In this document: positions 1 to 64,000 of the stretch, piece after piece
Numbering within the stretch: position 1 is the stretch's first letter
Layout: every line of letters starts with the position of its first letter
Assembly: GCA_027310305.1 (NCBI GenBank)
Contig: DAIDBD010000029.1
Location: 62,001 to 126,000, forward strand
Length of the DNA: 64,000 nucleotides
Direction: 5' to 3'
DNA from: Herminiimonas sp.
GTDB lineage: Bacteria > Pseudomonadota > Gammaproteobacteria > Burkholderiales > Burkholderiaceae_D
Notes under the pieces: generated by a model
Told to the model about the DNA's origin: nothing
The model's database searches: none
Seen by the model: only the letters and a program-made list of their open reading frames with translations
Position numbers and translations under genes: made by a program

Positions 1-456
1 GTCGAACTGGTCGCGACCGTCGGCAGCGTTGACTACTATGACGACAGCAAAGGCACCAATGTCGGTGCCACGGTTGCCGCGTTGAACGGCCTCGGTGCCG
101 AACAGGGAAGCAGCGGCAATCGCCTGCTATTGATCGCCGGCGGCGACGGCAAGGGGCAGGATTTCAGCCCGCTGGCGGAACCGGTGGCGCGATTTGCGCG
201 CACCGTGCTGCTGATCGGGCGCGATGCCTCCGCAATTCGCGCCGCGCTTGCGTCATCCGGCGTCGAGCTGATCGATTGCGAAGCGCTGCAGCAGGCGGTG
301 CAGCGTGCATCCGAACTGGCGCACGGCGGCGATGCGGTATTGCTGTCGCCGGCCTGCGCCAGCCTCGACATGTTCAGCAATTATGTACACCGGGCGCAAG
401 TGTTTGCCGATGCGGTGCGGGAAATCGCGTTATCGCGCGGCGAGGTGGCCGCATGA
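1..456 (+). CDS. murD: UDP-N-acetylmuramoylalanine--D-glutamate ligase, C-terminal part
   Basis: This is the 3' end of murD; the start lies upstream of the window and frame 1 is open from base 1. MurD adds D-glutamate to UDP-MurNAc-L-Ala in the cytoplasm. The visible 151 residues are the C-terminal Mur ligase domain, with the typical segment [16 protein letters not shown] (conserved SPAxAS-D-F motif with the lysine position replaced as is common here by Y/V) followed by a final helix. The TGA stop at 454-456 overlaps the ftsW ATG at 453, an ATGA junction that implies translational coupling within the dcw cluster. The assignment rests on this motif and on the gene order murD-ftsW-murG-murC. 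Confidence 0.93.
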
Positions 457-1661
457 AATTCGCGCTGCCATTCTTTTCTTCCGCTGCGCCGAAAACGCCG
501 GTGGGCAGTCTCGCCCAGCGTTCGAAAATGATGGAGTACGACCAGCCTTTGGTTTGGGTCACCGTGCTGCTGATGCTGTTCGGCATGGTGATGGTGTATT
601 CGGCATCGATCTCGCTGCCGGATTCGCCCAAGTACGCCGCTTATAAAAACTTTCATTTTCTGATGCGGCAGGCAATGTTCATCGGCTTGTCGCTGCTGGC
701 CGGCTTGCTGGTGTTTCGGGTAAAAATCGAAACTTGGCAGAACATGGCGCCTTACTTGTTCGTCATCACGCTGGTGCTGCTGGCGCTGGTGCTGATTCCC
801 GGCATCGGCAAAGGCGTCAATGGCGCAAAGCGCTGGCTGTCGTTCAAGGTATTCAACTTGCAACCGTCCGAGCTGATGAAGCTGTTCGTGGTTCTGTATG
901 CGGCCGACTACACGGTGCGCAAGCAGCAATTCATGCACAAGCTGACCAAAGGCTTCCTGCCGATGACGGCAGCCATCGGCTTCGTCGGTTTGCTGCTGCT
1001 GCTGGAGCCGGATCTGGGCGCGTTCGGCGTGATTGTCTGCATTGCGATGGGCATCCTGTTCCTGGGCGGCATCAACGGCATCTGGTTCGGCGGCATCGGC
1101 GCAACGCTGGTCGGCATTTTCAGTCTGGTGATCGTGCTGTCGCCGTGGCGCCGCGAACGGATTTTCGCTTATCTCAATCCGTGGGCCGAAGAAAATGCAT
1201 TGGGCAAGGCGTACCAGTTGTCGCACTCGCTGATCGCATTCGGACGCGGCGAACTGTTCGGCGTCGGCCTCGGCGGCAGCGTGGAAAAGCTGCACTACCT
1301 GCCCGAAGCGCATACCGACTTCTTGCTGGCCGTGATCGGCGAAGAACTGGGTTTTGCCGGCGTGCTGGTGGTGGTGATGCTGTTCTACTGGATCATCAAG
1401 CGCGCATTTGAAATCGGCCGTCAAGCGATCGCGATCGATCAGACTTTTGCCGGGCTGACCGCAAAAGGCATCGGCATCTGGATCGGCGTGCAGGCGTTCG
1501 TCAACATGGGCGTCAATCTCGGACTGTTGCCCACCAAGGGGCTGACATTGCCATTGATGAGCTACGGCGGATCGGGCGTGATGATCAATTGCATCGGACT
1601 GGCGATCTTGCTGCGCATCGATTATGAGAATCGAGTGCTCATGCGCGGAGGCCGCGTATGA
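453..1661 (+). CDS. ftsW: Septal peptidoglycan polymerase FtsW (SEDS family)
   Basis: FtsW is the SEDS-family glycosyltransferase that polymerises septal peptidoglycan from lipid II with its cognate class B PBP (FtsI). The 402-residue product has about ten hydrophobic segments, the first beginning near residue 34. SEDS landmarks are visible: NGAKRWL near residue 128, QPSELMKL shortly after, a loop with [15 protein letters not shown], and the C-terminal PLMSYGGSG. The ATG at 453 was chosen because it overlaps the murD stop as ATGA; longer upstream reading would run deep into murD. The gene ends in another ATGA overlap with murG. Length and motifs are normal for FtsW. Confidence 0.97.
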
Positions 1662-2752
1662 AGCGCTTGTTAATTATGGCGGCCGGCACCGGCGGCCATA
1701 TTTTTCCCGGCCTGGCGATTGCACAGACGATGAAGGCGCGCGGCTGGCAGGTATCGTGGCTGGGCACGGCGCACGGCATGGAGCGCGATATCGTGCCCGC
1801 GCATGACATCGAAATGGATACGATCGATTTCACCGGCATGCGCGGCAAGGGATTGCGGCATACGTTAAACGGCGCTTTCAAGCTGACGGCGAGTTTCACT
1901 GCCTGCCTGCGGATTCTGGCGCGCCGCAATCCGCACGTGGTGCTCGGCATGGGCGGTTACGTCACCGTGCCGGGTGGCTTGATGGCAAGGCTGCGCGGCG
2001 TTCCTCTGGTACTGGTGAATGCGGATGCCGCGTTGCTGCTGTCGAATAAAACGCTGACGCCGCTGGCGCAGCGCGTGCTGTTCGGTTTCCCGGCTGAGTT
2101 CGGACGCGCCGCCGGCAAGGCGCTGGTGACCGGCAATCCGGTGCGCAAGGAAATCATGGCGCTGCCGCTGCCGGCGCCGCGTTATGCGGACCGGACCGGA
2201 CCGCTGCGCCTGCTGATCGTCGGCGGCAGTCTTGGCGCGAAAATATTGAACGACACCATACCGGCCGCGCTTGCGCTGCTGCCGCCCGAGATGCGGCCGA
2301 TCGTCACGCACCAGTCGGGCAAGCAGCATATCGATATTTTGCGCGCCGCTTATGCAACAGCGCACGTGCGGGCCGAGGTGGTCGATTTCATCAACGACAT
2401 GCCGCGCCGTTACGCGGATGCCGATCTGGTGATCTGCCGCGCCGGTGCGATCACCGTATCGGAGCTGACTGCCGCCGGCATCGCCAGCATATTGGTGCCG
2501 CTGGTCGCATCGACCACCACGCATCAGCGCGACAATGCGCGCTGGATGGCGGCGCAGAATGCGGCGGTTCATTTGCCGCAGACCGAATTGACGGCGGCAA
2601 GCCTGGCAGCACTGCTGCAGGCGGCGACACGCGAATCGTGTCTGAAAATGGCGCAGGCAGCCTATGAAAACGGCCGGCGCGACGCGAATGACGCGATCGC
2701 GAATGTATTGGAACAATTGGCAGAATCAAAAGAATCGACAAACAGAACATGA
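1658..2752 (+). CDS. murG: UDP-GlcNAc:lipid I N-acetylglucosaminyltransferase MurG
   Basis: MurG transfers GlcNAc from UDP-GlcNAc to lipid I on the inner face of the membrane, making lipid II. The 364-residue protein has the N-terminal glycine-rich loop [14 protein letters not shown] (residues about 7-20) that binds the lipid/phosphate, and the C-terminal UDP-GlcNAc site with [10 protein letters not shown] and a TTHQRDNA segment. This is a GT-B, family GT28 enzyme of normal length. The start overlaps the ftsW stop (ATGA) and the TGA stop overlaps an ATG at 2749. That second ATG is not the true murC start but begins a short duplicated copy of it (see the 37-codon ORF). Confidence 0.97.
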
Positions 2753-2862
2753 AACACAAGGTAAAAAATATTCACTTCGTCGGCATAGGCGCTCAGCCGT
2801 GCGGTAGCACGGCGCTTCATCATCATGGCGCAAGCCGCGCCGCCAGCGGACAAAGAACATGA
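2749..2862 (+). CDS. 37-codon ORF carrying a duplicate of the murC N-terminus
   Basis: This small ORF starts in an ATGA overlap with the murG stop and ends in an ATGA overlap with the murC start. Its first 14 residues, [14 protein letters not shown], equal the first 14 residues of MurC, but the two DNA copies differ at seven codons, all synonymous. After residue 14 the reading frame runs through an unrelated 23-codon segment with a 7-bp hairpin (2796-2802 with 2807-2813) and a second short stem (2827-2831 with 2837-2841). The GxGxxG loop of MurC is not completed, so the peptide cannot be an enzyme. It may be a relic of a recombination event or a translated coupling leader. Whether it is made is unknown. 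Confidence 0.45.
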
Positions 2863-2900
2863 AACACAAAGTCAAAAATATCCATTTCGTTGGTATCGGC
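2749..2900 (+). repeat. Imperfect direct repeat of the murC start region
   Basis: Copy 1 is 2749-2790 and copy 2 is 2859-2900, offset by 110 bp. They share 35 of 42 bases and encode the same 14 amino acids. The similarity extends a few bases upstream of each ATG (AGAACATGAAACACAA in both). The 68 bp between them resemble neither murG nor murC and contain two short hairpins. Confidence 0.9.
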
Positions 2901-4268
2901 GGCAGCGGCATGAGCGGCATTGCCGAAGTGCTGCTTAATCTCGGTTACACCGTTTCCGGCTCCGATCTCGGCAGCAATGCAGCGACACGGCGCCTGATCG
3001 CGCTGGGAGCAAAAATAGCCAAGGGTCATGACGCGAAACATGTCGATGGCGCCGACGCGATCGTTACTTCCACTGCCGTCAAAATGGACAATCCGGAAGT
3101 GACAGCGGCCCGTGCCAAGCATATTCCCATCGTGCCGCGCGCGATGATGCTGGCCGAACTGATGCGCTTGAAAAGCGGAATCGCGATTGCCGGAACCCAT
3201 GGCAAGACCACCACGACCAGCTTGGTGGCGAGCGTGCTGGCCGAAGGCGGTCTCGATCCGACTTTCGTCATCGGCGGCCGTCTGAACAGTGCCGGCGCCA
3301 ACGCAAAGCTGGGTTCCGGCGATTTCATCGTGGCGGAGGCGGATGAATCGGATGCCTCTTTCCTGAATCTGTCGCCGTGCATCGAAGTGATCACCAATAT
3401 CGATGCCGATCACATGGAAACCTATGATCACAGTTTCGCAAAACTGAAGCAGGCCTTTATCGAGTTCACCCAGCGCTTGCCGTTTTATGGCGTCGCGGTG
3501 CTGTGCATCGACGATCCGCATGTGCGCGAGATCATGCCGTTCATTTCCAAGCCGATCACGACTTACGGTTTTCACGAAGACGCACAGGTGCGCGCGGTCG
3601 ATGCCAGGGCGGTCGACGGACACATGCAATTCACCGTGATGCAGCAGGGCTATGCGCCGATGACGATCAGCCTGAACCAGCCCGGCATGCACAACGTGCA
3701 GAATGCCTGCGCCGCGATCACGATTGCACGCGAACTGGGCGTGGCCGACAGTGCGACGCAAAAAGCGCTGACGGAATTCAACGGCGTCGGCCGGCGTTTT
3801 ACGCGCTATGGCGAAATCAAGTTGCCGGAGGTCGATGGCAAGGCCGGCGGTTCGTTCGCGCTGGTCGACGATTACGGCCATCATCCGGTTGAAACCGCGG
3901 CTACGCTGGCGGCGGCGCGCGGCGCTTATCCGGGACGCCGCCTGGTGCTGGCATTCCAGCCGCACCGCTACACGCGTACCCGCGACCTGTTCGAAGACTT
4001 CATCAAGGTGCTGTCCACGGCGGACGCATTGGTGCTGGCGGAAGTGTATGCGGCCGGCGAACAGCCGATCGTGGCCGCCGATGGCCGTACGCTGGCGCAT
4101 GCGTTGCGCGTGGTCGGCAAGGTCGATCCGATATTCGTGGAAGACATGTCGGACATGAGCGCCACCATCATGGATATGGTGAAGGATGGCGACGTGGTGA
4201 TCACGATGGGCGCCGGTTCCATCAGCAGCGTGCCGGGGCAACTGGCGCAATTATCGGTACAGGATTAA
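2859..4268 (+). CDS. murC: UDP-N-acetylmuramate--L-alanine ligase MurC
   Basis: MurC adds the first residue, L-alanine, to UDP-MurNAc in the cytoplasm. The 469-residue protein has the Rossmann-like motif [15 protein letters not shown] (residues 9-23), the ATP-binding loop [10 protein letters not shown] near residue 112, the central [10 protein letters not shown] region and a C-terminal domain with DDYGHHPVE and [11 protein letters not shown]. All landmarks of the family are present and the length is usual. The start at 2859 gives a complete glycine loop, whereas the upstream ATG at 2749 runs into a stop overlapping this start. Translation is probably coupled to the upstream short ORF or to murG. 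Confidence 0.97.
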
Positions 4269-4270
4269 TC

Positions 4271-5257
4271 ATGGGTACAACAAGCATGGCAACTGAATTC
4301 GGCAAGGTCGGCGTGTTGTTCGGCGGCCGTTCGGCCGAGCGCGAAGTGTCGTTGATGTCGGGCAGCGGCGTATTGAAAGCGTTGCGGGACAAAGGCGTCG
4401 ACGCGCATGCGTTCGATCCGGCCGAACGCACGCTATCGGAACTGGCGGCGCAGAAATTCGACCGCGTGTTCATCGCGCTGCACGGCCGTTACGGCGAGGA
4501 CGGCACATTGCAGGGCGCGCTGGAACAGCTCGGCATTCCGTACACAGGTTCCGGCGTCATGGCTTCATCGATCGCGATGGACAAGATCATGACCAAGCGC
4601 ATCTGGCTGAGCCACGACTTGCCGACGCCGCGCTTTGCGGTGCTCGACGCGAAGACGGCAAGCAACGACGAATTGCGCCGCGTGCCGGATGAACTGGGCT
4701 TGCCGCTGATGCTCAAGGCGCCGCATGAAGGCTCCACCATCGGCATCAGCAAGGTAACGGGTTATTCCGACCTGCGCGACGGCTTCGATAACTGCGCCAG
4801 ATACGATGACGTGGTGCTGGCCGAGGAATTCATTACCGGCCGCGAATTGACGGTGCCGGTGCTTGGCGCCGGCCGCAATGCGCGTGCGTTGCCGATAGTC
4901 GAAATTTGCGCGCCGCAGGGCAATTACGATTATCAGCACAAATATTTCAGCGACGATACGCAATACCTGTGCCCCGCGCCGCTCGACGATGCGCTGACGA
5001 AGCGGATTCAATTGCTGGCCGTGCAAGCGTACAACTCGCTTGGATGCGCAGGCTGGGCGCGCGTCGATTTCATGCTGCGCGCAACCGGTAACGAACCCTA
5101 TCTGCTGGAGATCAATACGTCGCCGGGCATGACCGGGCATTCGCTGGTGCCGATGTCGGCCAAGGCGGCGGGAGTGAGTTACGAAGATTTATGCGTGGAG
5201 ATTTTAAGGTCGGCGGCGCTGGATCTGGCGCTGTCGAATGACTGGAAACCGAACTGA
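4271..5257 (+). CDS. ddlB: D-alanine--D-alanine ligase
   Basis: This ATP-grasp enzyme joins two D-alanines to make the dipeptide that MurF adds to the stem peptide. The 328-residue protein begins after a short leader with [20 protein letters not shown], the N-terminal substrate motif of Ddl, continues with [15 protein letters not shown] and ends with [16 protein letters not shown], the Mg-ATP and D-Ala binding loop. The ATG at 4271 lies 2 bp after the murC stop. A second in-frame ATG at 4286 (MATEFGK) is an equally possible start, since neither has a strong ribosome binding site. The position between murC and ftsQ is the standard dcw order and supports the ddlB symbol. Confidence 0.96.
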
Positions 5258-5287
5258 CCGCGGACTGACCGGATAACGACAGCGACC

Positions 5288-6055
5288 ATGTGGCAAGACA
5301 TCAAGATGCTGAACGCGACCGCCAATGCACTGCTTGGCCTGCTCGCGCTCGCATTGTTCGCGGCAGGCTTCTGGTGGCTGGCGCAACGGCCGATGTTTAC
5401 CCTCAAGACGATCAGGATCGAAGGGATGGCGGAAAATTCGCTGCGCTACGTGAAACCGGCGACGGTAAGGGGAACGGCGCTGCCGCGCATCAAGGGCAAT
5501 TTTTTCACGGTCAATCTGGACGCTGTGCGCAGCGCGTTCGAATCGGTGCCCTGGGTACGCAAGGCAACGGTGCGGCGCGAATGGCCGAACAAACTGATCG
5601 TCAAGCTGGAAGAACATACGCCGCTGGGAACCTGGGGCGAAGACGGCCGCCTGGTGTCGGTCAAGGGCGACGTGTTTACGGCCAACCTGGCCGAGGCGGA
5701 AGAGGATGGCGCGTTGCTTGAATTCGGCGGTCCCGCCGGCAGCGAAAAGGAAGTGGTCGCGCGATATCAGGATCTGCGCGAATGGTTCGCGCCGGCCAAT
5801 CTGGTGCCCGACGCGGTGCAGCTATCCGGCCGCTATGCGTGGACGGTCAAGCTCAATAACGGCATGACGGTCGAATTGGGGCGGGAGCAAAGCAGCGAGG
5901 CGTTGAAAGCGCGCGTGGAACGGTTGGTGGGAATCTATCCGCAACTGGTCGCGCGCCTGCAGAACCGGATTGAAAGTGTGGATATGCGTTATCCGAATGG
6001 CCTGGCCCTGAAGGCGAACGGCTTGGCTCCCGGATTTGATGTTAAAAAAAAGTAA
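5288..6055 (+). CDS. ftsQ: Cell division protein FtsQ
   Basis: FtsQ is a bitopic inner-membrane divisome protein that bridges early and late division proteins through FtsB and FtsL. The 255-residue product has a short cytoplasmic N-terminus, one membrane segment (about residues 13-32, NALLGLLALALFAAGFWWLA) and a periplasmic POTRA domain starting at FTLKTIRIEG, followed by the FtsQ beta domain ending in the RIESVDMRYPNGLALK region. The start at 5288 leaves a 30-bp gap after ddlB. Its 3' end overlaps no other gene but runs to within 10 bp of ftsA. Confidence 0.95.
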   Translation: MWQDIKMLNATANALLGLLALALFAAGFWWLAQRPMFTLKTIRIEGMAENSLRYVKPATVRGTALPRIKGNFFTVNLDAVRSAFESVPWVRKATVRREWPNKLIVKLEEHTPLGTWGEDGRLVSVKGDVFTANLAEAEEDGALLEFGGPAGSEKEVVARYQDLREWFAPANLVPDAVQLSGRYAWTVKLNNGMTVELGREQSSEALKARVERLVGIYPQLVARLQNRIESVDMRYPNGLALKANGLAPGFDVKKK

Positions 6056-6065
6056 GCGGAATAAC

Positions 6066-7298
6066 ATGACAAAAGACGCGAAAAACTTGATCGTCGGACT
6101 CGATATCGGCACCTCGAAAGTAGTGGCGGTGGTAGCCGAGGTCATGCCCAATGGCCGGCATGAAGTGATCGGCCTCGGACAGCATGAATCGAAGGGCTTG
6201 AAAAAAGGGGTGGTCGTCAATATCGAGGCGACGGTCGAGTCGATCCAGCGCGCGCTGGAAGAAGCCGAACTGATGGCCGATTGCAAGATCAGGAATGTGT
6301 ATACCGGTATTGCGGGCAGCCACATCCGCAGCTTCAATTCCAGCGGCATGGTCGCGATCAAGGACAAGGAAGTCACCGCGGCCGACGTGGCGCGCGTGAT
6401 CGAAACCGCCAAGGCCGTCAATATTCCGACCGATCAGCAATTGCTGCATACCGTGCCGCAGGAATTCATCGTCGATAACCAGGAAGACGTGCGCGAACCG
6501 ATCGGCATGAGCGGCATCCGTCTGGAAGTCAAGGTGCATATCGTCACCGGCGCGGTATCGGCGGTGCAGAACATCGTCAAATGCATCCGCCGCTGTGGAC
6601 TGGAAGTGTCCGATCTGATTTTGCAGCCGATGGCATCGGCCGATGCGGTGCTGACGCCGGATGAAAAGGAATTGGGCGTGGTACTGATCGACATCGGCGG
6701 CGGCACCACCGACGTGGCGATTTTTACCGAAGGCGCGATCCGGCACACCGCGGTGATCCCGATTGCGGGCGATCAGATCACCAACGACATTGCGATGGCA
6801 TTGCGCACGCCGACTTCGGAAGCGGAAGAAATCAAGCTGCGTTACGGCGTTTCCAAGCAGGTGCTGGCCGACCCGGGCGAAACGCTGGAAGTGCCGGGCC
6901 TTGGCGACCGCGGTCCGCGCGCGCTGTCGCGCCAGGCGCTGGCAGCCGTGATCGAGCCGCGCGTTGAAGAGTTGTTCGCGCTGGTGCATCAAGTGGTGCG
7001 CGAGTCCGGCTATGAAGAAGTGCTGTCGTCCGGCATCGTGCTCACCGGCGGTTCATCGATGATGCCGGGCATGGTGGAGCTTGCCGAAGACATCTTCCTG
7101 AAGCCGGCCCGGCTCGGCACGCCCGAATATAGCGGCCAGCTGGCCGATGTGGTGCGCAGCCCGCGCTATGCGACGGTGCTCGGATTGTTATTGGAAGCGA
7201 AGAAGCAGTATTTGCGCGGTCACATCGTCACGCGGCAGGAAGGCTCGGTCAAGGCGGTGTGGCACAGGATGAAAGAATGGTTTTTGGGGAACTTCTAA
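6066..7298 (+). CDS. ftsA: Cell division protein FtsA
   Basis: FtsA is the actin-like ATPase that tethers FtsZ filaments to the membrane and recruits later divisome proteins. The 410-residue product starts MTKDAKNLIVGLDIGTSK; the phosphate-1 motif is GLDIGTSK, phosphate-2 is LIDIGGGTTDVAIF, and the adenosine motif is VLTGGSSMMPG. The C-terminus HRMKEWFLGNF is the amphipathic membrane-targeting helix. The ATG at 6066 was chosen over an in-frame ATG at 6036 because the family begins just before the first ATPase motif and the upstream start lies inside ftsQ. It is followed by a 301-bp gap with two structured elements before ftsZ. Confidence 0.97.
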   Translation: MTKDAKNLIVGLDIGTSKVVAVVAEVMPNGRHEVIGLGQHESKGLKKGVVVNIEATVESIQRALEEAELMADCKIRNVYTGIAGSHIRSFNSSGMVAIKDKEVTAADVARVIETAKAVNIPTDQQLLHTVPQEFIVDNQEDVREPIGMSGIRLEVKVHIVTGAVSAVQNIVKCIRRCGLEVSDLILQPMASADAVLTPDEKELGVVLIDIGGGTTDVAIFTEGAIRHTAVIPIAGDQITNDIAMALRTPTSEAEEIKLRYGVSKQVLADPGETLEVPGLGDRGPRALSRQALAAVIEPRVEELFALVHQVVRESGYEEVLSSGIVLTGGSSMMPGMVELAEDIFLKPARLGTPEYSGQLADVVRSPRYATVLGLLLEAKKQYLRGHIVTRQEGSVKAVWHRMKEWFLGNF

Positions 7299-7306
7299 CA
7301 TATTGC

Positions 7307-7430
7307 GGGACAGAGTTTGTAAGGGCGAGCCGGGGTTCCAAGCGGCATGCCGCTTGCCGGCGCAGCGGCACTAGCTTGCAAGCTAGTGCGCGCACTGCAA
7401 GTGCCGCAGCGCGCCGGCTACTCTGTCCCC
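7307..7430. mobile_element. MITE-like foldback element between ftsA and ftsZ
   Basis: A 124-bp stretch is bounded by a perfect 10-bp terminal inverted repeat, GGGACAGAGT (7307-7316) and ACTCTGTCCC (7421-7430). Inside it, arms of the form CCGGCGCAGCGGCAC and GTGCCGCAGCGCGCCGG pair almost completely around a perfect 18-bp palindrome ACTAGCTTGCAAGCTAGT. No transposase frame is present and I see no clear target-site duplication. It could be a miniature transposable element or a long RNA hairpin. Copy number elsewhere in the genome would decide. Confidence 0.5.
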
Positions 7431-7530
7431 AACACTATAGAAAAATGCGGGAAGGACCCAGCGCAGTAACGTCCTGTCTTTCACATATTTGAAGCAAAGC
7501 GAAGCAATGGTTTTGTTTAACCCGCAGTTG

Positions 7531-7580
7531 GCAGTTGCTAGTCGTCACGCAAAGCGTGATGCCTATCGACTGAAAACTGC
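7531..7580 (+). promoter_or_regulatory. Imperfect stem-loop just upstream of the ftsZ ribosome binding site
   Basis: The outer arms GCAGTT...GTCG (7531-7544) and CGAC...AACTGC (7567-7580) pair with a central mismatch, and the apex is a perfect hairpin TCACGC-AAA-GCGTGA (7545-7559). A 7-nt tandem repeat GCAGTTG occurs at 7524-7530 and 7531-7537, so the right arm has two possible partners. The structure ends 5 nt before the AAAGAGGAG ribosome binding site of ftsZ. A role in ftsZ mRNA stability or translation is inference. Confidence 0.5.
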
Positions 7581-7599
7581 ACTTTAAAGAGGAGTCATC

Positions 7600-8784
7600 A
7601 TGGAAATCGATATGCTCGATAACGCATCAACAGGTACCGTGATCAAAGTTGTCGGCGTCGGTGGCGCCGGCGGCAATGCGGTGCAGCACATGATCAACAA
7701 AGGCGTCAGCGGCGTCGAGTTCATTTGCGCCAACACCGATGCGCAAGCGCTGAAGCAGTCCAGGGCGCATAACGTCATTCAGATCGGCGAAACCGGTCTG
7801 GGGGCAGGCATGAAGCCCGCCATCGGCCGTCAGCTGGCGGAAGAATCGCGCTCGCGCATTGAAGATGCCTTGCGCGGCGCGCACATGGTATTCATCGCCG
7901 CCGGCATGGGCGGCGGCACCGGCACCGGCGCCGCGCCGATCGTCGCGCAAATCGCCAAGGAGCAGGGCGCGCTGACGGTGGCCGTGGTATCCAAGCCGTT
8001 CTCGTACGAAGGCCAGAAGTGCATGGATATCGCCGATGAAGGGCTGGAAGCGCTGGGCCAGCATGTCGACTCGCTGATCATCATTCTCAACGAAAAACTC
8101 GAAGAGATTTACGAAGACGACAGCATGATCGAATGGCTGCAGCATGCCGACGACGTGCTCAACAATGCGGTCGCCGGCATCGCCGAGATCATCAATGTGC
8201 CGGGCCACATCAACGTCGATTTCAACGACGTCAAAACCATCATGGGCGAGCAGGGCAAGGCGATGATGGGAACCGCTACCGCATCCGGCGTCGATCGCGC
8301 GCGCATCGCGGCCGAGCAGGCAGTCGCATCGCCGCTGCTCGATGGCATCGATCTGTCCGGCGCGCGCGGCGTGCTGGTCAATGTCACCGCCAGCCGCAAC
8401 CTGAAGGGCAAGGAAATCAAGGAAGTCATGGCGACCGTCCGCGCTTTCGCCGCAGCCGATGCCTCGATTGCGCAAGGCATCGCGTATGACGATGAAATGG
8501 GCGACGACATTCGCGTGACCGTGGTCGCCACCGGCCTGGGCCGCGCACGCAAGACGGTGCAACTGGTGCAGACGCCGATGATGCGGACCGGTACGCATAA
8601 CGAGCCGATGATCGCCAATGCCGGCATGACGCAAGGCAACGGCCATGCGTCTCCGTCGTTCGAAGGCTTGAAAGCGCCTGCGGTGTGGCGCCGCGAGTCG
8701 GCATCCGAGACGGTGCGCGCATTGGAAAAGAACGGCATGGAAACGTATGACATTCCTGCGTTTTTGCGCAAGCAGGCGGACTAG
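7600..8784 (+). CDS. ftsZ: Cell division protein FtsZ
   Basis: FtsZ is the tubulin-like GTPase that forms the Z ring. The 394-residue protein shows the GTP-binding signature GMGGGTGTGAAP, the N-terminal GVGGAGGNAVQHM motif, the T7 loop region NVDFNDVKTIM, a variable linker (about residues 320-375) and the conserved tail peptide DIPAFLRKQAD that binds FtsA and other partners. The ATG at 7600 follows a strong AAAGAGGAG site. The 301-bp gap upstream, larger than any other in this cluster, suggests that ftsZ has its own transcriptional or post-transcriptional control. Confidence 0.98.
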   Translation: MEIDMLDNASTGTVIKVVGVGGAGGNAVQHMINKGVSGVEFICANTDAQALKQSRAHNVIQIGETGLGAGMKPAIGRQLAEESRSRIEDALRGAHMVFIAAGMGGGTGTGAAPIVAQIAKEQGALTVAVVSKPFSYEGQKCMDIADEGLEALGQHVDSLIIILNEKLEEIYEDDSMIEWLQHADDVLNNAVAGIAEIINVPGHINVDFNDVKTIMGEQGKAMMGTATASGVDRARIAAEQAVASPLLDGIDLSGARGVLVNVTASRNLKGKEIKEVMATVRAFAAADASIAQGIAYDDEMGDDIRVTVVATGLGRARKTVQLVQTPMMRTGTHNEPMIANAGMTQGNGHASPSFEGLKAPAVWRRESASETVRALEKNGMETYDIPAFLRKQAD

Positions 8785-8809
8785 GCGGCGGCAGTCTTGA
8801 TGTTTGTCC

Positions 8810-8848
8810 GGCAAGGGCCATCCCGGTGATGCCGGGATGGCCCTTGCC
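8810..8848 (+). terminator. Long perfect hairpin after ftsZ
   Basis: A perfect 17-bp stem (8810-8826 with 8832-8848) encloses a 5-nt loop 26 bp after the ftsZ stop. There is no T tract after it, so it may be a factor-assisted terminator or a 3'-end stabiliser rather than a classical intrinsic terminator. Confidence 0.7.
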
Positions 8849-8958
8849 GCCGTCTGCGGAAAATGGCGGAACGATGCATACTGCGGTTTGCACGCCACGC
8901 TCGACGGCGCGGCGTTTTCATTCAGCAATATTACTTAACAATATAAAAGGGATCCCTC

Positions 8959-9465
8959 ATGACCATTAAAATCGGCGATCGACTGCCGGAAGGCACGCTG
9001 TCGGAATTTATCGAATCCGCGACCGAAGGCTGCGCACTCGGCCCTAATACTTTCAACGTTGCCGATCTGGCCAAGGGCAAGAAGATCGCCATCTTCGGCC
9101 TGCCGGGCGCGTACACGCCGACTTGCTCGGCCAAGCATGTTCCGGGCTATGTCGCGCATGCCGCCGACTTCAAGGCCAAAGGCGTCGATGAAATCTGGTG
9201 CATTTCGGTCAACGATGCATTCGTGATGGGCGCCTGGGGCCGCGATCAAAAAGCGACCGGCATCGTGCGCATGATGGCTGACGGCAATGCCGCGTTCAGC
9301 AAGGCGCTCGGACTGGACGCGGATTTCAGCAAGCATGGCATGGGTACGCGTTCGCAGCGTTATTCAATGCTGGTGGACGACGGCGTCGTGAAGCAATTGA
9401 ACGTGGAAGCAGGCGGTAACTTCGTGGTATCGAATGCGGAAACGTTGTTGTCTCAACTGAGTTGA
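8959..9465 (+). CDS. Peroxiredoxin, Prx5 type
   Basis: This 168-residue protein is a thiol peroxidase of the Prx5/type II group, reducing hydrogen peroxide or organic hydroperoxides, usually with glutathione/glutaredoxin as electron donor. The catalytic motif GLPGAYTPTCSAKH puts the peroxidatic cysteine at residue 56 with the supporting Pro and Thr upstream. The partner region GTRSQRYSMLVDDG fits the family. There is no fused glutaredoxin domain and no signal peptide, so it should be cytoplasmic. It follows ftsZ as a separate unit and is closed by a strong terminator. The start has a GGGATC-type ribosome site about 8 bp upstream. Confidence 0.92.
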   Translation: MTIKIGDRLPEGTLSEFIESATEGCALGPNTFNVADLAKGKKIAIFGLPGAYTPTCSAKHVPGYVAHAADFKAKGVDEIWCISVNDAFVMGAWGRDQKATGIVRMMADGNAAFSKALGLDADFSKHGMGTRSQRYSMLVDDGVVKQLNVEAGGNFVVSNAETLLSQLS

Positions 9466-9487
9466 TCGGCGAATCAAAGAAAACAAA

Positions 9488-9514
9488 AAACGGCGCCTGA
9501 AGCGCCGTTTTTTT
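9488..9514 (+). terminator. Intrinsic terminator after the peroxiredoxin gene
   Basis: The stem AACGGCGC / GCGCCGTT with loop CTGAA is followed by a run of seven T, about 25 bp after the stop codon. Confidence 0.9.
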
Positions 9515-9591
9515 GTTTCCGGATCATCGCTGTTTTTGTCGCTTTTGCTCCACACTTGCAACCGGTAATAACAACGAGCTAATGGGTGCGT

Positions 9592-9600
9592 TGCTATAAT
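9592..9600 (+). promoter_or_regulatory. Extended -10 promoter of lpxC
   Basis: TGCTATAAT is a perfect extended -10 element (TGN plus TATAAT at 9595-9600) with no good -35 at the proper spacing. It ends only 6 bp before the lpxC ATG at 9607, which would put the transcription start at or next to the start codon. Confidence 0.6.
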
Positions 9601-9606
9601 TCCACA

Positions 9607-10542
9607 ATGCTCAAACAACGCACAATCAAACAAATTGTCAAGACCATCGGTGTCGGACTGCATTCCGGCACCAAGGTTGAATTGACACTGCGCCCGGCCG
9701 CCGCCGATACGGGCATCGTATTCCGCCGCGTGGATCTGACGCCGGTTGTCGATTTCCCCGCGTCGGCGGTCGGCGTCGGCGATACGCGCATGGCATCCAC
9801 GCTGGAAAAAGACGGCGCGAAGGTATTGACCGTCGAACATTTGATGTCGGCGTGCGCCGGTTTGGGAATCGATAATCTGTATGTCGATCTGACTGCCGAG
9901 GAAATCCCGATCATGGACGGTTCGGCATCGTCATTCGTCTATTTGCTGCAGCAGGCGGGCTTGCAAGAGCAGGGCACCGCCAAAAAATTCATCCGGGTCA
10001 AGCAACCGGTCGAAATCCGGGAAGGCCAGGGTGCGCAGGAAAAATGGGCGCGGCTGGAGCCGTTCAATGGTTTCAAGCTCAAGTTCTTCATCGAATTCAA
10101 TCATCCTGCCGTCGATGGCACCGGCCAGACCGCGGAAGTCGATTTCGGCATCGAGTCGTACGTCAAGGAAGTGTCGCGCGCGCGCACCTTCGGTTTCATG
10201 CAGGACGTCGAAACCTTGCGCGGCATGGGCCTGGCCCGCGGCGGTTCGCTGGAAAACGCGATCGTGATGGACGAATATCGGATCTTGAATGCGGACGGAC
10301 TGCGCTATGACAATGAATTCGTCAGGCATAAAATCCTGGACGCCATCGGCGACCTCTACCTGATCGGCCATCCCCTTCTGGCCAGCTACAGCGCGCATAA
10401 ATCCGGCCACACTTTGAATAATCAGCTGTTGCGCGCACTGCTGGCGCAACTGGATGCGTATGAAATCGTCACCTTCGACACGCTTGAATCGGTTCCGCAT
10501 GCCTATGCGCGGCAGGTCGGCCAGGAATGGGCGCTCAATTGA
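9607..10542 (+). CDS. lpxC: UDP-3-O-acyl-N-acetylglucosamine deacetylase LpxC
   Basis: LpxC is the zinc hydrolase that commits UDP-3-O-acyl-GlcNAc to lipid A synthesis. The 311-residue protein begins [21 protein letters not shown], has the first zinc histidine in [15 protein letters not shown] and the C-terminal [16 protein letters not shown] motif with the second set of histidines. An in-frame ATG at 9586 would add seven residues but lies upstream of the -10 element and inside the promoter, so 9607 is preferred. The start has no visible Shine-Dalgarno sequence. Position after the dcw cluster is normal for proteobacteria. Confidence 0.97.
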
Positions 10543-10693
10543 TCGTTCTGCCGGAACCTCTTTTTCTGTTTTTCCGCTTTCTATCAATCCGTTTGAAAGC
10601 AGTCTTGCAATCGCGCAAAACTCTTTCGAGACAATGACAAGGTTTTGTCAATCCGGCTTGATTTCGATCAGGCGACAGTTATCCAAATAACAT

Positions 10694-11203
10694 TCACTTC
10701 ATGTCACGATGACGCTTTACCAGCGCGTTAAGCGCTGCAATCAGCGTGGCGTTTCGCGGCGTTTCTTCCAACTCGGTACTGAGTGCCGAAAGTGCGGATA
10801 CTGCTTGAACCGGCATCATCAACCGCTTTGAAGGCACTGATTTTTCAAGGCTTTTGGTAACTTGCACTTTGAGACGGATTGCGCTAACCTGCCATCCACG
10901 TTTCATTAAAGCATCTTTTAGTTTCGGCAATATCTGCTTCAATTTTGCGGCGAGCGCAGCATTCGGTATCGACAGTACCAGTTGATCCGATTCGAACTGC
11001 AGCACCGCGCAGTCATTAAACATGTCAGGGAGAATCGCCGCGCAATCTTTTTCCAGCGCGGCCATGCGCGCCACGGCAGGCAGCAGGGAAGCCATCTTGT
11101 CATGCGCGCGCAGGAAATCCGTAGCGCCTTGCGCAGTGCGTGTCGAAGCGCGTGTCGTCTGGGCACCTTGGTGGTAAGGGGGGAATGAGGATGAGCGCGT
11201 CAT
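10694..11203 (-). CDS. DUF721 (DciA-like) protein
   Basis: This 169-residue protein carries a DUF721 domain (about residues 28-115), with the pattern LRLLxxx-like helix FLRAHDKMASLLPAVARM followed by the strand-rich CAVLQFESDQLVLSIPNAALAAKLKQ. DUF721 proteins of the DciA type are DnaB helicase loaders or loader-associated proteins in bacteria that lack DnaC; whether this short one has that role is not shown by sequence. It lies convergent to lpxC and divergent from the M23 peptidase gene upstream of secA, a place where beta- and gammaproteobacteria often keep a DUF721 gene. The ATG at 11203 is preferred to a TTG two codons upstream. Confidence 0.8.
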   Translation of the reverse strand: MTRSSSFPPYHQGAQTTRASTRTAQGATDFLRAHDKMASLLPAVARMAALEKDCAAILPDMFNDCAVLQFESDQLVLSIPNAALAAKLKQILPKLKDALMKRGWQVSAIRLKVQVTKSLEKSVPSKRLMMPVQAVSALSALSTELEETPRNATLIAALNALVKRHRDMK

Positions 11204-11254
11204 CCGCAAACCTTATCACACCTCGTCCGTCGCGGACGGGCGGAAGGAATCAAC

Positions 11255-12214
11255 ATGCAAATTATATTGCTGCACCCGAGTTTTCAGGTCAGATCGCTTA
11301 CGTTGACGCGCAGGCATGTCGTGCTGGGCGCATTCCTCTTCATTGCAGCAGTGGCCGCAAGCACCGCACTGTTGTATTACGTCACGATTCGTCATGCGGC
11401 GGAGATCGATTTGCCGTTTATACGCGACTTGCTTGCTTCTTCCACGCAAGGCGATGCAACCAAAAAAGATAAATACGTCAAGGAGAATCTTGCCGCGATG
11501 GCGGTAAAAATCGGCGAAATGCAAGCGCAACTGATGCGTCTCGATGCGCTGGGCGAGCGGGTGCAGGGCTTGGCCGGCGTCAAGCCGGAAGAATTCAATT
11601 TCAAGGAAATTCCCGGCCGCGGCGGCGCCGAACCTTCCAGCAGAAATGACGGAAACATACCCGCTTTAGGCATGGCCGAATTCCAGAAAATGCTCGATGC
11701 GATGGCGAAGGACGTCGAATATCGTGCCGATTACATGAACGTGGTGGAAACAGCGCTGATACGCGACAAGATCAAGTTCAAGCTGTTGCCTACCATCCAG
11801 CCGGTCAATGTGAGCTATAACGCGTCCGGTTTCGGCTGGCGAATCGACCCTTTCACCGGGCGCGGCGCGTTTCACGAGGGTATCGATTTTCCGGCGTCGA
11901 TCGGCACGCCGATTGTCGCGGCGGCAGGCGGCGTCGTGATTGCGGCGGAATATCATCACCAGTTCGGCAACATGCTTGAAATCGATCATGGCAACGATAT
12001 CGTCACGCGCTATGCGCATGCGTCCAGGTTGTTGATGAAAGTGGGCGACATAGTCAAGCGCGGCCAGCAAATCGCGTATGTCGGATCGACCGGGCGGTCC
12101 ACCGGCGCGCATCTGCATTTCGAAGTGCTGGTCAAAGGCATACAGCAGGATCCGCACAAATTTCTCGCGGCAGGCGCTGCTCAGGCCAAAAAGGTGGCAT
12201 TGGCGGCAAAATGA
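11255..12214 (+). CDS. M23-family murein endopeptidase, membrane anchored
   Basis: The 319-residue protein has an N-terminal membrane anchor (about residues 25-45), a stretch with helix-forming charged residues (about 65-160) and a C-terminal peptidase M23 (LytM) domain (about 185-290). The zinc ligands are visible in FHEGIDFPA (H and D), YAHASRLL and the HLHFEV motif, so it should be an active metallo-endopeptidase cutting peptidoglycan cross-links in the periplasm. The ATG follows a GGAAGG ribosome site. It sits directly upstream of secA, an arrangement typical of this group of betaproteobacteria. The specific substrate cannot be told. Confidence 0.9.
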   Translation: MQIILLHPSFQVRSLTLTRRHVVLGAFLFIAAVAASTALLYYVTIRHAAEIDLPFIRDLLASSTQGDATKKDKYVKENLAAMAVKIGEMQAQLMRLDALGERVQGLAGVKPEEFNFKEIPGRGGAEPSSRNDGNIPALGMAEFQKMLDAMAKDVEYRADYMNVVETALIRDKIKFKLLPTIQPVNVSYNASGFGWRIDPFTGRGAFHEGIDFPASIGTPIVAAAGGVVIAAEYHHQFGNMLEIDHGNDIVTRYAHASRLLMKVGDIVKRGQQIAYVGSTGRSTGAHLHFEVLVKGIQQDPHKFLAAGAAQAKKVALAAK

Positions 12215-12264
12215 CCGGTTTCCCGCTGACGCCTGCTGCGCCGCTATTGTTTCCCGGCTGTTAA

Positions 12265-12276
12265 CCCAAGCTTGGG
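12265..12276. promoter_or_regulatory. 12-bp perfect palindrome upstream of secA
   Basis: CCCAAGCTTGGG lies 100 bp before the secA start, followed closely by GATAAAAT, a possible -10 element (12287-12294). It may be an operator or chance; no function is assigned. Confidence 0.3.
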
Positions 12277-12376
12277 GATGCAGCATGATAAAATTCCCGA
12301 TTTAGCCAAAATCCGACTCGGTGCGGTCCCTGTGGGCGGCACGGAACTTCCTACGGCGCTTTTTTAGAATCCAAGC

Positions 12377-15142
12377 ATGTCATTACTGACCCAGATTTTC
12401 GGCAGCCGCAATCAGCGCTTGCTCAAGCAATATCAAAAAACCGTTCGCGAGATCAATGCGCTCGAACCGACGATAGAAAAATTATCCGACGCCGAGTTGC
12501 AAGCCAGGACGCCGGCATTCAAGGAGCGCATCGGCAACGGTGAAAAGCTCGACGATATTCTGCCGGAAGCGTTTGCGGTATGCCGCGAGGCAAGCAAGCG
12601 CGTGTTGAAAATGCGGCATTTCGACGTGCAGCTGGTTGGCGGAATGGTGCTGCATCAAGGAAAAATCGCGGAAATGGGCACCGGCGAAGGCAAGACCCTG
12701 ATGGCTACGCTGCCGGCCTACCTGAATGCATTGGCAGGCAAGGGCGTGCATATCGTCACGGTCAACGATTATCTGGCGCAGCGCGATGCCGAATGGATGG
12801 GCAAGCTGTATGGCTGGCTGGGCCTGACGACCGGCGTCAATCTGTCGCAGATGGAGCACGATGCCAAGCAGGCTGCCTATACTGCCGATATCACCTACGG
12901 CACCAACAATGAATTCGGTTTCGATTATTTGCGCGACAACATGGTCTACGACGCGGCCGACCGGGTTCAGCGCGGCCTGAGTTTTGCGATCGTCGATGAA
13001 GTCGATTCGATTCTGATCGACGAAGCGAGAACGCCGCTGATCATTTCCGGCCAGGCTGAAAACCATACCGACCTCTATCACAAGATCAATGAAGTGCCGC
13101 CGCTGCTGACCTTGCAGATCGGCGAACAAACTCCGGATGGAAAAGGCACGATCGAAGTGCCGGGCGACTACACCAAGGATGAAAAATCGCACCAGGTGCT
13201 GCTGACGGAAGCGGGCCATGAAAAGGCCGAACAGATACTGACCCGCATGGGATTGCTGCCGCAAGGCGCGTCCTTGTACGATGCCGCCAACATCACGCTG
13301 ATTCATCATCTGTATGCGGCGTTGCGCGCGCATACGCTGTACCACAAGGATCAGCATTACGTGGTGCAGAACAATGAAGTCGTCATCGTCGATGAATTCA
13401 CCGGACGCCTGATGACCGGCCGCCGCTGGTCGGATGGATTGCACCAGGCTGTCGAAGCCAAGGAAGGCGTTCAGATCCAGAACGAGAACCAGACGCTGGC
13501 ATCGATCACGTTCCAGAATTATTTCCGCATGTATGGCAAGCTGGCCGGCATGACCGGCACCGCCGACACCGAAGCGTACGAGTTCCAGGAGATCTACAGC
13601 CTGGAAACCGTGGTGATTCCGCAAAACAAGCCGAACCAGCGCAAGGATCGCCAGGACCAGGTCTACAAGACTGCGCAAGAAAAATACAATGCGATGCTGG
13701 TCGATATCCAGGATTGCTACGAACGCGGCCAGCCGGTGCTGGTCGGCACCACCTCGATCGAGAATTCCGAGCTGCTGTCCGGCATTCTCGCCAAAGCCAA
13801 GCTGCCGCACAATGTGCTGAATGCGAAGCAGCATGCACGCGAAGCGGAAATCATTGCGCAGGCCGGCCGTCCCAAGGGCATCACGATCGCCACCAACATG
13901 GCCGGTCGCGGTACCGATATCGTGTTGGGCGGCAACGTCGAAAAGCAGGTCCAGATCATCGAAGCCGACGACAAGCTGGCTGAAACCGAAAAGCGGATCA
14001 AATCGCAAAAACTGCATGACGAGTGGCAGTCGCTGCACGACCACGTGGTTGCTGCCGGCGGCCTGCACATCATCGGCACCGAGCGGCATGAATCGCGCCG
14101 CGTCGACAACCAGTTGCGCGGCCGTTCCGGCCGTCAGGGCGATCCTGGTTCATCGCGTTTTTACCTGTCGCTGGATGATGCATTGCTGCGCATTTTTGCC
14201 GGCGACCGCGTGCGCGCGATCATGGACCGCTTGAAGATGCCGGAAGGCGAGCCGATTGAAGCCGGCATCGTGTCGCGCTCGATCGAATCCGCGCAACGCA
14301 AGGTGGAAGCGCGCAACTTCGATATCCGCAAGCAATTGCTCGAATACGACGATGTCGCCAACGATCAGCGCAAGGTCATTTACCAGCAGCGCAATGATTT
14401 GCTCGAGTCGCAAGACATATCCGAATTGATTTCATCGTTGCGGCAAGGCGTCTTCACCGATCTGTTCCGCACTTACGTGCCGGAAGAGTCGGTCGAAGAG
14501 CAATGGGATATCAAGTCGCTGGAAGCCGCGCTTGCGAGCGAGTGGCAACTGGATGTGCCGTTGACCAAAATCCTGGAAGCCGAGCCGAACCTGGCTGAGG
14601 ATGAATTGCTGTCGCGCGTGCTGAAAGCGGCGGATGATGCCTACGAGGGAAAAATCAGCGTGATCGGCAAGGAAGCCTTTGGCGGATTCGAGCGCAGCGT
14701 CATGCTGCAAAGCATCGATACGCATTGGCGCGAACATCTCGCCGCGCTCGATCATTTGCGCCAGGGCATACACCTGCGCGGCTATGCGCAAAAAAATCCG
14801 AAGCAGGAATACAAGCGCGAAGCATTCGAGCTGTTCGGCCAGATGCTGGAAATGATCAAGAACGACGTCATCAAGGTCGTGATGACCGTGCGTATCCAGT
14901 CACGCGAAGAAATCGATGCGGCGGAAGAGGAACTGTCGCATTCGCATGTCGAAAACGTCCATTATCAGCATGCCGATTTCAATGCGGGGCTGGCGCCGGA
15001 AGAGTTGCTGGCGCCGACCGCCAATGCCGAAGCATCGAAACTGCGGCCGATGGTCAATGCGGTTCCCAAAGTCGGACGCAACGATCCCTGCCCTTGCGGC
15101 AGCGGGAAAAAATACAAGCAATGTCATGGACGGCTGGAGTAA
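12377..15142 (+). CDS. secA: Preprotein translocase ATPase SecA
   Basis: SecA drives post-translational export through SecYEG. The 921-residue protein has Walker A in [11 protein letters not shown] (about residue 103), the [18 protein letters not shown]-type motif, the preprotein cross-linking domain between them, the second nucleotide-binding fold with [14 protein letters not shown] and [15 protein letters not shown], and the C-terminal zinc site [14 protein letters not shown] that binds SecB and phospholipid. All parts are intact and the length is normal. It is transcribed separately from the M23 gene (162-bp gap) and followed by a strong hairpin. Confidence 0.98.
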
Positions 15143-15152
15143 AAACATTCCC

Positions 15153-15203
15153 GGAAAATGCAAAACAGGTTGCCGGCGTCCGGTAACCTGTTTTGCATTT
15201 TCC
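15153..15203 (+). terminator. Long hairpin after secA
   Basis: Arms of 24 bp (15153-15176 and 15180-15203) pair with a single G-T wobble around a 3-nt loop, 11 bp after the secA stop. The right arm is T-rich but no pure T tract follows. It ends 27 bp before argJ and probably separates the two units. Confidence 0.75.
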
Positions 15204-15230
15204 GCTGACAAACTAAATAATTGAAAATTC

Positions 15231-16469
15231 ATGGCCGTCAATCTTTCTTTTCCCCTCGCCGCTGACTTGAAACCGGTGGCCGGCATCGAACTCGGCCATG
15301 CCGAAGCAGGCGTGCGCAAAGCCAACCGCAAGGATTTGCTGGTGATGAAACTGGCGCCGACCGCGACGGTCGCCGGTGTTTTCACAACCAATCGCTTTTG
15401 CGCGGCGCCGGTGCAAGTGTGCAAGGCGCATCTGGAGGGTTTACGCATAGCAGGCTCGCCGATTCGGGCATTGGTCGTCAATACCGGCAATGCAAACGCA
15501 GGTACCGGCGAGGCGGGTCTGGCCCATGCCAATGCGACTTGCGCGGCGCTGGCGGATCTGCTCGGCTGCGAAGCGGCGCAGGTCCTGCCGTTCTCGACCG
15601 GGGTGATTCTGGAGCCGTTGCCGGTCGATCGCATCGCCGCCGGTTTGCCGCGGGCGATCGCCAATCTTGAAACGGATAACTGGCTCAATGCCGCCGAAGC
15701 GATCATGACGACCGATACGCAGCCGAAAGCGGCGTCGCGCACCGTCACGATCAACGGCAAGTCCGTCACGCTGACCGGCATCAGCAAAGGCGCGGGCATG
15801 ATCAAGCCCAACATGGCGACCATGCTCGGGTTCATGGCGACCGACGCCCGGGTTGCGCAACCTGTGCTTGACCATCTGGTGAAGAAGGCGGCGGACCAAT
15901 CGTTCAATTGCATCACGATCGATGGCGATACCTCGACCAATGACTCGTTCATGCTGATCGCCACCGGTGCGGCAGAGGTCGAAGTGTCTTCCATCGATAC
16001 GCCGGAATATGCGCTGTTGTCGGAAGCAGTCATCGGCTTGTCGCAGGAACTGGCGCAAATGATCGTGCGCGATGGCGAGGGCGCGACCAAGTTCATCACG
16101 ATTGCCGTGGAGGAGGGCGCCAGCGTCGAAGAATGCCGCAAGATCGCTTATTCGATCGGCCATTCGCCGCTGGTCAAGACGGCTTTCTTTGCATCGGACC
16201 CGAATCTCGGCCGCATTCTGGCGGCAATCGGCTACGCCGGCGTCGACGATCTCGATGTGACGAAGCTGAACCTGTATCTGGATGATGTGTGGGTTGCCAA
16301 AAATGGCGGACGCCATCCCGATTACCAGGAACAGGATGGCCAGCGCGTGATGAAACAGAGCGAGATCACGGTTCGGGTAAAACTGGCGCGCGGCGACGCC
16401 GCGGCTACCATCTGGACCTGCGATCTGTCGCATGACTATGTAACGATCAATGCGGATTACCGTTCGTAA
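15231..16469 (+). CDS. argJ: Bifunctional glutamate N-acetyltransferase / ornithine acetyltransferase ArgJ
   Basis: ArgJ transfers acetyl from N-acetylornithine to glutamate, recycling the acetyl group in arginine synthesis; many members also use acetyl-CoA. The precursor cleaves itself to alpha and beta chains at an Ala-Thr bond in the motif [15 protein letters not shown]; the new N-terminal nucleophile is Thr197. The 412-residue length and the C-terminal [14 protein letters not shown] are standard. The gene stands between secA and a DUF815 ATPase, apart from other arg genes, as is usual in betaproteobacteria. Whether it is mono- or bifunctional cannot be read from sequence alone. Confidence 0.96.
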
Positions 16470-16522
16470 TTCGGAAGTGATCTTGCACGCAATAACGGCA
16501 GTTTGCCCAACCCTTTTCTGAC

Positions 16523-17395
16523 ATGACTCAATTCGACCAATTTCTCACGCGCGCCGAAGCATTGTTGCTACGGCTCGAAGCCATCCTGCCGCAAGCCAAT
16601 GCGGCGCCCGACTGGACGGCGGCATCCGCTTTTCGCTGGCGCAAGCGCAGCGGCGATAGCCGGGGTTATCTGCAAGCGGTCACGCACATGTCGGCCATTG
16701 CCTTGTCGGATCTGCATAATATCGAGCCGCAAAAGCAGCAGATCGAACAAAACACGAAGCAATTCGTGCAGGGCAAGCCGGCCAATAATGTGTTGCTGAC
16801 CGGTGCGCGCGGCACCGGCAAGTCGTCGCTGATCAAGGCGTGTCTGAATCAATATGCAGATCAAGGCTTGCGCCTGATCGAGGTCGACAAGAGCGATCTG
16901 GCCGATCTGCCCGATATCGTGGATCTGGTTGCGCAACGCGCGGAGCGCTTCATCGTCTTTTGCGACGATCTGTCGTTCGAAGAAGGCGAGGGCGGCTACA
17001 AGGCACTCAAGGTGGCGCTCGACGGCAGCATCGCCGCGCAATCGGATAACGTGCTGATCTACGCAACGTCGAACCGGCGCCACCTGATGCCGGAACGCAT
17101 GTCCGATAATGCAACCTATACCCATAACGATGACGGCGATCTGCATCCCGGCGAAACGGTCGAGGAAAAAATTTCGCTGTCCGAGCGTTTCGGTTTGTGG
17201 GTATCGTTCTATCCATTCAAGCAGGATGATTACCTCGACATTGTCGCGCATTGGCTGAAGCACTTTGGCTGCGATGCGCAGCAAGTCGCCGCCGCGCAAG
17301 CCGATGCGTTGCGATGGGCATTGCAGCGCGGTTCACGGTCCGGACGCGTCGCATGGCAATTCGCAAAAGACCATGCCGGCAAAATGAAGTCGTGA
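16523..17395 (+). CDS. DUF815-family AAA+ ATPase
   Basis: This 290-residue cytoplasmic protein belongs to the DUF815 family of AAA+ ATPases of unknown role. Walker A is GARGTGKSS (residues 94-102), Walker B is IVFCDDLSFEEGE, and a sensor-like YATSNRRHLMPE follows, then a lid with RSGRVAWQFAKDH. The N-terminal 50 residues are family-specific. Its stop codon overlaps the GTG of the next gene (GTGA), so the two are likely one unit. The family is widely conserved beside argJ and mutT in Burkholderiales; no partner can be named from this window. Confidence 0.88.
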   Translation: MTQFDQFLTRAEALLLRLEAILPQANAAPDWTAASAFRWRKRSGDSRGYLQAVTHMSAIALSDLHNIEPQKQQIEQNTKQFVQGKPANNVLLTGARGTGKSSLIKACLNQYADQGLRLIEVDKSDLADLPDIVDLVAQRAERFIVFCDDLSFEEGEGGYKALKVALDGSIAAQSDNVLIYATSNRRHLMPERMSDNATYTHNDDGDLHPGETVEEKISLSERFGLWVSFYPFKQDDYLDIVAHWLKHFGCDAQQVAAAQADALRWALQRGSRSGRVAWQFAKDHAGKMKS

Positions 17396-17838
17396 GCAGC
17401 CGAACCGGCATGGCGCAGCCCGATGCTTTGCCAATCAATGTGGCCGTCGGCATTTTGATGAAGCCAAATGGCGACGTGCTGCTTGGACAGCGGCCGCCAG
17501 GCAAGCCGTATGCGGGATATTGGGAATTCCCCGGCGGCAAAGTCGAGGCCGACGAATCCATTCTCGATGCGCTCAAGCGTGAATTTCTCGAAGAACTGGG
17601 CATTCAGATACTGACCGCCGAGCCTTGGTGCGGCATCGAGCATGTCTATCCGCATGCGCATGTGCGCTTGCATTTTTATATCAGCCGCGAATGGCGCGGC
17701 GAACCGCAAAGCCTGGAAGGACAGGCATTCGCATGGCAAGGCAGCGTCAGCGTTGAACCGTTACTGCCGGCGACGATTCCATTGGTGGAATGGCTGGACA
17801 GACTGCGCTACCCCGAATCACACCGGAGTACGCAGTGA
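17392..17838 (+). CDS. mutT: MutT-type Nudix hydrolase (8-oxo-dGTP diphosphatase)
   Basis: The 148-residue protein carries a full Nudix box, G-GKVEADESILDALKREFLEELGI, which binds the metal and hydrolyses the nucleotide diphosphate bond. Family members of this type remove 8-oxo-dGTP from the pool and so prevent A-to-C mutations. The KPYAGYWEFPGGK stretch before the box is typical of MutT. The GTG at 17392 overlaps the DUF815 stop; an in-frame ATG at 17410 (MAQPDALP) would give 142 residues and is a real alternative. Substrate is inferred from family resemblance and position. Confidence 0.88.
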   Translation: MSSRTGMAQPDALPINVAVGILMKPNGDVLLGQRPPGKPYAGYWEFPGGKVEADESILDALKREFLEELGIQILTAEPWCGIEHVYPHAHVRLHFYISREWRGEPQSLEGQAFAWQGSVSVEPLLPATIPLVEWLDRLRYPESHRSTQ

Positions 17839-17904
17839 ACCGGAATATTCCTCGTCCTTTATCGGGAAAGCAAAAACATGCTCGCTTTCAGGTATTTTCC
17901 AACA

Positions 17905-17941
17905 TGTATTCTTTTAAATACACTGTAATGAAATAAATACA
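17905..17941. promoter_or_regulatory. Two adjacent TyrR-box-like inverted repeats
   Basis: TGTATT-N6-AATACA (17905-17922) has perfect 6-bp arms, and TGTAAT-N6-AATACA (17924-17941) is a second near-perfect copy. The architecture equals the TyrR/PhhR box, TGTAAA-N6-TTTACA, with G and C 14 bp apart, though the inner bases differ. They lie about 145-180 bp upstream of a sigma-54 promoter and in the same region as a tyrR-like gene. Binding is inferred. Confidence 0.5.
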
Positions 17942-18085
17942 TAATATTTTTGATAGCGTGCTATCTCATTTCCCTCTGGATTGTTCTTGCAGCACCTTTT
18001 GCCTGTATCGTTTTATAGACAGCAAAACTACCTGCTGTATTGCATGAAAACCCATAACGCTTTGAATTGATTCATTTGTTGGATC

Positions 18086-18101
18086 TGGCATGCATGTTGC
18101 T
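18086..18101 (+). promoter_or_regulatory. Sigma-54 promoter (-24/-12)
   Basis: TGGCATGCATGTTGCT matches the sigma-54 consensus TGGCAYRNNNNTTGCW at every defined position. The GG and GC doublets have the required spacing. The expected transcript starts near 18112 and runs toward the Rrf2-like gene. The surrounding 17840-18180 stretch is AT-rich and has no other gene. Confidence 0.75.
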
Positions 18102-18180
18102 AAATAGCTGCCCATGCAGATTGCGGTAGTGGCCGCTTACAACAAGTAAATAAATGATCTGTTCTCGAAAGCGAGTGGCA

Positions 18181-18261
18181 ATGAATCAACAACGGTTATT
18201 CATGGATGGCTGCATAAAGACGGATCGGTCGATTTTCACGCCGCTGGAGGCGCATCGATGA
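18181..18261 (+). CDS. 26-codon upstream ORF coupled to the Rrf2-like gene
   Basis: An ATG at 18181 opens a frame of 26 codons (MNQQRLFMDGCIKTDR...) whose TGA overlaps the ATG of the next gene as ATGA. It lies inside the transcript predicted from the sigma-54 promoter. There is no run of any amino acid that would mark a classical attenuator peptide, and its ribosome site (GAGTGG) is weak. It may be a coupling leader or chance. Confidence 0.3.
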   Translation: MNQQRLFMDGCIKTDRSIFTPLEAHR

Positions 18262-18812
18262 GCGCGGTGCTGCTGGAACAGCCGGATTCGTCGATTGATG
18301 AATTCATTTTCGGCGATCAGCAACTGCATGGCCGTTTTTCGATGGCCATCGAATTGCTGGCGCGAATCGTGGTCGCCACGCCGCGATCGGTCAGCACGAC
18401 AGCGCTTGCCGATGAATTGAAGCAGCCGTTGCGGATCGTGCGCACCGTGCTGGACAATCTTTATAAATCCGGGCTGGTCTGCCAGGATGAAAAATTCAAG
18501 GATTCGTGGTTTTGCACCTGGGCGCTGGGAACGATCACGCTGGCGGATATTTTCCGTTGCGTGGCGCCCGCACCGGGCAATGCAGCGATTCCGCAAAAAA
18601 GAAAATCCGAAAGCGCGATTGCCGCTATTGACCGAAACGCGAACCGGCAAAGTGTGGACCTGCTGCTAATGCAGGCCACGATGGCTATAAATCAGGTCGT
18701 CTTGCAGCATCTTCAGCAATTCGACCTTGGCCGGCTAAGGGCGCTCACATCAACGGACACTTTCCGTCCGATCTCTTCCAGGCCGCATTCCTACACTTCC
18801 GAGCCGTATTGA
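18258..18812 (+). CDS. Rrf2-like winged-helix transcription regulator
   Basis: The 184-residue protein has an N-terminal winged helix-turn-helix (about residues 28-80: AIELLARIVVATPRSVSTTALADELKQPLRIVRTVLDNLYKSGLV) of the kind found in Rrf2-family repressors. The conserved cysteine cluster that binds an iron-sulfur centre in IscR or NsrR is not present; the few cysteines are scattered, so a cluster is not supported. The C-terminal 70 residues are not recognised. It has a clear CTGGAGG ribosome site and lies under the sigma-54 promoter at 18086, 155 bp before a TyrR-type activator. Its target is unknown. Confidence 0.7.
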   Translation: MSAVLLEQPDSSIDEFIFGDQQLHGRFSMAIELLARIVVATPRSVSTTALADELKQPLRIVRTVLDNLYKSGLVCQDEKFKDSWFCTWALGTITLADIFRCVAPAPGNAAIPQKRKSESAIAAIDRNANRQSVDLLLMQATMAINQVVLQHLQQFDLGRLRALTSTDTFRPISSRPHSYTSEPY

Positions 18813-18966
18813 TAGTCCATGCTCGACTGAATCCCGCAATTTCAGTATTCTCATAAGCGCGGCACGGCATGAAAGCGCCGGTCGCGCATTCGCGATGATC
18901 GGATGCCGCTGATCCTTGTTGTCGTGCCGAAGCGTACAGTGAATTGATCAATAACCTCATCAAAAT

Positions 18967-20520
18967 ATGCGAATAGCAGTAAGGTTCACGGACCGGGTCG
19001 GTATCGCGCATGAAATTCTCGCGATGCTGGCTCGCCGCAACATGAACGTGGTGGCGGTCGAAGTGGATCCGCCTCTTATCTTCATCGATATTCCCAAGCT
19101 CGATCAAAATATATTGGCGACCTTGCGCATTGATTTTATGCGGGTGGTGGGTGTCAATGGCGTCGAGCCGGTCGATATACTGCCGGGTACGCGCCGTCGT
19201 TTGCATCTCGACACATTGATGGCGGCGATGGCCGATCCGGTCATGGCGGTTGATGCGAGCGGCCGGGTAGTCGCCGCCAATGCCGCGGCGGCTGCCGTGG
19301 CAAAATTAAGCGAAAACGCGCTGCATGGCAAAACATTGCATGAACTGTTCGGCGAGACCAGTCTCGAAGCAGAATTGATCAGTACCGGGTTCCGGATGCC
19401 CGCCCGCGAAGTGATGCTGGATGGCGAACATTTTCTGCTCGACGTAACGCCGGTTTCCGAGCCGCTGGATGCGAGTCTGGACCAGACGGTAGGCGGCGTT
19501 ATCACTCTGCACGCGCCGCGCCGCATGGGCGAACGCATTCATGCGCTGCAGCATTCGGAGGGCGGCGGATTCCATCTGATCATCGGCGAATCCGGGCCGA
19601 TCCGGGCGCTCAAGGCGCGCGCGGCACGGGTGGCGATGGTCGATGCGCCGTTGTTGATACTCGGCGAAACAGGCACCGGAAAAGAACTGGTCGCGCAAGC
19701 CTGCCATGCGGCCAGCTCGCGCAACAGTGCGCCTTTCCTGGCGCTCAATTGTGCGGCGTTGCCGGAGAGTCTGGCCGAAAGCGAGCTGTTCGGCTATACA
19801 CCGGGTTCATTCAGCGGCGCGCAGCGCAGCGGCAAGCCGGGACTGATCGAAATGGCGGAAGGAGGAACGGTTTTCCTCGATGAGATCGGTGAAATGTCGT
19901 TGTATCTGCAGGCAAAATTGCTGCGCTTCCTGAATGACGGCAAATTTCGCCGGATTGGCGGCGACCGCGAGATGAAAGTCAATGTACGCATCATCAGTGC
20001 AACGCACCGTGATCTGGGTGAAATGGTCGCGGAAGGAACCTTTCGGGAAGACCTTTTTTATCGATTGAACGTGCTGAACCTGGAAGTGCCGGCATTGCGC
20101 GAACGCCCGGACGATATACTGCCGCTTGCCCGCCACTTCATCGAGCGCGCCTGCGCACAGGCGCAAAAGCCGATTTGCCGGCTCAATACGGCAGCCGGCG
20201 CTGCGTTGCTTGCCAATCGCTGGCCCGGCAATGTACGCCAGTTGCAAAACGTGGTATTTCGTGCAATCACGATGTCGGATCAGCGGATACTCGATGCCGC
20301 CGATCTCGATCTGGCCGGCGCCAGCATCAGAACCGCTGAAGCCGAGCCGCAGCACTGCGAAGATTGGGAGCAATCCGTTGCCGTATTCGAACGTGCATTG
20401 CTCGAGAGCCTGTATGCGCAATATCCTTCCAGCCGCAAACTCGCGATGCGACTCAAGACATCGCATTCGATGATCGCCAACAAGCTGCGCAAATACAGGA
20501 TTCCCGCGCCGCTGCGTTGA
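18967..20520 (+). CDS. tyrR: TyrR/PhhR-type sigma-54-family transcription activator
   Basis: The 517-residue protein follows the TyrR plan: an N-terminal ACT domain (MRIAVRFTDRVGIAHEIL, with Arg2 and Arg10 in place) that senses aromatic amino acids, a PAS domain (about 80-190), an AAA+ domain with Walker A GETGTGKEL and DEIGEM Walker B, and a C-terminal helix-turn-helix in YPSSRKLAMRLKTSHSMIANKLRKY, almost the E. coli TyrR pattern. The sigma-54 contact loop reads GSFSGA, a variant of GAFTGA; E. coli TyrR lacks it, whereas PhhR of Pseudomonas uses sigma-54. The nearby TyrR-like boxes and sigma-54 promoter suggest that this protein controls its own region. The start is set by the ACT domain and has a poor ribosome site. 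Confidence 0.88.
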   Translation: MRIAVRFTDRVGIAHEILAMLARRNMNVVAVEVDPPLIFIDIPKLDQNILATLRIDFMRVVGVNGVEPVDILPGTRRRLHLDTLMAAMADPVMAVDASGRVVAANAAAAAVAKLSENALHGKTLHELFGETSLEAELISTGFRMPAREVMLDGEHFLLDVTPVSEPLDASLDQTVGGVITLHAPRRMGERIHALQHSEGGGFHLIIGESGPIRALKARAARVAMVDAPLLILGETGTGKELVAQACHAASSRNSAPFLALNCAALPESLAESELFGYTPGSFSGAQRSGKPGLIEMAEGGTVFLDEIGEMSLYLQAKLLRFLNDGKFRRIGGDREMKVNVRIISATHRDLGEMVAEGTFREDLFYRLNVLNLEVPALRERPDDILPLARHFIERACAQAQKPICRLNTAAGAALLANRWPGNVRQLQNVVFRAITMSDQRILDAADLDLAGASIRTAEAEPQHCEDWEQSVAVFERALLESLYAQYPSSRKLAMRLKTSHSMIANKLRKYRIPAPLR

Positions 20521-20535
20521 ACCGAGTGCGGATTT

Positions 20536-20730
20536 TTACTGCGGCGCGGGAGGAGGTTGGTCGTCATCGATATCCTCAAGCGGATTGACGACAGGAATCA
20601 CGTATTTTTCTTCGGCCCAGGCGCCGAGGTCGATCTGTTTGCAACGCAGCGAACAAAACGGCCGGTATTTATTCCGCTCCGACCATTCGACTTTTTTGCC
20701 GCACGTGGGGCAATCTACAATGGCTGCCAT
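20536..20730 (-). CDS. yacG: DNA gyrase inhibitor YacG (zinc-binding)
   Basis: YacG is a small zinc protein that binds GyrB and inhibits DNA gyrase. The 64-residue product has the four cysteines CPTCGK and [18 protein letters not shown], which hold one zinc ion, and the acidic, proline-rich tail of the family. It is the last gene of the minus-strand block pilB-pilC-pilD-coaE-zapD-yacG and ends 15 bp from the convergent tyrR stop. The link of yacG with coaE and zapD is conserved across proteobacteria. Confidence 0.95.
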
Positions 20731-20746
20731 AAAAAATAATAATGCT

Positions 20747-21502
20747 TTAGAAATTACAGAGGGTCAGCTCGAACGGTACGTCGCCTTCATAGGATTTCGG
20801 CTTCATGTCGCCGCCCTGGGAAGTAAAGCGTACCCACAGCATATATTTGTTGGCTGAAATTTCGGGAATCGCGCCCAGCGTTTCATCGATATTCAAGCGC
20901 AGCATCTGATAAACCTTTCCCTGCAGCATCTGCTGGTAACTGCCCGCCTGCGCAATCATCTTGGCCGGCCGGCCGGATTCGCGCAGCAGCCGCAACACGA
21001 TGCCGATTGCATCGAACAGAGGCTCCAGCGGTGCGAACCAGTTGGAAATATCTGACAGGCGCTGTTCGGCCGGGCGCTGCTGCCATGCGTAATAAGAGGG
21101 GAGATCGAATTCGCATGCGCCGCCAGGAATGATGGTGCGGCCGCGGATGCTCATCAGCCATTCGTTGTCGCGTACATGCTGGCCGGTTTTGCCTTGCGAC
21201 GCAATCAATGCCGTGCTGATCCTGTCTACTTCGGTCAGGATGGCGTCGAGCCGTTCCGCCTGCACGTTGGGATTGGATTTGAAGCCGAGCAGGGTTTGCC
21301 TCTGGCGCTCGAGCTCTTGCAACAGATCCGATTTGAGATCGGCGCGGCCGGCGACTTCAAGCATTTCGAAGATCGTGGAAAGTGCGACATGGTGCTGCAG
21401 CGGATGAGCCTGCCGTACAAAGAACGAAAATTTTTCATACAAGTCTTCCAGCCGCAACAACGTGCGAATACGCTCGTTGAAAGGGTATTCGTAGACGATC
21501 AA
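20747..21502 (-). CDS. zapD: Cell division protein ZapD
   Basis: ZapD binds the C-terminal tail of FtsZ and bundles filaments at the Z ring. The 251-residue protein begins [24 protein letters not shown], matching the N-terminal helical domain of the family, and has the basic patch around [17 protein letters not shown]. The start is TTG at 21502, preceded by GAGGGGA at the right distance; no ATG gives the full N-terminus. It is 16 bp upstream of yacG and 90 bp downstream of coaE. Confidence 0.94.
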
Positions 21503-21592
21503 GGTGACATCCCCTCAAGAGTTGGGCCGGGAAAAGATGTACGTGATTCTGAACGAAGCTGCATGAAATTACAAATCCCGTTGGTATTTTGT

Positions 21593-22216
21593 TCAGTTTA
21601 TCTTTGCTAAAGCGCTGTATAACGCATGCAGCCGGTCAATCTGGGGCGCCAGGGTGCTCACATCGCCGTCGTTGACGATCACATCGTCCGCCGCCGCCAG
21701 CCGGACTTCACGCGAAACCTGGGTCGCCATGATGGCACGCACTTGCGCCTCCGTCAGGGCGTTGCGTTTCATCACCCGCATGACTTGCAGTTGCTCCGGG
21801 CAGTCGACCACCAGTATGCGTGAAGTTCGTTGCTTCCAGTTGCCCGATTCAACCAGAAGCGGGACTACAAACATCAGATAAGCGCCGCGCGCCAGTGTTC
21901 CGGCCAGTTCGGTTTCGCTGCGTATCAACGGATGCAAGATTGATTCAAGCTGCTTTTTCGCTGCCGGATCGGCAAACACGGCCGCCCGCATTTTCGGCCG
22001 ATCCATGGCGCCTTCGGGCGTCAGGAACGCATTGCCGAATTGCGCACGAATCGCCGGAATTGCGATGCCGCCCGGGGCAGTCAGCTCATGCGCAATCCGG
22101 TCGGTGTCGACTACCGCCGCTCCCCGTGCCGCAAACAGTTCGGCCACCATGGTTTTACCGCTGCCTATGCCACCGGTCAATCCGATTGAAAATGCTTTGG
22201 CAGACGTATTACCCAT
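21593..22216 (-). CDS. coaE: Dephospho-CoA kinase
   Basis: CoaE phosphorylates the 3'-hydroxyl of dephospho-CoA, the last step of coenzyme A synthesis. The 207-residue protein has the P-loop GLTGGIGSGKTMV, the DTDRIAHELTAPGG substrate region and VVDCPEQLQVMRVMKR of the lid. The ATG at 22216 was taken; a TTG three codons upstream (22225) overlaps the pilD stop and is possible. It lies between pilD and zapD, the standard order in type IV pilus-bearing proteobacteria. Confidence 0.95.
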   Translation of the reverse strand: MGNTSAKAFSIGLTGGIGSGKTMVAELFAARGAAVVDTDRIAHELTAPGGIAIPAIRAQFGNAFLTPEGAMDRPKMRAAVFADPAAKKQLESILHPLIRSETELAGTLARGAYLMFVVPLLVESGNWKQRTSRILVVDCPEQLQVMRVMKRNALTEAQVRAIMATQVSREVRLAAADDVIVNDGDVSTLAPQIDRLHALYSALAKIN

Positions 22217-22221
22217 ACCTG

Positions 22222-23088
22222 TCAATAAGAAAAAGCCAGATAAGCCTGCGCAATGGGTTTGCCATAAAACAAGGTGATCATTCCTGCTGCAGCCAGATAT
22301 GGTCCGAAAGGGATCGGATTATCGCGGCCATGTTCGGTAAAGACAATCAGCGTGATTCCCACCACCGCACCGACCAGCGAAGAAAGCAGGACGATAATAG
22401 GAAGCATAGTCCAGCCGAGCCAGGCGCCCAGTGCCGCAAGCAGTTTGAAATCGCCGTACCCCATGCCTTCCTTGCCGGTTGCGAGCTTGAACAGCCAGTA
22501 AATTGCCCAAAGCGACAGATAGCCGGCGGCTGCGCCTATCACGGCTTCTTTGAGGGGAACAAATGTACCGTTCAAGTTGATCAGGAGTCCGCACCATACC
22601 AACGGCAAGGTTAAATCATCGGGCAAGAGTTGCGTATCGGCATCGATGAACGTCATTGCGATCAGCAAATAGGCAAACACCAGCGTGGCCAAACCGGCCA
22701 TGCCGCTGCCGAAGCGCCAGATCAGCAGCGCGGACAATGCGCCGGTGATGCATTCTACAATCGGATAGCGAACCGAGATGGGTGCTTTGCACTCGGCACA
22801 TTTGCCGCGCAAGAACAGATAGCTGACGATCGGTATGTTCTCGAGTGCCGTGATCTGATGGCCGCAATGCGGACACGCCGAGCGCGGTACGGTCAAATTA
22901 TAGCGGTCGGCATGCGGCAGCGGCTTGCCGCTTTCATGCGCGACATAATTATCCGATTCGCGCTGCATCATTTTCGGCAGGCGGTGAATCACCACATTCA
23001 GAAAACTGCCGATCAACAAACCGAACAACCCGGCACAGGCAGCGGAAACAATATTGCCGGGTGCCGCGAACAGGATTGATTCAAGCAT
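22222..23088 (-). CDS. pilD: Type IV prepilin peptidase / N-methyltransferase PilD
   Basis: PilD cleaves the leader of prepilins and methylates the new N-terminal residue at the inner membrane. The 288-residue protein has several membrane segments, a cytoplasmic zinc loop with CPHCGH and CAEC pairs, and the two catalytic aspartates in DADTQLLPDD and GYGDFKL. Both activities are thus likely present. Its ATG overlaps the pilC stop (ATGA), and its own stop touches the start of coaE. Confidence 0.96.
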   Translation of the reverse strand: MLESILFAAPGNIVSAACAGLFGLLIGSFLNVVIHRLPKMMQRESDNYVAHESGKPLPHADRYNLTVPRSACPHCGHQITALENIPIVSYLFLRGKCAECKAPISVRYPIVECITGALSALLIWRFGSGMAGLATLVFAYLLIAMTFIDADTQLLPDDLTLPLVWCGLLINLNGTFVPLKEAVIGAAAGYLSLWAIYWLFKLATGKEGMGYGDFKLLAALGAWLGWTMLPIIVLLSSLVGAVVGITLIVFTEHGRDNPIPFGPYLAAAGMITLFYGKPIAQAYLAFSY

Positions 23089-24308
23089 CAGACGACGGAT
23101 CCCAGCTTGAAGATAGGCAGATACATCGCAATCACCAGGCCGCCAATCAGCACGCCCAATATCACCATGATGAGCGGTTCCATCAAGCTCGATAAGGATT
23201 CCACCGCTTCATCGACTTCCGCTTCGTAAAAATCGGCAACTTTCCCGAGCATTTGATCGAGCGCGCCTGATTCTTCGCCGATCGATACCATCTGCGTCAC
23301 CATGTTCGGAAATACAGCGGAATTCTGCATGGCTACCGTCAGGCTGGTGCCGGTGCTGACTTCGGTTTGAATTTTCTTGGTCGCATCCAGGTAAACCGCA
23401 TTGCCCGACGCGCCGCCCACCGAGTCGAGCGATTCCACCAGCGGCACGCCGGCGGCAAACATGGTCGCCAGCGTTCTGGTCCAGCGGGCGATCGTGGCTT
23501 TGCGTATCACTGCGCCAAAAATCGGCGCCTTCAGCAATAGCGTATCCATGGTGCGCTGCATTTTAAGGGAGCGCTTCCAGGATTGAAAAAAGAAGTACAA
23601 ACCCGCGAACAGTCCGCCAAAAATAAGGTACCAGTACGCGACGAAGAAATCGGAAATTGCCATCACCATCAAGGTAGGCGCCGGCAAATCGGCGCCGAAA
23701 CTCTTGAATACTTCTTTAAAGGCAGGCACTACCCAGATCATGATCACCGCGGTCACGATAAACGCGACCGCTAGGATGGAAACCGGATAAAACAAAGCGG
23801 ATTTGATCTTGCCCTTGATGGCAAGGGTCTTTTCCTTGTAAATCGCCAGGCGCGTCAGCAGATCTTCCAGAATGCCGGCCTGCTCGCCGGCTCCGACCAG
23901 ATTGCAAAACAGCGGATCGAAATAAAGAGGAAATTTGCGGAAGGCCTGATTCAGGCTGGTGCCGGTTTCGACATCGGCGCGAATATCCTGGATCAGCTTC
24001 GATACCGAAGGATTCGCATTACCCTTGGAAACGATATCGAAAGACTGCAATAACGGCACGCCCGCTTTCATCATGGTGGCCAACTGCCGGGTAAACAGCG
24101 TGATATCCTTTTCGCTGACCCTCTTGCCGCTGCGAAAAGTCTTTTTCTTGACCTTGGTAACGAGAATGCCTTGCCGTCTCAACGTCGCATTGACAACGGC
24201 TTCGCCGTTTGCACGCAGCTCGCCGCGCACGGCTTTACCCATCTTGTCCTTGCCTTCCCAGGCAAACATTGATTCCGTCGCCCGGCGAGCGTTTGCGCTA
24301 GTAGCCAT
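23088..24308 (-). CDS. pilC: Type IV pilus inner-membrane platform protein PilC
   Basis: PilC forms the inner-membrane platform on which PilB and PilT act. The 406-residue protein contains two T2SS-F domains (about residues 70-195 and 275-397), each with the family pattern around FTRQLATMMKAGVPLLQSFD and WTRTLATMFAAGVPLVESLD, and about three membrane helices ending in VILGVLIGGLVIAMYLPIFKLG. The ATG follows AAGGAGAC. It is 15 bp downstream of pilB in the same operon. Confidence 0.96.
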   Translation of the reverse strand: MATSANARRATESMFAWEGKDKMGKAVRGELRANGEAVVNATLRRQGILVTKVKKKTFRSGKRVSEKDITLFTRQLATMMKAGVPLLQSFDIVSKGNANPSVSKLIQDIRADVETGTSLNQAFRKFPLYFDPLFCNLVGAGEQAGILEDLLTRLAIYKEKTLAIKGKIKSALFYPVSILAVAFIVTAVIMIWVVPAFKEVFKSFGADLPAPTLMVMAISDFFVAYWYLIFGGLFAGLYFFFQSWKRSLKMQRTMDTLLLKAPIFGAVIRKATIARWTRTLATMFAAGVPLVESLDSVGGASGNAVYLDATKKIQTEVSTGTSLTVAMQNSAVFPNMVTQMVSIGEESGALDQMLGKVADFYEAEVDEAVESLSSLMEPLIMVILGVLIGGLVIAMYLPIFKLGSVV

Positions 24309-24323
24309 GTTCCGTCTCCTTCT

Positions 24324-26054
24324 TTATTCGTTGGTGCAGCCCAGTACCTCTTCGAGGCTGGTGAGTCCTTGCTTGACTTTTACCAGTCCTGCTTCACGCA
24401 ATGTCTTCACGCCGTCGAGCCTGGCCTGCGCTTCGATTTCGAGCGCTGTGCCATGCGTCAGAATGATTTGTTCGATCGCTTCGCTGATCGGCATGATCTG
24501 ATAAATGCCGACCCGGCCTTTGTAGCCGCTGCCGCTGCAGCGCTCGCAGCCGACCGGCCTGTAAGGCAGCCAGGTGCCGTCCAGATCGTCTTCCTTGAAA
24601 CCGGCTTCCAGCAACGCTTCGTCCGGAATCGAGGTGGTCTGCTTGCAGGTGCAGAGGCGGCGGGCCAGACGCTGCGCGGTAATCAGGATGACTGCCGATG
24701 CGATATTGAACGGCGCGACGCCCATGTTCATCAACCGCGTCAGCGTTGCCGGCGCATCGTTGGTATGCAGCGTCGAAAACACCATATGGCCGGTCTGGGC
24801 CGCCTTGATCGAAATGTCGGCGGTTTCCAGATCGCGGATTTCGCCGACCATGATGATGTCGGGATCCTGCCGCAGGAAGGCCTTCAGTGCGACTGGAAAC
24901 GTCAGGCCGGCCCGATCGTTGATGTTGACCTGGTTGACGCCCGGCAAATTGATCTCTGCCGGATCTTCCGCAGTCGAAATGTTGATGCCCGGTTTATTCA
25001 GGATATTCAAACAGCTGTATAGCGACACGGTCTTGCCGGAACCGGTCGGGCCGGTTACCAGCACCATTCCATATGGGCGCTGGATCGCGTTCATCAGCGT
25101 TTCTTTTTGATCCGGATCGTAACCCAGCGCCTCGATGCCCATCTGGGCTTGTGTGGCGTCCAGAATACGCATCACGATTTTTTCGCCGAACAGCGTCGGC
25201 AGCGTGCTGACGCGAAAATCGATCGAACGGGTTTTCGACATCACCAGCTTCATGCGGCCGTCTTGCGGCACCCGTTTTTCGGAGATGTCGAGTTTGGAAA
25301 TCACCTTGATCCGGGATGCCAGTTTTTCCTTGATCGCCAGCGGCGGTTGCGCCACCTCGCGCAAAATGCCATCGACCCGGAAACGGATTCGGTAAAATTT
25401 CTCGAAAGGTTCGAAATGCAGATCGGATGCGCCCAGATTAATGGCATCGATCAGGATTTTTTGCAGGAATTTGACGACCGGTGCATCATCGATATCGGTC
25501 ATGCCGCCCTGTTCGGTCGGCACCGCCAAATCGTCTTCGACAAAATCGATATTCTCGAGATCGTCGCCGATCAATTCCGTAAGATTTTCTTCCGCGCTTT
25601 GTCCGAGTTTTTCAATCAGCTGCAGCAGATGGCTGTGTTCAACGATAACCGGTTCGACGGTCAGTTCGGTCTGGAACTTGATCTGGTCGAGCGCCTGCAT
25701 ATTGGTCGGATCGGAGATTGCAACCGACACTTTATTGCCGCGCTTGGCCAGTGCGACCACCCGCTGGCTTTGCATCAGCTTGGCGTCGATCACCTTTTCC
25801 GGCAAGGTATGAACGTTGAATACCGAAAAATCGAGCATCGGATACCCGAAGGTTTCCGAACAGAATATTGCCAGGGATCGCGAGTCGATGCTTCCGCTTT
25901 GCAGCAGCACATCGATGAAAGGCGTTTTCTCGGCAGTCGCTTTCTTGTTGAGTGCATCGGCCTGTTGTGCCGGCAAACGTCCGGCTTGCAGCAATGCGCG
26001 CGCAAGGCCGGGCATTGCCGCATTCGAAGCCGGATTGGGAAGGACAGCCGCCAT
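24324..26054 (-). CDS. pilB: Type IV pilus assembly ATPase PilB
   Basis: PilB is the hexameric ATPase that powers pilus extension. The 576-residue protein has an N-terminal MshEN-like domain (about residues 10-150), Walker A GPTGSGKTVSLYS, the Asp box, Walker B IIMVGEIRDLETAD and the HMVFSTLHTNDAP histidine box, plus the paired cysteines (CTC and CERC) that bind zinc in PilB. The ATG at 26054 gives the usual N-terminus but has no obvious ribosome site. No pilin gene is in the window, so this is the pilB-pilC-pilD assembly cluster alone. Confidence 0.97.
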   Translation of the reverse strand: MAAVLPNPASNAAMPGLARALLQAGRLPAQQADALNKKATAEKTPFIDVLLQSGSIDSRSLAIFCSETFGYPMLDFSVFNVHTLPEKVIDAKLMQSQRVVALAKRGNKVSVAISDPTNMQALDQIKFQTELTVEPVIVEHSHLLQLIEKLGQSAEENLTELIGDDLENIDFVEDDLAVPTEQGGMTDIDDAPVVKFLQKILIDAINLGASDLHFEPFEKFYRIRFRVDGILREVAQPPLAIKEKLASRIKVISKLDISEKRVPQDGRMKLVMSKTRSIDFRVSTLPTLFGEKIVMRILDATQAQMGIEALGYDPDQKETLMNAIQRPYGMVLVTGPTGSGKTVSLYSCLNILNKPGINISTAEDPAEINLPGVNQVNINDRAGLTFPVALKAFLRQDPDIIMVGEIRDLETADISIKAAQTGHMVFSTLHTNDAPATLTRLMNMGVAPFNIASAVILITAQRLARRLCTCKQTTSIPDEALLEAGFKEDDLDGTWLPYRPVGCERCSGSGYKGRVGIYQIMPISEAIEQIILTHGTALEIEAQARLDGVKTLREAGLVKVKQGLTSLEEVLGCTNE

Positions 26055-26490
26055 GATATATACGCCAAAAAATTACATTGCAAACATCTGAATCACCTTG
26101 GATGATGCCTATAGGCATCTGTTTTGTAAAGGTATTGCGATTTTTTGTGATGTCTTTCGGCATTGAATCCAGCCGTGTATTACTTTTGTTCTGCGCTCTG
26201 CGGTAACCGGGTAACGGTTCGGCTTCTGCTTTGATTGGCTGATTGTGAATTGCACAATCCCAGGGGGGCGACTTGCGGTTTTGATACTGACGCAGCCGGT
26301 TGCCGTCGTAATCGTGCGCTGAGTATTGTCCAACGTTGAAATCGTAATGGCGGCTGAGCACCATCAAGCCATCTCTGAAATCGAGCAAAAGGCAGGCAGG
26401 GAGATTAATACGGTAAACGCAAGATGCTGCTCCCATAACGGCGCAGCATCCAAAGTGTCACCTTAATAAAGAAGTTTGTGCAAGCAGGAT
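26055..26490. other. Non-coding gap between pilB and tRNA-Pro
   Basis: This 436-bp stretch has no convincing gene; short frames on the minus strand lack ribosome sites and family signs. A perfect 16-bp palindrome GATGCCTATAGGCATC occurs at 26104-26119, about 50 bp upstream of the pilB start, and may be an operator of the pilBCD unit. Confidence 0.6.
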
Positions 26491-26567
26491 TGGTCGGGGT
26501 GAGAGGATTCGAACCTCCGGCCTCTACGTCCCGAACGTAGCGCTCTACCAGGCTAAGCTACACCCCG
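26491..26567 (-). tRNA. tRNA-Pro (anticodon CGG)
   Basis: The minus strand folds as a full 77-nt tRNA: acceptor CGGGGTG/CACCCCG, D-loop with AGCCTGGTAGAGC, anticodon stem CTACG/CGTAG around loop TTCGGGA giving anticodon CGG, T-loop GGTTCGAATCC, and an encoded CCA end. The CGG anticodon reads CCG proline codons. No neighbouring tRNA is seen. Confidence 0.97.
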
Positions 26568-26686
26568 ATTGCGGCACCGCCCACCGAATAAGACAGCAGT
26601 AGCAGATTCGTGGAGCGCCCGATAAAAATGCCTCGCGGCGCCGCACTTTCTTGCCAAGGGCCGCCAAGGTCATTTGGCTGGACGCC

Positions 26687-27676
26687 TTAGTGATTACGGT
26701 CGACCGCGAAAGCAGATAATTCTAGCAAAGAATTCTTGAACTGACTATGCGCCAAGCCTGAGATTGCCTCTGTGGCGCAACGCGCGGCTTTCGCCGCTTC
26801 TCGCCTGGTATAGTCGAGAGCGCCTGAGCCGGTAATCGCTGCCAAAATAACGTCAAAGTGTTTTTCATCGCCATTTTCGATGCAGGCGCGCACCAGCTCG
26901 CGCTGTTCCGCAGTGCCGTTCCGCATCAGGTGAATCAAAGGAAGGGTCGGTTTGCCTTCCCGCAAGTCGTCGCCTACATTCTTGCCGATATCGGCGGCAT
27001 TCCCGGAATAATCCAGCACATCGTCGATCAACTGGAATGCCGTGCCGAGCGAGCGGCCGTATTCGGCGGCGGCTTCGACTTCAGGATGCGAGGCGCCTGC
27101 GATCAGCGCGCCGAGTTGAGCGGCAGCTTCGAACAGCTTGGCGGTCTTGGAGCGGATGACTTGCAGATAACGCCCTTCGGTCACGTCCGGGTCGTGCATG
27201 TTCAACAATTGCAGCACTTCCCCTTCCGCGATCACGTTGGTCGCATCCGCCAGTATCCGCATCACGCGCATGTCGCCGATCGACACCATCATCTGGAATG
27301 CGCGGGAATAGAGAAAATCGCCGACCAATACCGAGGCCGCATTGCCGAACAAGGCGTTGGCGGTTTGCCGTCCGCGGCGCAGCGACGATTCATCCACCAC
27401 GTCGTCATGCAGCAGGGTCGCGGTATGAATGAATTCAACGACGGTAGCCAATTGATGATGATGCGTGCCGTGATATCCGTGCGCGTTGGCAAAAAGCAAC
27501 ACCAATGCCGGGCGAATGCGCTTGCCGCCTGCGCTGATGATGTATTGCGCAATCTGATTGATCAACGGCACATCGGAATGCAACTGCTGGCGGATAACCA
27601 GATTGACCGCACTCATGTCGGCGGCAATTTCATGGCCAATGGTGTTGGGCGTTGCGTGTTGGGGCGTGGCAGACAA
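26687..27676 (-). CDS. ispB: Octaprenyl diphosphate synthase IspB
   Basis: This trans-polyprenyl synthase makes the side chain of ubiquinone. The 329-residue protein has both aspartate-rich motifs, LLHDDVVDE and LIDDVLDYSG, and the basic site GGKRIRPALVLL near residue 50. Chain length (C40) is inferred from the family and from its location next to rplU-rpmA, as in E. coli. The start is taken as TTG at 27676 since homologous residues begin before the next ATG (27616, MSAVNLVIRQQ); that ATG is the alternative. It is divergent from rplU. Confidence 0.93.
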   Translation of the reverse strand: MSATPQHATPNTIGHEIAADMSAVNLVIRQQLHSDVPLINQIAQYIISAGGKRIRPALVLLFANAHGYHGTHHHQLATVVEFIHTATLLHDDVVDESSLRRGRQTANALFGNAASVLVGDFLYSRAFQMMVSIGDMRVMRILADATNVIAEGEVLQLLNMHDPDVTEGRYLQVIRSKTAKLFEAAAQLGALIAGASHPEVEAAAEYGRSLGTAFQLIDDVLDYSGNAADIGKNVGDDLREGKPTLPLIHLMRNGTAEQRELVRACIENGDEKHFDVILAAITGSGALDYTRREAAKAARCATEAISGLAHSQFKNSLLELSAFAVDRNH

Positions 27677-27809
27677 GGTTGAATCCGCTAAAAATCATCA
27701 AGTGCCGAGATTATACGATGACCGGCGCATGCCAGAGGCAATCCGGAGTCTGCGTCAAATGCCGCGCATGGATTCACGATTTGGTCTTTTGACATTGCCG
27801 TCAGGAGTT

Positions 27810-27838
27810 TTGACCGGCAGGCTAAGTCCATGTATAAT
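27810..27838 (+). promoter_or_regulatory. Sigma-70 promoter of rplU-rpmA
   Basis: TTGACC (27810-27815) and TATAAT (27833-27838) are separated by exactly 17 bp, a near-perfect housekeeping promoter. The leader to the rplU start is about 75 nt. Confidence 0.88.
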
Positions 27839-27919
27839 TTGGGGATTTCCCGATTCCGCACGGCTATTTTGATGCGATTCGAAGAGAAAAAGTCCTTTAA
27901 TCATTTGATGAGGTTTCAC

Positions 27920-28231
27920 ATGTACGCGGTCATAAAAACCGGTGGCAAACAGTATAAGGTTGTCGCTGGCGAAAAATTCAAAATAGAACAGATACCGGCA
28001 GACATTGGTTCCGAAATCACTTTAGATCAAGTGCTCGCAGTGGGCGCGGGTGACACCATTAAATTTGGTGCGCCGCTGGTCGAAGGTGCTACGGTCCTGG
28101 CTACGGTTTTGGCGCACGGTCGCCACGATAAGGTAAAGATTTTCAAGATGCGCCGCCGCAAGCATTACCAGAAGCACCAGGGCCATCGCCAAAATTACAC
28201 CGAATTGCAAATCGTCTCGATCAACGGCTGA
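27920..28231 (+). CDS. rplU: 50S ribosomal protein L21
   Basis: L21 binds 23S rRNA in the large subunit. The 103-residue product begins [19 protein letters not shown] and ends with the basic [20 protein letters not shown] segment; both are standard. The ATG at 27920 matches the family start, whereas an in-frame ATG at 27830 lies in the promoter. It forms an operon with rpmA 37 bp downstream. Confidence 0.98.
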
Positions 28232-28268
28232 TCGCCGATCGGGCTAACCAGATACCAAGGAGTTTGAA

Positions 28269-28526
28269 ATGGCACATAAAAAAGGCGGCGGCACTACGCG
28301 TAACGGTCGCGATTCCGAATCGAAGCGACTGGGCGTCAAAGTATACGGCGGTCAGGCGATCAATGCCGGCGGCATCATCATTCGCCAGCGCGGAACCAAA
28401 ACCCATCCGGGCGAAAACGTCGGCATGGGCAAGGATCACACCCTGTTCGCACTGGTTCCCGGCAAAGTGCAATTTGTGGTCAAAGGCGCGGCGCAGCGTC
28501 AGTTCGTAACAGTAGTACCTGCTTGA
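28269..28526 (+). CDS. rpmA: 50S ribosomal protein L27
   Basis: L27 reaches the peptidyl transferase centre with its N-terminus. The 85-residue protein starts [20 protein letters not shown], the conserved tail, and has the family's [20 protein letters not shown] core. There is no N-terminal extension of the kind cleaved by Prp in Firmicutes. A terminator-like hairpin follows before obgE. Confidence 0.98.
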
Positions 28527-28565
28527 ATCGGTAATAGCATTCAATCATTCAAGCACGCGATGTAA

Positions 28566-29738
<1,173 letters not shown>

Positions 29739-29827
29739 TTTACATGTCTTGATTGGCTGTTGTTCCGGCTCTCGTTGGCGTGCGAACAGCAGTTTCCCGA
29801 TGCAATGCAATGGCGCACTAGAAAAAC

Positions 29828-30946
29828 ATGAATTCCGTCATTCACAAAGCCAAACGTCTGATCATCAAAGTCGGCTCGTCGCTCGTTACCAACGACGGCA
29901 AGGGGCTGGACAATGCCGCCATCGCCAAGTGGGCCGAGCAAATTGCGGGATTGCGCGCGCTCGGCAAGGAAGTGGTGCTGGTCAGTTCCGGTGCGATCGC
30001 CGAAGGCATGCAGCGCCTCGGCTTCGACAAACGGCCGACCGGCATCCATGAATTGCAGGCGTGCGCCGCAGTGGGTCAAATGGGCTTGGCGCAAATCTAC
30101 GAAACCAGTTTTCGCGCGCACAATCTGCGTACCGCGCAAGTGTTGCTGACGCACGCCGATCTGGCTGACCGCGAGCGTTATCTGAATGCGCGCTCGACGC
30201 TTTTTACGCTGCTGCGCTTCGGCGTGGTGCCGATCATTAACGAAAACGATACGGTCGTCACCGACGAAATCAAATTCGGCGACAACGACACGCTCGGCGC
30301 GTTGGTGGCCAACCTGATCGAGGGTGATGCATTGATCATCCTGACGGACCAGAAAGGTTTATTCACTGCCGATCCGCGCAAGGATCCGGCAGCGCAATTC
30401 GTGCATGAAGCCAAAGCCGGCGATCCGGCGCTCGAAGCGATGGCAGGCGGCGCCGGTACCGGCATCGGGCGCGGCGGCATGCTGACCAAGATCCTGGCTG
30501 CCAAGCGCGCCGCGACGTCCGGCGCGCATACGGTGATTGCGTGGGGACGGGAAGACGACGTGCTTACGCGTTTGGTCGCCGGCGAGGCAATCGGCACCCA
30601 ATTGATCGCGCAGACCGCGCAACTGACGGCGCGCAAGCAATGGATGGCCGATCATTTGCAGACGGCGGGCAGGGTCATTCTGGATGCCGGGGCGGTGCAA
30701 AAACTGACCGCGGAAGGCAAATCGCTGTTGCCGATCGGCGTGACCGGGGTTCGCGGTGAATTCGGCCGCGGCGATGTGATTACCTGTACCGATGAAGCCG
30801 GTCATGCGATTGCGCGCGGCATGACCAATTATTCCAGTTCCGAAGCGCGCCGCATCATGCGGCATCCGTCGGCGGAAATATCGAAGATTCTGGGTTTTGT
30901 CGAAGAACCGGAACTGATTCACAGAGACAACATGGTATTGCTTTGA
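29828..30946 (+). CDS. proB: Glutamate 5-kinase ProB
   Basis: ProB phosphorylates glutamate, the first and feedback-controlled step of proline synthesis. The 372-residue protein has the amino acid kinase domain ([17 protein letters not shown] at residue 12 onward; [20 protein letters not shown]) and a C-terminal PUA domain (about 280-370) as in the E. coli enzyme. proA is not adjacent. The location behind obgE is common in betaproteobacteria. Confidence 0.97.
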
Positions 30947-31059
30947 TGCGGTAGCGTCGCCGGCATTCCACATCGAACGGACATGATCGGGATAAGGCCG
31001 CCATTGATTTTGCAATTTGCATAACCGGTTTTTACCCGGCTTAACCAATCGCTTTCTTT

Positions 31060-31653
31060 TTATTGCGTCAGCGTCCGCTGCGTCCTTATTCTCTCCAGCA
31101 TTTTTTTCGCATCATCGGCCACGGTCAGCCCTTGGCAAAAATAATCCTGCGCCAATGTCGCATGTTGCCGATTGGCGGCGTTACGGACAATCGGTTCCCA
31201 TTGGTCCCGGCGTGAGCGGGACCAAGTGCCATCCGGATGGCCGAATGCATACAGCTTTTTCTCAAACGACTGGCAGCGGATGCCTTCATAACTGATGTTT
31301 TTTGCGCCCGCCGCGCTGCTGGTGACCAGCGTATAGCGGATGACGCCGTCGGCGCCGAGCGTCAGCGATTTGGAATCGACAGCGAAAGACTGGGTGGCAG
31401 TCGCGCTGACGTAGAAAGGCAGCAGATTTTCAGCGGCGGGAGCGGCAGGCAACTGAATCGCGATTTCCTGCCATGGTTTCTGTTCGTCGTCGAAATCCTC
31501 TTCAAAGCGGGATTGCGCGTGCGCCACGGCGACAGCGCCTGCCATCACAATAAAAACGGTCAGCATTCTTGCAATTCCGGCATGGTGCAATCGGCCTGCC
31601 CTGGTCAAGGCGGGAACGATTGATGCCAACACCGAAATTTTTTTAAAAACCAT
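31060..31653 (-). CDS. CNP1-like family exported protein
   Basis: The 197-residue protein resembles the CNP1-like family, known only as secreted proteins of betaproteobacteria and Neisseria; no biochemical role is established. A hydrophobic stretch MLTVFIVMAGAVAVAHAQS (from residue 30) looks like a signal peptide ending at AHA, which suggests that the true start may be the internal ATG at 31566. The mature part has DDEQKPWQEIAIQLP and SYEGIRCQSFEKKLYAFG. It lies 9 bp after rppH on the same strand and is likely co-transcribed. Confidence 0.75.
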   Translation of the reverse strand: MVFKKISVLASIVPALTRAGRLHHAGIARMLTVFIVMAGAVAVAHAQSRFEEDFDDEQKPWQEIAIQLPAAPAAENLLPFYVSATATQSFAVDSKSLTLGADGVIRYTLVTSSAAGAKNISYEGIRCQSFEKKLYAFGHPDGTWSRSRRDQWEPIVRNAANRQHATLAQDYFCQGLTVADDAKKMLERIRTQRTLTQ

Positions 31654-31662
31654 GAAAGAAAC

Positions 31663-32244
31663 TCACTTGTTGTTTGGTTCGGTTTCGCTGGAATCCTGTT
31701 CGCCCAGCGCCTGGATTGGATGGGTTTGCCGCAAATAGCGCGCGATATGCCGCTGCGCGCCTGCCTGTATCGGCCGCGTCAAAAAGCGCGACAATTCCTG
31801 CAGGGCCCGCTGATAGACCTCGCGTTTGAACTCGATGACAACATCCAGCGGCACCCAGTAGTCATGCCAGCGCCACGCGTCGAACTCGGGATGATCGGTT
31901 ACCCGCAGATTGACGTCGCAGTCGCGGCCGGTCATGCGCAGCAGGAACCAGATCTGCTTTTGCCCCCGGTAATGACCGCGAATTTCGCGTTTGATGAAGT
32001 GGTCGGGCACTTCATAGCGCAGCCAGTCGCGCGTGCGGCCGATGACTTTGACGTGTGTCGCCTTCAAGCCGACTTCCTCTTCCAGTTCGCGGAACATTGC
32101 CTGTTCCGGAGTTTCTCCGAACTTGATTCCGCCTTGCGGAAATTGCCACGAATGTTCGCGCACCCGCTTTCCCCACCACACCTCGTTCTGGGTGTTGAGA
32201 AGGATGATGCCGACGTTCGGGCGAAAGCCTTCACGGTCCAGCAT
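31663..32244 (-). CDS. rppH: RNA pyrophosphohydrolase RppH
   Basis: RppH removes pyrophosphate from the 5' end of transcripts and so starts mRNA decay by RNase E. The 193-residue protein begins [17 protein letters not shown], and has the Nudix box [23 protein letters not shown] and the following RTRDWLRYE. The C-terminal 35 residues beyond the usual core are a betaproteobacterial extension. The ATG at 32244 is preceded by GAGGTGC, and upstream TTG gives no family residues. It is divergent from proS. Confidence 0.95.
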
Positions 32245-32441
32245 GTTGCACCTCAAAACTTTCTGCGGCTAGGCGGCCCTCGATATGAATTTGACACGCA
32301 TGCGTAATGTCTTCGATGCGCCGACAACACGGCGCAAACGGCAGACATCGATCAATTGTGCAAAGAGTGGGCGCATCAGCCAGCTAATCCTTTAAAATTG
32401 AGTTGATTATAACCCTCTCTTTTTAAAAAGAATCCATCGTT

Positions 32442-34175
32442 ATGCGCGCCTCCCGATTTTTTATTTCTACGATTAAAGAAGCACCGTCCGATGCGGAAAT
32501 CGTCAGCCATAAACTGATGCAGCGCGCCGGGATGATCAAGCGTCTCGGTTCCGGCATTTATACCTATATGCCGATGGGTTTGCGCGTGATCCGCAAGGTG
32601 GAAGCAATCGTGCGAGAGGAAATGAATCGCGCCGGCGCCGTCGAATTGCTGATGCCGGTGGTTCAGCCGGCCGAACTGTGGCAGGAAACCGGCCGCTGGG
32701 ACAAGATGGGGCCGGAACTGATGCGGGTGAAAGACCGCCACGGCCGCGATTATGCGATCCAGCCGACTTCGGAAGAAGTCATTACCGATGTGGTGCGCAC
32801 CGATATCAAATCGTATCGGCAGTTGCCGATCAATTTTTATCATATCCAGACCAAGTTCCGCGATGAGCGCCGTCCGCGTTTCGGCTTGATGCGCGGCCGC
32901 GAATTCACGATGAAGGATGCGTATTCGTTCGACCGCGATGCGGCGGCGATGCAGCAGTCGTACCGGATCATGTACGACGCTTATGTGCGCATCTTCGACC
33001 GGTTCGGCCTGCAATTTCGCGCCGTGGCGGCCGACAACGGCGCAATCGGCGGTTCCGGCTCGCATGAATTTCACGTCATCGCGGATACCGGCGAAGACGC
33101 ATTGGTGTATTGCCCGACGTCCGACTATGCGGCCAACATGGAAGCGGCGGAAGCGGTTGCGCTGAGCGCCACGCGGTGCGCAGCCGCACAAGCGCTGACC
33201 AGGACACCGACCCCGGGCAAGGCGAAATGCGAAGACGTCGCGGCCCTGCTTGGCTTGCCGCTGTCGCAAACGGTCAAATCGATTGTACTGACGGTGGAGA
33301 GAGAGGAAAAAGGCGCGGTCGATAAGGAAGTCTGGCTGCTGCTGCTGCGCGGCGACCATGAATTGAATGAAGTAAAAGCCGCCAAGGTGCCCGGCTTGTC
33401 AGGCTATCGCTTTGCGACCGAAGATGAAATCGTCGAATGGTTCGGAACCCGGCCGGGCTACCTTGGCCCGATCGGCGCCAAAAAGCCGGTCAAGGTGGTT
33501 GCCGATCGCACGGTGGCCAACATGAGCGATTTCGTCTGCGGCGCCAACCAGGCGGATTTTCATTACACCGGCGCCAACTGGGGACGCGACATGCCGGAGC
33601 CGATCGTTGCCGATATCCGCAACGTCGCAGCCGGCGATCCGTCGCCCGACGGCCAAGGCGTCCTTGCGGTCCAGCGCGGGATCGAAGTCGGTCACGTATT
33701 TCAGCTCGGCACCCGCTATTCGGAAGACATGAAAGCGACGTATCTCGACGAAACCGGCAAGCCGCAAATGCTGCAGATGGGTTGTTACGGAATCGGCATC
33801 ACGCGGATTCTGGGCGCGGCGATCGAACAGAATTTCGACGACAAGGGCATCATCTGGCCGGTGGCGATTGCGCCGTTCGTGGTGGTATTGTGCCCGATGG
33901 GTTATGACCGCAGCGAAGGCGTCAAGGCCGAGACCGACAAATTGCATGCGGCGCTGCAGACGGCCGGTGTGGATGTGATCGTGGACGATCGCGGCGAGCG
34001 GCCCGGCGTGATGTTTGCGGACTGGGAGTTGATCGGCGTGCCGCATCGCGTCGTCATCGGCGACCGCGGCCTGAAGGACGGCATGCTGGAATACCAGGGT
34101 CGCCGCGATGCGGCGGCAACGCCGGTGCCGCTCGCGCAGATAGCTGATTTCGTCAAGGGAAAACTGAGCGCGTGA
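32442..34175 (+). CDS. proS: Prolyl-tRNA synthetase
   Basis: ProS charges tRNA-Pro. The 577-residue protein is the bacterial class II form with the YbaK-like editing insertion (about residues 225-380), which hydrolyses Ala-tRNA-Pro. Motif 1, [17 protein letters not shown], motif 2, [17 protein letters not shown], and motif 3, GCYGIGITR, are visible, as is the C-terminal anticodon-binding domain. Its TGA overlaps the GTG of the following lytic transglycosylase. Confidence 0.97.
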
Positions 34176-34774
34176 AGGCATTGTCCCGGCTTGCCGCCAT
34201 TGCGATGCTGTGTTGCAGTGCGCATGCCCTTGCCGGCAATCAAAAGGAAGAAGCGCTGGCGGACGGCGTGCGGGTTGCGCTGTCGAACGCGATTGCGGAT
34301 GCACGCCCACCCAAAGCCAGGTTCGATGACATTCAGGAGCGCATCAAGTATTTGAATTGGCTGGGCGAGATGTCCGGGCGATTAAAGCGCAAATTGCCCG
34401 ATCCGCAAGTGCGGCTCGAATTTCTGGAGACGGTCTGGTATGAAGCGACGCGCGCCGGCCTTGATCCGGCCATGGTGCTCGGCCTGATCCAGGTCGAATC
34501 GGCTTTTCGAAAGTATGCGATGTCGCTTGTCGGCGCGCGCGGCTACATGCAGGTGATGCCGTTCTGGACGCGCGTGATCGGCGATCACGATCCTCGGAAA
34601 CTGTTTCACATGCAAACCAACCTGCGCTACGGCTGCTCGATTTTGCGCATGTATCTTGATATGGAACAAGGCAACCTGTATCTTGCGCTCGGCCGCTACA
34701 ACGGCAGCCGCGGACGGTCCGACTATCCGAATGCGGTATTGGCCGCATGGAAACGATGGGAATACAGACCCTGA
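34172..34774 (+). CDS. Lytic transglycosylase, SLT domain
   Basis: The 200-residue exported protein has a signal peptide (residues 1-22, cut after AHALAG) and an SLT domain (about 85-195). The catalytic glutamate is Glu109 in LIQVESAF, followed by the family's [17 protein letters not shown] and a late [10 protein letters not shown]. Such enzymes cleave the MurNAc-GlcNAc bond with 1,6-anhydro product. The GTG start at 34172 overlaps the proS stop (GTGA), so translation is likely coupled to proS. Its place beside proS is conserved in related genomes, as far as known; the specific enzyme type is not named. Confidence 0.9.
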
Positions 34775-34840
34775 CCGGCACGGCATCCGCCGTTGCGTCT
34801 CCGCTTTGAGCGACCAAGAATAAAGCAATTCATCAACGGG

Positions 34841-34856
34841 TAACAATTGATTGTTA
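34841..34856. promoter_or_regulatory. 16-bp palindrome upstream of the phosphatase genes
   Basis: TAACAATTGATTGTTA has 7-bp perfect arms, 33 bp before the first phosphatase start. No PHO box (CTGTCAT repeats) is seen in the region. It could be an operator or part of the promoter. Confidence 0.4.
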
Positions 34857-34888
34857 TTTTTCTGGCTTCCCAAACTGGAGGTGATGAA

Positions 34889-36313
34889 ATGCTACGTAAA
34901 TCAGTGATTGCCGCCGCAGCGGCAGCGACGATGTTGGTTGGATGCGGCGCCGCATCGGTAGCCGAAGCGCCGAAAAACGTGATCTTTTTCCTGGGCGATG
35001 GCATGGGGATGACCACGATGACCGCGGCCCGCATTTACGCGGTCGGCGAAGAGGGCGAACTCACGATGGATGCGCTGCCTGAAACCGCATTCGTGAAAAC
35101 TTTCTCGAACGATGCGCAGGTGACCGATAGCGCACCATCGATGGCGGCCTACATGACCGGCGTCAAGATGAACAATGAAGTGCTGTCGATGTCGGCCGAT
35201 ACGATTGCCAAAGCCCCGATCGCGGATGCCAGCGGCAATAAGCTGGCCAACAATTGCGGTACAGGAAACGGCACGCCCGTCACGACATTGGTTGAAATCG
35301 CCAAGAGCAAAGGTTTGTCGGCCGGCATTGTCACAACCACTCGAGTCACCCATGCGACGCCTGCGGCAACCTACGCGCACATTTGCCATCGCAACCTGGA
35401 AAACGATATCGCGGCAGCGTTGGTGCCGGGCGGGGCGGGATTCAATGCTGCGCTGGGTACGTCCGGTCTGGAAGTTGTGCTTGGCGGCGGCACTCAGTTT
35501 TTCCTGCCGACAGCGAAGGGCGGCAAGCGCTCCGATGGACGCGATCTGACAACTGAATTCAAGGATAAAGGGTATGCTTACGCGGGCAACGCGAGCGAAT
35601 TCAATGCGATCGATGTGAGCAAGACTGATCGGATGGTGGGTCTGTTTACGTCCAGCCACATGAGCTACGACCTCGATCGCGATCCGGCTAAGGAGCCGAG
35701 CCTGACCGAGATGACCGTCAAGGCGATGGATTTGCTTGGCAAAAACAAAAAAGGCTATTTCCTGATGGTCGAAGGCGGCCGGATCGATCATGCATTGCAT
35801 GAAACGACGGCGAAAAAAGCGCTGCAGGATACCGTCGCATTCGACAACGCGATCAAGGCCGCGATCGACAAGGCCAAGCTAAGCGACCCCGATTTGAAAA
35901 ACACGCTGATCGTCGTGACGGCAGACCACGACCATACGCTGGTATTGAATGGTTATGCCAAGCGGACCGGTAAAACCAGCGCGGACAGCCCGGGCGTGCT
36001 CGGCTTGCTGAAAAATTATGCGGACGGCTCGATTGCGAAAGACCTGGACGGCGCGCCGTTCACCATCATCGGTTTCGGCAATGGCGAAAACCGCACGCAA
36101 GGCAGCCGCTCCAGCATGGCCAGCCTGGATGACACCACGGTCGGCGCCAATACCTACCATCAGGAAGCAGCGGTCCGTACTGCGGCGGGCAGTGAAACGC
36201 ACGGCGGCACCGATGTATTCCTCGGCGCAATCGGCAAAGGGGCGGATACCTTCCTCGGGACCATCGACAACACCAAAGTGTTCACTCTGGTCAAAGCCGC
36301 AGCCGGTCTGTAA
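34889..36313 (+). CDS. Alkaline phosphatase, lipoprotein form
   Basis: This 474-residue protein is a PhoA-superfamily (PF00245-type) alkaline phosphatase that would hydrolyse phosphate monoesters in the cell envelope. The signal has a lipobox with Cys19 (TMLVGC), predicting a lipid anchor. VIFFLGDGMG binds the first metal, Ser81 in TDSAPSMAAYMTG is the nucleophile, and VEGGRIDHALHE and VTADHDHT carry further metal ligands. The ATG at 34889 is preceded by GGAGGTG and makes the signal peptide compact. It is the first of two tandem paralogues, only 26 bp from the second. Confidence 0.9.
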   Translation: MLRKSVIAAAAAATMLVGCGAASVAEAPKNVIFFLGDGMGMTTMTAARIYAVGEEGELTMDALPETAFVKTFSNDAQVTDSAPSMAAYMTGVKMNNEVLSMSADTIAKAPIADASGNKLANNCGTGNGTPVTTLVEIAKSKGLSAGIVTTTRVTHATPAATYAHICHRNLENDIAAALVPGGAGFNAALGTSGLEVVLGGGTQFFLPTAKGGKRSDGRDLTTEFKDKGYAYAGNASEFNAIDVSKTDRMVGLFTSSHMSYDLDRDPAKEPSLTEMTVKAMDLLGKNKKGYFLMVEGGRIDHALHETTAKKALQDTVAFDNAIKAAIDKAKLSDPDLKNTLIVVTADHDHTLVLNGYAKRTGKTSADSPGVLGLLKNYADGSIAKDLDGAPFTIIGFGNGENRTQGSRSSMASLDDTTVGANTYHQEAAVRTAAGSETHGGTDVFLGAIGKGADTFLGTIDNTKVFTLVKAAAGL

Positions 36314-36339
36314 CGCCACCCATCTTAGGAGAATTCAAC

Positions 36340-37752
36340 ATGATCAAACGTACTCTTATTGCGGTGAACCTGGCCGTCATTTTTGCAGCGTCATTCGCCA
36401 CCCAAGCTTATGCCGCCGGCGAAGCAAAAAATGTCATCTTCTTTTTAGGCGACGGCATGGGCCCGACCACGATCACCGCAACGCGCATCTATAAATACAA
36501 GGAAGAAGGCCTGCTCAACTTCGAGCAACTGGAGCGCACCGCGCGCATCAAGACTTTCTCGAACGATGCGCAAACCACCGATAGCGCACCATCGATGGCG
36601 GCCTACATGACCGGCGTCAAGATGAACAATGAAGTGCTGTCGATGTCCGCCGATACCAAGGCAGTCGCTCCAGGCAAGGATGCGAATGGCAACCCGACCA
36701 TCAACAACTGCGTCGCATCCAATGGCAAATCGGTTCCGACCATTCTGGAATTGGCCAAGGCCAAAGGCAAGGCTGTCGGTTCGATTACGACCACCGAATT
36801 GACGCATGCGACGCCGGCCGCGACTTTCTCGCATATCTGCCATCGCGATGCGCAATATGACATCGCGGCGCAAACAGTGCCGGGCGGCGCGGGCTTCAAT
36901 GCCGCATTGGCCGACGGCGTCGATGTATTGATGGGCGGCGGCCGAAACCACTTTACCCCGTACGCCGCCGTGACCAATACGAAGGGCCGCGCCGACGGCC
37001 GCAATCTGCTGACCGAACTGGCGGCAAAAGGTTATACGGTTGCCGCCACCAAGGCGGAAATGGCGGCAGCGCCGAATAGCAAGAAGTTCATTGGCTTGTA
37101 CAGCTCGAAGAGCCATATGGAATATGAACTCGATCGTACCGCTACGCCGCCATTGGGCGAAGGTGCAACCCAGCCGAGCCTGGCGGAAATGACCGCCAAG
37201 GCGATCGACATCCTTTCGCAGAACGCCAACGGCTATTTCCTGATGGTCGAAGGCGGACGCATCGACCATGCATTGCACGGCATCAATGCCAAGCGCGCGC
37301 TGGTCGATACGATTGCATTCGACGATGCGGTCAAAGCCGCGATCGACAAGATCAAGCTGACCGACCCGACGCTCGCCAATACGCTGATCGTGGTCACCGC
37401 CGACCATGATCACACGATGACCTTCAACGGTTATGGCAAACGCGGCAATCCGATTTTGGACATCACCCGCGGTTACAAAGATGGCCAGCCTTTGAAAGAC
37501 GCCGACGGCAATACCTATACGACGCTGGTTTTCGGCAATGGCCCGAATCGCCCGAACCTGCGCACCAACCTGGATAGCGCGACGGTACTGGCCGACAACT
37601 ACCAGCAAGAGACCGGTGTGCGGCTGGCCAGCGAAACCCATGGCGGCGGCGATGTGAAACTGCTGGCGACGGGCGCAGGCGCCAAGGGCTTCAAAGGCAC
37701 GATGGATAACACCAAGGTATTCAGCTTGCTGAAATCCGCGTTCGGCTTTTGA
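36340..37752 (+). CDS. Alkaline phosphatase, secreted form
   Basis: The 470-residue paralogue of the preceding gene has a signal peptidase I leader (cut after QAYA, about residue 24) in place of a lipobox, so it is probably soluble in the periplasm or released. The metal and nucleophile motifs are kept: VIFFLGDGMG, Ser82 in TDSAPSMAAYMTG, VEGGRIDHALHG and VTADHDHT. A 71-nt stretch over the nucleophile is identical in DNA to the first copy (35123-35193 and 36577-36647), while most of the two genes has diverged. The ribosome site is TAGGAG. The pair suggests divided roles by location. Confidence 0.9.
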   Translation: MIKRTLIAVNLAVIFAASFATQAYAAGEAKNVIFFLGDGMGPTTITATRIYKYKEEGLLNFEQLERTARIKTFSNDAQTTDSAPSMAAYMTGVKMNNEVLSMSADTKAVAPGKDANGNPTINNCVASNGKSVPTILELAKAKGKAVGSITTTELTHATPAATFSHICHRDAQYDIAAQTVPGGAGFNAALADGVDVLMGGGRNHFTPYAAVTNTKGRADGRNLLTELAAKGYTVAATKAEMAAAPNSKKFIGLYSSKSHMEYELDRTATPPLGEGATQPSLAEMTAKAIDILSQNANGYFLMVEGGRIDHALHGINAKRALVDTIAFDDAVKAAIDKIKLTDPTLANTLIVVTADHDHTMTFNGYGKRGNPILDITRGYKDGQPLKDADGNTYTTLVFGNGPNRPNLRTNLDSATVLADNYQQETGVRLASETHGGGDVKLLATGAGAKGFKGTMDNTKVFSLLKSAFGF

Positions 37753-37841
37753 TCGATAACAGAAAACCATTCAGCTGCAATTCTTCCGCCGGCCAATCGC
37801 AATTTCCCGTGGCCGGCGGATTTTTCGTGCAAGGAGTTCCC

Positions 37842-38642
37842 ATGATCATCTCAATTCGATTTGCCCAACGCTCGTGTATCGCGATATCGGTTTGCGCAGC
37901 CGTACTGTTTGGCGTGCCGGCTTCGAGCGGCGCCCAATCCATGCAAAAAGCAGCCGCTCCTTCGGCGCCGGATCTCGATCTGTCGATTCGGTATTACAGC
38001 CGCGTATTGACGCAGGAAGGCGTTCTGCGCGAGAACCGTTATGAAGAAAAAATGCTGCGCCGTCCAGGACATGTCTGGGTTGCCCGCGTATTGCCGTCCG
38101 CAACCGTAGAGGGGCACGATGATCATGATGGCGGGCCGCACGCGCATGAAAACCAGGATGGCATAAAAAAGGCATTGGCTCAGTCAAATGCCGTACAACA
38201 TGAACACAAGCATTTCAATCACGCGATACTGCCGCGTCACGTGACGCTCGACGGCAATAAGACGCGCGTGGAATTTGTCGATGCCCGGGAGAAGGAAGTG
38301 ATCTATATCGCGCCGACCGAGTACGAGAACGTCAGTTTCGATGGCTCTTGGCCCAACGCTTACTATTTGATCGATCCGCAAGGTATCGCCATGCTGCCGT
38401 TGTCATCCAAAGTGTCGCCGGTCGCAGGGGCGCGCTGGCATGAGCGCGAGAAAAACGGTTTGTTCCAGCGTGTGCTGTGGGATGACAAAAAAATGATTCC
38501 GCTGACCATCGAGACCGGCGACAAGGCGGGTACGTTTTTCCGGCGCATTGAAGTCAAACCGCAAGCGCATTTGACCGGAGATTTGCCGTGGCAGAATCTG
38601 AAAGGCTATGCGCAAAAAGAATATTCGGATTTCCTGGATTGA
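37842..38642 (+). CDS. Histidine-rich exported protein of unknown function
   Basis: I do not recognise this 266-residue protein. It has an N-terminal signal peptide (about residues 1-31, ending SSGAQS) after an AAGGAG ribosome site. The mature part has a histidine/aspartate-rich loop, GHDDHDGGPHAHENQDG, and later HEHKHFNHAILPRH, which could bind zinc or another transition metal. The rest is a mixed alpha/beta region with LIDPQGIAMLPLSSKVSP. It lies 89 bp after the second alkaline phosphatase, on the same strand and before a shared terminator, so it is probably part of that operon. A metal-handling role for the phosphatases is inference. Confidence 0.7.
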   Translation: MIISIRFAQRSCIAISVCAAVLFGVPASSGAQSMQKAAAPSAPDLDLSIRYYSRVLTQEGVLRENRYEEKMLRRPGHVWVARVLPSATVEGHDDHDGGPHAHENQDGIKKALAQSNAVQHEHKHFNHAILPRHVTLDGNKTRVEFVDAREKEVIYIAPTEYENVSFDGSWPNAYYLIDPQGIAMLPLSSKVSPVAGARWHEREKNGLFQRVLWDDKKMIPLTIETGDKAGTFFRRIEVKPQAHLTGDLPWQNLKGYAQKEYSDFLD

Positions 38643-38671
38643 AACCGGATGCGGCGCATCCTGGCGTCAGA

Positions 38672-38705
38672 AACAAAAACGCCCGCGTTAGCGGGCGTTT
38701 TTGTT
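38672..38705. terminator. Bidirectional intrinsic terminator
   Basis: A perfect stem of 15 bp, AACAAAAACGCCCGC with GCGGGCGTTTTTGTT, has loop GTTA. A/T tracts on both sides let it serve the phosphatase operon and the convergent SWIB gene. Confidence 0.92.
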
Positions 38706-38724
38706 TGGCACTTTGGGAAGAAGA

Positions 38725-39177
38725 TTATTTCAAGTGATCGGAAATGAGTTTCGTCATTTCGAACATCGACACTTGCTTCTTGCCGCCAAAGACAGCTTTC
38801 AGCTTTTCATCTGCATTGATGTTGCGTTTGTTGGCTTCATCTTGCAGCTTGTTTTTCTTGATGTATTCCCAGACTTTTTTGGTGACTTCAGTGCGCGGCA
38901 GCGGATTCGCACCGACGACGGCGGCCAGGGTAGCGGACGGAGTCATTGGTTTCATGAATGCTGCATTTGGCTTGCGCGCGGTCTTGGGTGCTGCTGCTTT
39001 TTTGGCTGCCGGCTTTGCTGCGGTTTTTTTGGCAGGTGCTGCTTTTTTGGCTGCCGGCTTTGCTGCAGCTTTTTTGGCAGGTGCGGCTTTTGCTGCTGGC
39101 TTCTTTACTGCTGCTTTTTTTGCTGCGGGTTTCTTGGCGGCCGTTTTAGTGGCCGCGGGTTTTTTGGCTGTTGCCAT
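38725..39177 (-). CDS. Histone H1-like tail fused to a SWIB/MDM2 domain
   Basis: The 150-residue protein has an N-terminal tail (about residues 1-72) made of repeated AAKKPAAKKAA-type units, a positively charged DNA-binding region like eukaryotic histone H1, and a C-terminal SWIB/MDM2 domain (about 78-150: MTPSATLAAVVGANPLPRTEVTKKVWEYIKKNKL). SWIB domains are typical of chromatin remodelling complexes and occur in chlamydiae and many Burkholderiales. The likely role is nucleoid packing. The ATG at 39177 follows GAAGGAGG; a TTG two codons upstream is ignored. It converges on the phosphatase unit. Confidence 0.9.
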   Translation of the reverse strand: MATAKKPAATKTAAKKPAAKKAAVKKPAAKAAPAKKAAAKPAAKKAAPAKKTAAKPAAKKAAAPKTARKPNAAFMKPMTPSATLAAVVGANPLPRTEVTKKVWEYIKKNKLQDEANKRNINADEKLKAVFGGKKQVSMFEMTKLISDHLK

Positions 39178-39414
39178 CTTCAAACCTCCTTCACGATAGT
39201 GTTGGGAAATTGCGCCAATTCACGCACCGCTAATAGTGGTGGGGTTTTGTTGGGTATGCAAGTGTTTTTTGCAAGTTTTTCGTGTCGATTGTGTACGCGG
39301 CGCCACGCAGTCTTCATAGAGGGAAAGGCCGGCGAGCGAATGCGGCGCATCCGGTGCGGTCGATTGAAGGAACGCGGCATCGTTTTGGCGCCGGCTTCCC
39401 GGCGCCGTCGCGTG

Positions 39415-40782
39415 TCAGCGCATGCCGGGCAGCATGCCTTTCATGCCGCGCATCATCTTCATCATGCCGCCGCCCTTGAGCTTTTTCATCATCGACTGCA
39501 TCTGCTCGAATTGCGCCAGCATGCGGTTGACTTCCTGCACCTGAACCCCGGCACCGGCGGCGATGCGACGCTTGCGCGACGCCTTGATCAGCTCCGGTTT
39601 GGCGCGTTCCTGCCGCGTCATCGAGTTGATGATGGCTTCCATTCTGCGCACCTGCTTGTCGGCCTGGTCCATGTTGGCGCCGCTGGCGGCCTGCTGGAAT
39701 TGCGCCGGCAGCTTGTCGACCAGATTCGATAGCCCGCCCATCTTCTTCATCTGGCCGAGCTGCGCCTTGAAATCATTCAGGTCGAACTTGCCGCCGCCTT
39801 TTATTTTTTGCGCCAGATCCTGCGCAGCGGCCACATCGACGCCTTTTCTGGCTTCTTCCACCAGGGCAAGGATGTCGCCCATGCCGAGGATTCGGCTCGC
39901 CATCCGCTGCGGGTCGAATGCCTCCAGGCCATCGAGCTTTTCGGCGACGCCGGCAAATTTGATTGGTTTGCCGGTGATGTGGCGTACCGACAGCGCCGCG
40001 CCGCCGCGCGCATCGCCATCCAGTTTGGTCAATACGATGCCGGTCAGCGGCAGCGCATCGTTGAATGCCTTGGCGGTATTGATGGCGTCCTGGCCCAGCA
40101 TGGCATCGACCACGAACAGCGTTTCGATCGGCTTGACCGCCGCATGCAGCGCGCTGATTTCCCGCATCATCGCTTCATCGATGCCGAGCCGGCCGGCGGT
40201 ATCGATGATCAGCACATCGTGGTAATGCTTTTTCGCATAATCCAGCGCCGCCAAGGCGATGGCGACCGGCTGGTCGGTCGGTTGCGATGGAAAGAAATCG
40301 GCGCCGACCTGGGCGGTGACCGTTTGCAACTGGCCGATCGCAGCTGGGCGGTAGACGTCGGCGGAAACGGTCAGCACCTTCTTTTTCTTCTCTTCGCGCA
40401 GATATTTGGCGAGCTTGCCGACGGTCGTCGTTTTGCCGGCGCCTTGCAAACCGGCCATCAGGATGATTGCCGGCGGCTGAGTCGCAAAACTCAGTTGCGA
40501 GGCTTCCGGTCCGAGATCCGCGCCCATGATCGCGGCCAGTTCATTTTGCACCACGCCGACCAGCGCCTGGCCGGGGGTGAGCGAGCCGATCACTTCTTCG
40601 CCCAGCGCTTTTTCCTTGACGCGGGTGATGAATTCGCGCACTGCGGGCAGCGCGACGTCGGCTTCAAGCAGTGCCAGGCGCACTTCGCGCAGCATCTCGG
40701 CGGTATTGGATTCGGTCAGGCGCGCCTCGCCGCGCATGGTTTTGACGACTTTGGCGAGACGTTGGGTCAGATTGTCGAGCAT
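39415..40782 (-). CDS. ffh: Signal recognition particle GTPase Ffh
   Basis: Ffh binds 4.5S RNA and signal sequences and docks with FtsY to deliver membrane proteins. The 455-residue protein has the N domain (MLDNLTQRLAKVVKTMRGEARLTE), the G domain with GLQGAGKTTTVGKLA, DTAGRLGIDEAMM and TKLDGDARGG, and a methionine-rich M domain to the C-terminus (MMKKLKGGGMMKMMRGMKGM). The ATG at 40782 is the family start; upstream in-frame codons add no homologous residues. It is divergent from the binding-protein module. Confidence 0.97.
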   Translation of the reverse strand: MLDNLTQRLAKVVKTMRGEARLTESNTAEMLREVRLALLEADVALPAVREFITRVKEKALGEEVIGSLTPGQALVGVVQNELAAIMGADLGPEASQLSFATQPPAIILMAGLQGAGKTTTVGKLAKYLREEKKKKVLTVSADVYRPAAIGQLQTVTAQVGADFFPSQPTDQPVAIALAALDYAKKHYHDVLIIDTAGRLGIDEAMMREISALHAAVKPIETLFVVDAMLGQDAINTAKAFNDALPLTGIVLTKLDGDARGGAALSVRHITGKPIKFAGVAEKLDGLEAFDPQRMASRILGMGDILALVEEARKGVDVAAAQDLAQKIKGGGKFDLNDFKAQLGQMKKMGGLSNLVDKLPAQFQQAASGANMDQADKQVRRMEAIINSMTRQERAKPELIKASRKRRIAAGAGVQVQEVNRMLAQFEQMQSMMKKLKGGGMMKMMRGMKGMLPGMR

Positions 40783-40907
40783 GGATGGTGACTGTTTAAC
40801 TGTGTGATTAAGGAAAATTGGAAATGTCGAAGCGGAAAAATGCATCGAACGCAGCCTTGCATTCTAACCGATGCGACGCGTTGACCGCCGCTGGTTAGAG
40901 GGGCGGA

Positions 40908-40940
40908 AATCCGGAACGTTGCAGCCGATATTTCCGGATT
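40908..40940. promoter_or_regulatory. Inverted repeat upstream of the sigma-54 promoter (candidate UAS)
   Basis: AATCCGGAA (40908-40916) and TTCCGGATT (40932-40940) form perfect 9-bp arms with a 15-bp spacer, about 85-115 bp upstream of the sigma-54 promoter at 41023. A second inverted repeat TCTAACC/GGTTAGA spans 40863-40899. The positions suit an activator binding site, possibly for the DctD-like regulator downstream. Confidence 0.45.
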
Positions 40941-41022
40941 GCCGCACGCAAGCGGTTGGCATTTTATTCAGAATGGTCCAATAACTTCCGATAGATCAAG
41001 CGCTTAGCAAAATATTGTCGGT

Positions 41023-41038
41023 TGGCACGAAGGCTGCA
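41023..41038 (+). promoter_or_regulatory. Sigma-54 promoter upstream of the binding-protein gene
   Basis: TGGCACGAAGGCTGCA matches the -24/-12 consensus at all but one defined base (C in place of T at the first position of TTGCA). Its -12 element ends 35 bp before the binding-protein ATG at 41074. Confidence 0.7.
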
Positions 41039-41073
41039 TTGATATCGGCATAACTTCAATAAAGGAGACAGAC

Positions 41074-42219
41074 ATGAACCCGACCTGGAACAAATCGATT
41101 GCAGCGTTGGTCTTGGCAAGTGCGTTGGCAGGCACGGCACTGACCGCGGCCGCAGAAGAAGGTGTTACCGACACCGCCATCCGCATCGGCCAGACCATCG
41201 GCATTACCGGACAAATCGCCGGCGCCGTCAAGGAACTGAATGAAGGCGCCAACGCCTACATCAGCCAGGTCAACCGGCAGGGCGGCGTGCATGGCCGCCA
41301 GATCGAACTTATAACGCTCGACGACAAGTTCGATCCGGCGCTATCGGCCAAAAATGCGGAAAAACTGATCCTGGAAGAACATGTATTCGCGCTGTTCCAG
41401 AACCGCGGCACGCCGCATACCGAAGCGATCCTGCCGATCATGGCCGCCAACAAGGTGCCGCTGGTCGGGCCCAGCACCGGTGCAACCATCCTGCATACGC
41501 CGGTCAATCCGCTGTTGTTCAACGTGCGTGCCAGGTATCAGAGCGAAATAATCAAGGCGGTCGAGCAATTCAGCACGATCGGCATCAACCGGATCGGTCT
41601 GATTCATGTCGACGATTCGTTCGGGCGCGATGGCCTGGCCGGGTTCAACTTGGCCATGGCGGCCCGCAAGCTGACGCCTGCGATCATCGCCAGCTTCGAT
41701 CGGGTCAAGCCGGATATTTCCGCCGTGGTTGAGGCGACCGTCAAGGCCGCGCCGCAAACGGTCATCATCGTTTCTGCCGCTCCCACCGCCGCCAGCATCA
41801 TCAAGCTGCTGCGGGAGCGCGGTAGCAAGACGCAAGTGATGACGCTGTCGAACAATTCATCGGCAGCATTCGTCAAAAGCCTTGGGGCCAATGCTCCCGG
41901 CATCATCGTCACGCAAATCACGCCGCCGCCGAATCTGTTGTCGAGCAGGCTAGGCCAGGAATACAAGGCGGCTTCCAAGGCAACCGGCGCTACCGTGTCA
42001 TACGCGGCAATGGAGGGGTTTGTCGCGGCCAAGGTGCTGGTGGAAGGCTTGCGCCGCGCCGGCCGGAAACTGACGCGCGAAGGTTTTATCAAGGGGCTGG
42101 AGTCGATCCACGATCAGGATCTGGGCGGACTGGCGGTCTCTTACGGGCCGAATGATCATACCGGCAGCGAATTCGTCGAATTGACCATCATCGGCAAGGA
42201 TGGGAAATTCCGCCGCTAA
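41074..42219 (+). CDS. Orphan periplasmic binding protein, LivK/type I fold
   Basis: The 381-residue protein has a signal peptide (cut near residue 27, LTAAA-EEG) and a Peripla_BP_6-type two-lobe domain, as in branched-chain amino acid and amide binding proteins: IRIGQTIGITGQIAGAVKELNEGANAYISQVN at the N-terminus and the late GLESIHDQDLGGLAVSYGPNDHTGSEFVEL. No permease or ATPase genes are near, so it is an orphan binding protein. It is under the sigma-54 promoter at 41023 and followed by a DctB/DctD-like two-component system. It may present a ligand to the kinase; the ligand is unknown. Confidence 0.85.
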   Translation: MNPTWNKSIAALVLASALAGTALTAAAEEGVTDTAIRIGQTIGITGQIAGAVKELNEGANAYISQVNRQGGVHGRQIELITLDDKFDPALSAKNAEKLILEEHVFALFQNRGTPHTEAILPIMAANKVPLVGPSTGATILHTPVNPLLFNVRARYQSEIIKAVEQFSTIGINRIGLIHVDDSFGRDGLAGFNLAMAARKLTPAIIASFDRVKPDISAVVEATVKAAPQTVIIVSAAPTAASIIKLLRERGSKTQVMTLSNNSSAAFVKSLGANAPGIIVTQITPPPNLLSSRLGQEYKAASKATGATVSYAAMEGFVAAKVLVEGLRRAGRKLTREGFIKGLESIHDQDLGGLAVSYGPNDHTGSEFVELTIIGKDGKFRR

Positions 42220-42672
42220 GAATTCAGTATAAGGAGCGCGATACGGAAGTGTCGCGCGGCAGAGGCAACTGCAGCGTTCAATGAAACCGCACAATTTCAA
42301 GTGAATCAGTTGCTTGCACTGATTTTTGAAACGCCAGCTGGGCCAGCTTGTAATGGAAGAGCAGCAGCGCCATCACAATGATGAAATCAAGATGGCCGCC
42401 GTGGATTAACGGTTTGGAAAGTATTGGAAAGCAGCGCAGGCATTCCCCGATCCCGGAGCGAACGCTTGCACCGCCCGGTTCTCATCGCGTGACCGGCCGA
42501 TGCGGCCGAAGCAGCAACGGGCGACGGATTAAAATTCGCAAGCTTCATCGCAGGAGGTAATATTACAGTTGTAGTGCAATCCGGAGACATCGGCCATTCG
42601 CCTGCACGCGGCGGCGGTATCCGGTTTACCCATCTTATTGACGACTGCGCTGACGAATCGACTGACGATCGG
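42220..42672. other. Gap between the binding-protein and sensor kinase genes
   Basis: This 453-bp stretch has no gene I can support. A hairpin GCGCGATAC-GGAA-GTGTCGCGC (42236-42257 region) just after the binding-protein stop may end its transcript, though no T tract follows. An AGGAGG at 42552-42557 has no good start at normal spacing except a GTG at 42574, which is the alternative start of the kinase. Confidence 0.5.
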
Positions 42673-44484
42673 ATGAGATCCAAAAAACGCATCGGCCTCC
42701 TGCTGTTTATCGTGGGATGCGCGGCAGCCGCGGTTTTCGCCGTTTATGTTCTGGCGGCAAAAAAAGCGGCGAGCGATATCAGCGAAGCCGGAGAGCGCCA
42801 ATTGCAAATCATCGCGCTTGATCTGGAATCGGTACTGGACAAGTTCGAGACCTTGCCGTTCGCACTGGGTTTTCAATCGGATCTCACGCAAGTCCTGACC
42901 CGGCCGGATGACCGGAGCGCAATCAATCGGCTGAACCTGAACCTGCAGGCGATCCAGCGCCAGGCCAAGGTGTATGCGATCTACATGATGGACCGTCAGG
43001 GCAACACGCTGGCATCGAGCAACTGGGATCAGCCGTTAAGCTTCGTCGGCCGGAATTTCAGTTTCCGTCCTTATTTCCGGAATGCCATCGATGGCAGGGC
43101 AGGGCGTTTTTACGGTATCGGCAACGCCACCGGCGAACCCGGCTATTTCATTGCGCAGCCGGTTTATCCGCCGGGCGCGGCGCGCGGTACGGCAGCGCCG
43201 ATCGGCGTGGTGGCGGTCAAGATCGATCTCGTCGAATTCGAACACACATGGCGCAGTAGCGAAGAGCCGATTACGCTGACCGACCATAGCGGCGTGGTCT
43301 TCCTGAGCAACCGGCCGGACTGGAAATACCATAGCTTGCGTCCGCTCGGCGCAGCCGTGCAGAAAAACCTCGCGGACACGCTCCAGTATGCGGCCAGGCC
43401 GATCAAGCCGATTGCTTCGTTGCCGAAAAAAGTGCGCGCCGGATTCGGCGATCATGTGACGCGGCCGGTCGGGCGCCTGGGCTGGCAACTGATGCTGTTT
43501 CCATCGCAGGCGCGCATTGCGCGGGTGGCCATGCTGTGGGCGCTGGGCGCGGCGTTGTTGCTGGCGATCGCCGGCATTTCGCTATGGGCGAATTACCAGC
43601 GCAGACGCCGCATGGAAGAGCGGCTGGCGTCGCGCAATGCGTTGCAGCGGGCCGCCGAGGAACTTGACCGGAAAATCGAGCAGCGCACGCAGGAACTGCT
43701 GCTGGCGAATCAGAATCTTGAAATCAAATACGTCAAGCTGAAAGAAACCGAACATCTGCTGCGCTCCACCCAGAACGAACTGGTGCAGGCTGGAAAACTG
43801 GCCATGCTGGGCCAGATGGCGGCGGGCGTCACGCATGAACTCAACCAGCCGCTGGCCGCGATTCGCGCCTTTGCCGACAATGCGGTTACTTTTCTGGCGC
43901 GCGGCCAGGCTGCGCGGGCGGAAGAGAATTTGTCGCACATCAGTGCGGCCAGCGCCCGGATGGGAGCGATCATCGGGCAACTGAAAGGATTCGCCCGCAA
44001 AAGCCATGGGGCAGTGTCGACCGTGGATTTGCCGCAATCGATCGAGGCATCGGCATTGCTGCTGCAGAGCGATTTCCGGCGCCATCGAGCGCGGCTCGAC
44101 ATCACTATTCGAGATGCGCTGCAAGTAACCGGCGATACCGTGCGCACCGAGCAGGTGCTGATCAACCTGCTGCGCAATGCGCTCGATGCGGTGGAGACGG
44201 CGCAGCAGAGAACCGTGACCATCGTTCTGGAGCGCGACGAGTGCGATGCCGTCATCCGGATTCGCGATTCCGGGCCCGGCATTCCGGCCCAGGTGGCACA
44301 GCATCTGTTCGAGCCGTTTTTCACCACCAAGCCATCCGGCAAAGGCCTGGGCCTGGGACTGGCGATTTCATCGTCGATCGTGCAAGCGATGAATGGACAG
44401 CTGATCGCGCAAAATCATCCGGACGGCGGCGCCGAATTCATCGTACGCTTGCCGTTGGTCATTTTGGAATATGCGGATTCGTAA
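42673..44484 (+). CDS. DctB-like sensor histidine kinase
   Basis: The 603-residue inner-membrane kinase has one membrane helix near the N-terminus (MRSKKRIGLLLFIVGCAAAAVF), a large periplasmic double-Cache sensor domain (about residues 40-285), a second membrane helix (about 287-307), a coiled coil and the kinase core. His388 in GVTHELNQPLAAIRAF is the phosphorylation site, and N, G1 and G2 boxes follow (NLLRNALDAV; DSGPGIP; GKGLGLGLAIS). This is the DctB plan, which senses C4-dicarboxylates in rhizobia. The ATG at 42673 makes a normal N-terminus; a GTG at 42574 would add 33 residues. It is coupled to the next gene (TAATG). Confidence 0.87.
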   Translation: MRSKKRIGLLLFIVGCAAAAVFAVYVLAAKKAASDISEAGERQLQIIALDLESVLDKFETLPFALGFQSDLTQVLTRPDDRSAINRLNLNLQAIQRQAKVYAIYMMDRQGNTLASSNWDQPLSFVGRNFSFRPYFRNAIDGRAGRFYGIGNATGEPGYFIAQPVYPPGAARGTAAPIGVVAVKIDLVEFEHTWRSSEEPITLTDHSGVVFLSNRPDWKYHSLRPLGAAVQKNLADTLQYAARPIKPIASLPKKVRAGFGDHVTRPVGRLGWQLMLFPSQARIARVAMLWALGAALLLAIAGISLWANYQRRRRMEERLASRNALQRAAEELDRKIEQRTQELLLANQNLEIKYVKLKETEHLLRSTQNELVQAGKLAMLGQMAAGVTHELNQPLAAIRAFADNAVTFLARGQAARAEENLSHISAASARMGAIIGQLKGFARKSHGAVSTVDLPQSIEASALLLQSDFRRHRARLDITIRDALQVTGDTVRTEQVLINLLRNALDAVETAQQRTVTIVLERDECDAVIRIRDSGPGIPAQVAQHLFEPFFTTKPSGKGLGLGLAISSSIVQAMNGQLIAQNHPDGGAEFIVRLPLVILEYADS

Positions 44485-45848
44485 TGGAAAATAATGCGTC
44501 GATGCCTGAAGCCCTGTTAATCGAGGATGAGCGCGCAGTGCGGATGGCAACCGCGCAAACGCTGGAACTGGGCGGCTTCACGGTGCATGCCTGCAGCAGC
44601 GCCGAACAGGCGCAGCCATGGTTGCAACCGGAATTTGCGGGCGTCATCGTGACCGATGTGCGTTTGCCGGGAAGGTCGGGGCTGGACGTGCTGGCCGAAG
44701 CGGTCGCGCTCGACCCCGACTTGCCGGTGATTGTGGTGACCGGGCACGGCGATGTCGGCATGGCGGTGGAGGCGATGCGTGCCGGCGCTTACGACTTCAT
44801 CGAAAAGCCGTTCGCTGCGGAGCGGTTGATGGAAACGGTTCGGCGCGCGCAGGAAAAACGCCGGCTGGTGCTGGAGAACCGGCGCCTCAAAGCGGCCTGG
44901 GCCGCGCATCCCGACATGCCCGTGCTGATCGGGCAATCAGCCGAAACCGAGCGGGTACGGAAGATGATCCGCAGCGTCGGCCCGACCGTGGTCGATATCC
45001 TGATCAACGGCCAGACCGGCACCGGCAAGGAAGTCGTGGCGCGCCAGTTGCATGCGGCCAGCGGACGCAAGGGGCCGTTTGTCGCGATCAATTGCGGCGC
45101 GTTACCGGAAACCGTGTTCGAAAGCGAAATATTCGGCCATGAGGCAGGCGCGTTCACCAGCGCCCAGAAGCGGCGGATCGGCAAGCTCGAGTATGCCAAG
45201 GGCGGCACGGTTTTCCTCGACGAGATCGAAAGCACGCCGCTGGCATTGCAGGTCAAGCTGTTGCGCGTGCTGCAAGAGCGCAGCCTGGAACGGCTCGGCG
45301 GCAACGAGCCGATCGGGATCGATTGCCGCGTGATTGCCGCCAGCAAGGCAGACCTGTTGCAGTTGAGCGCGCAAGGCACGTTCCGCGAAGACCTGTACTA
45401 CCGGATCGGCGTGGTCAATATCAATTTGCCGCGTCTGGCTGAACGGCGCGACGATATTCCGCTGCTGCTTGCCCATTTCGTGCAGCTTGCCGCCTTCCGC
45501 TATCAGCGTTCGGCACCGCAATGGACGCCGGCGCAGATGGCGCAGTGGCAAGCGCGCGACTGGCCGGGCAATGTCCGCGAGTTGCGCAATTTCGCCGATC
45601 GGCTGGTGCTCGGCGTGGCGGAAGGCATCGCATCGGTTGCCGGACCGGATACGAAGGCAGGCATGGAATTCGAATCGCTGCCGCATCAGGTCGATGCCTA
45701 TGAACGCCTGCTGATCGCGGAAGCCATGTCGGCGAGCGATGGCAATGTCGCAACGGCCGCGGAGCGGCTCGGCGTGCCGAAAAAGACGCTGTACGACAAA
45801 TTGAAGAAATATCATCTTGCGGCGAACCGGCCCGCGGATTGTGGCTGA
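44484..45848 (+). CDS. DctD-like sigma-54-dependent response regulator
   Basis: The 454-residue regulator has a receiver domain with Asp58 in VIVTDVRLPG, an AAA+ domain (about 145-375) with Walker A GQTGTGKEV and DEIESTPLA Walker B, and a C-terminal Fis-type helix-turn-helix (GNVATAAERLGVPKKTLYDKLKKY). The sigma-54 contact loop reads GAFTSA, where nearly all activators have GAFTGA. The ATG at 44484 overlaps the kinase stop codon. The DEIES form of the Walker B region is typical of DctD. It should receive phosphate from the kinase and act at a sigma-54 promoter, probably that at 41023. Confidence 0.88.
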   Translation: MENNASMPEALLIEDERAVRMATAQTLELGGFTVHACSSAEQAQPWLQPEFAGVIVTDVRLPGRSGLDVLAEAVALDPDLPVIVVTGHGDVGMAVEAMRAGAYDFIEKPFAAERLMETVRRAQEKRRLVLENRRLKAAWAAHPDMPVLIGQSAETERVRKMIRSVGPTVVDILINGQTGTGKEVVARQLHAASGRKGPFVAINCGALPETVFESEIFGHEAGAFTSAQKRRIGKLEYAKGGTVFLDEIESTPLALQVKLLRVLQERSLERLGGNEPIGIDCRVIAASKADLLQLSAQGTFREDLYYRIGVVNINLPRLAERRDDIPLLLAHFVQLAAFRYQRSAPQWTPAQMAQWQARDWPGNVRELRNFADRLVLGVAEGIASVAGPDTKAGMEFESLPHQVDAYERLLIAEAMSASDGNVATAAERLGVPKKTLYDKLKKYHLAANRPADCG

Positions 45849-45922
45849 TGTTCCATCATGAATGGCATCATTGCATGCATGAACGCGCCGGCTCGCGACG
45901 TTACATGGTGTAAACTAAAACG

Positions 45923-46732
45923 ATGCAAAACTATATTTTCTTCCTGGCGGCGCTGCTCTATGCAGGCTGTGCCTTTTTGCCGTCGAACCGGCGTATTCCG
46001 ATTGCCGTCGGTATCGCAATCGGATGGCTGCTGCATGGCGGCGCGCTGTGGGCGGATGTGATTGCGCCGGGCTCGCTGCGCCTCGGCTTCGCCATCATGC
46101 TGTCGGCGACGCTGTGGATATCGGTAGCCGCTTACTGGCTGGAAAACCGCAATTTTGCATTGGATGGATTGCGCGTGATGGTGTTGCCGTGCGCCGCGGT
46201 CGCCGTCATCCTGCCAGCGCTGTTTCCCGGTAATGTCGTGCCGCTGCAGGGCAAGTCTCCGTTGTTTTCATGGCATATCGCGATTGCGATACTGGCATAC
46301 AGCACTCTGACGATCGCTGCGTTTCATGCGGTATTGATGGCATTGCAGGAATCCAGGCTGCACACGCGCCCGACCGCCGTCAAAACCGGATGGTTTGCCG
46401 CGGCCATCGATCGCTTGCCCGCGCTGCTGACCATGGAAAAATTATTGTTCAGGCTGATCGGATTCGGGTTCATGCTGTTGACGCTGACTGTACTGTCCGG
46501 TGTGGTATTTTCCGAACAGCTGTTTGGCCAGGCGTTCAAATGGGACCATAAAACCATTTTCACGATGCTGTCATGGGCATTGTTCGGCCTGTTGCTGGCC
46601 GGCCGCAGATGGCGCGGCTGGCGCGGCAAGACCGCCCTGAGTTTTACGCTGACCGGTTTTGCCACCCTGCTGCTGGCTTATGTCGGCAGCCGCTTTGTGC
46701 TGGAAGTGGTGTTGCATCGGGGACTTGCATGA
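45923..46732 (+). CDS. ypjD: YpjD-like inner-membrane protein (cytochrome c assembly/HemX type)
   Basis: The 269-residue protein has eight or so membrane segments and resembles the CcsA/HemX-type inner-membrane family called YpjD, which in E. coli lies next to ffh. Conserved histidines are seen in SWHIAIAILAYSTLTI and KWDHKTIFTMLSW, as in heme-handling members. Its exact role is unsettled. In most relatives ypjD is adjacent to ffh; here the pair is split by the binding-protein/DctBD module (41074-45848). The stop overlaps the following start (ATGA). Confidence 0.85.
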   Translation: MQNYIFFLAALLYAGCAFLPSNRRIPIAVGIAIGWLLHGGALWADVIAPGSLRLGFAIMLSATLWISVAAYWLENRNFALDGLRVMVLPCAAVAVILPALFPGNVVPLQGKSPLFSWHIAIAILAYSTLTIAAFHAVLMALQESRLHTRPTAVKTGWFAAAIDRLPALLTMEKLLFRLIGFGFMLLTLTVLSGVVFSEQLFGQAFKWDHKTIFTMLSWALFGLLLAGRRWRGWRGKTALSFTLTGFATLLLAYVGSRFVLEVVLHRGLA

Positions 46733-46974
46733 AATTTCTGTTATGGGGAGCGATCGGTTTCATCGTGGCGATGTGGCTGCTGCGCACCAAGAAAATTCCC
46801 GCGCAATTCAATGAAAAACAGCATGACGGCGCTGACAGCACGCAGCGCGGCGTGGAAGCGATGGTTTGTTGCGCGCATTGCGGCATGCATATCCCGATAT
46901 CGGAAGCCGTTGCCGGCCGATCCGATGCCGCATTCTGCAGCGAAGATCATCGTCTGCAGCATATTTCCGGCTAG
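46729..46974 (+). CDS. PP0621-family small membrane protein
   Basis: The 81-residue protein has one N-terminal membrane helix (FLLWGAIGFIVAMWLL) and a soluble part with CCAHCGMHIPISEAV and CSEDH cysteines that could bind a metal. It matches the PP0621 family, small proteins of unknown role regularly placed upstream of pilS or after ypjD. Its ATG overlaps the ypjD stop. The gene stops 3 bp before the pilS start. Confidence 0.87.
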   Translation: MKFLLWGAIGFIVAMWLLRTKKIPAQFNEKQHDGADSTQRGVEAMVCCAHCGMHIPISEAVAGRSDAAFCSEDHRLQHISG

Positions 46975-46977
46975 CCC

Positions 46978-48684
46978 ATGAGCAAGTCCGGGCAAGCTCC
47001 CGCCGCCGAATCGCAAGAAACCTTTTGGAAAACGCTGCAGACGTTCAACGCGACGCGTATCGTGATTGCCCTGGTGCTGCTCGCCTATCTGAGCGTCAAT
47101 ACCAAAAAAGGTTTCTGGGTAATCGAGCAATTCCTTTATCTGGAAACCTGCATCGTTTACTTGGTGCTGTCGATTGCATTCACCGGTTTGTCGGCATATT
47201 ACAAGCGTCGTTTCCTGTTGCAGATGACGCTGGAAATCGCGGTCGACATTATCGTCATCTCGATGCTGTATGTTGCCGCGGGCGGCGCAAAAAGCGGGTT
47301 GGCGATCTTGTATCTGTTCCCGCTGGCCGGCGGCGCGATTCTTGCGCCGTTACTGCTGGCATTGTTTTTCGTTTCGGTCGTGACCATCGTACTGCTGACG
47401 GAAAGCGGCTATCAGCTTTTGAAATCGTCGACCGACGAATCCATTTCGCAAACCGGGCTGTACGGCGCGGCTTTCTTTGCGGCGGTTTTTTTGATCAACC
47501 GCCTGGCTGCCCGTCTCATCAAGCAGGAAAAACTGGCGGCGCAGCGCGGCCAGGATCTGCAAATCCAGCAAGCGATCAACCGGCTCGTTCTGGCCGACAT
47601 GGGCGACGGCATTCTGGTGGTCGGCCGCGACGGCACGGTGTTTACCGGCAACCCAGCGGCGGAACGCATGCTCGGCTTGTCCGTTTCAGACGACGCAGCG
47701 CGTTGCAAATTGTCGGATATTCCTTCGCTGTTGCCGATTGCGGATGCATTTTTCAAATGGTCGGGCCGGTCGTCCAGCCATGCATCTTCCGATGCAAGCG
47801 CGCCGGCATTCGTCGTCGTCAAGCCGGCTGACGATGTTGCGCTGCAAGGGGCAACTACCGTCTGGGGCGGGCGGCGTGAGTTGGCGGTGCATCTGAAGCT
47901 GCGTTTCGCGCATGTGGAAACGGCTGGGTTGAGGAAGGGCAGAACCGTTATTTTTCTGCAGGACGTCAGCGAAATCGAGAATCAGGCGCAGCAATTGAAG
48001 CTGGCGTCGATGGGACGGCTGACCGCCAGTATCGCGCATGAGGTGCGCAATCCGCTTTCCGCGATTTCCTATGCCGCATCGCTGCTGAGCGAGGAAGCCT
48101 CGGATCCGACCCAGGTCCGCCTGGTCAACATCGTCGGCGATAACGTGGCGCGCCTGAATCAGATGATCGAAGATATCCTGAAGCTGTCGCGCAAGGTGCA
48201 ACCGCATGGCGACCCGATTGCGCTGGCGCCGGCATTCATCGAAATCCTGAACGAATTCGAGGAAACCCATGCGTTGCGAAAGGGATTGATCCTGCTCGAC
48301 GAGATGGGCCGGTACCGGATCAGGTTCGATCCGCTGCATTTGCGGGAAGTCGTCGTGAACCTGCTGTCGAACGCGTTGCGCTATGCGAGCGGCAAGGATG
48401 CGTGCATTCATCTGCATTTCGTGTCCGATGCGGCCAATCGGCTGGAGCTGCATGTGCAGGACGACGGGCCCGCGATCACGCCGGAGGTCCGGGCGCACCT
48501 GTTCGAGCCGTTTTATACGACTTCCAGCAAAGGCACCGGATTGGGGCTCTACGTGGCACGCGAATTGTGCTTGAATAACGGCGCGATGCTCGATTACGAA
48601 TACCGGGTGGATGCTTCCGAAAAAGGGTTTGACGAAGCGAGCGGCAGATTCGTGATCACGTTTGCCATCCACGATCCGATATGA
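46978..48684 (+). CDS. pilS: Type IV pilus sensor kinase PilS
   Basis: PilS is the membrane kinase that controls pilin transcription with PilR. The 568-residue protein has about six membrane helices in residues 20-180, a PAS-like segment (about 200-320), the dimerisation domain with His354 in SIAHEVRNPLSAIS and a HATPase domain ending in GTGLGLYVARELC. Polar targeting and direct pilin sensing are known for Pseudomonas PilS and are assumed here. It is followed 32 bp later by pilR. Confidence 0.93.
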   Translation: MSKSGQAPAAESQETFWKTLQTFNATRIVIALVLLAYLSVNTKKGFWVIEQFLYLETCIVYLVLSIAFTGLSAYYKRRFLLQMTLEIAVDIIVISMLYVAAGGAKSGLAILYLFPLAGGAILAPLLLALFFVSVVTIVLLTESGYQLLKSSTDESISQTGLYGAAFFAAVFLINRLAARLIKQEKLAAQRGQDLQIQQAINRLVLADMGDGILVVGRDGTVFTGNPAAERMLGLSVSDDAARCKLSDIPSLLPIADAFFKWSGRSSSHASSDASAPAFVVVKPADDVALQGATTVWGGRRELAVHLKLRFAHVETAGLRKGRTVIFLQDVSEIENQAQQLKLASMGRLTASIAHEVRNPLSAISYAASLLSEEASDPTQVRLVNIVGDNVARLNQMIEDILKLSRKVQPHGDPIALAPAFIEILNEFEETHALRKGLILLDEMGRYRIRFDPLHLREVVVNLLSNALRYASGKDACIHLHFVSDAANRLELHVQDDGPAITPEVRAHLFEPFYTTSSKGTGLGLYVARELCLNNGAMLDYEYRVDASEKGFDEASGRFVITFAIHDPI

Positions 48685-48716
48685 CAATATTCCTGCGTCC
48701 GATATAAGATTTTTCC

Positions 48717-50132
48717 ATGACTTCACCCCGTATTCTGGTTGTCGACGATGAGGCGGATCTGCGCGAACTGCTGGAAATCACGTTCGTCAAAATGGGACTC
48801 GACATCGACACCGCCGATTGCGTTGCCGCGGCACGAACCTGTCTTGCGCAAAGAGAATATGCGCTGGTGCTGACCGACATGCGGCTGCCCGACGGCCTCG
48901 GAATCGACCTGGTGCGCGAGGTGTCGGCCAATTGCAAGAACACGCCGATTGCCGTGATTACCGCTTTCGGCAGTGCCGACAACGCGGTGACCGCGCTGAA
49001 GGCAGGCGCTTTCGATTATCTGTCCAAGCCGGTCGGGCTGGATCAGTTGCGGATGATGGTGCAGTCCGCTTTACGGCTGAACCAGGCGGCGCCCGCATCC
49101 GATCAGCCGGGCGCACGCGCCGGCATTCCGGCATCGTTGCGGCTGCTGGGGCAATCCGGCGCGATGCAGGATGTGCGCACGCAGATTGTGCGTTTGGCCC
49201 GCAGCATGGCGCCGGTTGCCATCACCGGCGAATCGGGCAGCGGCAAGGAACTCGCCGCGCGCGATATTCATGCGCAAAGCGTGCGTGCCGACAAACCGTT
49301 TGTTGCCGTCAATTGCGGCGCGATTCCCGAGACGCTGATGGAGGCGGAATTTTTCGGTTATCGCAAAGGCGCCTTTACCGGCGCGGCGGATGACCGGGAC
49401 GGATTTTTCCAGGCTGCAAATGGCGGCACCCTGATGCTGGACGAGGTGGCGGACCTGCCGCTGGCGATGCAGGTAAAGCTGTTGCGCGCGATTCAGGAGC
49501 GCCGCGTCCGCAAGGTCGGTGCCACGGCCGAGGAGCCGGTCGATGTGCGGCTGATCAGCGCCACCCATCAGAACCTCGCCGATTGCGTCGAACAAGGACG
49601 GTTCCGCCAGGATTTGTATTACCGTCTCAATGTCATTGAACTGAGCTTGCCGCCGCTGCGCGAGCGCAAGGATGACATCGGCGTGCTGGCCGATGCGATC
49701 CTGGCGCGGCTGGCCGCGCCGGGGCGGACGGCGGTGCTGGCGCCGGCGGCGCTTGACGCGCTGCGCGCCCATGCCTTTCCGGGCAACGTGCGCGAACTCG
49801 AAAACATACTGGAACGCGCGCTGGCGTTTGCCAATGACGGCATCATCGAAGTGGCCGACCTGGCGCTGAAGGCGGCCAGAGCGCAAATGCCGGAACCGGC
49901 GTCATCGCCGCCGGCCGCCGCGGCACCGGCGCCGGCCGCACCGCCGCCTGCGTCCGACAACGATTTGCCGCGTTCGCTGCCGGATCATCTGGATAATGTC
50001 GAGCGCGAAATCATTTGCCGCGCATTGGCCAGAACCCGGTTCAATCGGACGCAGGCGGCGGAACTGCTCGGCATTAGCTTTCGCCAGTTGCGTTATCGGA
50101 TGCAGAGATTATCGATCCATGAGCCAGAATAA
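48717..50132 (+). CDS. pilR: Sigma-54-dependent response regulator PilR
   Basis: PilR activates pilA from a sigma-54 promoter when phosphorylated by PilS. The 471-residue protein has a receiver domain with Asp54 in LVLTDMRLPDG, an AAA+ domain with Walker A GESGSGKEL, the canonical GAFTGA loop and an alanine/proline-rich linker (about 390-415) before the Fis-type helix-turn-helix. No pilA is in the window, so its target lies elsewhere. The 3' end overlaps the ampD start by 14 bp. Confidence 0.95.
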   Translation: MTSPRILVVDDEADLRELLEITFVKMGLDIDTADCVAAARTCLAQREYALVLTDMRLPDGLGIDLVREVSANCKNTPIAVITAFGSADNAVTALKAGAFDYLSKPVGLDQLRMMVQSALRLNQAAPASDQPGARAGIPASLRLLGQSGAMQDVRTQIVRLARSMAPVAITGESGSGKELAARDIHAQSVRADKPFVAVNCGAIPETLMEAEFFGYRKGAFTGAADDRDGFFQAANGGTLMLDEVADLPLAMQVKLLRAIQERRVRKVGATAEEPVDVRLISATHQNLADCVEQGRFRQDLYYRLNVIELSLPPLRERKDDIGVLADAILARLAAPGRTAVLAPAALDALRAHAFPGNVRELENILERALAFANDGIIEVADLALKAARAQMPEPASSPPAAAAPAPAAPPPASDNDLPRSLPDHLDNVEREIICRALARTRFNRTQAAELLGISFRQLRYRMQRLSIHEPE

Positions 50133-50739
50133 AAACGTACTCCCTCCATTCAATATAGCGGCCGACGGCTGGTGCGGCGAGGCGCTGCATGCAGCGTCTC
50201 CCAATTTCGATGCGCGGCCTGCGGATGCCGGCATCGACTTGCTGGTCATTCACAACATCAGCCTGCCGCCCGGCCAGTTCGGCGGCGCGTTTATTACCGA
50301 TCTGTTTACCAACCGCCTTGATTGCGACGCCCATCCTTATTTCGACCGGCTGCGCGCATTGCGGGTATCGGCGCATTTCCTGATCCGGCGCGACGGCGCG
50401 GTGATGCAGTTCGTGTCGGCCAACGATCGCGCCTGGCATGCCGGCCTGTCGTCGTTTGGCGGACGCGAACGATGCAACGATTTCTCGATCGGCATCGAAC
50501 TCGAAGGCTCGGACTTCGAACCCTTTGCCGCACCCCAGTACCGGATGCTGGCTGCGCTCACGCATGCGCTGCAAAACCGTTATCCATTGACCGATGTGGC
50601 GGGACACGAGCATGTCGCCGCCGGGCGCAAAACCGATCCGGGGCCGTTTTTCGACTGGGCCCGTTATCGCCGCGCGTTAAACGCATACGCATCTCCGGCA
50701 TTTGCCGGCAGCATATTGCGCTTTCCGAAATTCGCATGA
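50119..50739 (+). CDS. ampD: 1,6-anhydro-N-acetylmuramyl-L-alanine amidase AmpD
   Basis: AmpD cleaves the amide bond between anhydroMurNAc and the stem peptide in the cytoplasm, recycling wall fragments and limiting beta-lactamase induction in species with AmpR. The 206-residue protein has the amidase_2 zinc ligands: LLVIHNISLPP, HAGLSSFGGR and HEHVAAGRKTDPGPFFDW. It has no signal peptide. The ATG at 50119 lies within the end of pilR. The link pilR-ampD is common in betaproteobacteria. Confidence 0.95.
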   Translation: MSQNKNVLPPFNIAADGWCGEALHAASPNFDARPADAGIDLLVIHNISLPPGQFGGAFITDLFTNRLDCDAHPYFDRLRALRVSAHFLIRRDGAVMQFVSANDRAWHAGLSSFGGRERCNDFSIGIELEGSDFEPFAAPQYRMLAALTHALQNRYPLTDVAGHEHVAAGRKTDPGPFFDWARYRRALNAYASPAFAGSILRFPKFA

Positions 50740-50813
50740 AAAGTCAATCGCATCACAACAAAAAAATAAAGGCTTCCTCATTAAAAATAGGTATTGCATC
50801 CTGACTTTCCCGG

Positions 50814-50829
50814 TACTAGAATTAGTACA
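50814..50829. promoter_or_regulatory. NrdR box 1
   Basis: TACTAGAATTAGTACA resembles the 16-bp NrdR repressor site (ACACWATATMTWGTGT type) in length and dyad symmetry. It pairs with a second site 31 bp downstream. Confidence 0.6.
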
Positions 50830-50844
50830 TACTATTATCCAATC

Positions 50845-50860
50845 TACTAGATATAGTATT
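50845..50860. promoter_or_regulatory. NrdR box 2
   Basis: TACTAGATATAGTATT is the second copy; its start is 31 bp after that of box 1, three helical turns, as in known NrdR operators. The nrdA promoter probably overlaps the pair. The leader from here to nrdA (about 255 nt) has two short hairpins (50933-50950 and near 51077-51093) and no gene. Confidence 0.65.
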
Positions 50861-51114
50861 TTTTGCGATTTCCCCTCTTTGGGCCGTTCCAATAGTTCCT
50901 CAACGCAAATGGTGTGGTTTCAAGGTTGGGCGGGACCTGCGGACAGGTCCTTGTTAAAAACAATTCCATTAGTGTTCGATGCAGCGCCAGCGTATGAATA
51001 CGTTTGGGCATGCGCAACACGCGGCAATATTTTCGTGAACCCTGGCCGGATCGGGTGTTCTAACAACAACCACAGGCGGCAGCAAAGCTGCCGGCAATAA
51101 TCCCAGGAGGCTCA

Positions 51115-54033
51115 GTGCACTCATTTCAAGAAATTTCAGCAAAATCTTCCACTGAATTCGGCGTCGTACCCCCGCTCGCAAATACGCCGGCCTCATCGAT
51201 GAATCCATCGGTCACGCTGGGCGACTATAAAATCATCCGCCGCAACGGCGCCGTCGTCGGATTCGAACCATCGAAAATATCGATTGCCGTGACCAAGGCT
51301 TTTCTGGCAGTCAACGGCGGTCAGGGCGCCGCCTCCGCGCGTGTGCGCGAACTGGTCGAGCAATTGACCGGCAATGTCGTGGCAGCGCTGGTGCGCCGCC
51401 AGCCGGCCGGCGGCACGTTCCATATAGAAGACATTCAGGATCAGGTCGAACTGTCGCTGATGCGTTCCGGCGAACACGACGTGGCGCGCGCGTATGTGCT
51501 GTATCGCGCCAGGCGGATGGAAGAGCGTGCGCAGCAACAGGCCGCCCGGCCCGTTGCCGACTCGCCGCAGCTGCATGTGACCGAAGACGGCCAGCGCCGT
51601 CCGCTCGACATGAATCAGGTGCGCGATCTGATTACCGCTGCCTGCATCGGCCTTGAAAAGCATGTCGATGCCGACGCGATCCTGGCTGAGACCGTCAAGA
51701 ACCTGTACGACGGCGTGCCGGTTGAAGAGTTGCACAAATCGGCTATTCTGGCCGCCCGCGCGCTGATGGAAAAAGATCCGGCGTACAGCACGGTCACTGC
51801 GCGCCTGCTGATGCACACGATTCGCAAGGAAGTGTTCGGCCATGAAGTCGCGCAGGCAGATGCGCCGGCGAACTATCTTGAATACTTCCCGAAATTCATC
51901 AAGAAGGGCATCGATGCCGAGTTGCTCGATTCCAAGCTTGCGCAATTCGACTTGAAAAAACTGGCGGATGCGCTGGTGCCGGAACGCGATCTGCAATTCG
52001 GCTATCTTGGCCTGCAAACGCTGTACGACCGTTATTTCCTGCATATCCGCGACATTCGCATCGAAATGCCGCAAGCGTTTTACATGCGCGTGGCAATGGG
52101 CCTGGCGCTCAATGAAATCAACCGCGAAGCGCGCGCGATCGAGTTTTACAACCAGTTGTCGAGCTTCGATTTCATGAGTTCGACGCCGACGCTGTTCAAT
52201 TCCGGCACCTTGCGTTCGCAACTGTCGTCCTGCTACCTGACCACGGTGGCGGACGATCTCGACGGCATTTACGAAGCGATCAAGGAAAACGCGCTGCTGG
52301 CCAAATACGCGGGCGGCCTGGGCAACGACTGGACGCCGGTGCGTTCGCTGGGCGCGCATATCAAGGGCACCAACGGCAAATCGCAAGGCGTCGTGCCATT
52401 CCTGAAAGTGGTGAACGACACCGCCGTCGCGGTGAACCAGGGCGGCAAGCGCAAGGGCGCGGTCTGCGCGTATCTCGAAACCTGGCATATGGATATCGAG
52501 GAATTCCTCGATCTGCGCAAGAATACCGGCGACGACCGCCGCCGCACGCATGACATGAATACCGCGAACTGGATTCCCGACCTGTTCATGAAGCGGGTAA
52601 TGGAAAAAGGCGAGTGGACGCTGTTTTCGCCGAGCGACGTGACCGACCTCCATGACAAGTTCGGCCGTGCGTTCGAGGAAGCCTACACCGGCTACGAAGC
52701 GAAAGCCGCACGCGGCGAAATGCGCCTGTTCAAGAAAGTACAGGCGCTCGACCTGTGGCGCAAGATGCTGTCGATGCTGTTCGAAACCGGCCATCCGTGG
52801 ATCACGTTCAAGGACCCGTGCAATATTCGTTCGCCGCAGCAACATGTCGGCGTCGTGCACAGCTCGAACCTGTGCACCGAAATCACGCTCAATACCAACG
52901 AGTCTGAAATCGCGGTCTGCAATCTCGGTTCGGTCAATCTGCCGGCCCACATGAAAGACGAAAACGGACAAAAGGTGCTGGATCACGTCAAGCTGCAAAA
53001 AACCATCCGCACCGCCATGCGCATGCTCGATAACGTGATCGACATCAATTATTACGCGGTCAAGAAAGCGCGCGATTCCAATTTGCGCCATCGTCCGGTC
53101 GGCCTGGGCATCATGGGTTTTCAGGATTGCCTGCATATGATGCGGGTGCCGTACGCGTCGAAAGAGGCGGTCGAATTCGCCGACCGTTCGATGGAAGCGG
53201 TCTGTTATTACGCGTATCTGGCATCGACCGAGCTGGCGGAAGAACGCGGCCGCTACAGTTCTTACCGCGGTTCTCTGTGGGATCGCGGCATCCTGCCGCA
53301 CGATTCGCTCAAATTGCTGGCAGAAGAGCGCGGCGGTTATTTGGAAGTCGATGCGTCCGAATCCATGGATTGGTCCGTGCTGCGCAGCCGCATCAAGGAG
53401 CACGGCATGCGCAATTCGAATTGCGTGGCGATTGCGCCGACGGCGACGATTTCCAACATCATCGGCGTCGCCGCCTGCATCGAGCCGACTTACCAGAACC
53501 TGTATGTGAAATCGAACCTGTCCGGCGAATTTACCGAGATCAACGAATATCTGGTGCGCGACCTGAAGGCGCGCGGCCTGTGGGATGAAGTCATGATCTC
53601 CGACCTGAAATATTTCGACGGCAGCCTGGCCAAGATCGACCGCATTCCGCAAGACTTGCGCGACATCTATGCGACCGCATTCGAAGTCGAGCCGTTGTGG
53701 CTGGTGGAAGCCGCATCGCGCCGTCAGAAATGGATCGACCAGGCGCAATCGCTGAATATCTACATGGCGGGCGCATCCGGCAAGAAGCTCGACGAGACCT
53801 ACAAGCTGGCATGGCTGCGCGGATTGAAGACGACGTATTACCTGCGCACCATCGGTGCAACGCATACCGAGAAATCGACTTCCAAGACCGGCGCATTGAA
53901 TGCGGTGGGGACCGACGGCGGCATGTCGTCCGGTGCATATGCCGCACCGGTTGCCGCCGACGATGTGGCAGGGCCGGCGTGCATGTTGCGTCCGGGCGAT
54001 CCGGGATTCGAGGAATGCGAAGCTTGCCAGTAG
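51115..54033 (+). CDS. nrdA: Ribonucleoside-diphosphate reductase, class Ia alpha subunit
   Basis: NrdA reduces ribonucleotides to deoxyribonucleotides with NrdB. The 972-residue protein has an ATP-cone (about residues 40-135, binding dATP/ATP for overall control), the catalytic ten-stranded barrel with NSGTLRSQLSSC, NLCTEI and the SSNLCTEITLNTNESEIAVCNLG segment, and the C-terminal redox pair CEAC. The GTG at 51115 is 5 bp after AGGAGG, so it is preferred to the ATG at 51199, which gives the usual start MNPSVTLGDYKI and remains possible. NrdR boxes upstream indicate repression when dNTPs are ample. Confidence 0.96.
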   Translation: MHSFQEISAKSSTEFGVVPPLANTPASSMNPSVTLGDYKIIRRNGAVVGFEPSKISIAVTKAFLAVNGGQGAASARVRELVEQLTGNVVAALVRRQPAGGTFHIEDIQDQVELSLMRSGEHDVARAYVLYRARRMEERAQQQAARPVADSPQLHVTEDGQRRPLDMNQVRDLITAACIGLEKHVDADAILAETVKNLYDGVPVEELHKSAILAARALMEKDPAYSTVTARLLMHTIRKEVFGHEVAQADAPANYLEYFPKFIKKGIDAELLDSKLAQFDLKKLADALVPERDLQFGYLGLQTLYDRYFLHIRDIRIEMPQAFYMRVAMGLALNEINREARAIEFYNQLSSFDFMSSTPTLFNSGTLRSQLSSCYLTTVADDLDGIYEAIKENALLAKYAGGLGNDWTPVRSLGAHIKGTNGKSQGVVPFLKVVNDTAVAVNQGGKRKGAVCAYLETWHMDIEEFLDLRKNTGDDRRRTHDMNTANWIPDLFMKRVMEKGEWTLFSPSDVTDLHDKFGRAFEEAYTGYEAKAARGEMRLFKKVQALDLWRKMLSMLFETGHPWITFKDPCNIRSPQQHVGVVHSSNLCTEITLNTNESEIAVCNLGSVNLPAHMKDENGQKVLDHVKLQKTIRTAMRMLDNVIDINYYAVKKARDSNLRHRPVGLGIMGFQDCLHMMRVPYASKEAVEFADRSMEAVCYYAYLASTELAEERGRYSSYRGSLWDRGILPHDSLKLLAEERGGYLEVDASESMDWSVLRSRIKEHGMRNSNCVAIAPTATISNIIGVAACIEPTYQNLYVKSNLSGEFTEINEYLVRDLKARGLWDEVMISDLKYFDGSLAKIDRIPQDLRDIYATAFEVEPLWLVEAASRRQKWIDQAQSLNIYMAGASGKKLDETYKLAWLRGLKTTYYLRTIGATHTEKSTSKTGALNAVGTDGGMSSGAYAAPVAADDVAGPACMLRPGDPGFEECEACQ

Positions 54034-54203
54034 ATTTTTGAGGAGTCAGGCGGAACAAGGCGCTGCCGTACAACCGGATATGGTGCGAAAGCTGACCGGT
54101 GTTTTACGGTTGAACAAATCCGGTCATGTAAAAATGCGGCAGCGATTGAACTATCTGGCGCAAATACCAGACAAATCAAAAGATGGAATAAAGGAAAAGA
54201 ATA

Positions 54204-55406
54204 ATGCTCTCTTGGGACGATGAAACGACTTCAGCATCCGCTGCCCGCGCGCCGCAGATGCCGCAGCCACAACTGCAGCCGGCACTGCCGCCTTCGGTCC
54301 GTGCGCAGCCGAACGCGCCGTTGCATGACGTTGCATTGAACCCGGCGCTGGTCGCCAAGCCCGCCGTAGCCGCGGCCGAAGAAACATCGCGTCGCGTCAA
54401 TGCCGCCGACAAGCGCATCATCAATGGCAAGACCGACGTCAACCAGCTGGTGCCGTTCAAATACAAATGGGCGTGGGACAAATATCTGGCCGGCTGCGCC
54501 AATCATTGGATGCCGCAGGAAATCAACATGCAGCGCGACATCGAGCTGTGGAAAAATCCGAACGGCCTGACCGAAGACGAGCGCCGCCTGGTCAAGCGCA
54601 ATCTCGGCTTTTTCGTGACCGCCGATTCGCTGGCCGCCAACAATATCGTGCTCGGCACCTACCGCCACATTACCGCGCCGGAATGCCGCCAGTACCTGTT
54701 GCGCCAGGCGTTCGAGGAAGCGATTCACACCCACGCCTATCAATACATCGTCGAATCGCTCGGCCTGGATGAAGCCGAAATTTTCAATGCGTATCGCGAA
54801 GTGGCATCGATCCGCGACAAGGACGAATTCCTGATCCCGTTCATCGATACGCTGACCGATCCGGGCTTTACCACCGGCACGATGGAAAACGACCAGAAGC
54901 TCCTCAAGTCGCTGATCGTTTTCGCCTGCCTGATGGAAGGCTTGTTCTTCTATGTCGGCTTCACGCAGATACTGGCGCTCGGCCGGCAGAACAAGATGAT
55001 GGGCGCCGCCGAACAGTATCAATACATCCTGCGCGATGAATCGATGCACTGCAACTTCGGCATCGATCTGATCAACACGATCAAGATGGAAAATCCGCAT
55101 TTGTGGACGCCGGAATTTCGCGACGAGATCAAAGCGTTGTTTTTCCGTGCAGTAGAGTTGGAATATCGCTACGCAGAGGATACAATGCCGCGTGGAGTGC
55201 TCGGATTGAATGCACCGATGTTCAAAGGCTACTTGCGATTCATCGCTAATCGCCGCGCACAACAGATCGGTCTCGACCCAATGTTCGGACAGGAAGAAAA
55301 CCCTTTCCCCTGGATGAGCGAAATGATCGACCTGAAAAAAGAGCGCAACTTTTTCGAGACGCGCGTCATCGAGTACCAAACCGGTGGCGCTCTCAATTGG
55401 GAATAA
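54204..55406 (+). CDS. nrdB: Ribonucleoside-diphosphate reductase, class Ia beta subunit
   Basis: NrdB carries the diiron-tyrosyl radical cofactor that starts catalysis in NrdA. The 400-residue protein has an alanine/proline-rich N-terminal extension (about 1-70), the radical domain from [19 protein letters not shown], the iron ligands in [16 protein letters not shown] and [14 protein letters not shown], and the C-terminal tail that docks to NrdA. It follows nrdA after 170 bp and is likely co-transcribed. The extension is longer than that of E. coli NrdB; its role is unknown. Confidence 0.96.
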
Positions 55407-55893
55407 ATGCGTACGAACAGGCGAGAATAAAAATGTCGTCGAAGCACGCGAGTCGGCTGGAGTGAGACAAGACGCAGTCGGCATGAGCAGGAACGATAAA
55501 AGACTGCAAAAAAAGGAAAGGCACTAACCAAATTTAATGGACAGTAGAAGACCTAATCGATCTCATCTGTTTGCGCCGCTCCACTCGGTCTTGTCGGGTA
55601 AGGCGGCTTTTTCTTCGAAAAATGGTTTGGCTTTTCTGAAACAGTATTCCGATGCCGGCATTGTTGCCGGCGTTTTTTTTGGCTTTTGCCGCAGCATCGC
55701 TGCAAACAAGGCATAGCCAATATGGCTGAAGTGCTGCATAAACGAGGAGATGCAGCAGTTCAGCTGGTGCCGAATTCATTAGCGCAAACGACCAGCATGC
55801 TTGCGCCGATGAATAATCCACTTGATCCATCGCGATGGGTCAGGGGGGTTTCCATCTTGTAGCTTGATTTTCCATCACGTGAAGGAGAAACAA
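55407..55893. other. Gap between nrdB and the H1-like gene, with two terminators
   Basis: No gene is supported here. A hairpin GCCGC...GCGGC followed by TTTTTC ends near 55610, and a second, GCCGGC-ATTGTT-GCCGGC followed by eight T, ends at 55680; both probably end the nrdAB transcript. A perfect palindrome CCATCGCGATGG is at 55827-55838, near the start of the next unit. Confidence 0.75.
55652..55680 (+). terminator. Intrinsic terminator downstream of nrdB
   Basis: GCCGGC and GCCGGC form a 6-bp stem around ATTGTT, followed by a run of eight T. Confidence 0.8.
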
Positions 55894-56166
55894 ATGGCAA
55901 CAGCAGCAAAAAAATCCGCAGCGAAGAAGCCCGCTGCAAAAAAGGCCGCTCCAGCGAAAAAAGCAGCAGCTCCTAAAAAAGCGGCAGCCAAGAAGCCGGT
56001 AGCGAAAAAAGCAGCAGCTCCCAAAAAAGCGGCAGCCAAAAAAGCCGCCCCTAAAAAGGCAGCGGCCAAGAAGCCGGCAGTGAAACCTGCTGCTGCGGCG
56101 CCCGCTGTAAAGACAGTGCTGAATCCGGCAGCGGCCTGGCCGTTTCCAACCGGCACCCGTCCGTAA
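55894..56166 (+). CDS. Histone H1-like Lys/Ala-rich protein
   Basis: The 90-residue product is nearly all Ala, Lys and Pro in repeated AAAPKKAAAKK-type units, a charge pattern like eukaryotic histone H1 and the Bordetella H1-like protein. It ends in a distinct non-repetitive peptide, LNPAAAWPFPTGTRP, which seems to be a conserved C-terminal element in Burkholderiales homologues (memory, not checked here). It should bind DNA non-specifically. The ATG at 55894 follows AAGGAG. An in-frame ATG at 55822 would add a tail without similarity to the repeats. Confidence 0.85.
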   Translation: MATAAKKSAAKKPAAKKAAPAKKAAAPKKAAAKKPVAKKAAAPKKAAAKKAAPKKAAAKKPAVKPAAAAPAVKTVLNPAAAWPFPTGTRP

Positions 56167-56259
56167 TACCAAGCTCGCTTGGAAGCCTGATTAACTTCAG
56201 GCACAATGCCCGCTGTATGGCCTCGTGCCATGCAGCGGGTTTTTTTTGGGAGAGTCGCC

Positions 56260-56802
56260 GTGTTGTACAGCATTTTTACGCTAATAGTCGATACCGTTGC
56301 CAGCGTGGTTGGCGGCATTTTATTGCTGCGCTTCTGGATGCAGGCGATCCGGGTGCGCCCGCCTTCTTCAATCGCGCAATTCATGTTTCAGCTGACCGAC
56401 TGGCTGGTGACGCCGTTGCGGCGGATACTGCCCGGGATTGGAGGCTATGACTGGGCAAGCCTGGCCGGCGCTTTTCTGATAGCGCTGCTGTCGGTGGTTC
56501 TGGGTTTGTGGATCATGTCGTCTCTGTCAGTCGAAACAGTCCTGCTGCTGGCGGTGCTGCGTCTCGCCCAATGGATACTTTACGGCTTTATGGGATTGAT
56601 CCTGATTGAAGTTGTGTTCAGTTGGGTGAACCCGCACGCGCCGCTGGCGCCTTTGGTCCAGGCGCTGACTGATCCGTTGATGCGGCCGTTGCGCAGGGTG
56701 ATCCCGCTAATCGGCAATATTGATTTGTCGCCGCTCGCGGCTTTCTTGTTGCTGCGCATTGCACTTTATCTGGTGAGCGCATTGATTCTTCCACTTGCAT
56801 GA
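56260..56802 (+). CDS. yggT: YggT-family inner-membrane protein
   Basis: The 180-residue protein has two tandem YggT units (about residues 5-90 and 95-178), each with hydrophobic helices and the family pattern PLRRILPGIG and PLRRVIPLIG. YggT proteins are linked with cation tolerance and possibly division-site membrane processes, but function is not settled. GTG at 56260 is taken because it follows GGGAGAG and precedes the first conserved helix (LYSIFTLIVDTVAS). The stop overlaps the yggU start (ATGA). Confidence 0.87.
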   Translation: MLYSIFTLIVDTVASVVGGILLLRFWMQAIRVRPPSSIAQFMFQLTDWLVTPLRRILPGIGGYDWASLAGAFLIALLSVVLGLWIMSSLSVETVLLLAVLRLAQWILYGFMGLILIEVVFSWVNPHAPLAPLVQALTDPLMRPLRRVIPLIGNIDLSPLAAFLLLRIALYLVSALILPLA

Positions 56803-57122
56803 AACAGGATTGGTGCTGCGCGTTGCCGGCAGGCGTACGCGTGGCGGTGCAAATCATGCCGAACGCCAGGAAAAATGAAGTGATCGGTCTTTTCGACGAC
56901 GCGCTCAAGATACGGTTGCAGGCGCAGCCGGTTGATGGCAAGGCGAATGATGCGCTGATCCGCTTTTTTGCCGATATGCTGGGCATACCAAAAAGTTTGG
57001 TACTGCTAGTGGTGTGCTTCGCGAGCAAACGAAAAATACTCGAAATTCATGCGCAGCATTTAACGGTGGACGCAGTTCAAAAAGCGCTGCTTCCGTCCAT
57101 GATATCTAATGCGCCACCGTGA
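56799..57122 (+). CDS. yggU: DUF167 protein YggU
   Basis: The 107-residue protein is a DUF167/YggU-family member, with RVAVQIMPNARKNEVIGLFDDALKIRLQAQPVDGKANDALIRFFAD. The fold is known from structures of homologues, the function is not. It is coupled to yggT (ATGA), a pair common in proteobacteria. Its 3' end overlaps the convergent lipoprotein gene by 17 bp. Confidence 0.92.
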   Translation: MKQDWCCALPAGVRVAVQIMPNARKNEVIGLFDDALKIRLQAQPVDGKANDALIRFFADMLGIPKSLVLLVVCFASKRKILEIHAQHLTVDAVQKALLPSMISNAPP

Positions 57123-57474
57123 CATTGCCATTGGAAGTGATGACTTTCACCGGTTCACCGACGCGAAATATTTCGCTGGACTCAACATCGTAGACAGATA
57201 GGTCGCCGTCATCGAAGCGTACCGTCAATCGGGTAACGCTTTTGGCGCTGCTTGCGTTGCCGATCCGTTGTCCTGCAATGCCGCCGGCGACCGCACCAAC
57301 CGCAGAATGCCGATTGTCGCTGAAAGCAATATCGCGCACATCGATCACATAGCCCTTTTGCACCAGGGTGCTGCCTTGAGTTGATCCGGTAGGCGGCAGT
57401 GGTTGAGACGGCGAAGCGCAACCGGCCAACAATGCTGCGGCGAGGGTAGAAACTGCCGGCAGGAAAATCCGCAT
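57106..57474 (-). CDS. Glycine-zipper outer-membrane lipoprotein
   Basis: The 122-residue precursor has a lipoprotein signal with lipobox LLAGC (Cys19), so it should be anchored, most likely in the outer membrane because the residue after Cys is Ala rather than Asp. The mature part has a short glycine-zipper-like stretch, AVGAVAGGIAGQRIG, and a beta-rich C-terminus with VRFDDGDLSVYDVESS. This resembles Pcp/SlyB-type lipoproteins, although it is shorter. Role unknown; the family is tied to envelope integrity. Its end overlaps yggU. Confidence 0.8.
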   Translation of the reverse strand: MRIFLPAVSTLAAALLAGCASPSQPLPPTGSTQGSTLVQKGYVIDVRDIAFSDNRHSAVGAVAGGIAGQRIGNASSAKSVTRLTVRFDDGDLSVYDVESSEIFRVGEPVKVITSNGNVTVAH

Positions 57475-57515
57475 ACAACCTCCTTGCCTATCGGATTACG
57501 CGGCGCACTGACAAA

Positions 57516-58448
57516 TCAAAACCGGTAGCCGAATTCCTTTTGAAAGCGCTCTTCTATTTCTGCAATGGCCGGCGCGTGATTTTGCCCGCCTTGATGGCCG
57601 ATCTTGATGGCGCCCATCAAACTGGCCAGACGGCCGGTGGTGATCCAATCCATATCGTTGGTCAAACCGAACAGCATGCCGGCGCGAAAAGCATCTCCGC
57701 AACCGGTAGGATCAATCACCTGATCCACCCTGATGCATGGAATATCGATACGCCGGCCGCCGGTAAATATCTCCGCGCCTTGTTCGCCGCGCGTGACCAC
57801 CAGCGCAGATACGCGTTGCGCAATCTGTTCCAGCGTCAGTCCGGTGCGTTCGATCAGCAACTCCGCTTCATAATCATTGACTGCGACATAAGTGGCGAGT
57901 TCAATGAAGCGTTCGAGTTCGGCGCCATTGAACATCGGCAAGCCTTGACCCGGATCGAAAATGAAAGGCACATCCAGTTCGGCGCAATCCTGCGCATGCT
58001 GCAGCATGCCGTCGCGGCCGTCGGGCGCAATGATGGCGAGCTTGACCGGGCCGGCATCCGCGATCCTGTTCCGGTGCGAGTGCGTCATCGCGCCTGGATG
58101 AAATGCCGTAATCTGGTTGCTGTCGGCATCGGTCGTGATGAACGCTTGCGCCGTATAGGATGCGTCGATGGTCCGAATGCATTGCCGCGAAATCGCAAGG
58201 CGCTCAAGACGGTCGAGATAAGGCGCGCCATCCTGCCCGATGGTGGCCATGATCAGCGGATCGCCATTCAGCAGCTTCAGGTTATAAGCGATATTGCCGG
58301 CGCAGCCGCCGAATTCGCGCCGGATGCTTGGCACTAAAAAGGCCACATTTACTTTGTGCAATTGATCCGCCAGTAACGCTTCGGAGAAACGGCCGTCGAA
58401 CGACATGATGGTATCGAAAGCAAGTGAGCCGCAGATCAGGGATGTCAT
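57516..58448 (-). CDS. PfkB-family carbohydrate/nucleoside kinase
   Basis: The 310-residue protein is a ribokinase/PfkB-type sugar or nucleoside kinase. The C-terminal signature DPTGCGDAFRAGMLFG holds the catalytic Asp and anion hole, and the N-terminal region has GGCAGNIAYNLKLL, which in this family binds the sugar. The arrangement is close to adenosine kinase-like proteins of proteobacteria, but the substrate is not certain. It is the last gene of the minus-strand block with DUF3426, prmA and accBC; a 90-bp gap separates it from DUF3426. Confidence 0.9.
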   Translation of the reverse strand: MTSLICGSLAFDTIMSFDGRFSEALLADQLHKVNVAFLVPSIRREFGGCAGNIAYNLKLLNGDPLIMATIGQDGAPYLDRLERLAISRQCIRTIDASYTAQAFITTDADSNQITAFHPGAMTHSHRNRIADAGPVKLAIIAPDGRDGMLQHAQDCAELDVPFIFDPGQGLPMFNGAELERFIELATYVAVNDYEAELLIERTGLTLEQIAQRVSALVVTRGEQGAEIFTGGRRIDIPCIRVDQVIDPTGCGDAFRAGMLFGLTNDMDWITTGRLASLMGAIKIGHQGGQNHAPAIAEIEERFQKEFGYRF

Positions 58449-58538
58449 AAAAATGCACCGGGTGAATTGAATGAAATTTGTTGTTGAACGCTGCAGCCGG
58501 AAAATTGGCGGCGCCGCTCGACATACGCTATTGGATGC

Positions 58539-59720
58539 TCACGGATAAAACAGATAGACGCGGTAACCCGATGCCTTCAATTGGGACAGTTCAAAAAATA
58601 ATTTGACGGGCTGCTCGGAATTGGCGGCAAGGCCTTTCGCTAGATCCTGTGCCGGAGGCAAATAGTCGCGCGGCGCGAATACGCGCCTGGCAATCGGTTT
58701 TTCATTCGCGTCGTTGAGCGTCAGTTCGATGTTCGGCCATGCCTGGACGGTCGCGCCGCGGTTGCGCAGCAAAGTAATCAGCACGAAAGTATTCGGGCTT
58801 GACGGCAGCGCCTGCAGCTCGCTCGATTCAAGCGATACGGCATCGATTTGCGCAGGCAATTCCACCCGGCAGCCGATGATTGCGCAGCCTGCGGCAAGCG
58901 CGGGAGATGTCTGTGGAAACCGGGCGGCGATCCGGTCGCGAAACGTGTAGGCGGTTTGCGCAAGCAGGGCGAGCAGCAGGAAAAACGATCCGACCTGCAT
59001 TATCGCGCGCGACGTCCGGCCGATACGCTGTTGGCGCCGCGCGCGTTTTACGAATTCTGGCTCTGCCGATTCGGCTGTGTCCGAATCATACTCATCTTCC
59101 TGCGCGCCCGATTTTTTTGTGCCGCGCCAGGGTTTCCGCTGCAATTCATCGATCGCCCGGCTCAGTTCATCCGGTGCCTCGGCATTTGCGTCGGCAGGCA
59201 TCCGCCTGTCTGCATCTTCCCCTTCGGACGGGTCAGGTTTTTCAATTCCTTGTGGCGGGGAAGGATTGTCCGATTCATCGAATGCCGTGAAATCCATCAG
59301 CGTCATGCGCTGCAAAGGATCGTCGTGGGCATTGTTATCGGCGGCAACCGGCGGATTTTCTGCGTTGACCGAGGCGCCGGCCAATGCAGGGGGCGGAATA
59401 GGCGCAGGGTCAATCGAATCGATGTTGCGATTTTCCAATGCCTGCGGCATCGGAGCCGAGGGCGCAACGGCAGCTTGCATCGGCGTTGCTTCAGTCTCTG
59501 CGGCTGCAGGCGGCGGCTTGATTGCTGCCGCAACCGGACCGGTATCGGAATTCGGGGAAGCGGCCGGCTGCGGCAAATCGCCGGGCTGCAACAGATGCTC
59601 GATGCCATTGAAAATTTCTTTGCACGCGCCGCAGCGTACCAGCCCGGCGCGCAGCTTCAACTGATCATGCGCAACGCGAAAGGTCGTCTGGCAATGCGGA
59701 CATTGTGTTGCCAGCGCCAT
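58539..59720 (-). CDS. DUF3426 zinc-ribbon membrane protein
   Basis: The 393-residue protein has an N-terminal MJ0042-type zinc ribbon (CPHCQTTFRVAHDQLKLRAGLVRCGACKEIF, residues 8-40), a long disordered proline- and acid-rich linker (about 45-220), one membrane helix (about 245-262) and a C-terminal DUF3426 domain outside the membrane. The function of this family is not known. It lies 2 bp after prmA on the same strand, a neighbour relation common in Burkholderiales. Confidence 0.88.
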   Translation of the reverse strand: MALATQCPHCQTTFRVAHDQLKLRAGLVRCGACKEIFNGIEHLLQPGDLPQPAASPNSDTGPVAAAIKPPPAAAETEATPMQAAVAPSAPMPQALENRNIDSIDPAPIPPPALAGASVNAENPPVAADNNAHDDPLQRMTLMDFTAFDESDNPSPPQGIEKPDPSEGEDADRRMPADANAEAPDELSRAIDELQRKPWRGTKKSGAQEDEYDSDTAESAEPEFVKRARRQQRIGRTSRAIMQVGSFFLLLALLAQTAYTFRDRIAARFPQTSPALAAGCAIIGCRVELPAQIDAVSLESSELQALPSSPNTFVLITLLRNRGATVQAWPNIELTLNDANEKPIARRVFAPRDYLPPAQDLAKGLAANSEQPVKLFFELSQLKASGYRVYLFYP

Positions 59721-59722
59721 TG

Positions 59723-60658
59723 CTATTGCCGGCCGGCCGACGAGGTGGCCAATCGTCCCGCCAGCGCGACCCAGCCGTCCCGTTCCGCCCAGACTGTCAG
59801 GCCGATGAAAGGCGCATAGGCCGCCGCGACTTCATCGGCTTGCCGTACCAGTATGCCGGACAATACCAGCGCGCCGCCCGGTGCAATCCGGCCGGCCAGC
59901 ATTGGCGCCATCAATTTCAACGGGCTGGAAAGAATGTTGGCAACCACGATATCGAATAACGGCGTATGGGTGGAATCGGCGAATTGTTCGGGTAAATAAT
60001 AGTCGATTTCGCAGTGATTGCGTGCGCTGTTATAGCGCGCCGATTCAATCGCTTGCGGGTCGATATCGATGCCGACTACTTCGGTTGCGCCCAGTTTTTT
60101 TGCGACCAACGCCAGAATGCCGGAACCGCAGCCATAGTCGAGTACCGATAACTGTTGCGGCGCATGCGCTTCCAGCCATTCCATGCAGAGCCGGGTGGTC
60201 GGATGGCTGCCGGTGCCGAACGCAAGGCCGGGGTCCAGTTCCAGCACCAGGCCGTTCGGGTCGGGCGCATCATGCCAGCTAGGCACCACCCAGATGTTCT
60301 TGCCGATATGGATCGGATCGAATTGCGACTGCGTCAGGCGTACCCAGTCCTGCTCGGCGACGGCGCGCAAAGTATAGGAAACCGCCTGCGACTGCGCATT
60401 GAGGCCGGTGGCTTCCATCGCCGCTGCGACAATGGCGGCATGATCCGCATCCGCCGGAGTCAGCGCAACCACGCGGCTGCGTTCCCAGGCGGCCTGTTCC
60501 GGCTCCATGCCCGGCTCGCCGAACAGCGGCTGTTCGGCATCCGTGCCCTGATCCGCATCTTCCACCGAGACCGACAGCGCGCCCGCATCCATCAGCGCGT
60601 CGGACAGGCTTTCCGCGTGGCGGCGTGCAACGTCGATGACGATTTCAGTCCAGCTCAT
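59723..60658 (-). CDS. prmA: Ribosomal protein L11 methyltransferase PrmA
   Basis: PrmA methylates several amino groups of ribosomal protein L11. The 311-residue protein has an N-terminal substrate-recognition domain and the SAM-binding fold with [32 protein letters not shown] and [16 protein letters not shown]. It is 6 bp after accC, likely in one transcript with accB-accC. Confidence 0.96.
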
Positions 60659-60664
60659 GGGGTG

Positions 60665-62047
60665 TTATTTCTTTCCGGCCTGTTTCAGTTCTTTCGGCAA
60701 ATCCGGCTTTTCCGCAAGCTTTTGTTCCAGATAATGGATATTGGTGCCGCCTTCGATGAAGCGGGCATCGACCATCAATTCCCGATGCAGCGGAATATTG
60801 GTCAGGATTCCCTCGACCACCATTTCCGACAATGCGATCTGCATGCGCTTGATCGCCTGTTCGCGCGTCGCACCGTACGAAATGACCTTGCCCACCATCG
60901 AATCATAATGCGGCGGCACGTAATAGCCGGCATAGGCATGCGAATCGACGCGGATGCCGGGGCCGCCCGGCGCATGCCATGAAATGATCTTGCCCGGCGA
61001 CGGCGTGAATTTGAATGGATCTTCCGCATTGATGCGGCACTCGATCGCATGGCCCTTGAGTTCGATGTCGCGCTGGCGAAAACGCAATTTTTCGCCGGCC
61101 GCGACGCGGATCTGCTCTTGTACCAGGTCAATGCCGGTGATCATTTCCGTCACCGGATGCTCGACCTGGATGCGGGTGTTCATTTCGATGAAGTAGAACT
61201 CTCCGTTCTCGTACAGGAACTCGAATGTGCCGGCGCCGCGGTAACCCATCTTGCGGCAGGCTTCGGCGCAGCGGTCGCCGATTTTTTCGATGATCTTGCG
61301 CGGAATGCCGACTGCCGGCGCTTCTTCGATCACTTTCTGGTGGCGGCGCTGCATCGAGCAATCGCGTTCGCCCAGCCATACCGCATTCTTGAATTCGTCG
61401 GCCAGGATCTGGATTTCCACGTGCCGCGGATTTTCCAGGTATTTCTCCATGTAGACTTCCGGATTGCCGAACGCCGCTCCGGCTTCGGTCCTGGTCATCG
61501 TGACCGCGTTCAGCAAAGCCGCTTCGGTATGCACCACGCGCATGCCGCGTCCGCCGCCGCCGCCCGCCGCCTTGATGATGACCGGGTAGCCGATCTTGCG
61601 CGCAACGCGAATGATTTCTTTCGGGTCGTCGGGCAGCGCGCCGTCCGAGCCGGGAACGCAGGGCACCCCGGCCTTGATCATGGACTGTTTCGCGGAGACT
61701 TTGTCGCCCATCAGGCGGATCGAATCCGAACGCGGACCGATAAAGACAAAGCCGGATTTTTCCACTCGCTCGGCAAAATCGGCATTCTCGGACAGGAAGC
61801 CATAGCCCGGATGAATCGCCTCGGCATCGGTCACTTCGGCGGCGCTGATAATTGCCGGCATGTTGAGATAGCTGAGAGCGGACGGCGCCGGGCCGATGCA
61901 GACCGACTCGTCGGCCAGCTTCACATATTTTGCTTCGCGGTCGGCTTCGGAATGCACGACCACCGTTTTGATGCCCATTTCGCGGCAGGCGCGCTGGATG
62001 CGCAGCGCGATTTCGCCACGGTTGGCGATGAGGATTTTTTCAAACAT
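60665..62047 (-). CDS. accC: Acetyl-CoA carboxylase, biotin carboxylase subunit
   Basis: AccC carboxylates the biotin on AccB with bicarbonate and ATP. The 460-residue protein has [19 protein letters not shown], the ATP-grasp glycine-rich loop [11 protein letters not shown], the [11 protein letters not shown] stretch and [14 protein letters not shown]. All catalytic landmarks are seen. It follows accB after 87 bp, the usual accBC order. Confidence 0.98.
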
Positions 62048-62134
62048 GATTGGAAGTGTGAGGCGTTATAGGAATCAAGCGTAAAAGGAAGCAGCGGCGC
62101 CTGCGTTGAACGGCACGCGTCAAACGCACAATGC

Positions 62135-62587
62135 TTAACCGATTACAAATAGCGGCTGGCCGAATTCGACCGGCTGCCCGTTCTCGACCAGGATTTGCTT
62201 GATCACGCCCGATGCATCGGCATCGATTTCGTTCAGCAGCTTCATTGCCTCGATAATGCACAGCGTGTCGCCGTCCTTCACGATCGACCCCACTTCGACG
62301 TAAGGCGGGGAGCCCGGCGCAGAGGAGCGATAAAACGTGCCGACCATCGGCGATTTGACGATATAACCTTGCGGTTCAGCGGCGACTGGCACTGCCGCCA
62401 ACGGCGCAGCGGCTGGAGCAAATGCCTGTGGCGCTGCCGTCTGCGGCTGCATCATTACGACCTGGTTTTGGGGCGCTGCGGAAGATTTGACTATCCTTAC
62501 TTTGCTTTCGCCTTCGGTTACTTCCAGTTCGGCGATGTCTGATTCGGCCACCAAATCGATCAGCGTCTTGAGTTTTCGTAAATCCAT
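62135..62587 (-). CDS. accB: Acetyl-CoA carboxylase, biotin carboxyl carrier protein
   Basis: AccB carries biotin between the two half-reactions of fatty acid synthesis. The 150-residue protein has an N-terminal dimer helix ([23 protein letters not shown]), an Ala/Pro-rich linker (about 45-75) and the biotinyl domain with Lys116 in EAMKLLNE. The thumb region is present ([13 protein letters not shown]). A TATAAT -10 element stands about 50 bp upstream on the minus strand. Confidence 0.97.
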
Positions 62588-62635
62588 GTGAAATCCCTCG
62601 GAATTATTTTACGTATAAGGTTGGAAATCGCCACA

Positions 62636-62641
62636 ATTATA
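62636..62641 (-). promoter_or_regulatory. Candidate -10 element of accBC
   Basis: TATAAT on the minus strand lies about 50 bp upstream of the accB ATG, in the 80-bp gap after aroQ. The -35 is weak at normal spacing. Confidence 0.45.
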
Positions 62642-62667
62642 TGTTCTTTGTGACTAGATAATGGAAA

Positions 62668-63105
62668 TTAAAGCTTTTTAAGGGCGAAATCGATTGCTGC
62701 GCGATAACCTTCGATACCAAGTCCGCAAATAACGCCTACCGCCACTGCGGACAAATACGACACATGCCGGAATGCTTCACGCTGGTGAATATTCGAGATA
62801 TGCACTTCGATGAATGGAATGCCGACACCGGCGAGCGCATCGCGCAATGCAACGCTGGTATGCGTCAATCCGCCTGGATTGATGACGATTGCATCCACAC
62901 CTGCTGCTTTGGCGGCCTGAATATGGTCAATCAAGGCGCCTTCATGGTTGCTTTGGAAGCACGTCAGCATGGCGCCGGCAGAACCGGCCTGCGCGGCCGC
63001 GGCACGCTCGATATCTGCCAGCGTGTTTGATCCATACACCTCCGGCTCGCGCGTTCCCAGCAAATTCAGGTTCGGGCCATTCAGTAAAAGGATATTTGTT
63101 GCCAT
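62668..63105 (-). CDS. aroQ: Type II 3-dehydroquinate dehydratase
   Basis: AroQ removes water from 3-dehydroquinate in the shikimate pathway. The 145-residue protein has the family start [22 protein letters not shown] with the catalytic tyrosine Tyr24, [18 protein letters not shown] and the [15 protein letters not shown] loop. It is the small type II enzyme, cytoplasmic and dodecameric. The location next to accBC is common in proteobacteria. Confidence 0.97.
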
Positions 63106-63188
63106 TGCAATGCAACTCCGTTTGACGAGGATGCGCGCATTTTGCCGCTAAATGAAGCCGGTTGGCAAGAAGAAATAGTTTGCGCAAA

Positions 63189-63710
63189 TTAAATCGATCC
63201 AAGGTCTTTGCGTAATTCTTCCATCTTCAATCGTCCCAGATATGTTTTTTTGATTCTGCCATCGGGCGCGATCAATACGGTAAAAGGCAAGCCGCCAGCC
63301 TGGTTGCCGAATTGCCGCGACAGTTCGGTGCCGCTCATGCCGGCAACATAAAGTGGGTAGGTAATTTTATACTTTGCACCGAATTCCATGATATTGGCAG
63401 CGGAATCAATGCCGATGCCGATAATCTGCGCATTCCTGGAAGCAATGTCGTTTTGCAATGCGGACAGTTCCGGCATTTCTTCAACGCAAGGCGCACACCA
63501 GGTTGCCCAAAAATTAACGACAAGAGTTTTTCCTTGCCATTGCGACATCGGATGGGATGTGCCTTGCGCATCGGGTAGGGTCTGAGCAAACAGGCGGGCT
63601 GTTGCCGCAGCCTGCGGCGTTTCGGGCGCAAGGCGGTGTTCGCCGAAATAAGCGCCGACTGCTGCAAATACGATTGCAATTACACCAAATAATAACCAAT
63701 TCCTTTTCAT
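63189..63710 (-). CDS. TlpA/ResA-like membrane-anchored thioredoxin
   Basis: The 173-residue protein has an N-terminal membrane anchor (about 5-21) and a thioredoxin domain outside the membrane with the redox pair Cys72 and Cys75 in NFWATWCAPCVEEMPEL. TlpA/ResA-type proteins reduce disulfides of exported proteins, often apocytochrome c. No cytochrome c genes are adjacent, so its partner is open. The ATG overlaps the stop of the upstream partial gene (ATGA). Confidence 0.9.
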   Translation of the reverse strand: MKRNWLLFGVIAIVFAAVGAYFGEHRLAPETPQAAATARLFAQTLPDAQGTSHPMSQWQGKTLVVNFWATWCAPCVEEMPELSALQNDIASRNAQIIGIGIDSAANIMEFGAKYKITYPLYVAGMSGTELSRQFGNQAGGLPFTVLIAPDGRIKKTYLGRLKMEELRKDLGSI

Positions 63711-64000
63711 GCAGTTTCGCTTTCCATGATGAGTGCCCGCACGGCGTCGATGTCGGCCCGCTCGATTCGCCGTGCCGTCGTGGTTTTGACCGCGCCGCGC
63801 AAATCGTCCATTTCATACAGAGCCAAATGCATTCCTTCCTTTTCCCACATGAAGCTGACGGTTTCGACCGGTTCGCCGCGGTTTTTGAAATGCGTGGTTT
63901 CGGATACTTCGAACTGGATATTTTTATTCAACAGATAAATCTGAACGTCCTTGGGACTTTCGGCAAACAATTGCAGATGAATGTCCGAATGATCGCCGGC
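63707..64000 (-). CDS. Unidentified protein, C-terminal part
   Basis: The frame is open from the window edge to a stop at 63707-63709, giving 97 residues of the C-terminus; the start is beyond the window. The visible part is a compact mixed alpha/beta region (DIHLQLFAESPKDVQIYLLNK, then HLALYEMDDLRGAVKTTT) with no signal peptide, membrane segment or catalytic motif that I recognise. Its stop overlaps the start of the TlpA-like gene, so the two are probably one operon. I do not assign a function. Confidence 0.6.
   Translation of the reverse strand, partial: AGDHSDIHLQLFAESPKDVQIYLLNKNIQFEVSETTHFKNRGEPVETVSFMWEKEGMHLALYEMDDLRGAVKTTTARRIERADIDAVRALIMESETA

Follow-up and report, generated by a model that had tools for sequence, protein, structure and literature searches.

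What is the foldback sequence that lies in the intergenic region between ftsA (stop at 7298) and ftsZ (start at 7600) in the 64-kb stretch of Herminiimonas DNA analysed here (the window), and does it act on ftsZ? A preliminary description had taken it for a 124-bp miniature transposable element with 10-bp inverted arms, able to fold almost completely on itself around an 18-bp central palindrome. The location between the two genes was borne out, and both arms were found exactly where they had been placed, GGGACAGAGT at 7307-7316 and ACTCTGTCCC at 7420-7429. They span 123 bp (7307-7429), base 7430 being one C beyond. When the foldback strand was folded as DNA, we obtained a free energy of -46.8 kcal/mol (z = -5.7), which none of 200 shuffles equalled. 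The central palindrome is actually 22 bp long (7368-7389), and that of 18 bp lies off centre (7339-7356). Both are perfect, and together with one other they are the only perfect palindromes in the whole window that reach 18 bp.

As described below, the classification as a miniature transposable element was right in kind, but our results argue for two nested elements rather than one element with 10-bp terminal inverted repeats (TIRs). Copies at unrelated sites and an empty site in a relative had been proposed as signs of mobility, and we found both: many copies in the same genome, and ftsA-ftsZ junctions that are empty. The foldback element is thus real and mobile. In addition to the nesting, we recognized longer arms (TTGCGGGACAGAGT and ACTCTGTCCCCAA) and a second hairpin at about 7524-7580, neither of which had been noted before. 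The parts are as follows.

7303-7316, + strand: left arm of the outer hairpin, TTGCGGGACAGAGT
7317-7324, + strand: outer hairpin left of the insert, TTGTAAGG, delimited by comparison with coreless medium copies in the same genome
7325-7403, + strand: inner three-hairpin module (the insert), 102-bit match to covariance model R1, edges good to about 2 bases
7329-7361, + strand: module hairpin 1, basal stem 7329-7333/7357-7361 enclosing the palindrome 7340-7355, with covariation
7368-7389, + strand: module hairpin 2, the perfect 22-bp palindrome, with covariation
7393-7403, + strand: module hairpin 3, stem of 4 bp and loop of 3 bases, with covariation
7404-7419, + strand: outer hairpin right of the insert, CCGCAGCGCGCCGGCT, the same in coreless copies
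7420-7432, + strand: right arm of the outer hairpin, ACTCTGTCCCCAA
7524-7580, + strand: hairpin upstream of ftsZ, outside the repeat; changes on both sides in 10 of 21 pairs (alignment A3)

The model R1 extends over 7323-7405 in the window. Compared with a coreless medium copy, the composite in the window is about 77 bp longer.

The outer hairpin and the resident Y1 transposase gene

In the genome to which the window belongs (G000; 4.01 Mb, 129 contigs), GGGACAGAGT is present in 42 exact copies, and its reversed control is not found. Among the loci fetched, 31 arm pairs were listed, of which about 29 are reliable; of the doubtful ones, one overlaps another pair, and the other shows three mismatches between flanks that do not match. 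The hairpins range from 32 to 123 bp and form a 32-33-bp class, a 46-47-bp class and a longer one, and nearly all copies have TTGC on one flank and CAA on the opposite flank.

The same genome harbours a Y1 transposase gene of 247 codons, with a PF01797 match at G000:C69:6668-6991. Its product scored 76.7 bits against NF047646 (REP-associated tyrosine transposase), for which the NCBIfam cut-off is 80. The gene is flanked by GGGGTCAGAGT upstream and by ACTCCGTCCCC and ACTCTGACCCC downstream, each differing by one base from the outer repeat arm. Y1 genes of this kind are present in 142 of 145 family genomes. We read the flanks at 30 loci, 28 of which could be scored: the motif CTCTG[AT]CCC was located downstream of the gene in 25 and on both flanks in 17, against a chance expectation of 0.004 per 260-nt flank. 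The motif of the outer repeat and that of the Y1 flanks are the same, with A or T after the G run.

TIRYT genes are described as being flanked by inverted repeats that share GGGGWSAS, with TIR families that are moderately abundant (PMC3733652, PMC6006769). As in the TIRtron/TIRYT system (Di Nocera et al. 2013, PMC3733652), a Y1 gene is flanked here by GGGGWSAS-type inverted repeats, a pattern that GGGGACAG and GGGGTCAG fit, and TIR copies are dispersed through the genome in moderate abundance. A difference is that in our case the copies are joined in pairs as oriented hairpins of about 32, 47 and more bp, one of which has taken up a second mobile module. The main text of PMC3733652 does not contain the terms Herminiimonas, Janthinobacterium or Burkholderi. 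Because the repeat motif flanks a TIRYT-type Y1 gene, the outer family is, judging from sequence, most likely a TIR repeat mobilised in trans by the Y1 enzyme. The outer layer belongs to the TIRYT repeats, an already known kind of element, or varies from them only slightly.

When GTDB genomes were searched with the outer pattern, 14 stretches matched, mostly from Collimonas, Herminiimonas and other Oxalobacteraceae. A further match is to a record with the title Flavobacterium salmonis. At what seems to be one and the same junction, named by eye as the end of rpoB, the outer repeat is present in both G000 and G021 in opposite orientations, which suggests independent insertions or an inversion. 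Longer outer copies at G000:C91:23025-23131 (L034/L046) and G000:C57:30843 (L020) contain an unrelated repeat-like stretch with CGTTCGTCCTGAGTAG, and the outer hairpin may also be host to other inserts.

The inner module and its host repeats

In a plain DNA search of relatives, the interior of the foldback turned up repeatedly in G016, G023 and G040 with no outer arms around it. Of 17 copies, 11 were aligned (A1), leaving out partial copies, a duplicate, a near-duplicate and one with an extra base. The alignment displayed four helices in three hairpins, with 99.2% of cells pairing, changes on both sides in 16 of 23 pairs and a covariation of 0.582 as against 0.203 when shuffled. We then examined a second alignment (A2) of 39 copies outside the model, taken from 56 distinct cores among 89 copies after 12 out of register and 5 already in A1 had been dropped. 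Pairing was 98.6%, both sides had changed in 20 of 23 pairs, and covariation was 0.658 (shuffled, 0.180); some selection for pairing is built into these figures since the copies were found with the model, and slid structures pair at only 33-49%.

With R1, 16 matches were obtained in the window's own genome, where a plain DNA search with the whole element had overlooked the other module copies. At no more than 18 candidates scored per genome, 152 of the 245 family genomes, belonging to 32 of the 44 genera, had matches. In a sample of the order, the module was found in 29 of 300 genomes, six of them family members; in a sample of the class the count was 2 of 369, the window's own genome and one weak match. 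Over the 89 copies, conservation rises from less than 0.7 bit to 1.6-1.9 bits at GGTGnAGC and drops after CTGCAAGgG, and the flanks differ widely. The consensus, GGTGnAGC...CTGCAAGgG, has palindromes near its termini and no terminal inverted repeats. Rfam contains no such family, and a search of it gave nothing at gathering score; sub-threshold matches to M23, MIR9471, BTH_s1 and flavi_FSE were taken as chance. In the openly licensed literature on repeats of the family, on TIRYT and on PATEs, we found no description of it. With its length of about 78 bases and its three conserved hairpins, the module would seem to be a miniature element that has not been described before.

The module is found in many surroundings. 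In the window's own genome, five or more distinct inverted repeats or repeat contexts contain it, with further ones in relatives. When the flanks were scored as inverted repeats, 42 of the 89 copies exceeded the 99th percentile of a control set of 990 mismatched pairs. The remaining 47 fall below this threshold and include the copy in the window, which fails because its arms are short (just 13-14 bp).

A view of the module as an inserted unit was provided by a MITE of genome G123 with the ends AGAGCGTCTAACAAAATGA. This MITE is 111-112 bp long when empty, 189-190 bp with one module and 267-268 bp with two modules. Three positions are occupied, after GGCAAGG, after GAGTAGG and after GGCAAGGCGG, by module subfamilies that vary between the positions. 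Filled copies exceed empty ones by a net gain of about 78 bp with no clear target duplication, and the 3' junctions of filled and empty copies are 1-2 bases apart. GCAAGG is present at both edges of some filled copies; because other filled positions are without it, we read this as target similarity and not as duplication. Of 62 copies, 58 have a G immediately before the module and 57 have a purine three bases before it. The existence of empty, one-module and two-module forms of a single host MITE makes the module a discrete inserting unit. In inserting into other repeats as a unit of about 78 bp that has no TIRs, it behaves like a PATE.

Other host repeats were also observed. Two more MITE-like families of the window's own genome, with ends TAGAGCGGTTTCC (L147, L149, L151) and GGGGCCGCGCAGCAATAAG (L144, L153), are about 250-300 bp each and carry the module. 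In G123, a two-module MITE (G123:C2:1114959-1116487) contains an insertion sequence with OrfA/OrfB-like frames that has landed inside a module, and which may be of the IS3 type. The block of the G123 MITE adjoining a module insertion site (L261) may resemble the core of the Neisseria Correia element.

The search for a mobiliser and comparison with known systems

Single-strand transposition by HUH enzymes is described for IS200/IS605 elements and PATEs (PMC7290912, PMC3119063). We looked for a parent of the module among the Y1 genes of ten genomes and 30 TIRYT loci. No IS200/IS605-type transposon with module-related ends was detected among them. A pattern search for module ends at Y1 loci gave 0 of 24, and no convincing R1 match was obtained at 31 and at 24 Y1 loci, the best scoring 20.6 bits. 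We found for the module neither a GTAG/GTGG head nor a RAYT gene that it flanks, and do not count it among REP-RAYT systems. G118 and G264 contain RAYT-like genes with different hairpins of their own. As no Y1 gene examined is flanked by module ends, any naming of the module's mobiliser is a guess.

The module resembles the PATEs of Haloquadratum (PMC3119063) in the absence of TIRs, the near-terminal palindromes, the lack of target duplication and a non-coding length. PATEs, however, are related to IS605-type transposons present in Haloquadratum, whereas for the module no parent was found and the copies are nested in other repeats. SMR-A, from the same source, is about 110 bp long, has no transposase, makes no target duplication and uses near-terminal palindromes of other elements as targets; unlike the module it has terminal inverted repeats, and the hosts of the module are MITE-like and TIR repeats. 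The preference of SMR-A for the palindromes of other elements is the nearest parallel, by analogy, to the nesting seen here. REP, BIME and REPIN elements with their RAYTs (PMC2817692) share short hairpins, compensatory change and a link to a Y1 enzyme, but no GTAG-type head is established for the module. Correia repeat enclosed elements of Neisseria (PMC5039591) are likewise inverted-repeat elements with a characteristic core and mostly intergenic; their termini are different. What is new here is a PATE-like, nested inner module defined by its fold, which we did not find described in the openly licensed literature.

We consider it probable that the composite arose by nested insertion, that is, from a TIRYT-type outer hairpin into which the inner module inserted independently. 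The outer layer would be a non-autonomous hairpin repeat that has the same ends as the resident Y1 (HUH) transposase of TIRYT type, the enzyme that most likely moved it in trans. The tip of this hairpin would then have been the point of entry for a second miniature element, about 78 bp long. Such an element would insert on the 3' side of a purine-rich target whose last base is G (often GG) and which its own end, CAAGG, resembles, and selection would maintain pairing in its three hairpins and not their sequence. By analogy with PATEs, the module probably moved as single-stranded DNA through an HUH enzyme acting in trans; such transposition fits because there are no TIRs and no duplication, the target resembles the right end and the palindromes are compensated. 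The composite would have entered the ftsA-ftsZ junction or have been inherited there.

The ftsA-ftsZ junction and the competing explanations

FtsZ was found in 39 of 40 genomes, and 22 family loci were fetched for the junction, of which 21 were readable (G020 could not be parsed). The composite is present in two of the 21 (G000 and G007) and absent from 17; two others (G002 and G021) retain short relics, recognized by eye. The same combination of outer and inner elements also occurs in G045, near a frame resembling folD, and in G021, near one resembling pyrB (names from translations), and therefore the composite has moved or arisen more than once. A tree of the ftsA-ftsZ pieces from 20 genomes left most of the order of descent open (12 of 17 inner branches), and would fit a single origin of the composite in G000 and G007 as well as separate ones.

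The preliminary description had held that a single copy kept with compensatory changes in all relatives would point to a structured RNA. Two observations speak for a structured RNA that is retained at ftsZ and regulates it: compensatory change is indeed very strong in the interior, and the composite stands at the same place in G000 and G007. On the other hand, the element is multicopy and lies at unrelated loci, and those 17 family junctions are without it. Nor is there an excess of sense orientation: among codirectional gene pairs, 4 run with the module and 11 against it (P = 0.12), by a rough open-frame proxy with 32 of 44 copies scored, 7 lying inside a long open frame and the rest being without a scorable neighbour. 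We regard such an RNA as highly improbable; the composite at ftsA-ftsZ is not a conserved ftsZ RNA. It is also quite improbable that the foldback is one ordinary MITE with 10-bp TIRs whose interior is palindromic by chance. The arms, the foldback and the many copies of the arms are all real, but the interior of about 77 bp is missing from medium copies of the outer repeat in the same genome and recurs inside unrelated inverted repeats elsewhere. In its simple form, this explanation is ruled out by the existence of filled and empty copies.

The two further alternatives accept a separate module and explain its distribution differently. It could be functional cargo, an RNA or DNA structure such as a terminator, an insulator or a protein-binding site, acquired by MITEs through recombination and kept because it helps the host repeat. 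Its presence in many repeat types, the retention of its structure and the failure to find a mobiliser in the Y1 loci examined would all agree with this. The module is, however, self-contained, about 78 bp long and sharply bounded, and homologous exchange would not readily be expected to place such a unit at three positions in one MITE, in different subfamilies and twice in some copies; we judge this explanation unlikely. Alternatively, the empty copies might have come from ancestrally filled repeats by precise loss of the module, with the GCAAGG direct repeat at both edges of some filled copies serving slippage. Precise deletion could be the source of some empty copies. As a general account it is rather improbable, since filled positions vary and two-module copies exist, so that several gains are still needed. 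Nested insertion remains our preferred explanation for the composite. The points that weigh against it are the Y1 loci devoid of module ends, the shift of 1-2 bases at the 3' junctions, the 47 copies below the flank threshold, precise deletion as a source of some empty copies, the one-base mismatches in the G000 TIRYT flanks and the score of that protein below the NCBIfam cut-off.

Apart from the composite, the hairpin at 7524-7580 lies directly upstream of the ribosome-binding site of ftsZ and is kept in the family with or without the repeat. We aligned it from 17 of the 21 junctions (G001, G006, G008 and G018 were left out). In this alignment 89.1% of cells pair, and RNAalifold independently recovered the same stem. 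The covariation of 0.280, compared with 0.190, was reached by none of 500 shuffles, and one of five measures, further pair types, was reached by 40 of 500; kinship alone can beat shuffles without structure, and slid controls were much lower. No description was found in the openly licensed literature on ftsZ leader structure. From these sequence comparisons, the hairpin is a candidate cis-acting structure of the ftsZ leader.

We detected no promoter-like or terminator-like site at 7200-7620. A transcript running from ftsA into ftsZ is predicted to hold a very stable hairpin formed by the composite, and the suggestion that the insertion could alter ftsZ transcription, through cleavage or reduced read-through, is plausible on the basis of this fold. 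At this junction, the composite would probably be only passive, a stable RNA hairpin in read-through transcripts.

We tentatively propose that the inner module stands for a class of hyperparasitic miniature elements that is new and belongs to Burkholderiales. Its members, about 78 bp long and marked by three covarying hairpins in place of terminal repeats, would transpose as single-stranded DNA, land in the palindromes of other mobile repeats and travel with these; the copy at ftsA-ftsZ would be riding in a TIRYT repeat. Terminal repeats are what usually defines a miniature element; the module is defined by its fold, and is common to several unrelated inverted-repeat families and to most sampled genera of one bacterial family. 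Because one and the same host repeat occurs empty, filled once and filled twice, insertion into palindromes becomes directly testable, as does the search for the enzyme. A striking foldback in the cell division cluster would thereby be explained by stacked mobile elements, and not by gene regulation.
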